Both the position numbers and the translations under genes were made by a program. Source: Amyelois transitella (lineage: Eukaryota > Arthropoda > Insecta > Lepidoptera > Pyralidae). From it: 64,000 nucleotides of DNA. Positions within the stretch are counted from its first letter, which is position 1. Each line of letters begins with the position of its first letter. The stretch lies in the NCBI RefSeq assembly GCF_032362555.1, contig NC_083514.1, positions 11,207,001 to 11,271,000 on the forward strand, given 5' to 3'. The notes below the pieces were generated by a model, which made no database searches, was not told the origin of the DNA, and worked only from the letters and a program-made list of their open reading frames with translations. Shown piece by piece: positions 1 to 64,000 of this stretch.

Positions 1-283
1 GGTAAAAAATCCAAGTAGTCTCACTTAGAAGAACGCACCACACACAACACGCGTTTATGTCTAATTTTTCACTGCACACGGCGACACAGTTCCGCGCGCT
101 CCACGGCCGTCAGCGCGCGGCCGGCGCTCCGCCGCGAGTGCCCGCGCCCCGCCCACCGGCCGCGGGGTCCGCCGCCGGGAGGGATGATTCTCCAACTCTA
201 CATAAAGTGGAGCCTCCGTAAACCTCAGCATGATTCGCAACCACAACTCCGCTGAGACAACACGCGCCGACCTTAACCATCCT

Positions 284-288
284 TCAGT
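284..288 (+). promoter_or_regulatory. Inr-like TCAGT upstream of the cytokine ORF
   Basis: TCAGT at 284-288 matches the arthropod initiator and would give a 5' UTR of about 53 bases before the ATG at 339. No convincing TATA box is seen about 30 bases upstream. The preceding 100-200 region is very GC-rich. Assignment is by motif and position only. Confidence 0.35.
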
Positions 289-338
289 ATTTATCTGACC
301 GATACATTCCAGTTGCACTTTAACAAAACTCACAAATA

Positions 339-743
339 ATGGCGAAAGAAATGTGGATCGTTTTCGTGATCGTGTTCGTGTCGGCGACGGCGATGCCGAC
401 CCGGGACGAGGAGCGCCCCAGGCTGGACGTGAACGACGTCCTCAACCGGACCGTGTGCCCCATCACCATCCGCATCGACGAGGACGAGGACCGGGTCCCG
501 CGGCGGATCAAGGTGATGGAGTGCGCGGAGAACAGCAACCAGTGGTGCGCCCAGCGGAACGTGCCGCCCAACGAGTGCTGCCAGCACCGCCACGACGGCG
601 TGATCATGAAGTGCGTGGAGATCCAGGACCTCGTGCAGGTGTTCTACAAGACGCGCAAGGAGTCGCAGTCCATGCGGGTGTCGGTGGGCTGCATGTGCAT
701 GATGCAGGAGGTGGACGGCGTCGGGGACTCCGCGCCCAGCTGA
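339..743 (+). CDS. Secreted interleukin-17-like cystine-knot cytokine
   Basis: Single-exon gene of 134 residues. Residues 1-19 form a hydrophobic signal peptide (MWIVFVIVFVSATA, cleavage near residue 18-19), so the product should be secreted. The mature part has eight cysteines (40, 62, 70, 80, 81, 92, 118, 120) and one N-glycosylation sequon, NRT, at 36-38. The order resembles the IL-17 fold: a Cys-Pro opening at 40, a D-x-x-R-x-P-x-x-I segment at 50-58, a Cys at 62 and the closing VSVGCMC at 114-120, close to the VGCTC ending of vertebrate IL-17. IL-17 proteins are secreted dimers that act through IL-17 receptors. Those receptors and the insect role are inference here. The ATG follows an Inr-like TCAGT, and the coding part is GC-rich. 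A divergent member of another cystine-knot family (Spaetzle or trunk type) is the main alternative, but the spacing fits IL-17 better. Confidence 0.72.
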   Translation: MAKEMWIVFVIVFVSATAMPTRDEERPRLDVNDVLNRTVCPITIRIDEDEDRVPRRIKVMECAENSNQWCAQRNVPPNECCQHRHDGVIMKCVEIQDLVQVFYKTRKESQSMRVSVGCMCMMQEVDGVGDSAPS

Positions 744-1030
744 CCGCGCCGCGCCCGCCGCCGCCCCCCGCGCCGCCCGCGCCGCCAGCGCCGCCAGCGC
801 CACCAGCGCCGCCGCGCCCACTCAAAGTTCCTAGCTCTCCGAGCCCACTGATTAATGTTATTTATTGTGTGAATGCCGTCGCGAGTGTATTTATTGCGTG
901 CCCGAGATGTGATGCCAGTGACTCGCCCCGCGATCTCCCGCCCCTGTATCAGGCGGCGGAACCTTAGGCAACTATTAAGTATTTATTATAAGTTAACACT
1001 TTGTTATAATAAAATTCATTAAAAAAAACT
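744..1030 (+). promoter_or_regulatory. 3' UTR with three AU-rich motifs and a poly(A) signal
   Basis: Downstream of the cytokine stop, the octamer TATTTATT occurs at 859-866, 888-895 and 980-987. AATAAA at 1008-1013 is a good polyadenylation signal. UAUUUAUU is the core of class II AU-rich elements, which bind TTP/ELAV-type proteins and shorten mRNA life in cytokine transcripts. The start of the UTR (744-815) is a GCC/CCG-rich stretch that is not translated. Confidence 0.6.
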
Positions 1031-4000
1031 GATGTTTTCTTTTTAATTATTCCTTAAATATTTTTATCCTAAGTTTTTGAAATTAAATTCAGTAATTACC
1101 AAGAGTAACACTTTAATTAAGACGAAACTTTTATCTCAAATATAACTGTCTGCCTTCAACAGAACAGTTCATTAATTAATACCTTGTATAATTTCATAAA
1201 TGATAAGCACATACCTACTTAATTTATACTTTTAAACCAGCAAATGTTTTACTACCGAACTAAATTTAACACTGAGACTGATATATAGCAGGGATTGACT
1301 TTATAACTTAATATCTCGATAAACATTCTGATATAAGAACACTTCTTGAAACAAGAATACTTTACTATTACAGATATTTAATGCGATAGGTGACGTACCT
1401 TTATTTTATTTCGGCCAAAAAGATTAAAAACGTGCGCGAGCATAATGCAACGCCAAAGTTTAAAATCAAGAATACCTACTTAACCTTACACTGATAACTA
1501 CTTAGTAAAAAAGTAAATGGTATGCACTGTAACAAGGTGTAACATACCTACAACTTTTGCGCACAAATCTCCTTATTTCTCTTTCCCGTAGGATTTTAAA
1601 TATTCTCTCAGTGCACGCCTCGAGAAATGAAATGTTGTACCGCACGGAAATTTGGCTGTGGGTTGTTTGATCAGTCTTCTTCATCCATTACTATATATTT
1701 AAGCTATATTATACACACTGTAAAACTTTATATTATTTCGGTAATTGGGAGAATAAGAATGATTATTTGAGCGTGATTCAGCGAGCGCTGCCGTGACTCA
1801 CAGCCGCCGCCGAAACTTTCATAGTTTTTCGCTTACATAATGCAATAAGTCACCATTCGATCATCCATACGTGTACCGGGGAGCAATTATTGGTGAGCCA
1901 CTGACACTCTGGGTGTTATACCCAGCGCAAGAAAATGCGAACACTCAATTCATTTTCACAGATATCAAATAGATTAAGTATATACAGTTTATACCCTAGC
2001 TAAACTCCCAAAGGGTTATCGCTCATTATATTCGTTTTGCTTTTTGTCTAGCCTTAAGTTATCTACAATAAATTTGAAGCAAATAAATAAAATAGATGCT
2101 ATGAATGTCAATTTCTCATGCGAGGGATAACCATAGAGCAGTTTTCCATCCTTCTAAACAGAATCTTCACAAGCATTAAAAACATAAAAAAAACATCTTC
2201 CTTTCAAAGTGTAAAACGAAAGCCTTAAAAGCCACCTGCTATGAAAAGGTCCTGTAGAGACCGCACTAGGCTGCCATCGCCGCATAGTGATCACAATCAG
2301 ACAATCCCAGATCCGAACACAAACAAATCATAGTACCTATTAGCTTGTTATCCATCGTCCCGCGAGCTACAGGTGTCCAATTAACTAGGCCGAGCTTTTG
2401 TGAGCTTCGTGGAAGTTCCGTTGCCAGGCGCCCCGCCGCGCCCGACGGCCTTTTTCCTGCGGATGGGAAATGTGACCCACAACGACGATTGTCTGCTTAG
2501 ACTCCTCGAGATTACCACGGGACCTGTAGTTTTCCACCTGATCTCGATTTTAATACACAATTTTACTTACATTACAGATTGTAAATATTAATCAAAGTAT
2601 ATGAAATGGGGATTGTCCTTTTAGGCGATGGGCTAGCAACCGGCACTATTCGAAGCTCATCTCCAAGCCATACAGCTGAACGTGGCCGTACAGTCTATTC
2701 GAAAGTGTTGGCTTTGTTTCCCCGTGAGGGATATAGACGTCACTATATGTAAACCATTGGTTGAAGCATATATAGCTGTAGAACATGTGTTGCTGTATAC
2801 TATATCTTTTTTAATATAATCTTATAAGTAGGAGTAAGCCAAAATAAATATCATCATATTCTTGGAGTAAATCCCTGTCCTCATCTTTCTAGCCACGGCT
2901 CGAACTTAGTCAGGTTTTTACTACTTCCGTCTGGACTTTGCAACTTTCGCACAAGAAATTAACCCTTATGGGATCATGGTTACACATCCAATTCCCTAAT
3001 GTGCATGAAGGAGCACAATATTTTCCCTCACCAGAAAAACATCGGTTGTAGCTGAAATAAACATTCAGTGATCGTAATAATGTTATGTACCTAAGTTATG
3101 TAAAGTTGAATTAAACCCATTGTTCAAGTCTTTTCTTGCTCTTTTTACTTCAAGTAAAAAATAGATTCTTAATAATGCACTATTTGAAATTGAACATGCA
3201 TTATGCAGCACTCATTGCTTTAAAATTATTGGCAGCTCGCCCGCGGCTGCTCCCGCGGTGAAAACCCTCTCCGCGGCCGATCTAGCACGAGACACATCTT
3301 GCGATGCGGGCGGGTGAGGTAATCAGATTGTTTACATTGCTAAGTCGTGATAAGATTATTGTTTATTTACCGACATTTAAGTTATTATTGCAGCCGTGTG
3401 GTTTCTGGCAAAGCGTACCATTCAAAATCTCCCAAGTAAAAAAATAAGAAAAGTAATTTACAAAACTCTTATGTTATATTATTTCCACTAAAGATAAAAT
3501 GTATAATAATAATATTCCTCTATGCTAAAATCCAGTAAACTCCTCCACTCTGCCTACCTCCCCGGGAAAAATGCGTGATTTTCCGTATATAGGTATGTAT
3601 GCCTTCCATTCTAGGATCTCTCTCTGAAGCAATTCGTTAAGGATTGTTTATTACTTTACCAAAAGACCACGTTAAATCTTAAAAGTACATATAATATATG
3701 TACCAATTACAATAATATAATCGTGTCGAGTTCCAAGTGTAGGGAAATGCGTAGTTGTTTATATGTTTATGGTTGAGTATGTAGTACTCTGCCCATCGCA
3801 TTCTGTGTGCCGACGAGGACAATTTGTCGACCTTTCGTAATTTCGCGTACTTTGTCTAACTACTATCGAGTACACTCGAGAAAGTAATTTAATGAAATAA
3901 TATTTGATTCTAAAAATTAGTTTACCTACTTCTTACAAATGTGCCCTTCTAAGTTCAAATGCCACCGTGCCGCAGAATGGGAATTACTGTTTTCAGGATT

Positions 4001-4078
4001 TATATTCCTTTACAAGGCAGTCAAAAGCGGATCCCGGGTTGCTTCGTCACGAAACATGCAATCGAAGGACAAAACCAG
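1031..4078. other. Intergenic, no gene seen
   Basis: AT-rich DNA between the cytokine gene and the candidate promoter near 4.8 kb. I see no exon with a convincing frame and splice sites. A degenerate SINE copy lies at about 2608-2750. Short GC-rich patches at 2400-2470 and 3235-3320 contain only short open frames. Confidence 0.5.
2608..2750 (+). repeat. Degenerate ATGT-tailed SINE-like element
   Basis: Partial, decayed copy of the lepidopteran repeat best preserved at 62317-62625. It keeps the segments TAGGCGATGGGCTAGCAACC and AGCTGAACGTGGCC and ends with the GGGATATAGACGT tail. The 5' third is missing and no clear target-site duplication remains. Confidence 0.7.
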
Positions 4079-4230
4079 TCATACATACAATCACGTATAT
4101 ATCCCTTGCGGGGTAGACAGAGCCAAGAGCCTTGAAATGACACATAGGCCAAATAGTGACAGGTTGTTAGCTCCGTGGGAATGAGATGGAGGTCCTATTT
4201 TTTTTATTGGTGCCGAGAACCACACGGCAT
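4079..4230 (-). repeat. SINE-like element, internally deleted
   Basis: Reverse-oriented copy. It starts on the plus strand with the CATACATACA tail and CCCTTGCGGGGTAGACAGAG and finishes with the 5' end GGTGCCGAGAACCACACGGC. The segment between AATAGTGACAGGTTG and the GAGATGGAGG region is deleted, so it is about two thirds of full length. Confidence 0.75.
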
Positions 4231-4796
4231 CATATCTCATCATAAATCCTTAAAATGGATATTACCTATCTATGTATATCGTTACGCACTACTTATCTTA
4301 GTACATCTGTTAGTCACTCTCTCAACAGAAATAAGTTTATTTGTTGTTACACAATAAACGTAGCCCATTAGGAAGACAATTGTAAAGACTTAATGGGCTA
4401 TCTTTATTTTTTACGAAAGCGGCCTATTATCAATTTTAAGTTTCGAAAAAGATAAGTAATTTTATTTTTATCTTTCAAAACCTTATCAGTTCGATGTTTC
4501 CTTAAATCATTAAAAGCAGTTGTGGATAAAAAGATAATAGAGCTACATAAAAATGTAACAAAGGTTCTCATACACTTTATGGAGCTCCTTCGATTTATTT
4601 TGCTAATAAACTTGGAATTCTCTTTAAGCGATATTGTAACAACCGTCACTTATAGTATAGCTCAATAAAGCCATACCGCTGAATTGGCCCTCCTTCAGCA
4701 AACGTTTTATCTTTTTGAGACACCTTGAGAGAGTCTTTTTTACCCCGTAACGGATAAAGCTACATACATACAATCATGTACGTAGTTGAATGTAAA

Positions 4797-4951
4797 TATA
4801 AAAGCAGCCCGAGTGTACCGGGCGGCGACGACGGCGTCACTCGGCCAGTTCAAGGGCGAGCAGCCGCCCGGGGCGCGTCTGCTGCCTGCCCTCTGGTGGC
4901 CTTGCACGGGAAGCTGGCGAGTTCCCGAGCCGAACCGGGCTTGGCACTCAG
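4797..4951 (+). promoter_or_regulatory. Candidate TATA promoter plus noncoding first exon
   Basis: TATAAAAG at 4797-4804 is followed by GC-rich DNA and a strong 5' splice site (CAG then GTAAGC, intron starting at 4952). No open frame with an ATG runs into the donor, so any exon would be 5' UTR or noncoding RNA. No matching downstream exon is recognised in the window. The TATA sits next to an ATGT-type microsatellite remnant. A long minus-strand open frame here lacks an ATG start and is not called. Confidence 0.3.
4886..4899 (-). promoter_or_regulatory. Consensus CTCF core motif
   Basis: The minus strand reads CCACCAGAGGGCAG, which fits the CTCF core CCACYAGRKGGC followed by A-G at every position. 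It lies about 2.7 kb past the 3' end of STAG and 4 kb from the cytokine gene. Binding is inferred from the motif only. Confidence 0.5.
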
Positions 4952-4952
4952 G

Positions 4953-7577
4953 TAAGCAAGGATGACTTCCGGCCACAACCAAAACCGAAAATAGAAGGCA
5001 AAGTGAACCTACCAACGTCTTGTTCACGCAGTTTAAGATAAGTATAAAAAAGAGCTAAAATTTTTCCAAAACAAAAATCTGTGACTGACTAGACTTCGGC
5101 TGTGCCAATAGAAGATCATACTGACACGACGTCGTAAATAGGTAACCGGTTAGTTTTTAAAAACGACCAAAACCGTTTATAAAATTAGAAAATAAGATTT
5201 GCATAGTGTAAAATATTCTGTCGATCTTAAAATCGAAGTAGAATCTAAAATATCGGAACTACTGGGTATAATATTTCCTGTGAAATAGAATAATACATAC
5301 CTACATATAATCACGTCTTTATCCCTTGCGGGGTACACGGAGTCAACTGTCTTGAAAAAACTGATAGGTCAGGTTCAGGTGTTTGGATTAATGATAGAGT
5401 TGAGATTCAAAAAGAAGAATCTTTAATTTAAAGCCTACCCCTTTGTCGCTTTTTAAGACATCCATGGGAAAGGAATGGAGTGGTCTTATTCTTTTTTCTA
5501 TTGGCGCCCGTATCCACAAGGAAAATAAAGACAGACGATATCCTTCACCAGAAAATGTTAGAATTTTTAATGAAGTTGCAGGAATCTTGATTATTGTAAA
5601 CATCAAAATACAATCATCATAGCTTCGTTTACACGTAACCAACTCACTCTACTTGTTCTTGTGATGTCACCAAATCCCATCCGAGATCGTGACGTCTACG
5701 CCCACATTTTCCTTGAGGAAAATCTAAATTACGTGTTTGTTTCAAATTGCCTTATTCTTTGTTATAAGACTTATTGACTATAAAAGAAAGAAACTCTCTT
5801 TACCCCTAATTTAAAAAAGTCGTGTAGGTGCCAATGCCCGGTGCGTGTTCAGTTGTGAAGGCGTGCGCACGCGCAGTGGGCGGCGCTAACAGCGCTCCGC
5901 CCCCGCCCCGCGCTGTTTGCCGACATTTTACGTATACTTATTAAAATCTTTCTAAAAATAACCAAAATTAGAAATACAAACTCAAATTTTATATCTTAAG
6001 CACGATATTTATAATAGTACTTATAAATTTGTAAAATTAGGAGTACCTACCTAGGTACTAATACTTACAGATTTTTGAAGAAAATTCCTAAAAATTCAAA
6101 CAGTAAAGGTAGTTTCGATGGATACCATGTATTGAATGTACTCGTATTAATTTATTGGCAATTAAACATAAGGCAAGTTTACCAAAAATATTTAACGCGT
6201 GTATTTCGCTACCCGTAATGTCCAGTGACAAATAAGAAATATGACGTAAACAGTAGCACAAAAATAAAAGAATCGTCCACTCATTAAACTCCCATAGAGC
6301 GAGCCTCGTCACAGCGGCGTTTCATCTGCTGCGTTCCGATCCACGCGCGGTGACGCGTGCGCAGCATTTCCCCGGCGCGCGTCAATGGGAACGCGCGTGC
6401 TCAAATGCGGACAATTTCCTCTTACTGACATAATTCAATTTTCAAAAACCACTTAGTCATAAGGCAAGGCTTCCCACGGCAGTGAGGTCACCGGTTGACT
6501 GACATTTTTGGTTTCTCTATTTTGGCAATTGTGGTGTAACAGATGAACTTACCGTTGTAGGTTTTTAAAAAAGGATCACTTCTCGATACGGGACTTCTCG
6601 AAAATACGGATATTTATAGTTCATTTCATTTAGGCACAATTGTCATTATATAAGTATTAGCCTACTAGTACAGATATACTTATTTTTATATTTTGATTTA
6701 ACAAAGCAAGAACTTTCACCTCGTGTAATGCAATCTTGCAACCTGTTAAGGTACCACTGAAGCTAACTCTCCTAAAAACAACATTACCGGACTTACTACT
6801 CCTAAATTGAGGCTTATAATTAGGACCGAGGCCAATGTTGATACAGGTAGCTTAAGATAAATACCAAAGTTTTAAACAAATTTAGTCTTTATTTTATAGT
6901 TTTAACTTAGGTATTACAAAATTACAAGTCTTTAGAATACAAAACTAATGAGCCGCTAGTAAGAAGCAGAGGCTTTACTTTTCGACAATTCATGATTTGA
7001 TACTTAACTTATAATTAAGTTTAGCTTTGAGTAACCTTTTTCGACACCATAAAGTAATATTCAGTAAAATCTTAATCATTGACATAGCAATATCAAAAAT
7101 ATTTTATCAAGTTCAAAATTTAACTATTTTTATACTACGGTTTATGATCACAACGTAGCCGTTGATGTAATAGTTTTATTAATTAGGAAAGAAATTCACT
7201 TATTCCTATAGATAAAAAAGAATAAGTGATCTGCGTCCATTAACAACAGTGTAACAAACAAACATGGTTTAAACTAGCGACTACATTAATTAGGTAGGTT
7301 TATCAAATCAACCATTTTAAGATAAGCACCTCGTGCAAGACATATTAATAACAAAATACGTGCAAGATATACCTATCATACAAAAATATAACTAAAAATA
7401 GGTATATGAAATAGCTTTCAGCTAACCACAACTATGTTAACAAAAATATATATATAACTTGTCTTCGCGATGTGTTTCAAAAGGAACGGAAAAAAGCGAT
7501 GTTTTTCTCATGTGAGTGAGTTCGAAAACATTTACTTCCAATCTTCTACCGAATGAATGAGTACTTACAAGAAGCGC
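4953..7577. other. Intergenic DNA and likely STAG 3' UTR
   Basis: No gene is seen between the candidate exon near 4.9 kb and the last STAG coding exon. The STAG 3' UTR should run leftward from 7577. TTTATT at 6888-6893 (AATAAA on the minus strand) is one possible poly(A) signal. Two CpG-rich patches stand out against AT-rich surroundings, at about 5838-5935 (with an Inr-like TCAGTT) and 6310-6405. A SINE copy lies at 5293-5520. Confidence 0.4.
5293..5520 (-). repeat. SINE-like element, near full length
   Basis: Reverse-oriented copy with the CCTTGCGGGGTACACGGAGTC tail region, the GAGTTGAGATTCAAA middle, and the 5' GAATGGAGTGGTCTTATTC block ending in GGCGCC. It has several substitutions and a short deletion in the middle. 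Confidence 0.8.
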
Positions 7578-10500
7578 CTACCGCCTGCGGCGTCGCTTCG
7601 GGGTTCTGGAAATAATGCAATTGTTATTTACATTTATTTTCAAAATTGCACATATGGTATCGCTTATTGTCGTCAACACAACTAAACAACAATTATATTT
7701 TCTACCGATTCCAAGGCGCAGGTGTAGAAGAAGCGACGAAACAAACTACACTGCTGTATTTTCACCGGACGATAATTTACAAAAAGCGTAGTTAGTAAAA
7801 AGCGGACCTCAAGCTTTAGCATCATTTACATTTATGAAAACAAATGAGCAAGATAGGAGACTATCGCAAAGCATAACCCAGTTTAAACAGCAGCGTCTTA
7901 ATATTTATTTATTGTTTCAATTCATATTTCACCTTCTCTCGTGTGTGCTATCACTAAAATCTTCACTATAAGTTTCATGTAGACTGCTGTTTAAGTAAAC
8001 AAATTATTTTTTGCCTAATCTCCCCAGCGGTATCGTCCCTCAACAAAAGCCCGCACAATCACGACGCTCCCGGATCTAAAGCGATACTATCACGAGGTGC
8101 GATTGAAAATTTCCGCGGTTCTTTTGTTTCTTTTTTTGTAATCAATAAGCATTTGTTTCCCGCGCCATCAGCGTGATGCCAGCACTGGCGGAGTCTCCGC
8201 GAACTTCCGCTCATTCTGGGCGGCCGTCGACCTCCATCCAATGTTTGTTTACACTGACAAACCCATGCCTCTCCGCCGGTCACACCCCGGCCTTGGTGGT
8301 TTACCGATTTCCATGGAAATACATGGGCTTTTCACGGAAACCCACTCGGGCAGATGAAACTCAACTCTATCCTTCGATTAGCTTCGGTTTTATTCGTTTT
8401 TCAATAGGTCTCGTAAATTGGTAATTGCTGTTATCTAGTATACTTGTCACATACTTAATCAATGATTAAAAAGATACAAAAGGAGTTACGCCTATTACCT
8501 TTCTTTCTTTTGCCGTATAGTTTTAAATGTCAGTCGAAGACTTGTTCCGCATATATCGGCTACAGTTAACACAAATTTCCCGCACGCATTTCACTTTGCC
8601 ATCTTAAAGAATTAGAAGTGATTCAGCTGCAGATAATCTTGCATGTATTTCCAATAAGTAAGTTTTATAAACGGCGGTAAATATTCAGACTTCGCAGTTA
8701 GCAGTCCGGTGTTTTAGCTACACAGGCGGTAATATAGTTTAGTTATAGTGACGAGTAGTTACTTAGAATGTAATTAAGTGATGTGCATGGAGAGGGTTTT
8801 TATAGCCAATGAGCAGCGAATCACCCTCTGCCTGCCTGCTCCATAGCCCAGTAATCCAGTCCACTAGTATCCCATTCGCATGACATAGATCACGTAAATC
8901 CCTCCCTGGCAATAGTTTGGCAGCTGTGGAGGGCTGTCCGTTGGTGTATTCCAATGGTTCATCAAGGGACAGATCTCCATAGCTGCAACCATCTCATTTT
9001 GGAACAAAAGTTACTAAAGGGCCTTTTCATGTTGTCTTCGACTCCATGAACGCCTCCCAAATGAGCTCATGAACACCTTATTCATGTACCAACATAGTGA
9101 TAATTAATCTTAATTCAATAAGCATTATTTAAAAGAGTAGTAAATAAGAGCAGTACATACGGCTGAGCGGCGTGCACGTCGGCGACGACGGCGAGCCGGC
9201 CGCCGCGCTGTCGCACGGAGCTGCGCACGCGCCGCCCGCTGCGGGCCTCGGGGGAGCCCCCCGCGGACCTGCCACACGGACGTTGGTATCAGTATACAGG
9301 GTATACTGGTTCAGCCCTAAGCGATAAAGGGGTCCATTTATGACCTCTACTAGGCAAAATAAAAAATACTGCGAAGAGACAGCCGTCTATATTTCTTCCG
9401 AATTTTTGTAATTCCAAACGACATGTACACTGTACCCAGATGATTAAGACCTATTTATTGTATTCAAGGAATAACTAATTATGATTATGTGAAGACATAT
9501 TTTAGATTTTTTTCTTTTGGCTTTACACAACACACTGATATGTCTAAAACAATCCACGTCGACGATCACAGCATGTGCCGCTTTTTTTGCTTACTCTTCT
9601 AATTTAGTAAGAGAATATTGTTTACGCAAAGACGACGCCACTTTGTACATGTATGTCTTATTAAATTCACATTAATTGGTTGAAAACAACTACACAAAAT
9701 AGCAATCAACTACTAAACTACATAATAAAACAAGATATTCAATACTCACGTTACCCTTTATGTTATGACCCGCGATATCATTCATGTAAATATTATCAAC
9801 ATTTAATACTCGACCTTTCACCACTAAGTACCCCGGTAGGCGAGATTTTAAAGCGTCAATATTCACACTTTATGTTCAATATTGAAGCTTATAGATTGAA
9901 CGCGCGGCCCACAAACGTCTTTATCACTTACATGACGGTCGCAGCCCGCCGCCAACGACTGAAGCTCTCGTTGGAGTCCCGTTTCCGTAAAACAAATTGG
10001 AATGTCGTTTCTAAATAAAAAAACTAAAGATGATATATTTGAAAAATTATTTATGGGAATCCATAAATAATTTTTCAGCTTCCTACTCCCAGTAATTACC
10101 ACCGTACGTTGTTTGTATTTTTTCAACTATGCGGTGCGGGAAAACTTTTTGAGAAACTCTGCACATTTCGGCAACTGGATGTGTTACCATGATCCAATAA
10201 GGGTAAGATTTATAGAGGACAAGTGTTGCGAAGGTCAAACGAGAAACACTTCATGTTAAAACCCGTGTCACCCAATCATGTTTGAGGCGCCTGGGCCCCT
10301 GGGCTCCATTCCAGAGAGATAAAGATGTAACTACTCAAATAATCCTGTTAACGGACTTGGAAAATTCAGAAAGTAACAACGTGCGCCCCGTTCTCGTAAA
10401 CCTACAGGAACATTGCATTGCATTTACATATTCAGCGCCTGACTGCTCACGATTCTTCACGATGTTTTCCATCCACCATTCAAAATAGTAAATACTAAAC

Positions 10501-13500
10501 CTAGGGTATTAGAAATAAACTACAAATAATATATGTAAATATCATTTATTATCAAAAATATATGTCGTATCAAACTACAAATATTCCGTCAAAACAATAT
10601 AACACCATTACGTCGCAAAAGGTGGCGGTCAATTAAAAATTAAAAAGTCAATGATCTTAAAATTAACAAGAGAATATAAAATGCGACCGTCACCTTATGT
10701 CGATATTGTCAAATATTAAAACTAACTATTTACGCTATAACTACATAACTACAATTGATAAACCTACGGTAAATAATAAAATAATTGTGAGGGAATTTAT
10801 TAATTGTATAACAATAAGCGGATTCTTTCATAATATTTCCTGTCGGGATCATTCACACGGGAGTCAATACGATTCAATGTTATTTTACGTTTTCCTTGTT
10901 CCTGGCTGAAGGCGGGCTGGTCGGCTTCGTATAGGGAGCAACTAACGTAATTGTAAATACGTGAAATGATATTATAAAGATTTTTAATTTTACTATTATT
11001 TCCAAGCCAAACAGATCACAATATTAATACTGAACTTTAGTGTGGTTTTTATATATTGTTAATATGTTTAGGATGTGTGTACATAAATACATCAGAGTAA
11101 TATTCTGGTAGACAATTGACTGTAGATACCGAGAGCATACACTACAATACAACTACAGACTCCCCGCCTTACTCCTTTACTTCTACTCGTACTAATGGCA
11201 CAGTACACAGACATAGACCTCGCGTGGCAAAACGGTGATCAATGGACCTGACTTCATAGCAAGCAAGAAACTTGACACATTTGATTATTGAACACTAACG
11301 GCCCACCATGGCTTCACCCGTGGTACATAGCATAAAACACCCGAAGATAATGTATCTCTTTAACAAGGGTCGATTCAGTATTTAAAAAGATTAGGCAGTG
11401 CAAACAATCAAAGTTACAAACTTTACGTCTTTATAATATTAGTATGTGTGTAGACGTGGAGACGGGCGATGCAGCAAATCCGTCCTGGAATGGCAACTAA
11501 GAGCTAGAAAGAGGAATACTGGCAGACCATTAATCAGCTGGTCCGACGACATTAAAAAAACCCTGCCGGGATAACATAGACCAGAAAACCTTTGATAGAG
11601 CTAGGTGGAAAGATATCGGAGAGGCATATGCCCAGCAGGGGGCGAATATTTGCTGAAGAAGAGAATATTAGTATAGGTATGGCGCTATCTATAATTCCAA
11701 TAGTGACTATAGCTCGATCTATGTCTGCGGTACTGTGACCCCCCCCTGTACTGTGGCGCTGCGCTCACCCCGGCGGCTCCTGGTCGGAGTCGCCGGCCTC
11801 CTCCGCCTCGTCCTCGTCGGCGGCGCCCGCGCCTGCAATACAAACAATCGTGTTCACTACACTTGCACTGAATGTTCTCTTAGGTTCTTATTCTAGTCGA
11901 GTATCTCGACTGTCTCCTGTAATAAAGGAATTGAAAGCGTCTGACCGTTGTCTAAAACGTGTTCAAACAGTAGTGTATACTTTGCTTCTTTAACGGTCAC
12001 AAAGTCCTCCTGTTAATGACAGTCTCCTGTTAATGACAGTCTCCTGTTAATGAATATGAGATAATAAGAAATAATCTCATTGGTGTTAACATAATGTAAC
12101 ATTCGCTTGTATCTTTGCTCCCTCTTACTCTTTCTTATTTTTACGTGTTCTCACTTGCATCTCACTTCTTCAGCCTGCTCAAAAACAACTACTGTTGTAC
12201 TAAAAAACATTGTCACACGTATGTATGAGGCTCTCAAAATGTATATAGATTATAGAGACCGAATCTAATGAGATGTTGTGCATGCAGTTATATTTATGAC
12301 GCACGCCTACTTCCCCTAAACCTAGTTGTGTACGTGTGGCAACACAATAGTGTTTGGGGAACCACGGCTAGATTGTTAAGATGCGGCGCATGCGCAAACG
12401 TGGTTTTAATGTCCGGCCTTACGTTTATATTTACGTATACGTTTTTATAAGTTCATCATCCTTATGGCATAATGCCGTTCCAGAGTCTCAGTCTCACGTA
12501 AGTATTTATTAAAGGAACGATTCCTGTTTGACCTCCGCAACCATGTAAACAGGGAAACCTAATAGATTGTGATTATGTTATGGTAAATGACCATAACTAG
12601 GTATATACTTCTATATCTTTTGGTAATTCTGCATTTTTAAAGAGTATATATATATCTATCTATCAATATATATCTATCTATCAAGATTATCTATCAAATA
12701 GATGTGATGTTTAAAAAAGCCGTAAATCCAAATAGTTCCCTTTTTATTATTTCAAAATAAACGAATGATGAAATGATGTGTCGACCAATTTGTAACCACA
12801 TAATTGTCAATAAGAAATTGAACATAAAGAAATCGAGCAATTAGTTTTGTATTTAAAATCTTTACCCAGTGTAAACATACACTTTAAAAAAATGTTCAGC
12901 CTTTTTAAACTGATCTTTATCAGCCCTATAGTGACGCAGTACACCTATTCTAGTGAGCGCAACAAACAATCTGGACAAGGTTTTGGGGAACCACAGCTGT
13001 ATAGTTAAAATGCGGCGCATGCGCACACACGGTTTTAATGGCCGCTTATCGCGATTCATTGCATATTAAAATCGTATCGAGGTTCGTTATAATAAAAAAA
13101 TTTTAATATAGAATTTAAGGGATGTTTTACAACTCAATGACTTCACAAGGATGTCGTAAAAGTTGTTTAAGGGGAATAAAACGATTCTGGAAGAAACTAG
13201 TCTGGTTTGAAACTGTTTTTGAATACACTTTCATCGTAAATGGTCAGCTTTGTCGATTGCTCCTAACATCGAGTCTACAATGTCCCATACATATACATAC
13301 CAGAGGGCGAAGTTTCGCGTAATTTCGAGTGTTGTACACAGACCGGTGTACGCGGTCACACTCACGTACACGACAATTAGTATTCGTGTCGCGCAGTGAT
13401 ACGAGAGCGCGTCGTGTGAGTAACGCCAGTGACGGCAGACCACTCATCCTTGGTCTCCGACCGAGGGAACGGGAAATAACATCACCGAAACATAAATTCG

Positions 13501-16500
13501 TAATTTCTTAGAGTGACACACGTACCTTCAGATGAACATTGGACTTGTGTGTTCAGATTATGAACTGGAGTGATGAATATAGTCTTAATGTATAAAAGAG
13601 GACACTGATTGACCTGACCTAACCCATTTTTGATGATCGGGGTTCGTTTATGACCACGTTCCTGGAAAGTGTCCAGGGTCATAGAGCATAAGAGGAGAGG
13701 ATACATTCGGGTATAACGCTAGGAAGATGAATTATATCTTTTATAGTTGTGCGTTCTCGGATTTGTCACGGTGTACGAGATGTATATAATGTATGTGTAT
13801 ACTGACGGCGCCGTGTGTAGTGCCTGCGCGGCGGCGGGCGGTCGTCGCTGTGCTCGGTGAGCAGCGAGTTGCGGTAGGCCGTGAGCGGCGCGCCCAGCTC
13901 GCCCCAGCTCATGCTGTACGAGATGTATATAATGTATGTGTATACTGACGGCGCCGTGTGTAGTGCCTGCGCGGCGGCGGGCGGTCGTCGCTGTGCTCGG
14001 TGAGCAGCGAGTTGCGGTAGGCCGTGAGCGGCGCGCCCAGCTCGCCCCAGCTCATGCTGTACGAGATGTATATAATGTATGTGTATACTGACGGCGCCGT
14101 GTGTAGTGCCTGCGCGGCGGCGGGCGGTCGTCGCTGTGCTCGGTGAGCAGCGAGTTGCGGTAGGCCGTGAGCGGCGCGCCCAGCTCGCCCCAGCTCATGC
14201 TGTACGAGATGTATATAATGTATGTGTATACTGACGGCGCCGTGTGTAGTGCCTGCGCGGCGGCGGGCGGTCGTCGCTGTGCTCGGTGAGCAGCGAGTTG
14301 CGGTAGGCCGTGAGCGGCGCGCCCAGCTCGCCCCAGCTCATGCTGTACGAGATGTATATAATGTATGTGTATACTGACGGCGCCGTGTGTAGTGCCTGCG
14401 CGGCGGCGGGCGGTCGTCGCTGTGCTCGGTGAGCAGCGAGTTGCGGTAGGCCGTGAGCGGCGCGCCCAGCTCGCCCCAGCTCATGCTGTACGAGATGTAT
14501 ATAATGTATGTGTATACTGACGGCGCCGTGTGTAGTGCCTGCGCGGCGGCGGGCGGTCGTCGCTGTGCTCGGTGAGCAGCGAGTTGCGGTAGGCCGTGAG
14601 CGGCGCGCCCAGCTCGCCCCAGCTCATGCTGTACGAGATGTATATAATGTATGTGTATACTGACGGCGCCGTGTGTAGTGCCTGCGCGGCGGCGGGCGGT
14701 CGTCGCTGTGCTCGGTGAGCAGCGAGTTGCGGTAGGCCGTGAGCGGCGCGCCCAGCTCGCCCCAGCTCATGCTGTACGAGATGTATATAATGTATGTGTA
14801 TACTGACGGCGCCGTGTGTAGTGCCTGCGCGGCGGCGGGCGGTCGTCGCTGTGCTCGGTGAGCAGCGAGTTGCGGTAGGCCGTGAGCGGCGCGCCCAGCT
14901 CGCCCCAGCTCATGCTGTACGAGATGTATATAATGTATGTGTATACTGACGGCGCCGTGTGTAGTGCCTGCGCGGCGGCGGGCGGTCGTCGCTGTGCTCG
15001 GTGAGCAGCGAGTTGCGGTAGGCCGTGAGCGGCGCGCCCAGCTCGCCCCAGCTCATGCTGTACGAGATGTATATAATGTATGTGTATACTGACGGCGCCG
15101 TGTGTAGTGCCTGCGCGGCGGCGGGCGGTCGTCGCTGTGCTCGGTGAGCAGCGAGTTGCGGTAGGCCGTGAGCGGCGCGCCCAGCTCGCCCCAGCTCATG
15201 CTGTACGAGATGTATATAATGTATGTGTATACTGACGGCGCCGTGTGTAGTGCCTGCGCGGCGGCGGGCGGTCGTCGCTGTGCTCGGTGAGCAGCGAGTT
15301 GCGGTAGGCCGTGAGCGGCGCGCCCAGCTCGCCCCAGCTCATGCTGTACGAGATGTATATAATGTATGTGTATACTGACGGCGCCGTGTGTAGTGCCTGC
15401 GCGGCGGCGGGCGGTCGTCGCTGTGCTCGGTGAGCAGCGAGTTGCGGTAGGCCGTGAGCGGCGCGCCCAGCTCGCCCCAGCTCATGCTGTACGAGATGCG
15501 CGCGTCCAGGAACTGGGGAACATATTCATTTATTGTTACGTGAGAAACAACAAAAATCAAACATTTTCAGTTGTAGGTGATATAGTGAAAAGTTAGAGAA
15601 TACACTATATTTTTTTAAATCAAATAAAAATATTTACCAAAAATGTCTGATATTTTTCGTTAAACAAAAACAGGTCATGGCAACCGTTACTATGGTATAC
15701 ATATGCATACGTATGCCAGCTGGCTTTGCCTAATTAATATTTATATACAATAAATAATTAAATACAAATAACGAACTAGCCTACATTAGTCAATATTAAA
15801 ACGAACTGGCGGCAAGAAAAATATATAGAATGAAAGCAAAAAATATTTAAATTTGGACCAAAAGAACTGACCACAAAAAAAAAGAAGAAAAACGCGACCG
15901 TTCTATGGTATCTGAACCGTACGTTTACTTTATAATATACTCGTATTTAGTTCGATGTGCTCACCTTGAGCACTTGCCGTTTATCCTGCCTGAGCAGCTT
16001 GTTGGAGAACTCTGCGAGCGGCTCCAGGAACAGCAGGTTCTGCGGCGGGCCCAGCGGCGAGGACTCCAGCGCCGCGAACACGATGCCGGCGCGGTGCAGC
16101 GCTGTGAGCGCCTCCCGGTTCTTCACCGCGTCGAGGCCGAACATCACGGAGAAGCGCTTGGCCAGCTCCTGTACAACGAATTATAATTATCGCCGTGGTA
16201 CAAACAAAAAAAGTTAATCGAAGCATGGTGGTATTCATATCATCTCCGAGTAATGATGATGCGTAATGATATCTCGTGTATGAATCAATTTAAAAAATTT
16301 AAAAAATCTCATATATTTAAATGAGTAATTCTTGTATATAATCAGGATCTCGGAAACGGCTCCAACGATTTGCATGAAAGTTACAGATTAGGGGCTTTTC
16401 GGCTCAAGGAATCGATTTATTAAGGTCCTAGGTTCGAGAAAAGCTCGGTTCCCAAGATATATAAACATTTTAAAAACCGCGTTATAAGATACTATATCAG

Positions 16501-19500
16501 CGCCATCTATAACGCCATGACCGATGACGGCCACACTGGATATAAAAGTAATTGGGATTTTCCTAGGTTTTTTCTGAAGCTTTTAAAGTAAGATTTTTGC
16601 AAAACTTGACTAATATTAAAACACGTTCTACCAAAAACAAGAAACCGAGCAAAGCTCGGTCAACCAGGTACTATTACTTAATACAGCTATAAAGTAGAAA
16701 TGCCAGTGCAATAAAAATACCAAAAGAGGGAAAGACGTAGTGGTACCTTCAGCTCGTGGAAGTCGGGCAGCGAGCGCAGGCGGTGCGCGCCGCCGGCCAG
16801 CTGCTGGAACAGCGCCTGCATGGCCAGCTGCATGCTCAGCGCGCACTGCAGCTTGTTGATCTCGCGCGCCTTGCTCAGCGTCGACTTGATTATGTCGCCG
16901 TAGTCGTTGTAGCACTGCCCGCGGGACAATCATTAATCATCATTATCTAACGACAACATTTGAAAACGAGTCAAGTGTACATCAACACTGGACACTTATA
17001 ATAATCATCTAAGGGAGCGATGTTCTTTACATACATACAGGCAGAGACTACCTCTTTCGACTTGCCACGATCTCTGCATACTTCCTTCGCTGCATCCACA
17101 TTCATAACTCTCTTCATGCAAGCTCGGCGGTTTCGGGTACTTTTGACCTGACCTGACATGTTCTTTATTGAGTGAAAAAGTACGCGCTGTTGAAGGCATA
17201 AAAGCGCACCATCCAAGAATACAGATGAGTAATACAAAACTGTAGACGGGACACTAAAGACATTTGGTTAAGAGCTTTGGACAAAGCAAACGCGAGAATA
17301 GCCATGATTGCCAGCGGTGAGACAAGATTGTATGCAACACCGACCTTGATGTAATGCTTGAAGACGTCGGCGGCGCGGCGGATGGGCGCCACGTTGTACA
17401 CGATGAGCTTGCAGTAGGCCGCCAGGAAGTTGCGCCGCTTGTGCAGCTCCTCGATGCGGCGCTCGTCTTGACCGTCTGTCGCAACCGCGCGGGTTAACAT
17501 CGCTAGCTGATGCTCCGTACTACGTGACCGAAATGATGAACGAAAAACGTCTAATGTTCTATGTTTTGTATTATCTGACAGACTAATTTTTTCATCGTAT
17601 CAATAAATCAAAGAACCGGCTAATCTTTATATTGCTAACCAAAGGACACATTACGCGGCTAGAGAAATGACCATTATTTTGTATTATTTCATTGGTTTAC
17701 AAGAAGTTTAAGAGTGATAGGATAAAATTATTCTAATTTGCATTTAGTAAACGCAAAACTTGCCTGGTAAATGGTCGCCACAGCACAATATTACACTGAT
17801 ATATTGGCTACTACAGACCGGCACTTATTAAAACTAAAATTTTCTGTATACATTTTCGTAAATTATATTTTAAAAAAACGTCCGGATTTTCTTACAAGTC
17901 ACGTAGTACGAAACAAAATGACATCAAAACATCTGCAGTGGACTATTACATTCAGCAATCGCTCGCCACACGAACGCGACATTCGTGTGACGAACGCACC
18001 GCGGATTCATGCAGCACTACATCTACTTCAATAGAAAAAGCTTCAACAGATGATGGCCCACCAATCGATTAATGGCAGGAAAAATTCGATCGTTTTAGTA
18101 AAAGCCGCTCGAATGAGTTTGCGAACGTCGATCATTAGTAATGGCGTCGCAGTGAGGTAGAACTGTTACAGGCACGGCTGGGGTGGCAATGAAACGCAAC
18201 AGAAATCAAATAAATCGCACAAAACGTCATGCTCAAAACCACAAAACTTGTGTTAATTCGACGACCGGCCCGACACCGCCAGCCGGAGTTACGAATCGAA
18301 CCTTATTACATTCACATTGCCGAGGTAATTCTAAAACATGAATTTATCACAAGACAACAAAACCTTATGAAAGTAGGAATAAACCTGATCTATCAATCTG
18401 TTGTATAGCGTAACTTGGGCAACAACAATGTGGCAATTTTATAGGGAAATTCGCATGATATTAGAAATTGAAAAGATAACAGAAACTTTGCTTTTACATT
18501 TTGAATTATAAGTTAAAAATTTCACCAAATATATAGTCTGGGCAAAAGGAAACTACATTACCACGGTAACTAGAAATGAAATAGGTATCGACACAGAAAC
18601 GAGAAATCGCCGGCAGTGTCGTACGTCGTCGAAGAAGCGTGCGCGACCATTTTCCCTTAGTAATGTGATCCCTCGTGATCGCGAGGAAAGCGCGCGAGCG
18701 AGCGTCGAGACAAAAATATGCATTATGACCGCGGCGGCGCCCCGCCCCACTACAGGGCAAAATAAACTTCCGAAACATTATTTATTTATATATTATAGAA
18801 AGAGCTTGTATACAATTTAGAATTCAGCATAATCAAGAGATATTTTCAATAACGCATAAAGTCATTTTTCGCTTGCGTCTCATTCACGATTTATAATTAC
18901 AGCCAAAGAGCGTGTGCTTTAAAATTTTTTTCTTTGCGTCTTAACATCGGAAGTCCACTTGAGCCATTTCCGAAAGTCACAATTACGCTTCCAGCGAGAC
19001 ACAACAATTTTCAGACAACCAATATAAAGATTCCATTCGTCACTCCCAGCGGGGTAGACAGTGACGTTCGAACACGGTGAGGTCGGGCTCGCCCCGGGAG
19101 GAGCGGTGCGGCTCTCATTACTAAGGTAAAATACGCCGTCGCTGGAGGGCCCATATTGGTTCTCATCCATTTTAACGATATAATTCGAAGACTACATAAG
19201 GTCCAAAACGTTATGTTGTCTTCAAATTATGCCGTTACGGGTGAACCTTGAGGAGCATAATTTATTGAGTTGCGAATGTAGAATTTCTACTACATTTCGT
19301 TTCATATCAAAGCTCAACTTATTTCGCGTTGCCGTGTGGCGAAACACGACTTTTTGGTATGAAATCGAATGAAGCAAAAATCCTGCGACACACGACTCGA
19401 CAAAACTACGCTCGCTTGGCTTCGCCATATAATGTATGCGATTCAATATGGAGCCGTCGCTGGAAGGAGTGCGAGCGGAGTGCGGATTGCTTACCGAAGG

Positions 19501-22500
19501 CCGGTGACGCGCCGCCGCGGCACATGCAACAACACCACTCCGTTACCGCGGCCCGCCGTGCGCTCGCTCGCTCGCTCGCTCCCGAGCGCTACCGCCTTTA
19601 TACGAAGATACCCGATCTCGAAATAAATACGTCTTTATACGGAGTTAGGAACTCGGAAGAAATGTACGCGACTTGTTACGAAGTTACCTGATTTTTTAAT
19701 TTAATATAACGCCACTTTAAACAAAGTGTCAAATAACTTTAAATACGCTCTCAAAACTAACCATTTGACTTGACTTGATATTTTATTCAGTTTTCAGATC
19801 TTGAATATACGCGTCAACACGAAATGAGCCGAATTCGACATAAACGTTAACGAACGAAGGGCGAATTAGTATGCTTAATGTCGTTCATAATTTGTTGAAG
19901 TATATATAAATACGACGACAATCGAATATAAATGGATATTTGTAGCGTACCTACTGAAAACGCAATGTGAGAAAACGCAAGAATAATATTAGCAAGGGAG
20001 CGAGAGCGGGCGAGCGCCGCCGCGTGCCGCAGCGAACTTCTAGAGTTCGCTTATAATGCATATTTTTTTCTCTGATAAAGTGGACCGTCGTTTTTTGTGA
20101 TCTTTATAATACTAAATCAAAGTAACATATTAAGGTCATCAATGACGAAACGGCTTAAAGTCGACTCTATTGACAAAATCGGCGAAAATATTGATTACGT
20201 CACAATTTTTTTTATACAAATAGTATCTCGATCGACAATGCCTCCCGAAACGGACTAATATATTTGAGTAGTAATAAAATATATTTACTTTTCATTTGCT
20301 TATATTCGTGTTGTTAAATCTTAGGAGAAAATGTCGATCAAACTATAGATGCGTTTTTAAGATATGTATATTAGCCAAATTGACTGAACACCAACCCCCA
20401 CGTGAACTCAAAATCATATTCAAGACATCAGACGCGGTGAAAAACGCATAACGTTAATGAACTAACGTTCACATAGAATTTAATAAGATTATTTAACCAT
20501 CTGTTTTAAACGAAGTCAACATTTATGGGTGGAAATTACAGGTTGAGAAATATTTCACCGCGTCTAATGTGAACTTGCCACTTTCTTCACACATGTATAA
20601 GATTCGACGTCAATTTGTTGAAAGGTTTAACCCTTCCAAAATTGGAAAGTTACTTTTCCAGGATAAATGACATTGGTGTTTTTAAGCATCGGGGTGCAAT
20701 TTTTAATTTGGATGTAAAATATAATTTTCATTATAAATAATGTTCTATTGAAGTAACAAGTCAAACTTTTCATTTTAAAATTGTATTGAATATATAGATA
20801 TTAGTGTATCGTTGTTTTTATTAATGAAACTATTTCTTTGCAAAACGATAATAACGCAAAGATGTACGTTTAAAACCCCACAATTGAACCCAGTTAAATA
20901 TTAAAAATGAACCATAAATAAACTCGGTAAAGGTTTGATATGCGCACTACAAACAAGGTGTTACCGTAGTTGTGGTGCACGAAGACGAACTCCTGGATGA
21001 AGTCGTTGAGCATGTCGCAGAGCGCGGCGTCGGGCTCCAGCACGAGCGGGCGCAGCGCGGGCGCGGCGTGCGCCAGGCGCTCCGCGAACACCAGCAGCAG
21101 GTCGCACAGCGACGTGTACGCCTCCGCGCGCAGCGCCGCGCTGCTGCCCGACCGCACGATTCTCCGGCACCACTCGCAGTAGCCGCGCAGCCGCTCGCTG
21201 CGGTCACACGGATGTAGTCTTTGTGATTTATGCATAACATTACATGCCTCATTAAAAGCATGCAATTTGTAGATTTCCTCTCTTGACCACTTCTGCACAT
21301 GCGCTTTGGAAGCGGTAGTAGTTATAATTAGATTTAAATAATGTAACGTCAATAAGTGATACCTTGTATACAATTTTGTTATCAATACAATACAATATGA
21401 TACAATATCAGTCGGGGCCAAAGCAAACTTAATGGCTGATTTTGGTTCAGTTTATTGCGTCGACAGATCTGTTCGTGTAATGTAGCGAAATAAATGGAAA
21501 TAAATGGAAATAAATGGAAATAAATGGAAATAAATGGAAATAAATGGAAATAAATGGAAATAAATGGAAATAAATGGAAATAAATGGAAATAAATGGAAA
21601 TAAATGGAAATAAATGGAAATAAATGGAAATAAATGGAAATAAATGGAAATAAATGGAAATAAATGGAAATAAATGGAAATAAATGGAAATAAATGGAAA
21701 TAAATGGAAATAAATGGAAATAAATGGAAATAAATGGAAATAAATGGAAATAAATGGAAATAAATGGAAATAAATGGAAATAAATGGAAATAAATGGAAA
21801 TAAATGGAAATAAATGGAAATAAACGGAAATAAATAGAAATAAATGGCAATAAATAGGAATAAATGGCAATAAATAGGAATAAATGGAAATAAATAGAAA
21901 TAAATTGGAATTAACAGAAATAAATAGCAGACCTGAGCTGCATCACGGCGTCGGCGCCGGCGGCCGGCTTGTGCTCCAGCTCGTGCAGCGCCCACAGCAG
22001 CGAGTAGAAGCACGCGCGCACCACGAACACCAGCGCCGCGCCCGGCATCGCCTGCACAACACCCGCGTCAACTACCACTATCTCCAGTACACACCCGAGA
22101 GGCCATACGTAAAAAGGAAATTCCGAAGGTGCGTTAGCGACATAAAACAAGTCACACCCTCACTCACGGAATCACAACGCTTCGTAAAGCGATCTCTCAT
22201 CTTTGCATGTTGTGTCTTTGCATTTCGGAACCTCCGCCGCTGTATTTGAAGACCTCGGTTGATTGAAGCTATTATTTTAGCCATTTGTATAACCGTTCTA
22301 TTATTTCGCAAATGTAAAACAAAATACTTTTCACTTTAGAATTGTTGAGTTAGCATCCCATAAAACAAGTTTCGAACTTCACTTTTAAAAGCATCTTTTA
22401 AAGTATTCACAACTGAAATATTTAGTTTAGTTAAAAAATCGAAATTAAATTAACCTGTTCCGGAGCCCCCTCCTCGCCTTTGATACACTTGGGCAGGTCC

Positions 22501-25500
22501 TCGTACAGCGAGTCCCAGATGTTGGTGTCGTTCAGGTTGTGACACATGTACATAATGGACACCTGCGGAGGAAATGTAATCTAATTAAATCAGTTCTGGT
22601 GTATGGAAGTTACTCGCCGTCATTTGTACTAGGACATCACTCCATAACCGACCTTCCGCAGCGAGTTGATGACGTTGAAGAGCTCGTCGGCGTCGGGCGT
22701 CTCGCCGCCCTCGAGCAGCGAGCGGAAGTCGTCCATGGCCTCCTTGTAGCGGTTGGCGCACATGTCGGAGACGGTGGCGCGCGCCACGTTGCAGCGCGAG
22801 AACACGGCCGACTGCTCGGCGCACAGCGTCTCCAGCGTGCGCCCGACCGTCTCCACCACCTCCGCCTCCGTCTGCACGCTCACCATGTCGCGCAGCTTGT
22901 TCAGCAGCAGCGTCAGGTTCTGCCACACACGGATGCCGAACTTGGTCATCACATTATATCAAACGGGACGCTGGATTACTGATTCACGCGACGAGCATAT
23001 TTTAAATGTTTGGGCCCAATGATGCGCAAAGACATAAATGCATTGCCTTTGCCAAAATATTAAAATAAAATGTTAACTGTCACTGTCATTTTATCATTGT
23101 AAAAAATTTAACTTTCACTTTTGGCGGCTTCACCGGCGTTACGCGCTCTGTCTAAAACTTTTATTACATAAATTTACCTGAATACACTAAAAATCAAGAA
23201 AATTTAGTTTTTTATTGACTCCAATGTGTCAACGAATCATACGTTGGTGGCCCATGAGGGAAACCAACGAAAAAGCAAAATTCAACCATAATAGCAAAAA
23301 TTGTCGCGTGCGGCGCCATTAAGTCCAAGAACATCGAAGTTTGCTAAACTACAAAAGTTTACTATTGCAAGAAAAAGGAACAGCCTGGAAATATCTAAAT
23401 TTCAAATAACCGAGGTGGTCATTGGAGTACCTAAAGCTTCAAACCAGCAGCGGATTAATAAGATAAAGTGTGCCAGTCCTACCATTTTCTTAAACACTAC
23501 TACATTCAAATTCAAAAAGAGAATTTCCAAATTTTGATTTTCTGTTATTTAAGTGTGGTTAATTATTGTGCATTCTATTGTTGTTATCAAATTAATGTAG
23601 TATTTATGCCTAAGTGCCAATATAACCCAAGTTATTGCAAAACAAAATCAAAATAATTTGCAAGAGTTTTGTGACAATTGTTAACTCCCATACTTGGCAA
23701 AGATCATTTTGTGATCTATTTTTTTAGTTTACTTAATGTTCGATGTTCAAATGCATTGTCCAATTGATAGGAGTTACATGTTCATTCATTATTTTTGTTA
23801 TTTAAAGGCCTGTAACAGCCCTTTGGCGGGCGGAATGTTCGATGTTCAAATGCTTTGTCCAATTGATAGTTGTCATTATGTGAATCAGTTGCAAATAAAC
23901 AATCATCCCGTCTACACGTTGGTTATCCTTTAAAGAGTAGTACAAACTATAGTAACCCTTATTCATTCTTATTCATTATAATAAAGAATCGCAATGGTTT
24001 GAATGTCGAATGGGACCGTGTCGTAAAAGCAAAAAACACCACAATACTTCACGATCCTGACTATAATACAATTTCACTTAATATTGAATTTAATATCGCG
24101 GTAAACCATTCTTTACAAAATCAGCAAAAAGTACTTTTACCTACCGCACCGCACCGCACTATAGAAGTTTGCAACCCAGTGACAAGGGCAACATCGAAGG
24201 TTTGAGCTCTCCTGGATTTAGGAAGCCAGTCTTCGTTTATTTCTTCTTGAGGACGAGTTGGCATTAAACTTAACTTGTATAGATAATTTGCGAATTATAG
24301 GTATAGGCAATAGCAACTGCAATAATGTGACTGAGTCATGCACTATTCAAATTAATTCTATAAACACGCCTTTTAGCGTTCAGTTGTCTTGTTTAGTATA
24401 AAACGAGTTGACTAGTGGGCTACCTAAAACTCCCATTGATATCAAGACCCTAAAATTGCCATCGTCTATAGTCTTAGCCGATCCTACATTTTATCAGCCT
24501 TCAAAGTTGATGTCTTGATGGGAGGGGCTGATCTATGGCTGGTTGATTTCCGGTCCTATATATACAAAAGTAAGCTACAACTCGTTCAATGTAATCACGT
24601 ATCTGTTCTACAAAATGCAGACGATGAAATACATAGAATACTTCCTATATTTTGGAATCTCGAAGAAGTTCCCAATAAAACTAAATTGAGTGATAAGGAT
24701 AAATATTGCGAAAAACATTTTTTACTCAATATCACAAGGCTAGAAAATGGTAAATTTTGTGAGAAGCTACCCTTAATAGATGAACCCGATTGCTTGGGTG
24801 ATACTTACGCATTGGCTAAAAAACGTTTTATTAATTTAGAAAAACATTTAAACAAACCCAACTCTTAAATTGGAATATTCTTAATTCATTAATGAATACA
24901 AAATGTTAGGACATCTCACAGAAATTACGACTAAATCAGAAATTTGTTATTTTCTATGTCACCACGCTGTATTCACGGAAACCAGTGAGTCAACTAAATT
25001 AAGAGTGGTTTTTGACGGTTCAGCGCCATCCATCCGGTTATTCTCTTAACAATACAGGACCCAACGTACAAGACTCGCTTTTCTCCATCCTGGGCAGAGC
25101 TAGACAATACAAATACCTACTGACTGGCGCCATTGAGAATCGTGACTTACAATTGATACTATGGATAGAGAATCTGATCCCATTAAAATACTGAAACTAA
25201 ATACTATTACTTACGGAACAGCAAGTGCGAGTTATTTACGTACTAGGTGTGTCTATCAATTGGCTGCAGAATGTGAACAGGAATTGATGAAAAATATAAT
25301 TAAATCAGATTTTTATGTTTGGTTCTCGGGGTCAGCGTGTGCCGTGTAACCAGGCTGTGTACAGTACCCCCTCCTGGCGCAGCGCCACGTACAGCTCCAG
25401 CTCGAAGTACTGCGGGATGGCCGCCAGGTTGGCCAGCTTCTCGGGGTCGGCGCCGAACTTGTCCAGCAGCGCCGGCAGCGTGGGGATGAAGTGCGTCGTC

Positions 25501-28500
25501 ATCTTGTGCCGGTCCTCGCTCACCATCTGCACAGCCCACCACACAGTCAGACAGTTAGTCTTCACTTACGATAAAAAATGTTTAAAGCAAATGAAGGTAA
25601 ATTTATAATCTAATTTTATAAACGATTTTTCTTAAAAAAAGGGAAACAAAAAAAAATGTGTTTGCTTCTAAGCTGAACTAGTTGGTTTCTCGGCGTGCAG
25701 ACAATAAATGTCATCGTCACCTTGGCCTGCTCCTTGCTGACGGCCAGCGGCTTGCGCGGCGCGCGGCCCACCGGCGGCTCGCCCGTGCTGGCCTGCAACA
25801 CATCAGCACATGCTCGGACTTGTTGTTGTTGCTTGTTACAATTGCTACCCGTGCGAAGCCGGAGCGGCTCGCTACTTGTTTATATTAAGATGACTATGAC
25901 TACATCTGTACTAATAATAGCGATTTAATATAATATAAAAAAATAACATAATAATCCAACTACTTATAGATATTTTAAATATAAAAGTTTTTTTTCTGTT
26001 TGTAACTATATAATATGGGGTGAATTTGAATATATTTCGAATAGATTTTCTGGAAATTTCCATGAGAACAAAGCTCAAAATCAATATTTCAATCAAACAC
26101 CGTTTGACCTCCACAGTTTGTACAGGGAACCTAACTCCTAAACTTATGTTCAAGTTTCCCACAATGGTTTCACAGTAAGTCCCACCTGCCTGACGCAGCA
26201 CACCATGAGCTCTATGAGCGAGGACTCCTGCCGGTTGTCCAGCGCGTCCTCGCCGGGCCCCGCCTCCTCCAGCAGCAGGTCCGTCATGCACTCCCAGTCC
26301 TTCATCATGGGGTTGGACTCGATCAGCGAGTCCACCAGGTAGGCGCCGTGCTCGTGGAGCTGGGGACAGACACGGGATCGCTACAGCTCTCAGCTAGACG
26401 AGCCGCTAGCATCACTAGCTCTCCTCAAAACTATAGACGGGCCGTTATCATCGTCACTCGCTCACCTCAGACTCGATGAAGAACTGCACGAGGTCCCTGA
26501 TGAGCGGCGTGTTGGGCGGCCTCTGCTTGCCCCGCCTGGACCTGGTGACGACCGCATTTTCATCAGCTCGGAACAGCCTCACGTTGAGGAACTCGCCGGC
26601 GGCGGCCGCCACCGCGCGGCACGACGAGTACACCAGCTCGTACACGTTCTCACAGTCCTTGTCTGTGAGCACGTCCGGGTGCATCCTGTGGTAGGAACAA
26701 GTGAAACCGTCTTAATATTTCGAAGGATATCTAAAATTATTAATTTTAGCATAAATTTTTGTTACATAAGTAGTTTGTAGGTAAAACATTTAACATTGAG
26801 TTTTTGGTGTATTCGCTGGACGTCGATTTCGCACAACGTCGATCCATCCGTGTTTGCATTCTCGTGACGTCGATCCGCTTACGATTTTATTCTCATAAAG
26901 TCGATTCTATTGTTTTACTACTTTCCAACATAAGAAAGGTACAGTCAAATACAACATTTTATTTAAATTTTTATATTTCAATCAACAGGTAATATAACGT
27001 TAAATAAACAGATTATAGCGACCTTTGTTTAATTATCCAGAGACATTGGAAAGATTTAGTTAAGAAGCCGTTTGCTTAAAAATCCCAGATGCATAGATTT
27101 TTATAAAGTTATAGGACTAAAATTTTACTCCTTAAACCTTTAAAAAAATATAAGTATGAATAGGAACACGACTAACATAATCAAAGCTAGGTAGAACATT
27201 TATAAAATGTGATTTTTTTATCACCGTTATCTCCTATTATCATTGGTTCGACATTTAGTCGTACGACTGTCATCCTCCAATAGGACGACAGGAAATTTCT
27301 AAACCAAGCGCAGTTCTCTCGTGTGTTCCAACGTCGTGTGCTGTTAGAGCTGTTTGTACTATGTAATATTTAAGTTTTCATAAATACTTGCATGGAAGGT
27401 GCAGGAACCTACACATTTAAAAGAATACAACAAAATCATTATTACCTACATACATAAAAATCACGCCTCTTTACCGGAGGGGTAGGCAGAGACTACCTAT
27501 TTCCACTTGCCACGATCTCTGTATACTTCCTTATTACCTACCTACATATATTCTTTTTTCGCTCGATTGTACTGCAAAAACATTGTAGATTCTTTTAGTT
27601 TATAAAGTTTTAAAATTTTATTGGATGAATCGATGTAATGCGAAGAAAAGCCAGGTAATAACTGTTGGATCGATTTTATGCGAATAAAAGCGTAGGTCTC
27701 GATAAAATCGACGTCGTGCGAAATCGACGTCCAGCTAATACACCGAGTTTTTAAGCAATGGAATTGTATTGAACAAGTGAGGGTAGTGAGGGTAGTGAGG
27801 GCAGCACTTGAGGATGGCGATGACGAGCCGCACGGCGTGCACGGCCACGTCGGGCTCGCGGTCCAGCGACATGGCCACGATGCGGTCCTTGAACTTGGAC
27901 GTGAACAGCTCCAGCTTGCCCTTCAGCTCCTCGCACTCGTACAGCGGCTGCAGCGCCTGCAGGCAGCGCAGCCGCACCTCGCCCACCTGCCGCACACCAC
28001 ACACCACACACATTGTTATCAAGCGATAATTAAACTCAATCCCATTATTTAACCACCCCTGTGCCCTGTGTGGATGAATAATTTACCCCGCCTTTTTTCA
28101 CATTTTGCATTATTTCTTCGCTCCTAATAATTGCAGCGTGATTTTATATAGCCTAATGCCTTCCCCTGTAGATGGTCTATTCAACACAAAAATATTTTTT
28201 TAATTCAAAACAAACTGTTCAGCTTTATAATATTATATTAGTATAAATAAAGATGAATGTAACCTTTTATTCTTTTCGAGACTATAATCTCCGCCTAGCC
28301 CGTAAAGAAAAAAGACGTAATAATATGAATGTATGTACAATGAATACTGAGCTAGAAAATATTATATTACCTTGTCATGCAAAGTCCATCCAATATATTT
28401 GAGATACAAGTCGTCGAGGAAGTGCGCTGGGAACTTCTCCATCCAGATGCCGATCTCTGCCATCGTGATGGCCCGGATGTCCGGCAATGTGTCCCTGGAC

Positions 28501-30946
28501 AAAACATGGTCCTTTGTTGAAGTTATATTTGGTGGAAGCCTTGAAAACTTGAAGAGGCATGTACTTAGGCTATCTCGCCCAGAGGTGTAGGCAGACTACA
28601 TCTCTCCATTATTTCTGCATACATTTTTCATATATGACATGACATATAACATAAAAGTAATTAAATAAATAGGGATAGACTAATAAACTTGAGATTCTTC
28701 TTGTAGGCGATGAGCTAACAACCTGTCATTATTTGAATCTCAATTCCATCATTGAGCCTATTTCTTTCAACCGAATAAACCTATTATAACCCTGCAGTGA
28801 ACATGTGTCGTTAACATATCGATCTTCAGATAGATCCTGACATTTTCCATCTGAAGTTAATCCTGTTCCATCAAGATTGTTATGATGAGACTACAAACGA
28901 CAACAAATTAACAGAAGATTGTGGGGAACTGTAGGATTAAAAGGACATTTAACAAGTTTATTTTAACATTTTAAGAATTAAATACTTTATTTCTGCAGAC
29001 ATTTGCAGTTCATTTTTACTTTCTTGCTTATATTGTTTTTATTTTTAAACTGTTTATGTAAATCTGTAATTCAGTTCACTTTAGTAGAACCTTGAATTGT
29101 TTTTTTTGTCTATACTACAATTTGTTATGTGTGCTAAATAAATACCTGTATCTATGCACGAAGACAGACTTGAACATGTACGAGAGCATGTTCTTGATCT
29201 CCTCCATATTCTCTTCCAACTCCTGCCGCTTGGCCACGAGGACCTCCAGCCTCTCGCTGGCTCGTTTGTCCCGGGCCTTCAGACGTTCAGCCTCGTACTG
29301 TCGCAGGCAGTTGTCGCAGTTCACGCTCGTGAGGAGCGCCACGTCTACTAGGGCCGTCATAAGTTTCATCACTGGAAAAAAGTTAAAAATTGACATTAGG
29401 TATAAATATATAAATAATGAATGTAGGAATGATTAATTTTGCATTAAAAAGGGTCAAAAACCGAGTCAGAAATCTCCTTACCAGCCAAAGTGGCAGTGTG
29501 CCTGAATGCTCTGACTTGCGAGTCAGACAGCCCGGTGAGCAGCGAGATGATGTTGTCCATGAGGTACTGGTCGTAGATGATGGAGTACTGGCACATCTTC
29601 ACCAGCGTCTGGATGAACTCGCAGAAATTGCTGCGGAACTTCTTCCACGTCTGCCCTGACATTATCAGGGGGTACTCTCCACTTTCCTGCAAACAATCAA
29701 TACAACACTTTTTATACACTAGCAATCCTGCTCAGTTATAATTTTTGTTACTGATGTGTAATATGGAAAAAGATATAGATACATTTTCTGAATTAACCAT
29801 TTACTTTTTCAACACTGACATAGATGCATAGATCTACTTGGGGATACCAGGCCCATTAAATAAGTTTTACGTCATTAAAAGACTATAAGACAACAACAAT
29901 TAAAGCACTGCATGCAAAAAGCCACAATAGGTGGCATGCTTTTTATTTACCCTCCAATAAATTAGTAGAATACCTCATCAAACTCCTGGGTCATCTTCTT
30001 GATGATGAGCGTGTGGTCCATCTGCGCCATGTCCGGGGTGACCTTCCCGCGGCAGCCGGACGAGTTGATGAAGAACTGCATCAGCTGCACCAGGGCGCTC
30101 TCGCGGTTGCTCTTGTACTCCTCTATCCACATGTCTACCACTTGCTGTTGATGACAATTTAAAATTCTTCTACATATAATAATTCAATATCTCAATATGT
30201 ACTCAATAAACCTAAAGGGTCCTGCAAATGTTGTCCTAATGCATTAGGCTAATGTATAGAGGGCTATTTTGTGAAACATTATAGAGGAATTATAGCTATA
30301 CAGTTTCGAGAACCACAATACAAATAAATTGCCACTTCAGCCAAAATAAGTACCTCAATATTCAAAATATGCAAACATGTGAACAGTTACACACGAATGC
30401 CATCACGTTGGGCCAACATGTACCTTTAAACATTTGCTACAACAGCTAGGATTGTTTACTTACATTGATAGCAGTCTTGTTAAATCGCAAAATGTTGTAG
30501 AGGCTGTTTTCATCATCACCGGGCAACAATACCGGTGGTGGCGAGTAAGCCGGTGGTGGCGCAGCACCTCGGCCACGACCGCGACCCCGGCCCCCGCGGC
30601 CGCGTCGTCTCGTAGGAGGCGGCGGCGGCGGGGACTCCGCCAGTCGTCCCACGTAGCCGCCATCACCACCGCGCCCGCGACTGCGAGTGATTCGCTTGGT
30701 AGGTGCCGGTGAAGGCGACCTCGCCCCTTCTTCTGCTGAATGATGAGATTCCTCCGCGTCATCCCTTGGCGGTTCGATGGCTGTAGAATTCGCGGCCGGG
30801 GCAACATTGAACGAATAATTAGGCGGCTCGGGCTCATGGACAGACTGGCCGCCGTAGTCCGTCATGGGAGTCGCTGGTGTCATGGGGTTTGCATATTCGG
30901 GTGGCGGATCATCCATCCGAATACGTTTCCCGCCACGACGATGCAT
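7578..30946 (-). CDS. SA: Cohesin subunit STAG/stromalin (SA, Scc3), 21 exons
   Basis: Core cohesin subunit that binds the RAD21 kleisin and loads or positions the ring on chromatin in the nucleus. Exons, all in phase with GT-AG borders: 30946-30464, 30144-29974, 29686-29482, 29371-29146, 28494-28371, 27986-27808, 26685-26466, 26359-26186, 25792-25721, 25526-25368, 22919-22653, 22562-22455, 22051-21933, 21197-20965, 17475-17345, 16914-16747, 16168-15965, 15512-15380, 11832-11769, 9268-9161, 7605-7578. They give about 1191 residues, against 1127-1258 for fly and human. An acidic, Pro-rich, RGRG-rich N-terminus (1-161) precedes the STAG domain. Hallmarks include [43 protein letters not shown] and [10 protein letters not shown]. 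The start is the ATG at 30946; an upstream frame begins only with GTG. The three 3'-most exons encode an acidic then basic tail ending in TPKRRRRR and are less certain: read-through at 11769 would stop at 11765. Exon 18 continues into a 143-bp array. Confidence 0.93.
7606..9160 (-). other. Last STAG intron
   Basis: Intron between the 108-nt and 28-nt terminal exons. The borders are a GTATGT donor ending exon 20 at 9161 and a TTATTTCCAG acceptor at 7606-7615. I see no gene inside. Confidence 0.45.
9269..11768 (-). other. STAG intron 19, with LINE fragment
   Basis: AT-rich intron between exon 19 (GTGAGC donor) and exon 20 (GTGTGGCAG acceptor). A 112-codon plus-strand frame at 9680-10018 has no conserved features and is not called. 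The only recognised element is a LINE 3' fragment at about 11455-11690. Confidence 0.4.
11455..11690 (+). mobile_element. 3' fragment of a non-LTR retrotransposon
   Basis: Broken plus-strand frames encode [16 protein letters not shown] and, after a frameshift, [16 protein letters not shown]. These match the C-terminal tail typical of endonuclease/RT LINE proteins (GRP..RW.DD, then DRARWR.LGEAY.QQ). Stops and a frameshift show it is dead. No endonuclease or RT domain remains. Confidence 0.6.
12007..12053. repeat. 17-bp tandem repeat, 2.7 copies
   Basis: CTCCTGTTAATGACAGT is repeated head to tail, the last copy incomplete, inside STAG intron 18. Confidence 0.8.
12353..12417 (+). repeat. Dispersed repeat, copy A
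   Basis: Shares TTTGGGGAACCAC, ATGCGGCGCATGCGC and GGTTTTAATG, in the same order and spacing, with copy B at 12982-13045. Identity is roughly 80 percent. Likely fragments of one non-autonomous element. The flanks diverge. Confidence 0.65.
12644..12697. repeat. TATC/TA microsatellite cluster
   Basis: Interrupted TA and TATC runs (TATATATATCTATCTATCAA, repeated with small changes) in STAG intron 18. Confidence 0.75.
12982..13045 (+). repeat. Dispersed repeat, copy B
   Basis: Second copy of the element described at 12353-12417, with the palindromic core GCGGCGCATGCGC conserved. It lies about 630 bases away in the same orientation. Confidence 0.65.
13774..15497 (-). repeat. 143-bp tandem array copying the end of STAG exon 18
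   Basis: Twelve units of 143 bp, identical as far as I can read, start at 13774, 13917, 14060 and so on to 15347, with a short partial unit at 15490. On the STAG strand each unit holds 107 nt of exon 18 (encoding [20 protein letters not shown] and onward to TRRR), the exon's GTCAGT 5' splice site and 36 nt of intron. The unit at 15347-15489 is the functional one, because only it joins the unique 5' part of the exon (15490-15512). The other 11 sit in intron 18. Every copy read past its donor meets a stop shortly after. The identity implies recent expansion or homogenisation, or an assembly effect. Confidence 0.97.
15965..16914 (-). other. STAG exons 16-17 with intervening intron
   Basis: Exons 16914-16747 ([20 protein letters not shown]) and 16168-15965 ([13 protein letters not shown] to RQDKRQVLK) flank an intron of 578 bases that contains the interspersed repeat at 16336-16672. 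Both exons are in phase 0. Confidence 0.85.
16336..16672 (+). repeat. Interspersed repeat with 3' stem-loop
   Basis: Runs from about ATCAGGATCTCGGAAACGG to the hairpin ACCGAGC-AAA-GCTCGGT at 16644-16660. I recognise this from experience as a common lepidopteran repeat type. The family name and the 5' boundary are uncertain. It lies wholly inside STAG intron 16. Confidence 0.5.
17030..17157 (-). mobile_element. 5'-truncated RTE LINE copy with 10-bp TSD
   Basis: Matches the 3' end of the RTE at 47526-49260 (ATGT tail, CCACGATCTCTGCATACTTC, CTCGGCGGTTTCGGGTAC), but lacks about 30 bases just before the tail. ATGTTCTTTA flanks it at 17020-17029 and 17158-17167, a perfect target-site duplication. 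It sits in STAG intron 15. Confidence 0.88.
17476..20964 (-). other. STAG intron 14
   Basis: Long intron with no gene recognised. It contains a CpG-rich patch with a GCTC tandem run at about 19560-19580, preceded on the minus strand by TATAAAGG near 19597-19604, and the fold-back element at 20426-20569. A short minus-strand open frame near 18919-19170 includes a SINE-tail-like segment and is not called. Confidence 0.35.
20426..20569. mobile_element. 144-bp fold-back/MITE-like element
   Basis: Inverted ends CATCAGACGCGGTGAAA (20426-20442) and TTTCACCGCGTCTAATG (20553-20569) pair with one mismatch. The interior is AT-rich and noncoding. No convincing target-site duplication is seen, so the family cannot be set. 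Confidence 0.6.
21487..21930. repeat. 10-bp minisatellite (GAAATAAATG)n
   Basis: About 33 perfect units followed by about 10 variant units next to STAG exon 13, ending two bases from its GTCTGC donor (21931-21932). The reverse strand reads as an [10 protein letters not shown] repeat, which is an artefact. Fixed 10-bp spacing of A-rich runs predicts curved DNA. Confidence 0.97.
22939..23690. other. STAG intron 10, left part
   Basis: AT-rich intron sequence with short, unconserved plus-strand frames. It could include the decayed 5' part of the BEL/Pao element to its right, but I cannot show it. Confidence 0.3.
23734..25320 (+). mobile_element. BEL/Pao LTR retrotransposon relic
   Basis: Inside STAG intron 10 and opposite in direction to STAG. 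Broken frames carry BEL/Pao pol signatures: [17 protein letters not shown] near 24690, [21 protein letters not shown] and [11 protein letters not shown] near 24890-25025, and [12 protein letters not shown] near 25205. Frameshifts and stops interrupt it throughout. A 35-bp direct repeat beginning TGTTCGATGTTCAAATGC at 23736 and 23836, followed by AATAAACAATC, may be LTR remnant. The 3' LTR is not found: the homology stops abruptly at about 25315, only 50 bases from exon 10. Confidence 0.75.
27450..27530 (-). mobile_element. Short RTE LINE 3' end with 11-bp TSD
   Basis: An 81-bp copy of the RTE 3' terminus (ATGT-type tail, GGGGTAGGCAGAGACTACC, CCACGATCTCTGTATACTTC) in STAG intron 6. TTATTACCTAC flanks it at 27439-27449 and 27531-27541. 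Confidence 0.85.
28681..28760 (+). repeat. SINE-like element fragment
   Basis: Middle part of the SINE-like repeat (GAGATTCTTCTTGTAGGCGA, CAACCTGTCATTATTTGAAT, ATCATTGAGCC), truncated at both ends, within STAG intron 4. Confidence 0.7.
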
Positions 30947-31696
30947 GTTGATGATTTTACCGCTCACTGTGACAAACACTTGTACTCAATAAAACAAAAT
31001 TAATTACAAATAACATTACCGAATTAGTTTCACATATTCTCAGTATCACCGCCCTTAATAAAGTTCACTCCACAGATATTAATACATGGTTCACTTAATT
31101 ATTGATTTTCCAAAAGTTGTTGAATCTAAAGAGAAAGAAAACCAGAGATTCAGAGAACCAGACCAGAGAAAACTAGGGATGGCGAACTGATCGATTAAAA
31201 TCGAAGATCAATTTCCAGTGTTGCCAGTCGGTCGCGTCAGAAATCACCTGAAATATATAAAAAAGTAACATTTTTGTAAAAAAAATTACCTACCTTTAAT
31301 ATTTTTTTACTAGAAAGGTATTATAAGTTTATAGAATAGAATATTAGTTTGGTATATTGATTTACAGAAACATACATGAGTATTTGAGTACTTGCCCGCA
31401 TTTTTTGATTTGTTTATATTGATCATTATAATAAAATTGATACATTAAGACTTGTTTGATTTTGTTATTTTACTCTTCTATTCAAGTCAAGATATTCATT
31501 ATCATGAACAACTGTGGTATGGAACTATGGACACGTTTGTAGACTGCTTTACCAAGTCTAGTAAAATCAAGATGACATCATGTTCCATGTTATGGCAACA
31601 TTGTGTATTCTTGTCAAAATTTCGTATTGGAATTATTGAATGACTTTGAAGCACTTTTCCCTGTGTCATATTTTGTAAAATAAATATTTAACTAAA
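30947..31696. promoter_or_regulatory. Shared STAG/Rab10 head-to-head promoter region
   Basis: The STAG start codon (minus strand) and the Rab10 start codon (plus strand) are 750 bases apart and face away from each other, so both promoters and 5' UTRs must lie here unless upstream exons exist. No TATA box is obvious for either gene. A minus-strand TTTGTCACAG just upstream of the STAG ATG could be an acceptor of a 5' UTR intron. Confidence 0.5.
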
Positions 31697-33668
31697 ATGG
31701 CTAAGAAGACTTACGATTTGCTTTTCAAACTCCTTCTTATTGGTGATTCTGGTGTGGGAAAAACATGCATATTGTTTAGATTTTCAGATAATCACTTCAC
31801 AACGACATTTATATCCACTATTGGTAAGGACCACCTTTGTATTTTATCTTCATTTTACCCTCTCACCCTCTAAATAAAATCACGTGTATCAATAATTCTG
31901 GTGCTGTGATCAGTTTTTAAGACTACTTTCCTCTAACATTGATTGGAGTAATATATGTTGCGGCTGTAAAAAATGATGGTTGTCTTTCAGGAATCGACTT
32001 CAAAATAAAGACAGTGGAGCTTCGTGGTAAGAAAATAAAGTTGCAGATTTGGGACACCGCGGGCCAGGAGCGCTTTCACACAATCACGACGTCGTACTAC
32101 CGGGGCGCGATGGGCATCATGCTGGTCTACGACATAACAAACGAGAAAACGTTTGACGACATCGTCAAATGGTTAAGAAACATAGACGAGGTTAGTGGGA
32201 TATGTGGAGACTATATCTTACAACTTGTCAAAGTACCAGCTTACCTCTTTATCTTTGTCCTCATTCATCACTCTACAAGCTTGTCAGTATTGGATGCATA
32301 TAGATCACATAATGTGCTGGAGAGATTAGTATTTAAAGAAAAGTTAATTCACCATCATGTAAACTGTCATGAATACTTTTGATCATGTTCAATTAAATTT
32401 CATAGCAAGTGGTGAGCAGATTACAGTTCCCTTACATGAAATCGCCTCATTTCCTGAATCAGTTATCACATTACTCACTATGAACCTTCATTATTTTACA
32501 CATGTCAGTGAATACTCAATATAATTTGTTTACAATTGCTGTGGTTATGACTTCATGTTTTCAGTTATCATGTTGTTTATCAGTTGTTTTAAGTAGGTAC
32601 ATTTTGTGGTAATTATTTTGGCTTGCACTTGAAAGTAGAATGTGGCTGAATTTATTTTGTTAGCACCCTTATATTAAGCTTTTTATTCCCTGTCTGGTGT
32701 CATATAAAATTGGACTTATTTAAAAAGGCAGTGATGTTTGTTGAGACTTCTTTATTGATTGATAATATTAGTATGGATGATTCATTTTTGATACAGCACG
32801 CCAATGAGGATGTGGAGAAGATGATCCTGGGAAACAAGTGCGACATGGAGGAGAAGCGAGTTGTTAGCAAGGAGAGGGGAGAGGCGGTGAGTGAATCTTC
32901 TACTCAATTTACAGAGCCCATGAATTTCAGTTTTGAACAAACTTTTTTCATCAACTCATTGGATTCTTCTTTCAAGCAACCTCTCACTCTTTGAATCTCA
33001 ATTCTATCATTAAGCCAAACAGCTGAATGTGGCCTTTCACTCTCTTCAAGACTGTTGGCTCTGTCTACCCCACAAGGGAGACAGACGTGATTATATGTAT
33101 GTAGCAAAGTTCAATATAAACATTAATAGAAGAATTGGGAAATAATTAACATTCTGTTAATGAAGAGTACCAACTGGGCGCTGATTCATGGTGTTTGACC
33201 TTCAACCACATGTTATCATGTTTGCTTGTGGCTACTGTGGTTTATGGCCACACATTTTTACCACACATAAATCTCCCCATATGGATTTGTTTGTTTAGAT
33301 TAATTTCTGATAAAAATGAATTATATGAGATATATTGCTAAAGTTTAGCCGGGATCTCTATCACATCCCATGAATATAAATATAAATATGTAATATAATA
33401 TACAGAGATAATGTGATGGTCATGTAGGGAAGCATTCCCATCTCTCACCTATCACAAACGAATGTTTTGCCAGATCGCCCGCGAGCACGGCATCCGCTTC
33501 ATGGAGACGTCGGCGAAGGCCAACATCAACATCGACCGCGCGTTCTCGGAGCTGGCGGAGGCCATCCTGGACAAGTCGGCCACGCGCGACGCGGACGGCG
33601 ACCTCGCGCGCATCGCCGTGGAGCGCCGGCCCTCGCGAGCGCCGCCCGCGCGCGCCTGCTGCTCCTAG
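31697..33668 (+). CDS. Rab10: Ras-related GTPase Rab10
   Basis: Small GTPase of exocytic, basolateral and ER membrane traffic, anchored to membranes by C-terminal geranylgeranyl groups. Four in-phase coding exons (31697-31823, 31991-32190, 32797-32886, 33474-33668) give 203 residues. The N-terminus [20 protein letters not shown] separates it from Rab8. Visible motifs are the P-loop GDSGVGKT (15-22), switch I threonine in FISTIG, switch [15 protein letters not shown] and ETSAK. The C-terminal tail is Arg/Pro/Ala-rich and ends in ACCS, a CCX prenylation motif like fly Rab10. Intron 3 (32887-33473) holds a SINE copy. The coding end is the template of the tandem array that follows. Confidence 0.95.
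32961..33104 (+). repeat. SINE-like element in Rab10 intron 3
   Basis: 5'-truncated copy with a small deletion, keeping CATTAAGCCAAACAGCTGAA, TTCAAGACTGTTGGCTCTGT and CCACAAGGGAGACAGACGTG with an ATGTATGT tail. Confidence 0.85.
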
Positions 33669-33687
33669 GCGCGCTCGTTGGTATGCC

Positions 33688-33729
<42 letters not shown>

Positions 33730-33835
33730 CCCGCGTGCTCCCAGTGGCCCCCCCGCTACATCGCCGTGGAGCGCCGGCCCTCGCGAGCGCCGCCCGCGCG
33801 CGCCTGCTGCTCCTAGGCGCGCTCGTTGGTATGCC

Positions 33836-33879
<44 letters not shown>

Positions 33880-33985
33880 CCCGCGTGCTCCCAGTGGCCC
33901 CCCCGCTACATCGCCGTGGAGCGCCGGCCCTCGCGAGCGCCGCCCGCGCGCGCCTGCTGCTCCTAGGCGCGCTCGTTGGTATGCC

Positions 33986-34029
<44 letters not shown>

Positions 34030-34135
34030 CCCGCGTGCTCCCAGTGGCCCCCCCGCTACATCGCCGTGGAGCGCCGGCCCTCGCGAGCGCCGCCCGCGCG
34101 CGCCTGCTGCTCCTAGGCGCGCTCGTTGGTATGCC

Positions 34136-34177
<42 letters not shown>

Positions 34178-34283
34178 CCCGCGTGCTCCCAGTGGCCCCC
34201 CCGCTACATCGCCGTGGAGCGCCGGCCCTCGCGAGCGCCGCCCGCGCGCGCCTGCTGCTCCTAGGCGCGCTCGTTGGTATGCC

Positions 34284-34319
<36 letters not shown>

Positions 34320-34425
34320 CCCGCGTGCTCCCAGTGGCCCCCCCGCTACATCGCCGTGGAGCGCCGGCCCTCGCGAGCGCCGCCCGCGCGCGCCTGCTGC
34401 TCCTAGGCGCGCTCGTTGGTATGCC

Positions 34426-34459
<34 letters not shown>

Positions 34460-34565
34460 CCCGCGTGCTCCCAGTGGCACCCCCGCTACATCGCCGTGGA
34501 GCGCCGGCCCTCGCGAGCGCCGCCCGCGCGCGCCTGCTGCTCCTAGGCGCGCTCGTTGGTATGCC

Positions 34566-34603
<38 letters not shown>

Positions 34604-34709
34604 CCCGCGTGCTCCCAGTGGCCCCCCCGCTACATCGCCGTGGAGCGCCGGCCCTCGCGAGCGCCGCCCGCGCGCGCCTGCTGCTCCTAGGCGCGCTCGT
34701 TGGTATGCC

Positions 34710-34751
<42 letters not shown>

Positions 34752-34857
34752 CCCGCGTGCTCCCAGTGGCCCCCCCGCTACATCGCCGTGGAGCGCCGGC
34801 CCTCGCGAGCGCCGCCCGCGCGCGCCTGCTGCTCCTAGGCGCGCTCGTTGGTATGCC

Positions 34858-34891
<34 letters not shown>

Positions 34892-34997
34892 CCCGCGTGC
34901 TCCCAGTGGCCCCCCCGCTACATCGCCGTGGAGCGCCGGCCCTCGCGAGCGCCGCCCGCGCGCGCCTGCTGCTCCTAGGCGCGCTCGTTGGTATGCC

Positions 34998-35039
<42 letters not shown>

Positions 35040-35145
35040 CCCGCGTGCTCCCAGTGGCCCCCCCGCTACATCGCCGTGGAGCGCCGGCCCTCGCGAGCGC
35101 CGCCCGCGCGCGCCTGCTGCTCCTAGGCGCGCTCGTTGGTATGCC

Positions 35146-35179
<34 letters not shown>

Positions 35180-35320
35180 CCCGCGTGCTCCCAGTGGCCC
35201 CCCCGCTACATCGCCGTGGAGCGCCGGCCCTCGCGAGCGCCGCCCGCGCGCGCCTGCTGCTCCTAGGCGCGCTCGTTGGTATGCCGTCTCTCTCTCTCTC
35301 TCTCTCTCTCAGCCCCGCGT
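33612..35320 (+). repeat. Tandem array of the Rab10 coding end plus (TC)n
   Basis: The last 57 bases of Rab10 (encoding [18 protein letters not shown] and the stop) recur 11 more times after the gene, starting at 33760, 33910, 34060, 34208, 34350, 34490, 34634, 34782, 34922, 35070 and 35210. Units are 140-150 bp and differ almost only in a (TC)n tract of about 24-40 bases; one substitution is seen near 34479. Each unit reads coding tail, GCGCGCTCGTTGGTATGCCG, (TC)n, AG, then CCCCGCGTGCTCCCAGTGGC. The array lies in the 3' UTR or just downstream. Long Leu/Ser-rich frames across it are artefacts. Confidence 0.97.
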
Positions 35321-37472
35321 GTTCCTAGTTCCATCTTGTTTTAGTGATTTAACTGTAAAGGCGACTCGCTAAAAATGGATGCTACAGCATTGAATTAACT
35401 TGTAAACCAGGTACTGTGCAAGGAAATTTTTGTCATAGTGTTATATATTTAATAATCTCAAGTCATCTCCCTGGCATTAATCCTAATTCTGTCCTCGCCG
35501 CTCACCGGAGAGACCCCGGGTCCGCGTGCGATCACGATCCTGGAGCAGGTAAACCAGGGCTTACATGACACAACTTCCCGTCTGATTACCGCAACCATAG
35601 ACGGTATCAGAATCCTGTGTTCGCCATTCGCAAAAGTATGTCTCAATCAAGTGAATGACACTCGTCTCGCTCCCAACCATTCTGAAATATCGAATCATTT
35701 ATCTCAAACACGCTTTTCGATAGACTGACTTCTGTACCGATCTTTTTTGTGTCTTAGGTCCCTCACCGGATCGCTCGCTCACTGGAGGACCCCACAGACT
35801 CTTCGATACCTCGAGTCAATTTCATGCGATTTCTAATGGAAACGAAGATCATCTCACAGTGAATCATTAAATATTAATAGAATAAACAACTTAGTGTTGG
35901 ACAAGACACGACGATCCGATGTGCTGATTCGGCGGTTAATGTAACATTTCTGAACTTCTCATACATAAATGACGTAAGATTCGTACACGTATCATTTTAT
36001 CCCGAGGTTTAAGTTGTGTATAGTCTTCTAAAGCTAGAAATGTAAGTGTAGTTCGCGTTAAAGATCTAGATGCTCGCCAACACGTCAAGGACGGAGTGCG
36101 GTCGCCATGCTTACTATATTCACTAGCTTTTGCCTGTGATTTCGCCCCGCTAAGAACATATTTACGCTGCATAACATTATTCGTTGCGGAATCTCACACG
36201 GTTACGGAAGGCTTAGCGTCAGCGTGATACCTATTATCGCCTGATTTTCGAGTAGAACTTACAGAAAGATCTCTCTGCGAACGATCTGCAAACGAGTTTT
36301 TTTATGTGTATAACGCTGTCGAGTTCCTGATATTGTGGAGGTTCACATTTAGACGTAACTGATGACGTAGGATTGCACATGGCGCTTCGACTTCCGGCTG
36401 AAGCGCGAGGACTGCCATGTACTGTAAGCGCACTACAATCACGCACCGGGATTACACATTTTTTTTGTATTGTCATTGCATTTTATAAAGCTTTAACTTC
36501 TAGCGTCAAGAGAAACTAAAGTTGCCTCCTTAAACATTATTAGCCAGCAAATAATAGAGAATTCGTATATATCCAGGAAAAATGGCAAGAACTCTGCATT
36601 TATACTTTTAATTGGCATTTGATAAAGAGGTTAAAGCTTAAACATTAATAATTCATTATTGTAATCTATTTTGACATACATATATATGTTTTAACAGATT
36701 GAGCTTTGTAGACGCAATTGTTACTTAATCGCAATTATTTAAACTTATGTCTCAGTTACGATATATATATTTTTTTAAATGATAATAGTTTAAGGAGTTG
36801 CTATGGAGTTGTATAAGTTTTTACCAAAATTATGGGGCGGATATTTCTACTTAATAACATAATAACATCACACTTACATTGTACGCACGATGCATAATAG
36901 TTCCTTTAAAATTTCCATGTGAAGCTTCAGCTTTTTTATCTCATCTTTTTGTCTGTCCTGCAAGGACGCACCTCACTTGGGCATTTAATTGTTTTTCTAA
37001 AACCTGAAGTGTGATCATAATCATAATGAAATAATCTCTTGGGAATAGGCAGCGGCTGGTGCTGAAAATCAACCTGAACATTATTACCTATGCAAGACTC
37101 ACCCGGGGTGAGATTTCAGCGCAAGTCGAATAAACTAGGTCATTAAGTACCCAATGTAATTGTAATAATGTACGTTAAAGGTTAAATAAATTATACTATT
37201 TTATCGTACGGTGTATGTGTCTCGATGGTTTTTACCTGCTTTTATAAATAAACAGCATTGTATATTATGTTCATATTAAACTACCTATTGTGAACCATGG
37301 CTTTTATTTCCTTTCTTTCTTTATAAACCTGATTTATATGTAGACATTTCATGACCGTGACCTACATAATAATATCTCCTACATCGATAATATGTCTGTT
37401 TGTCTGCTATACATGATATATTTTTAGTGCTGTCTAAGAATAAATTTGATGGCCTGCGTAGCTAAAAGAAAC

Positions 37473-37573
37473 GCTGCTGAACGCCTAATAACTACAAAAG
37501 AAGCTTATCAATAAATATGGGCTGCTGCTGCTGAACGCCTAATAACTACAAAAGAAGCTTATCAATAAATATG
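37473..37573. repeat. 47-bp direct repeat, period 54
   Basis: GCTGCTGAACGCCTAATAAC and the next 27 bases occur at 37473-37519 and, identically, at 37527-37573. They are separated by GGCTGCT, about 230 bases upstream of the dsRNase-like start. Confidence 0.9.
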
Positions 37574-37700
37574 ATTGCATTCAAAAATGATGTATCAGCT
37601 TTAAAAACAACAAAATAGTTGTACTCGCACAATATGATAACAAAGAGCTACTTAGTTATGAATAACAAACAAACAAGAGCGTCGCCCCGACCCCTGACCC

Positions 37701-37740
37701 CTTATCTATCGAGGGAGGGCCAGTCGGCCAGTCTTCAGCA
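37701..37740 (+). promoter_or_regulatory. GATA-like sites and Inr candidates upstream of the dsRNase-like gene
   Basis: CTTATCTATC at 37701-37710 carries two overlapping reverse GATA motifs, followed by CCAGTC repeats that resemble initiators, about 70-100 bases before the ATG. GATA factors drive many insect gut genes and gut expression is typical for insect dsRNases. The link here is inference. Confidence 0.3.
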
Positions 37741-37805
37741 GAGTTCCCTATCGTGTACTCTGGTGGTTATTTGAGATATTGGAAATTGGTCTTATTTAAG
37801 TGAAC

Positions 37806-40800
37806 ATGTATACTGCGCTGTGGACAGCGGCGCTCGTGGCCTGTTTTAGGCTAGCGTCACTTGCAGACTGTAAGTATACAATTTAAAATAGGTAGGTACA
37901 GTCGCCTGCAGAGAAAATTGACCCCCCTAGGGTTCTGGTTTGTATATAATTTGTCATGTTTATCTGCAGAACACTACCTACCTACCGTGAAACTAAGTTT
38001 TTTCTTTACGATGGATTTTCAGTATCCAATTTACTAAGTCTTAGTCCCGTGTACTATGCTTTCTATCAAACGTGACTTATATGAAAACTGATCAATTAAG
38101 ACATGACAAGAATTTTAGAACCAAAAATCTGGAATTAAACTGTCGCGATGTTTCTTTTCGGTAAATTAATTTCCATAATCTTGGAGGAACAAACCGATCA
38201 AATCTTGACATCTTCACAGGTTTGTAGGCCATTTAGGAAAATGTCACTGTTAACCCTAACTTAAAATTTTTTATTGTCGCACTTCTACCTCAATTTCCAG
38301 CAACCCCGGCATGCGTGATAGAGCTGGAATGTCGTGAGTGCGTGCCCGACCACATGCCGCTAGTGACGTCACACAGCGCGCACGGCGGCCGCGTGTCCGC
38401 CGCGCACGGCGACGAGCTGCGGCTGGCGTGCGGCGGCGGCGCGCTGCTCGCCTACCCCGGCCGCGGCGCCGTGCGCGCCGTGTGCGAGCACGGCCGCTAC
38501 AGGGTGCGCGAGGACGGCCAGCTCAGGCATCTGCTGGAGCTGGGGTGCCAAGAGGACGTGTTTGAGGACGTCTTACATGATGTAAGCTAAGGAGAAAACT
38601 GCCTTATTACTTGTGAAGTTGGACATTTTTATCGAGACCAAAAATATTTGGATATTTTCATTAGTTTTATGTATGTAAAAGTAGGTTACGTTCTCTGCAG
38701 CGTATTTTCTATCAGAATAACCTACTTTTTGGCTTAAAGACTAGTACCCAGAGCCGGATTAACCCTGTCATGGGCCTGTAGGCACTACCATTTTCGGCCC
38801 CTTTTCTTTACCTATTCTGACTGATAATCATGTGATGTATTTTTTTTTGCCTTCTACTAGGGTTGCCAACATTTTAGTGTCAAAATATAGTATTTTTTAA
38901 GAAAAGCTTTTAAAAATATAGTACCTTGCACATAAATATAGTATTTTAGTAGGGAACAATAAAACATTACCTAAGTTACATTTTACTAATTTATTTTTTA
39001 TTTTTTACTGGCCAAAAACTATATTTTTTTGCACTTTTTAACAATTTTTTCTCTCCAATATAACTGGCAGAAGGTTTATCGCAGTAAATTTTTAAATAAC
39101 TATAAATCAAAAGCTCATTTTTAGTAGGTATAAAAGATATATGTGCTCTGTTTCTTTCTTCACACCATTTAGAATTCATAATCCTTTCTATGAATGCCGA
39201 AATAGTGGGAACACTTTTGTTTTAAATACTTTTGGTTTTGTGTATGTGAAAATCGTAAGTCTTTAAATACGGAGAACACATAAACTTTTAAAATTTACCT
39301 TGCAATCGCAGAACTCATATCACATATTGTAATTAAAGATACGTAGGTTATAGGTATTTTGAAAGTTTCGGAACTATTACGCTACAAATTATTATCACCC
39401 TACGGAAGCTTACAGAACGCACCCAACAAATCGGGGATTCCCCCAACGTACGGTCGCGTTCATAATTGCAGTCATAGTTGGCAAAACTTTATAGCTTGCA
39501 CTCACCGCTGTCACTCACACATTCACACAAATAACACAATAAACAACAAGTGGTAAAGCGTTGGGTAACGCGCCATCAAGAAGAGGGTAGTGTAAGTAAA
39601 AGTCGCCGCGCAGCGGCCGTCGTCCGCTAATCAACACAGCGACACGCCACACAGCGGAGATCCATGGTGGAACAGTACGAAAATAATGGCTTCATACTGA
39701 CCAGAACATTTGCGGAACAGTTCGACACATCAGTGGTTACTGTTCGTCGAGTTTGCACCGTGAGGGACTACACCACAGACAGCCAGCAAGAAAGCCGTAT
39801 TTATCCGAAATAAATAAGCAAAAACATTTAGAATTTGCTCGGCAGTATTTGGATTTTGACTGGAAAAAAGCAATATTTACGGACGAAAAGTTCGTTTACG
39901 TCATCGCAACACGGTAGGCTTCATTTATGGCGAAGAAATGCAACTCGGTATTAAGAAAAAAATATTGGGCCAAAGATGGAGTCTGGACACATATCTATAA
40001 ATATGTGGGGCTGGATGAGTGCTGCTGGACCTGGGGAACAGGTGTGGATAGCAGGACGCGCTACAGCTGCTCATTATGTGCAAGTGCTGCAAGAAACCAT
40101 GTTACCAACTGTGCGGTGAATTTATCCGATTGATGATATGCCAACAATATCATTTGTGCAAGACAACTGCCCTGTGCATCGAGTCCATATAGTGCGTGAA
40201 AGGTTCTGCCAGTTTATATTAAAACTACTAATTACTTAGATAGTGTTTTAAGGACAGCTTCAATATCTTTTCTTTATGAAAACGAATAATTAAGCTGTAA
40301 CCTTAATAACAGGAGATAAGTAGATGATACAATTAGTGTAATATGCTGTATGTACATTCAGTCAGAAAAGTATCGGGAATGGATTATTTATTTATGGTTC
40401 CAAATTCAAATTTTTGTTTTTTTTGTTGTTGTTAGATTGGCACAACTGTTTTCCATTTTGGCGCGGAGTTTGAGTTGCATCTGTTGTTTACATTAAATAC
40501 AGTGCTATTTTTAGTTATATCATATCTAGTGTGTATTGCTAATTTCATAATGGATAAAAACATCGAACAAAGAGTTTGTCTTAAATTTTGCATTGCCAAT
40601 GGAATATCGTGTTCGGAGTCACTGAAAATGTTACAGAAGGCTTACGGTGAATCGACTTTATCAAAAACTCGTGCTTATGAGTGGTACAAAGCGTTCAAAA
40701 GCGGTCGAGATGTGATGGAAGATTTGCCTCGCTCTGGTAGGCCATCAACGTCTGCAACTGAAGTTAACATCGCAAAAGTGAAGGAAATAGTGACTGAAAA

Positions 40801-43800
40801 TCCTCATTCAACTTTGAGAGAGATAGCCACCGAACTTTCTGTATCTCACGAGTCGATCCGTACCATTTTAACTAATAATTTGGGTATGAAACATGTTGCC
40901 GCTCGGCTAGTCCCAAAAGACCTGAATTTTTTTCAAAAACTCAATCGCATGAGAGTCGCTGAGGACATGCTAGAACGAGTCAATTCCGACCCAACATTCA
41001 TGAAACGCATTGTTACTGGTGACGAGACGTGGGTTTACGAGTTTGACATGCAAACTAGTCAACAAGCTTCGGAGTGGCGCCTTCCAACTGAACCGAAACC
41101 GAAAAAACCACGCCAAAGTCGTTCAAAAGTCAAAGTCATGTTGACTGTTTTCTTTGACTATCGCGGTGTTGTGCACTCGGAATTCTTGCCGGAAGGTCAA
41201 ACGGTAAATAAGGAATATTATTTGAGTGTTATGCGGCGTTTAAGAGAGCAAATCCGACGAAAAAGGCCAGATTTGTGGAAAGAAAATTCTTGGATTTTGC
41301 ACCATGATAATGCACCTTCGCACAAGGCCATCATTGTGAACGAATTTTTAACCAAACACTCAACAAATACCATCGAGCAACCACCATATTCACCAGATAT
41401 GGCTCCAGCCGACTTTTTTCTTTTTCCTAAACTCAAATTACCACTTCGTGGCACCCGTTTTCAATCGGTAGAAGACATAAAAGAGAATTCGCGGCGAGAA
41501 CTGACCTCAATTCCGGAAACAGCGTTTAAAAAATGTTTTGATGATTGGATTATTCGTTGGCGTAAGTGTATCGTTTCTAAAGGAGCATATTTTGAAGGTG
41601 ATAAAATAAATTTGGATGAATAACAAACAGTTTGTGTATTATTGATCTTTTCCTGCTACTTTCTTGACAGAGTAGTATAGCTTTATATAATCATCAATAT
41701 GTAAACAAAACTATAGGTAAACTGTTTCAATAAAATTTACTAATTTTAATTGAATGTTTTATTTTGCTCCCTCTTGTTTAATATTTTTTGCTGACTTCCG
41801 TGTTTGAAGACACGGGTATTGTAATTCTTAGATATCAGTTAGCTAGTTAGTCAGTCAGTTACTTAGTTCAAATGGCACCTTGAAACATTAAAAATTGTCA
41901 GTAACACTAATTTTTTTTTTTTTAAAAGACAAAAAAAATCCTTGAATTACTTCGGAATCCAAGTAACGCTAGTAACTAGAACAAGCGAGTGTGAGCAAGC
42001 GAGATTATCTAATATATCTTAGATCTCACTTGCTCACACGAAGTAATAAAATTGCTACCCAATAACTTTCAAAGGAACCACTACCTATGTTAGGGTCGTG
42101 TGCAGACAAACTTTCAACCTTATTGAAATGATATAAGTCTGGCAGTCGCAGGCTTCCCCCTCTATAGGCAAATCTTATGCAAATGATGAGAGACGACGAT
42201 ATCTCGATCGACAATTATCGGGCCCAGTTCGGCCATCGTTGATTACCGTCTCTTTCTGTTTTGTTATGTTATATGTCATAGAATAATAAACTGTTTTACT
42301 TAGTAATCATTGGTATTAAAGACCGTATTCATTTGATGGAATATTTATTATTTTTAAATATGCATGTGTGTGTGGATCTAGTGGAACCACAGTGCACGCT
42401 ATTTTAACCCGTAAGAATTTTAAAACTATGACTGCAGATATGAACGCGATCGTACATGAAGTCCAGTTAGTTGCGATTCGAAGGATTATATTAGTTCTTA
42501 TATTAGATACTAGATGGTTCTGTATGTATAAAGTGTTACAGGTGTTGAAAAAGAAAGAAAAGTTTTGTTAATTATCAATTTCGTTCAATTAAAAAAAAAA
42601 TATTTTCGGAATGCAGTGCAGTGGGCGGGGCCCCTGTCGATGCTGGGCCCCTAGGCAGTTGCCTACTCTGCCTTAAGGTTAATCCGGCTCTGCTAGTACC
42701 TACCAAGAAATGATTTTTGTTGCCAACAGAATATACTTAACACTTCGTTACAGACTATGTGCGGCTTACTTAAATAGCAAAGATCTAAATAATTTCATCC
42801 GTTCTTTTGCTTTCGGATAGGTTGAGCATTGCGGTTCTCCGCTCCAAGGCCGCGCGTACAAGACGGCGGCGAGCGGCGCGCCGCGCCACCTCGCCACGCT
42901 GTGCTACGACGCCGAGCGCGCCATCACGCGGCGGGCGCACGCCGTCGCCGCGCCCGGGGACGAACTCCACATGGCGCCGCATTCGGACAACTTCTCGCCG
43001 CTCACCATCCTCGGCAACTTCAATCACATGTTTGATGCTAACACGAGGAGAGACGCCGAAGCCCTGTTTTCAGACGACGTCAGCGCGAACCGCAGACTCC
43101 GCGAGTTGTTAAAACATGAAGACATCGCGCTGGGAGACCAGTCCGTCACGGCCGGCAAGTTGCTAGCTCCACATTACTTTGAAGATCAGAACGCTAGAGT
43201 CACAGAATTTGCGTCTAACAAGGTAGGTAACAATGTGATATTAAAAGTGAGTAGTTTGATATAGGTACTTTATATTAAAAATGCACTATTTTTTTGGAGA
43301 GATGCCGAAGATTGTTTTTAAAAATGTCCTATAGTTTATTGGAGGCGGTTATTAGCGCGGTGTGTTCCTGTTCAAGTTCAAGCTTCATCAAAATACTCCA
43401 CCACAAAAATAAAAATCAAAACATGTAACACTATCTTTCAGATGGTAATGTGGCGCAGCGTGGCACACGGCAACTGGCACCACTTGCAGCGCGACGTGGC
43501 GGCGGCGCTGCAGTCGGCGCGGCGCGTGAACGCGTCGCTGCACGTGTTCGCGGGCACGCACGGCGCCCTAGGGCTGCGCGGGCGCGGCGGGCGGGCGCGC
43601 GTGGCGCTGCGCGCGGGCGGCCGCTTCCCCGCGCCGCGCCACGCCTGGGCCGCGCTCGTGGACCCGCGCGGGGCCGGCGTCGCGCTCGTCGTGCTCAACG
43701 ATCCCTTCGTGGCCGTCAGCGAGATTAAGGTGAACTCAGGAACCGGTACTTACATTTGGTACTGGACATACATACATACATATAGTCACGTCCATATCCC

Positions 43801-44314
43801 TAGCGGAGTAGGCAGAGTCACCAGTATTGAAAAGACTGATAGGCCACGCTTAGCTTAGTGATAGAATTGAGATTCAAATAGTGACAGGTTGCTAGCCCAT
43901 AGCCTAAAAGAAGAATCCCAAGTTTATAAGCGGACATCCGTCTCTCCGGGAAAGAGATGGAGTGGTCCTATTCTTTTTTCTAATGCTGCCGAGAACTACA
44001 CGGTAATGGATCTATTTTGATCAAATACGAATTTGTCGCTCGTTCATACTAGCTATTTATACATGTTACTTTTGCATTTTCAGGACGCAGTATTCTGTGA
44101 GAGCATGTGTTCCTCCATTTCTTGGCTGCGGGAACTCCGGCGCAACCGCAATTACGAGACTCCCTTGCTCGGCCTTACGTTCTGCTGCAGTCTGCAGAAC
44201 TTCACGGACGTCGTCACCGAGTTGCCCAAGAAGATAATCCCTCGCCTGGACCAGTATTCAATTCTAACGGACTTGAATCTACAGGAGAGTGATCCTTCAA
44301 GAAATACAGTTTAA
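37806..44314 (+). CDS. Secreted dsRNase-like protein (Endonuclease_NS family), probably catalytically altered
   Basis: Five in-phase exons (37806-37869, 38301-38581, 42821-43222, 43442-43729, 44084-44314) give 421 residues, about the usual length of insect gut dsRNases. Residues 1-21 form a signal peptide (MYTALWTAALVACFRLASLA). The family's order is visible: N-terminal Cys-rich region, Cys-Tyr-Asp at 143-145, the catalytic block near 226, W253, GNW at 259-261, VFAGTHG, VVLNDPF and GLTFCCSL. Active relatives carry Gly-His-Leu at the catalytic block. This protein reads AGKLLAP at 226-232, with Lys228 in place of the His, and NKMVMW at 248-253 where NxxPQW is usual. It may be an inactive paralogue that binds nucleic acid or inhibits an active enzyme. 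Intron 2 holds nested transposons and intron 4 a SINE. AATAAA at 44695-44700 is the poly(A) signal. Confidence 0.8.
38991..39179 (-). pseudogene. hAT transposase C-terminal relic
   Basis: The 62-residue frame includes WCEERNR, NELLIYSYLKIYCDK and KLLKSAKKYSF. This follows the C-terminal pattern of ZBED-type hAT transposases (W.DERNR..., EL.I..N..., LL.AAK..KKY). Everything upstream is lost or unrecognisable. Confidence 0.55.
39640..40220 (+). pseudogene. Tc1-like transposase relic
   Basis: Plus-strand frames interrupted by stops encode RQPARKPYLSEINKQKHLEF, KKAIFTDEKFVY and, further on, FVQDNCPVHR. These match the Tc1 pattern KP.LS..N...RL.FA, the first catalytic Asp in TDEK and the second in DN.PVH. 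Terminal repeats were not identified. Confidence 0.7.
40355..41675 (+). mobile_element. Mariner transposon, apparently complete
   Basis: A 1321-bp element between TA dinucleotides (40353-40354 and 41676-41677). The ends CATTCAGTCAGAAAAGTATC and the reverse complement of the right end (CTACTCTGTCAAGAAAGTAG) form imperfect inverted repeats of about 28 bp. One long transposase frame fills most of it. It is inserted in the larger hAT element, so it arrived later. Confidence 0.85.
40550..41623 (+). CDS. Mariner transposase, intact frame
   Basis: Cut-and-paste transposase of 357 residues acting at the mariner ends. I chose the start MDKNIEQRVCLKFC, which matches mariner N-termini, over an earlier start at 40475. 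The N-terminal paired helix-turn-helix region includes GRPSTS. The catalytic triad is visible: TGDETW, then LHHDNAPSH, then YSPDMAPAD with 34 residues between the second and third Asp, the D34D spacing of mariners. The WVPHL-type linker motif is changed to RLVPKDL. No stop or frameshift was found, so it may encode active protein. Confidence 0.92.
   Translation: MDKNIEQRVCLKFCIANGISCSESLKMLQKAYGESTLSKTRAYEWYKAFKSGRDVMEDLPRSGRPSTSATEVNIAKVKEIVTENPHSTLREIATELSVSHESIRTILTNNLGMKHVAARLVPKDLNFFQKLNRMRVAEDMLERVNSDPTFMKRIVTGDETWVYEFDMQTSQQASEWRLPTEPKPKKPRQSRSKVKVMLTVFFDYRGVVHSEFLPEGQTVNKEYYLSVMRRLREQIRRKRPDLWKENSWILHHDNAPSHKAIIVNEFLTKHSTNTIEQPPYSPDMAPADFFLFPKLKLPLRGTRFQSVEDIKENSRRELTSIPETAFKKCFDDWIIRWRKCIVSKGAYFEGDKINLDE
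41946..42047. repeat. Inverted repeat with two stem blocks
   Basis: ATTACTTCG (41946-41954) pairs with CGAAGTAAT (42039-42047), and GTGTGAGCAAGCGAGAT (41989-42005) with ATCTCACTTGCTCACAC (42023-42039) with one mismatch. It lies inside the hAT element and could be a small fold-back transposon of its own. Confidence 0.7.
43766..44008 (-). repeat. SINE-like element in intron 4 of the dsRNase-like gene
   Basis: Near full-length reverse copy: a CATACATACATA tail, GTATTGAAAAGACTGATAGG, GTGACAGGTTGCTAGCCCAT, GAGATGGAGTGGTCCTATTC, ending GCCGAGAACTACACGG. Confidence 0.88.
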
Positions 44315-44694
44315 TTATGTAGTAAGGAATCTGCGTCCAGTCAGTCTTCACGAACGTTGACAAGGCATGTGTCATTTTGTTAATCTGTTCCTGCAATTAC
44401 CTGGAAAGATGTAGGAGAGAAGACATGTGCCATGTGCCTTATTATCCAGTCCAGTCCAGGAATAATCCCGCAGGATAAAGTAATTATAGAATGTTAATAC
44501 ATTTGTGTAAACACTGTAGCAGTGTCTAGTGGTTTTGTTGTCTTGAGTATTCGTTTTATCTTCTGACCACCTGACACTACCAAATGTAAACAATAAGTTG
44601 ATCGAAAAGTAACAGTGTATTAACATTAAACCAAATAGCTTTTTTACTATTAGCGAATTTATTTGTATCCTTTTCTTAGTTAATGTTTTTAAGA

Positions 44695-44732
44695 AATAAA
44701 ATACATCTTGTTGTTATGTAAAGAAGTTTATT
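44695..44732. terminator. Back-to-back poly(A) signals
   Basis: AATAAA at 44695-44700 serves the plus-strand dsRNase-like gene. TTTATT at 44727-44732 is AATAAA for the minus-strand proteasome gene. Only 26 bases separate them, so the two transcripts should overlap at their 3' ends. Confidence 0.7.
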
Positions 44733-44772
44733 ATAAAATACAATATTTTAATGAACCATAATGTGAAGCCAT

Positions 44773-52116
<7,344 letters not shown>

Positions 52117-54095
52117 ATGCAAGAAACCGTTACAAACACAAATGAAAGAAAATCATTATTTTCCTCGTTCCTCGAGGTTCTTGAGGCCAGGGAAAAGCAA
52201 GCACAAGCAGACAGGCAGCTACAAGAGGAGAAATATCTGATGAGGACTCAAAGAATATATGATTTTCATGGTACGAAAATATGATTATTTTGGCGCCTTG
52301 CTTTTTCAAATGTCAATAAATTTCTGGTAAATACTTTAGTAGGTTAATAATATTACTTTTCTGAGTGAAGCATAGGTCTAACCAGTATTTATTATAGTGG
52401 TTCGATTTGACTATTATTATTTTAACATAAATATTTGTTTTATAAAGTTCTTCCTACCTGGATGATCGAAATAACAATTTTTAAGTATCCTTTGGGATTT
52501 ATTAAAATTAAATTAATTAACTTAAAAACAGTGATTTTGCAAATTCTAAGTTTTCCTACTTTTCTCTGTTATCAATTGAACAATAGAATACAAAAAATTG
52601 TACAATGGTTTGCCTCAGCAACATTTTCCAAAGTTAATGCTAGTTGATAAACAATAAAACTACTTATTGCAAAGAAATTTAAACCCTTTAGATGGTTTAA
52701 TGTAACTGGATGTATATGCGCTGCTATTCATTATAAAAGACAAATATTATACATACTATTATACAAAATATTTTTAGAAAAAAATATTGCATAATCCACT
52801 GGATTGAATTACTTAGATTAAACTAGGTAAAGAGTTCTATCTGCAAAATACCAATTCTCATCGCTAGACATGACAAGGATGCTTCGTGAATGAGGAGATT
52901 GCTCTGTGATCACCATCACCAGACCCCTAATTGCACTTTTAATTCACATGAGGAAAAACTTCTAAATCTAAATAAATTATGGCAATACCATAATGCCATA
53001 AGAGCATCATGGAGTGTTGGAGTTTTTACAGTGATGGAAAACATCATGAGGAAACCTACACATTTAGGTAACTTGATGCATAATGAAGATCGATATGTGT
53101 GAGGTTTCCCCGTAGAGGTTGTGGACATCAGTTAGGAGTTGCTTTGTGCTATAACCTGACTTACCCAATCCAGAATCCATGGTCAAGGGTCCCTAAGCTC
53201 CTTTCCAGAGTGGTAAGGATGTAACCGGGACTAAAGCCAGGTGGAAGAAGAAGGTAGCCATGTAAACTATTAAGGCTGGATTCAACCACATGTTGGTGTA
53301 AAGTTCTAATTGAACCAAGTCCAAACATCAGATCAACTCTTTACCCTTATTATATGGAATATATACTTGTTGAAAAAGCACTATATGGACTAGTGCTTTT
53401 TCAAGGTTTTTCTGGTCCTTCTTTATCCTATACAAAAAAAAAAGACGTCCATTATAATATAAAGTGGAAAAGTAAAGTCAAAATAGAAAGAAATGCCAAC
53501 AGCCTACTTGCCTACAGGTTAGGCAAAAAGTTCCTCTTGAGAAGGAGGTGACGATGTAACCAGGACCAAGCGGACCAACACAAGAAAGATGTGTTGACAA
53601 ATAAAATCCTAATATAAATGGATTGAAATATTATGTAAATTAATAGATGGTTTATAATTGTCAACAGACCGTCAACGCCGCGAGGCGGTGGAGCTCCGCC
53701 GCTGCCTGGACTACGTGTCGTCTCACGCGCACGTGCTGGAGAGCGTGCTGCGCGGCGGCGGCGACGGCGGCGTGCCGCTCAGCGCCGCGCTGGTGCGCCA
53801 GGCGGCGGCGCTGCAGCGCTGCATGGCGCAGTGCGTCGCCAACGCGGCGCGCATCCGGCAGCTGCTCACAGCCACGCACCAGCCCCAGATGGACACTATG
53901 CTTGCTAAAATGGTGAGTCCACACAAGTCACCCGATACGTCTTTGACACCTTCCAGCATAAGCCAACCTCTTAGGAGAAGAGGTCCACAGTCCACACTAA
54001 GACCACAGTCATGGAGTGGGTTAGGTCATTACATGAAGCGATTCTGGGCTGACTTTCGCGACTGTGCATGGAAACCACTTCAAACGCTTTTTTAG
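52117..54095 (+). CDS. Unrecognised two-exon gene, helical protein
   Basis: Exon 1 (52117-52270) starts MQETVTNTNERKSLFSSFLE and exon 2 begins at 53668 after TTGTCAACAG. The junction is in frame and gives IYDFH-DRQRREAVELR. Residues about 15-75 are rich in Glu, Arg, Gln and Leu and probably form a long helix or coiled coil, with a second helical part ending ATHQPQMDTMLAKM. Two ends are possible. The frame stays open for 61 more codons to TAG at 54095 (tail with RRRGPQSTLRPQSW), giving 193 residues. Alternatively it may splice at the strong GTGAGT at 53913 to an unseen exon. The first part of exon 2 is GC-rich like the other real exons. I do not recognise the family. Confidence 0.6.
52885..53240. 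repeat. Degenerate dispersed repeat in the intron
   Basis: CATCATGAGGAAACCTACAC, GAGGTTTCCCCG and CTCCTTTCCAGAGTGGTAAG resemble lepidopteran dispersed repeats. A shorter stretch near 10290-10330 (GGGCTCCATTCCAGAGAGAT) looks related. The family is not identified. Confidence 0.4.
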
Positions 54096-56218
54096 TCTGA
54101 TACCTCGGCTACTTCACCTTGAGAAAATTGAAGTTGTATTCTACTCAGCAAAATATGAGACAGCTACTCTATAGATATGATGATTTATTATCATCGTATC
54201 CTAACCCCCTCTTTACTATCTATAAGCATGCAGTAGCATAGCTTGGCGCCTAGTAATATCTCAAACACTTCAGAAACCGATTGTATTGAACCCAGCAAAG
54301 TGGGAACTTTATTGTTGTGTCGCAAAATTGGTATCGTAACGACCGCATTGTCACTGTTGCTCTGCCGCAGGTACCGCGGGTTCCCACGTATTATTTCTTA
54401 AGAATCTGAGTACCATGTAGTGTAATTGTAGTCCAAAATGTACAAATAATGACAATGCAATTACTGGGGCCCTTGGCGGCTACCCGGAAACACCGCGAGA
54501 CATAGAAGTTAACAAAAACTAACTAATATTTGCGGTAATTAGCGGACACCAATTTGCCAGTTCTGCATGATTAATGATACGGATTTCTTGAAACGCTAAA
54601 TATAAACAACAATTATAATAATGGCTAAAATTTAATCACAGATAGTGTTATTATTCCATACTTGCGAACTAATCCGATCGATGTATGGTCAGGTTGATCT
54701 GTATAATTTGGTCACATTTTACTTGATACTTACAGCCTTTTCACCTAACTTCAACGCAGTAGCTATTCGAGTCATCTTTGATATTTGATGATGGGTAGAC
54801 ACCATTTAGGTTTATTATGCTCTAACCATTTTCCTTACGCTACTCAGATATGAATTTTACTTTAACACTTTGCATGCAATTTTAAGTCATGACAGCTTAA
54901 ATGGTAGCCATATAAATAAATATTTTTTAAATATTAAAACTAAGAGTGCGAAGAAAACTGCATGGCCGTCGTGGAAGTTGTAGTCTTTCCGCGACTTGGA
55001 CGGCTAATGAATAACGTTTTAAATAATATCGAAAAACAAGTATTGTGTGCGTAATATTCACATTTCTGAGGATTTCTTGATACGATACAGTTTCTTTGAA
55101 ACGGTAGTCAATCCGCCGATAGGAGGCAACATTATTCCGAGCAAAAGTGTAGAGACATATAATACCGCCCATAGTGATATTGGGATAAAAATAGGGATAA
55201 AGATCTTAGGTCTGACAAACTAAATCCGTCCGCACCAAACATGTCTGTGACTGTGTAGTTCCGAGTTCCGACCCGCCCAGAACTTAAATATTTGACGCCA
55301 GCGCTATCATTACCTTCATCTTTTCTCGACACTTTCAAAGATTACCTTAATATGCAAAACATATCCGATGAAACAACTGTAAAGGAACTATTTAGCAGGC
55401 TTGCGAAAGATAAAGTTCTAAGTTAAATTAATGCTCTTAAATATGAATAAAAAAATATGCACATTAGCAAAATTTTTCCATTCTAGAATTCTAAAGAACA
55501 AATCAATGAAAAAATATATATAATTAAACATAATCACAACCAAAATTATGATTCAGCACGGAAGTATTGAAAATGAAACTCACGTTTCACAAATCTCGTG
55601 CTTCTCATTCGATATGAATCATAATAATTTGGCAGTTCACCATAAATTACTGAAAATAAAAGTGACGCGTAACTTTCACTGTGTTCGCGTTGACGATGAT
55701 GGTAAAATTGCCGCGATTGTTGTTGTGACCATATAATCTAATGGCCGATAGTTAATGGCGCCGCATTTAGGGTTGCCATTCTAAGCAAAATATTAGGAAT
55801 GTTTTCTTCGACTTCAACGGGCCTAAGTCGGCTTCTAGAGGTCTTGGCGAAAGCAAGTCTCATGGCTTTCTCAAGAAAGTCACCATTAAAACGAGACGAC
55901 TGACGAAGTGACGAAGACTCCAGAATTTTCGGATTAATCTGTTGAGTTTAGGCAACCCTGCAAAGCGTCGCTCTTGTCGTAACCTGTAACGTACGAGCTC
56001 GACCATATATCACGTGGTTGATCAATATTTACGGAGCGCAAGTTCTTCGGCCCGCAGACGCCTGTTTACTTTCATTATATATTACGTAGACATACTCGAA
56101 ATTTGTCATTTAGTTATCAAACTTTTATTCAACGCTGGACTTTGTCTACCGGCCCCAAGAATAACGAGCCTCCGAGCTGAATTTTAATTTGTTTAAAAAC
56201 TATTTCTGTTTATTTATC
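54096..56218. other. Intergenic, no gene seen
   Basis: AT-rich DNA without conserved frames. AATAAA at 54915-54920 is a possible poly(A) signal for the gene to the left. Confidence 0.4.
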
Positions 56219-56266
56219 ATGGGTTTTCTTCTAAATCATATCAAATTAGGAGGTTTGCTGATGCAG
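56219..56266 (+). CDS. Possible first coding exon, gene continues outside
   Basis: ATG at 56219 opens MGFLLNHIKLGGLLMQ and runs straight into a strong CAG/GTAGGT splice donor at 56267. No partner exon is recognised up to 64000, so it would belong to a gene with a long first intron. A chance ATG-to-donor run is possible. Confidence 0.28.
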
Positions 56267-58608
56267 GTAGGTATTTTTAGCTAATGTTTTATATGCTTTG
56301 CTTTTAGTTATATGTTTATATGTTTGTCAAAATTTTGAACTCATCAATATTTTTGGCGAAGTTTCACTTACGATAATATCTATGTAAGTTTTCGGGTTGT
56401 GCCTCGTTGTAAGCTTTCGCGTGCATGTGATTGTTTGCAAGTAGAGCTCACATTATTAACTGCAATTCCTTAGATTTGCGTGTAAGCCTTTATCGAAAGG
56501 CTTTCGCTCCTGTATTAAACACGAAAGTCAAATACGGACTTGTGGAGTCGCGTGACATTGTTGTTTAAGCCCAATATTCACGAAGCTTTGGAAATATATT
56601 ACACAGACTGATAAAATCATTAATAGGTACGAGTATGCCCTTAAAAGTATATTTAGTCGTTTTAAGTCACAGCGCCTCCATTCACCATCCAAAACTTTAA
56701 CCTTCTTTATTAACCCCTCAACAGTCCTACTGAGTAAAGTTTGCTCAGTAGGACTGTTGATCACTTAAGGCAATCATTTGTGCAATATACTAGTATATCC
56801 ATACAGTATGCCTCTGTCAATTTATTAATATATCTTGTTCCGTTCATACAATGAATTGCAAAATATAATTTACTTTAAACAAGAAGAAAAGAACATAAAT
56901 CTTCTAGCTTGTCTGAAGCTGAAGCACAGAAAATTAGCTATCTCCATGGCGAAACCAGTTAGCCACACCAGTGAATTAGTTTGCCGGTCGGTGTCCCTGG
57001 TGTTAATTACTGGCAAACATCGCCGCGCAGCCGTGACCCGCGGTTTGCCGCTCGCCGCAGATCCTGAGACTGAGATCATCGCTCGCTCCCATTCGCCAAG
57101 GACTGGTTTTATGGAGCTAGATAATCCTTCATAACTAATTCTACTAAATCCGATATACGAATCCTTCGGAGCTGGTTATGCAGCTCATGTGAAGTCTACT
57201 TGCGTTGTGTAGCTTGAATCATGAATTGCTGGAATATTTTCTGATTTCCTCTCACATTTGGAAGCGCACATGCTAGAGGCGACATCTGAGTTTGCGGAAA
57301 AGGAATAAAGGACCAAAAATATAATATTTGTCTTTTCAATTTCTCTTGCCTTGGAAAATCAAGTCAAAAAGTAGTCTTTTTTTCAAAATAATAATAAAGT
57401 TGAGTAAATCATGGCCTCTTATCGAGATTTTTAACCAATATCCCGTCATCGCATCACCGGATCTGACACAGATACCCACATAAAGCCGCAATTAATAGCT
57501 GTCAATAGTTTTAATTTGTCTTTGATTACGGCCGACAGCTGACCGGGTTAGCTACAGTGGTTTCCGCGGCCAATGACCTCTATTTGCGCTTTTGTTCACG
57601 GTCCTGATGCCACCAGGGCCAATCCCGCTACTCTCACCTACCAGAGTTCAGGCTTTTTTTCGACACAATCGCAAATTCGCGCTGGTTCTGTGTACTTGTT
57701 GAGCGACTGGCCTATGACCGTTTCGTCAATTGATTTTCTACGCGTGCCCTTTACTAAGTATTATTGCCTAAGTTGGATTTTCTAGTTTTAGTTTTATTTA
57801 TCAGTTCATTGGAATGATTATTGTGAAGCGATTTAACATGAATTTGCAGTATGAACGGAACACATTATAAAACATACGCAGACTTACTTTTGATTTCATC
57901 GATGATACCATCCGCCTGTTCATTGCTAATTAAATTAGTTATCAAATTATTTTAGGAAAACATGACGTGAGTTATCTGCATGCATCCTCCGTCGCGTCTG
58001 AGAATCGGCGATGATGCGTTGACGTAAATCGTAATCATATTCGAGGAATTCGATTTTACTGCCGTACGAACCAACCTGGGGTGATGATGAGCGGGAAATA
58101 CGGATATGTAGAATCATTTATCGATACTTTTCAAGTGTTCCCATTAGTACACACAATAAATTGATCGAAATGTTGATTGAGTATGTTCTTCGGCAAGGTA
58201 ATTGGCAAAGGGTGTGGTTTAAGTAGAAACGTATTACACCTCTTCTATTGGATGGTCGTGAGGACATAAGTTTTGCAGACTCATCCGGACTTTCAAAAAT
58301 ATTTTACCTCATCTTACCTTAGAAAAGTATTTCAATCTAGCAGAGCCATTTTCTCCACTTTAGTTTGTTACAGTAAAGTGGTTTGATGGCAGCATGCGCC
58401 CGTGATCCCGGATTAAGGCCAACGCCGCAATTACTTGGTGCCGTGAGCTCATTCGGGATGATTTACTTGATTAACTCCTTTCACTTGTTCCGAGAAGTGT
58501 TTGCTTGACATTTAGCACGCTCCAAATTGAGAACGGACTCATCCTGACACACATGAAATGTACTAAAAAGGAATGGTTTCAGACATCACTAGATTTATGT
58601 AAGATACG
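56267..58608. other. Noncoding DNA, hairpin only
   Basis: Nothing recognised apart from the hairpin at 56718-56760. Open frames at 56835-57134 and 57573-57785 lack splice context and conservation cues. Confidence 0.35.
56718..56760. repeat. Perfect 17-bp hairpin
   Basis: TCAACAGTCCTACTGAG (56718-56734), a 9-base loop TAAAGTTTG and CTCAGTAGGACTGTTGA (56744-56760). The arms pair without mismatch and do not extend. Confidence 0.9.
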
Positions 58609-58810
58609 TACATACATAAGTACATAAAATCATGCCTCTTTCCCGGAGGGCTAGGCAGATAGGTCTACACTACATCTTTCCATTCGCCACGATCTCTGCA
58701 TATTTCATTTGCTTTGTCCACATTCATAACTCTCTTCATGGAAAACTTGGCGTTTTCACCTACTCTTGACCGGAACTTCTGCCAGGACTTGCTTAATTTA
58801 GTCAAGGATA
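58609..58810 (-). mobile_element. RTE LINE 3' fragment
   Basis: About 200 bases matching the RTE 3' region (TACATAAAATCATGCCTCTT, CCACGATCTCTGCATATTTC, ATTCATAACTCTCTTCATGG, CTTGACCGGAACTTCTGCCA). It diverges more than the copies at 17030 and 47526. Confidence 0.8.
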
Positions 58811-61772
58811 TATGTTTATGTATGTTATTACAAAAAAAAAAACAGTTATTAGGTTGGCTTATTGTCTTCTTTTGACGCACATACGAAATGTGTTCTGAGG
58901 ACAGTAGACGGATAGAAGTTGAGATCATTTTGAGAATGTGCGAGCAATCTAAAGGAGAGGTTTATAATTGCATTCTCGACACTTTCCGTCGTGCTTACTC
59001 ACTTTAATGGATTTCGGAATGAATTATTATAGCCGGGGACGCACTTTATGCAGCGGAGTCGTCGACCGCCGCGGCGCAGTCTGCCGACGCAGACGCTGGC
59101 CCGCCGCGTGCCGACGTGATCTAGGAACATTAAATCTCCATTGCGTGTGCAGCGAGCCTGCCAGGCGACATGTATTACGTTGGCGCTGGATTTACCATTC
59201 AGATTCTTTGCGTGTGTCTGTTTTATATAATGTATAAAGGACTTTATTGGCGAATTCATTGGACGCCCCGTGCGCGGATTGCCACAATACTCGTGTTAGA
59301 TATCTATTACTTGAATCAGAATTTTATTTTATAGCTAGTTAATTGACTGGTGGAAATAATGCTTTCCATGTATTGCTGTTTTATTGCTTGAGGTTTTGAA
59401 CTTTTCCATCACTTTGAAAATGAATTTCACTTCGAATAAACAAGCACGTAAGTATTAATTATAACATAAACCTTCCCATAGAACATTGTGTAGAAGAATG
59501 GGTGAATACGTACTTATTTGAATGGACAATTGATTTATACCGCTGATTGTTCTGGTTATTTATCAAATGATTTATCTACACCAATATTATCAGTCATCGA
59601 CAGACAGCATACACATATTGTTTGTAAACAATTAAACGATTACTTGATAAAATAAGTAGCTAAGTACTTATTCGATAACCTCAATCGTTTAACTCTCTTT
59701 GCCTTAATTACGAAAACCTACCACCTTTGTAGAATGACAGGTTAATAAAGAAAACACGTTCAAAGAAACATGTATATAGTAATCTTGATCTTATGATAGT
59801 TAAAAAGAAGTCAGTGCGCGTGGGTACGAATTGAAAAGATGAAATTCCCAAACAATCGATGTATTGTAAAGAGAAGACAAAGCGGCGAGCTGAACAAAAC
59901 ACAATGTAACATGGCAGTAGGCTCTAGAATTAGCATATAAACGGAAATTCGCTTTCTAATGATGCCGCGAGCATTGCGCGCCCGCGGTAATGAGAGTGAA
60001 AGCGCAGGACGCGGACGGTGCTGAAGGATATATCTACGCACGAAAATAAATCTCACATACGTACCATTAATGAATTTAATTCTCTCTTTTCTTGATACGT
60101 GAACTATCCAACTCAATCATTCATTTGTTTGGTGATAGTTTGAAAAAAAATCAGAAATAAACAACACATTACGCGTTGAGAAATTTGTTAACAATCTACG
60201 CCCTTCAATATCTTGTATCCTACCTGTTGTGTGGGTTGCGGTACAGCTAATTGGTACGACCTCAATTTCTAATATTATTTAGGGCCCTTGACTGGTATTG
60301 AATTGGGACTGTGTGATTGTCATCGCATGAGTGGTTTCCTTTTTAAGGTTGCGTCTGCCAGAATCTTCCAATTGCACATTCGCCAGTGTTAGGTTAGCCT
60401 CGCCACCGCTGAAATCGTTGATATAGAAAGTGTGCCACATATGACAGATAATGCTGTCAATCTGATAACTATGATAACATATTGATTTTGCATCCATTAT
60501 GATTATTGTAAGTAGGTCGTTTTGGTTGACATTTAGGGTAAACTACACAACGAAACCACCATTTTGTTTTTCGGCAATTTTTAGATAAATAATTCATCGC
60601 AAATTATTCTGGAATTTGATTAAGATGAGAGAGAATTTCGCAATTGTGCCGGGAGAATCTGGCCATGTATCCTTGTTTTAAACGTTTTCACAATAGCCGT
60701 TATCACTTCTTCAGAACTAACCTAATTTATAATATTATAATTGGTACTAAGCCGGGTTTCGAAATGTGTAATTGAAGCATTCAGGGAATAAGTTGAAAGT
60801 TCGAAATATATTGAAAGAAGGACAGATCTTATATTTACGACATTCTCTGTTCTTTGTCCCTTTTGTTAATAAATCATACACTCGTAGGACGGTGACCTCC
60901 CTCTTGAGCGGGCGGGGGCGGGGGCGGGGTCACGGCTGAGACGTTGTTTTAATTTAACAAATTGATATACTTACACGTGATTATGGCCATTTATTACGGG
61001 CACGTCTAATTTGCAAAATTGCTGTAAGTCGCCGCGTGCTGGCAGGAGAGCTTATACAGACGGTTCATCATCATCTCAGACTGCTTTGCCTTGCTTTGTT
61101 TAAGGCATTCTTTATTTCATTCAGAAATGGTTCTAGATTTCTTTTTTTATCATCTCAGTCACTATTCAATATTTTTTTTATTTCTATTTATTTTATGGTG
61201 CGTTCGCGAATTAGATAATTTAGTTTTTTTGTTCATAAATACTTCATTGTACATAATAAATTTTGCCAAATAAATTTTGTGGCACGGAGTAGGGTCAAAT
61301 ATAATTCAATTTTAACTTGGCATTAATCAGAGCTCAGGTCCTCTTCAGGCCATTGTCTCTCGCTGCGGTCGTTTTCATTTAGCGGTAATTATAACGTTAC
61401 TGTCTGCCTTGGTCCGCTCTGCCTATTTACGCCCAAATGATACCGTATCATTTCCAAGATTACTAACATCACCTTTAATAGGCTATTTGACAAAGTTCTA
61501 AAAACTATCTTAGGGTATTTATTTATTTATAAGGAGCCCTACAAAAATACTTTTCTGCCTTTTTTACAGCTATTTTATTAAAAAATCGAAAAAGAAAATG
61601 AAATATTCAAATATGCCGCCAAAACGCGACTTTTAGCAATATGGCGGCCATGGCATGCAGTGACGTAAATTTCGTGTAAATATCATACAAAGCTTGTTGG
61701 TGTTTCGAAAAGTTTTGATTTTCTCTTGTTTTATTTAACTTGTGCCACGTCATATGTGTAAAAATTATTAAA
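58811..61772. other. Noncoding DNA, no gene seen
   Basis: Mostly AT-rich. GC-rich patches at about 59030-59160, 59970-60030 and 60905-60945 (G-rich run GCGGGGGCGGGGGCGGGG) could be regulatory, but no exon is recognised. Confidence 0.35.
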
Positions 61773-61901
61773 ATGAGTTCCTATAAATGTTGTGCAGTGC
61801 CTGAATGCACTAATACAACAATAAAATCTCCTACGAAACTGTTTTTTTCTATGCCGATGGATTTGAATATTCGCAAGAAGTGGTTTCAGATCATGATCTA
61901 A
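61773..61901 (+). pseudogene. THAP-domain fragment
   Basis: ATG at 61773 starts a 42-residue frame, MSSYKCCAVPECTNTTIKSP onward, with FFSMP and KKWFQ. This is the N-terminal half of a THAP zinc finger (C-x-V-P-x-C-x-N, F-x-x-P, K-x-W). It stops at 61899-61901 before the second Cys-x-x-His pair. THAP domains bind DNA in P-element transposases and transcription factors. It is either a broken transposon or host exon, or a first exon spliced onward. Confidence 0.55.
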
Positions 61902-61967
61902 GATCAGTGGTTACCAAGATATACTTACATTGATGTTTTCACATTCCTCAGTTCGGCAGCATAGAAA

Positions 61968-62002
61968 TCTGGATTGTCTTTGAAGAAGACAATCCAGATT
62001 AC
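61968..62002. repeat. Perfect 15-bp hairpin after the THAP fragment
   Basis: AATCTGGATTGTCTT (61968-61982), loop TGAAG, then AAGACAATCCAGATT (61988-62002). Confidence 0.9.
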
Positions 62003-62316
62003 TTCTTCCAACCATTATTGCGTCCACTTTTGGTAGGTTTCGACTGTCAGCTTTCGCAGAATTGGTTACCATTATTAAATACCTATGTTATCTGAGTAAT
62101 CCTGAGCGATCAAACACTTATAAAATCTTGAAAAATAATAGCGAACACTAAGGAACGGTACGATCCACAGTCTGTTTATGGATAATTGACGTCATAATAG
62201 AAATAGCCAATCACGTTCGTTTTTAGTCACGTGACAGCTGCATATAAAAACCTAATTTTCTGAGACGGATTTTGTTTAAATAATGCAATATTTTTATCTT
62301 AGGAGAGTTTTTATCT

Positions 62317-62625
62317 ATGGAGTGGTCCTATTCTTTTTTGTATTAGTGCCGTGTGGTTCCCGGCACCAATACAAAAAAGAATAGGACCACTCCATCTCTT
62401 TCCCATGGATGTCGTAGAAGGCGACTAAGGGATAGGCTTACAATCTTGGGATTCTTTTTTAGGCGATGGGCTAGCAACCTGTCACTATTTGAATCTCAAT
62501 TCTATCATTAAGCCAAATAGCTGAACGTGGCCATTTAGTCTTTTCAAGACTGGTGGCTCTGTCTACCCCGCAAGGGATATAGACGTGAGCATATGTATGT
62601 ATGTATGTATGTATATTTTTATCTC
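62317..62625 (+). repeat. Full-length SINE-like element with inverted 5' duplication
   Basis: Best copy of the ATGT-tailed family: GTGTGGTTCCCGGCACCAAT, CCACTCCATCTCTTTCCCAT, GGGCTAGCAACCTGTCACTA, ATAGCTGAACGTGGCC, TCTACCCCGCAAGGGATATA and an (ATGT)n tail. TTTTTATCT flanks at 62308-62316 and 62626-62634. The first 33 bases (62319-62351) are an inverted copy of 62361-62393 with one mismatch. They sit inside the flanking duplication, so they formed at or before insertion. Confidence 0.88.
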
Positions 62626-62634
62626 GCGTTATTA

Positions 62635-64000
62635 CAAATCGCTCCAAAAAAATAATATTAAGACTGATGACATAAAAGAAATGTATATTTTTAATACAGT
62701 CAAACAGCCTATTATAGAACTATACATTTAATCATACATTTACGTTTGGCACAGCCGCCAAACGACATCAATCTTAAATTTAAATGTGGAAGAAAATACG
62801 GACTCGCGATCGCAATTTGATCCTGATGGACCTTTAATTCCATTTAGATACAAAACTTGTAATTCGATGCTGAGGATCATCATCTCTAAAGCACAATTCC
62901 AGTACTCGACTGCCGAACTTTGAGAAAGTTTAGAATTATTTAAATTACTCGCCCATTTACACCAAGCGTTGCTATTGCAAAATTTATCAAAACGACAAGC
63001 AAGTGATGTTTTGAATCTTTAAATTTGAATCGAATAAATAGGTGAAGATTCCTTGAGTTTATTCTTTTTACTGACATCATCATCCTGGTGTTTGGCCCGA
63101 TTGCCCTGGGATGATCCGCAGTCTGTATGGTGGACTACTAGAAGATAGTAAGGGTAGTACTATTGCCGTCACAGCGCCTGTCACCCGGTTATCATGGAAA
63201 TTGTTCCTTATTTTACCATACGCAAATAATCGATAGTGGACCACGTGTTCATCACGTGTGAGTGAATCATTAAATAAGCGAAGCGAGTAGTCTTGTCCTA
63301 CGCGTTTTCGTATTTGGCTGACAGCTGTGTAGGGAAAGTGACACAAATGGAACGCCAGTCAGTGGGGTCATGTGTGGGTGAAAACTTATGAGGAACGGTT
63401 AAACTGTCTATCAACTTATAAAAACATTCGGCTATGAATCGTCCTAGTTTCTTGTTCAACTATGGTATGATTTAAGTATGTTATTCTATAAAAAAATATC
63501 CATCATATTTTTTGTAAGTAGATATAGTGCGGTACATTCATATAGTAGATCAATCCGAATGGGAAACTATTGTGTACTGCAGGTGGTATCGAAAGAGGAA
63601 GTCGAAGTCCATAGCATTTAATGTAATTACGAACTTCCAAAAAACATACCAGCATTTCAGAAAACTTTCAAGTACGCCAGGAAATACCAGCAGCGTACCT
63701 TTCCCGTTCTTACTGTAAGTAATGCCCAATACGTTTCCGCGCTCCTTGACCTTCCGGGGTGACCCACTTCCCCAGATGTCGACGCGGGCCACGACACCGG
63801 CTTTCTGAAGGGCGGAGCGTATTGTGTTCTAAATACTTTTAATATTACTCCAGTTTATTGGAATCTTAAAAAAAATCTCAGTATAATCCTACCTAAATCG
63901 TTATTGTCTTTTTATGCGAATAGTTTTCTCATTGAAATTATTTTCCCCAGTGTCCGTGGGCGTTACGTGCCCATAATTTTTATCAAGCCGTGCGTAGGAT
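62635..64000. other. Right end of the window, no firm gene
   Basis: AT-rich, with one possible minus-strand exon or transposon relic at 63722-63825 described separately. Confidence 0.35.
63722..63825 (-). pseudogene. Possible Tc1-like relic or coding exon
   Basis: A minus-strand frame reads RSALQKAGVVARVDIWGSGS and then PRKVKERGNVLGITYSKN. The spacing KAG..ARV...SPR..K.R......YS loosely follows the DNA-binding end of Tc1 transposases. A GTAAGA donor follows. Either a decayed transposon or a real exon of an unseen gene; evidence is weak. Confidence 0.22.

Follow-up and report, generated by a model that had tools for sequence, protein, structure and literature searches.

A minisatellite repeating the 5' splice site of a STAG exon in a moth, and similar exon-boundary arrays in other genes of the same genome

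What does a gene do with twelve identical 5' splice sites in a row, and is such an arrangement peculiar to a cohesin gene? The question is raised by a minisatellite in the STAG (stromalin) gene of the moth Amyelois transitella, found in a stretch of 64,000 nucleotides (hereafter the window). A direct period test revealed an exact run of 1727 bp, in which a 143-bp unit is repeated identically 12 times and a further 11 bp remain, and Tandem Repeats Finder applied to the window returned 13772-15498 with period 143, 12.1 copies and 100% match, so that the 12 identical repeats of 143 bp read in the initial annotation are confirmed. The span given there, 13774..15512, does contain the array, but the array proper occupies 13772-15498, and 15499-15512 is unique exon sequence. 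Likewise, its division of the unit into 107 nt of exon and 36 nt of intron is one possible phase: given the 11-bp match between the ends of the array, the exonic share may be put at anything from 107 to 119 nt. When the unit was searched against the 327-Mb assembly, at least 12 matches were obtained, every one at the STAG array with 100% identity, and no source copy outside the array was found among them.

13772..15498, no strand assigned: tandem array, 12 x 143 bp + 11 bp, identical copies (period test, Tandem Repeats Finder, genome search)
15488..15498, minus strand: 11-bp end repeat CATCTCGTACA, exon copy (exact run 12 x 143 + 11)
13772..13782, minus strand: 11-bp end repeat CATCTCGTACA, intron-side copy (exact run 12 x 143 + 11)

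Diverged copies were looked for at both edges of the STAG array and were not detected on the intron side (score 16 versus a shuffle maximum of 23) or on the exon side (23 versus 25), unlike the arrays in PI4KB and Rab10 described below, which do carry them. Given a butterfly mutation rate of 2.9e-9, the zero differences in about 1.7 kb date the last homogenisation only to within roughly 600,000 generations. The "very recent" expansion previously proposed is thus a softer claim than that wording suggests, and both recency and variation in copy number are plausible. Two other properties of the array were considered and rejected. It is not a coding repeat, since 143 is not divisible by 3 and each minus-strand frame stops once per three units, and a segment of 263 nt, just under two units, folds no better than its shuffles (z -0.42). 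Contig C10 measures 11,409,249 bases, and the window is 138-202 kb away from its end. Minisatellites could be favoured by such a subterminal location, but the array in PI4KB sits at 3.0 Mb on contig C8. Elsewhere in the window we observed an uninterrupted 395-aa frame at 40436-41623 (plus strand), which we take to be mariner transposase-like, and two overlapping reverse transcriptase-like frames at 47542-49265 (minus strand), presumably a LINE remnant.

On the minus strand, the array covers the 3' end of a STAG exon together with its 5' splice site. The identity of the gene is supported by the joined anchors of earlier exons, which match the Pfam domains STAG (1.3e-33) and SCD (5.8e-30), and by exons 17 and 18, which match human SA-2 with an E value of 2.7e-22. 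The repeated exon had been called exon 18, a provisional number that agrees with its place as the 18th of 19 coding anchors. The features relevant to its splicing are the following, where a slash marks the splice junction.

15965..16168, minus strand: STAG exon 17, 204 nt, upstream (SA-2 match together with exon 18)
15380..15512, minus strand: STAG exon 18, 133 nt, of which 15380-15498 lie within the array and 15499-15512 are unique (SA-2 match, open frame, acceptor ccccag/TTCCTG)
15374..15379, minus strand: first 5' splice site, GCC/GTCAGT, with its G at 15379, the sole donor of the 12 in frame into candidate exon 19
13801..15236, minus strand: 11 decoy donors, each leading to a stop before the junction
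11769..11832, minus strand: candidate STAG exon 19, 64 nt, acidic frame (splice motifs and phase only; joins donor 1 in phase)
15237..15343, minus strand: hypothetical 107-nt pseudoexon, from acceptor ACAG/CATGAG to the donor of copy 2 (motif score 2.9)

Exon 17, exon 18 up to donor 1, and candidate exon 19 form a single open frame. The repeat unit crosses the exon-intron boundary, and its first copy leaves an intact in-frame exon, with exon 19 modelled from motifs and phase. This mapping of exon and donor agrees with the earlier reading that the array was built from the end of a STAG exon with its GTCAGT donor, giving 12 identical donors. That each decoy adds a stop also holds, as donors 2-12 (with their G at 15236, 15093, 14950, 14807, 14664, 14521, 14378, 14235, 14092, 13949 and 13806) all reach one shared stop, 102 to 1532 nt ahead of the junction.

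How strong is the repeated donor? Scored with a weight matrix, it obtained -3.2, the lowest value among 17 scored STAG donors, the other 16 ranging from -0.2 to 6.3; most of these sites are the best-scoring candidate per exon, which biases the scores upward. The comparison covers 17 of the 19 anchored exons, and even the best candidates of the two excluded ones, exons 6 and 10 (-2.2 and -1.7), score above the repeated donor. On the acceptor side, the site ACAG/CATGAG scores within the range of 13 STAG acceptors (-0.7 to 5.5), and the 107-nt pseudoexon sequence recurs in every downstream copy of the array. In principle, going by these motif scores, every downstream copy could serve as such a pseudoexon. 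The gene also holds a 10-bp array (GAAATAAATG, 44 copies, 21487-21925), which begins 7 nt past the donor of another STAG exon (G at 21932).

Is the architecture restricted to STAG? A survey of 20 stretches of 10 kb, taken at 3.0 Mb on contigs 1-20 (200 kb), contained one array with at least three copies and a period of at least 50. This array (L016 4521-5556, G000 C8, minus strand) carries six identical donors spaced by 171-173 bp and is built from the end of an exon of PI4KB (PDB match, 7.2e-14) with a strong donor, AAG/GTGAGA. As in STAG, donor 1 leaves an open exon, and donors 2-6 reach a stop after KDKVR. The ends of the PI4KB array share a 16-bp match, its units of 171 or 173 bp contain substitutions, and a diverged partial copy lies at its intron end.

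A second exon-end array is found in the window itself, in a gene identified as Rab10 by a PDB Rab-10 match (1.5e-71).

33611..35321, plus strand: Rab10 array, 12 copies of 140-150 bp, the last copy incomplete, crossing the end of the coding sequence and the stop codon

The Rab10 copies differ from one another by a TC tract of 12-20 units and by one substitution. Each copy contains (TC)12-20 followed by AG, which is acceptor-like, in what would be the 3' UTR. Over 314 kb, made up of the window and 25 stretches of 10 kb (three of them adjoining it), all three arrays with at least three copies and a period of at least 50 lie on exon 3' ends. That count includes the STAG array and another from the same window, and its cut-offs were set once the list had been inspected. 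Left out of this count were repeats of about two copies (L013, 112 bp; L014, 132 and 27 bp; L019, 34 and 48 bp; L029 and L030, 66 bp), an array with a period of 33 bp and 3.2 copies (L015) and everything with a period below 20; the individually named ones have a GC content of 0.12-0.26.

We then searched the whole genome for three AGGTRAG sites separated by gaps of 117-147 bases, using the reversed pattern as a control. The raw counts are equal (289 matches versus 285 for the control), and only the number of distinct arrays differs. Because the control rows are concentrated in a few satellites (80 of the 100 listed belong to four short-period satellites and one 70-bp array, as 40+14+11+2+13), distinct arrays were compared instead of raw matches. 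The 100 donor matches listed out of 289, on contigs 1-11, form 19 clusters, of which 10 have a median spacing of 124-154, whereas the 100 control matches listed out of 285, reaching contig 27, form 12 clusters, with none at that spacing on contigs 1-11 and three overall among the matches listed. Nine of the 19 donor clusters were fetched, in a non-random choice that favoured GC-rich ones, and in seven of them (L034-L039 and L042) an open reading stretch extends as far as the first of the repeated donors or the site equivalent to it. In L039 a diverged first copy forms the exon end, and its donor is GTGAAT where the later copies have GTGAGC. Database matches named four of the seven: AP-3 delta (1.7e-6, two exons joined), a helicase-like protein (8.5e-7; L036, presumably BTAF1/Mot1), aconitase (1.3e-30) and glycogen debranching enzyme (2.3e-14). 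A Pfam search gave no match for L035, L037 and L038. In two of six other arrays tested, L035 and L036, read-through past the decoys meets no stop in the part fetched. L035 (G000 C4:11748988-11753122) shows 31 consecutive triple-donor matches, which implies about 33 copies of a 129-bp unit; since this unit length is divisible by 3 and the part fetched shows no stop in the read-through, it may be either a coding coiled-coil repeat or a donor array. L036 (G000 C11:2230015-2231101) has 135-bp units with about 11 nt of intron per unit, and its read-through is open and in frame in the fetched part.

The corresponding search on the acceptor side, for three TTKCAGG sites, gave 63 matches genome-wide in 14 clusters, five with a spacing of 124-154 (reversed control, 61 matches). 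This pattern partly matches CAG/GT donors, so it offers no clean contrast, and three of the six clusters fetched turned out to be donor-side arrays (L044, L045 and L047). L044 matches Sec6 (5.1e-9), while L045 and L047 had no database match. L044 (G000 C13:2162588-2164711) consists of about 30 copies of a 73-bp unit, with the end of a Sec6 exon and CAG/GTGATC. One acceptor-side array, joining an intron end to an exon start (SSVDEVEALLKRHEE), was found at L048 (G000 C30:3225500-3226150, minus strand), in a gene that we take to be spectrin and for which Pfam found no match. That donor-side arrays are commoner than acceptor-side ones is, at this stage, how the searches look, a lead and not a result. 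Four of the fetched clusters did not prove to be clear exon-end donor arrays: L041 and L043, which both look non-coding (L043 intronic), L046, which shows no array, and L040, which is not clearly one.

Taken together, the PI4KB, AP-3 delta, helicase-like, aconitase, glycogen debranching enzyme and Sec6 matches place the architecture at more than one locus in the genome. It recurs in this genome and is not specific to cohesin. The STAG array is best explained, and we consider this likely, as a minisatellite of the type called mirages in amphioxus, tolerated since the first donor would be the one used. A segment running from the final part of the STAG exon through its donor into the beginning of the intron would have been duplicated in tandem, probably between two 11-bp CATCTCGTACA repeats, as suggested by the 11-bp remainder of the exact run, and unequal exchange or slippage may then have made the array grow and kept it uniform. 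A duplication reaching from inside an exon to past its 3' boundary would leave, as the first copy, a complete exon with its own donor, and it is because this copy stays complete that the array can persist. The exon's acceptor would pair with the nearest donor, which is also the first to be transcribed, making the remaining copies plain intron, and occasional use of a decoy would lead to a stop and probably to decay. With a whole exon first and its first donor used, such arrays would survive in ordinary genes, and no function is needed. The exactness of the array, the frame that is open with donor 1 alone, the like end matches in STAG (11 bp) and PI4KB (16 bp), the recurrence of the architecture in unrelated genes and the amphioxus precedents support this account. 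As a counterpoint, the STAG donor is weak, so that decoy use or inclusion of a pseudoexon could be appreciable. Moreover, in experiments with duplicated sites some factors prefer the donor nearest the 3' splice site, which in STAG would be the last copy and counts against use of the first donor.

A bolder version of this account, which we regard as unlikely, would make the formation of exon-3'-end arrays systematic: units mostly of 130-170 bp in dozens of essential genes, far more on the donor than on the acceptor side, since the first-transcribed of the identical donors would be reliably chosen; in genes with a weak donor, such as STAG, the decoys would leak, and copy number would set output via decay of mis-spliced RNA. 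An origin of the units in Okazaki-fragment or nucleosome length was also considered.

Could the array instead be a device for cohesin dosage, as the initial annotation proposed? A set share of STAG pre-mRNA would then use the decoys or the 107-nt pseudoexons and enter nonsense-mediated decay, and copy number would tune cohesin. The shared stop upstream of the junction, the fair acceptor contained in the downstream copies and a first donor weak enough for competition to be possible all fit such a device. We nevertheless find it quite improbable. Unrelated genes share the architecture, which is present in PI4KB, AP-3 delta, the helicase-like gene, aconitase, glycogen debranching enzyme, Sec6 and, over a stop codon, Rab10, so a control specific to cohesin is not supported. 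Furthermore, the read-through frames of L035 and L036 stay open in the fetched part, the PI4KB donor is strong, amphioxus mirages are reported with normal splicing, and none of the observations carries a link to cohesin.

The identity of all 12 copies could also point to an artefact of assembly, in the array or in its copy number, which we hold to be very unlikely: the assembly consists of 33 contigs over 327 Mb, the sister arrays vary between copies (in PI4KB by unit length and substitutions, in Rab10 by the TC tract and one substitution) and have diverged edges that a copying error would hardly make, and several independent arrays sit on exon ends. Least probable of all, and hardly credible, is that the decoys help, as extra intronic U1 sites that reinforce a weak first donor in an array under selection, since this fits the weakest donor of the 17 scored in STAG but not PI4KB, where the same architecture goes with a strong one.

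For a tolerated mirage-type minisatellite, the interest lies in what its splicing could reveal. Experiments on how one of several identical 5' splice sites is chosen usually rely on duplications made artificially. This genome offers a natural series of genes, each with about 4 to 33 consecutive, near-identical donors, some strong and some weak, in which each transcript reports the choice made. Our observations suggest that exon-boundary minisatellites of the amphioxus type are more widespread, with a testable preference for the donor side. The genes that carry them are likely to be handled badly by annotation pipelines and by the mapping of short reads. In the open-access minisatellite literature we found, among the matches listed, no report of exon-boundary arrays in Lepidoptera.

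Several known systems resemble the STAG array in part. The unit of the human IFI6 minisatellite is 12 bp long and in frame, and its alternatives encode isoforms, unlike STAG, where donors 2-12 all give a stop and do not keep the frame. The two are alike in that their repeat units hold splice donors, and in IFI6 two downstream units are reportedly used, giving three mRNA species (PMC4526556). Human internal tandem repeats at exon-intron boundaries in segmental duplications likewise show minisatellite growth altering exon/intron structure, but they have units of 30 bp on average in about 4 copies and belong to recent primate paralogues (PMC2812944). Intron gain by tandem genomic duplication also combines an intragenic duplication with a change of intron; there a new intron is made, whereas the STAG array lengthens an existing one (PMC4974935). 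The closest counterparts are the amphioxus mirages of the globin, Adh, TnC and PGBD5 genes, which consist of tandem units that combine exon with intron sequence and each carry a splice site (150-160 bp in the globin genes), vary in copy number, evolve in concert, can involve either boundary and reportedly do not disturb splicing, although their copies could act as cryptic splice sites and give rise to new introns (PMC3087553, PMC3902484). The STAG array differs from them in its 12 perfectly identical copies, in its occurrence in a moth and in having a sister array, that of Rab10, which lies over a stop codon.
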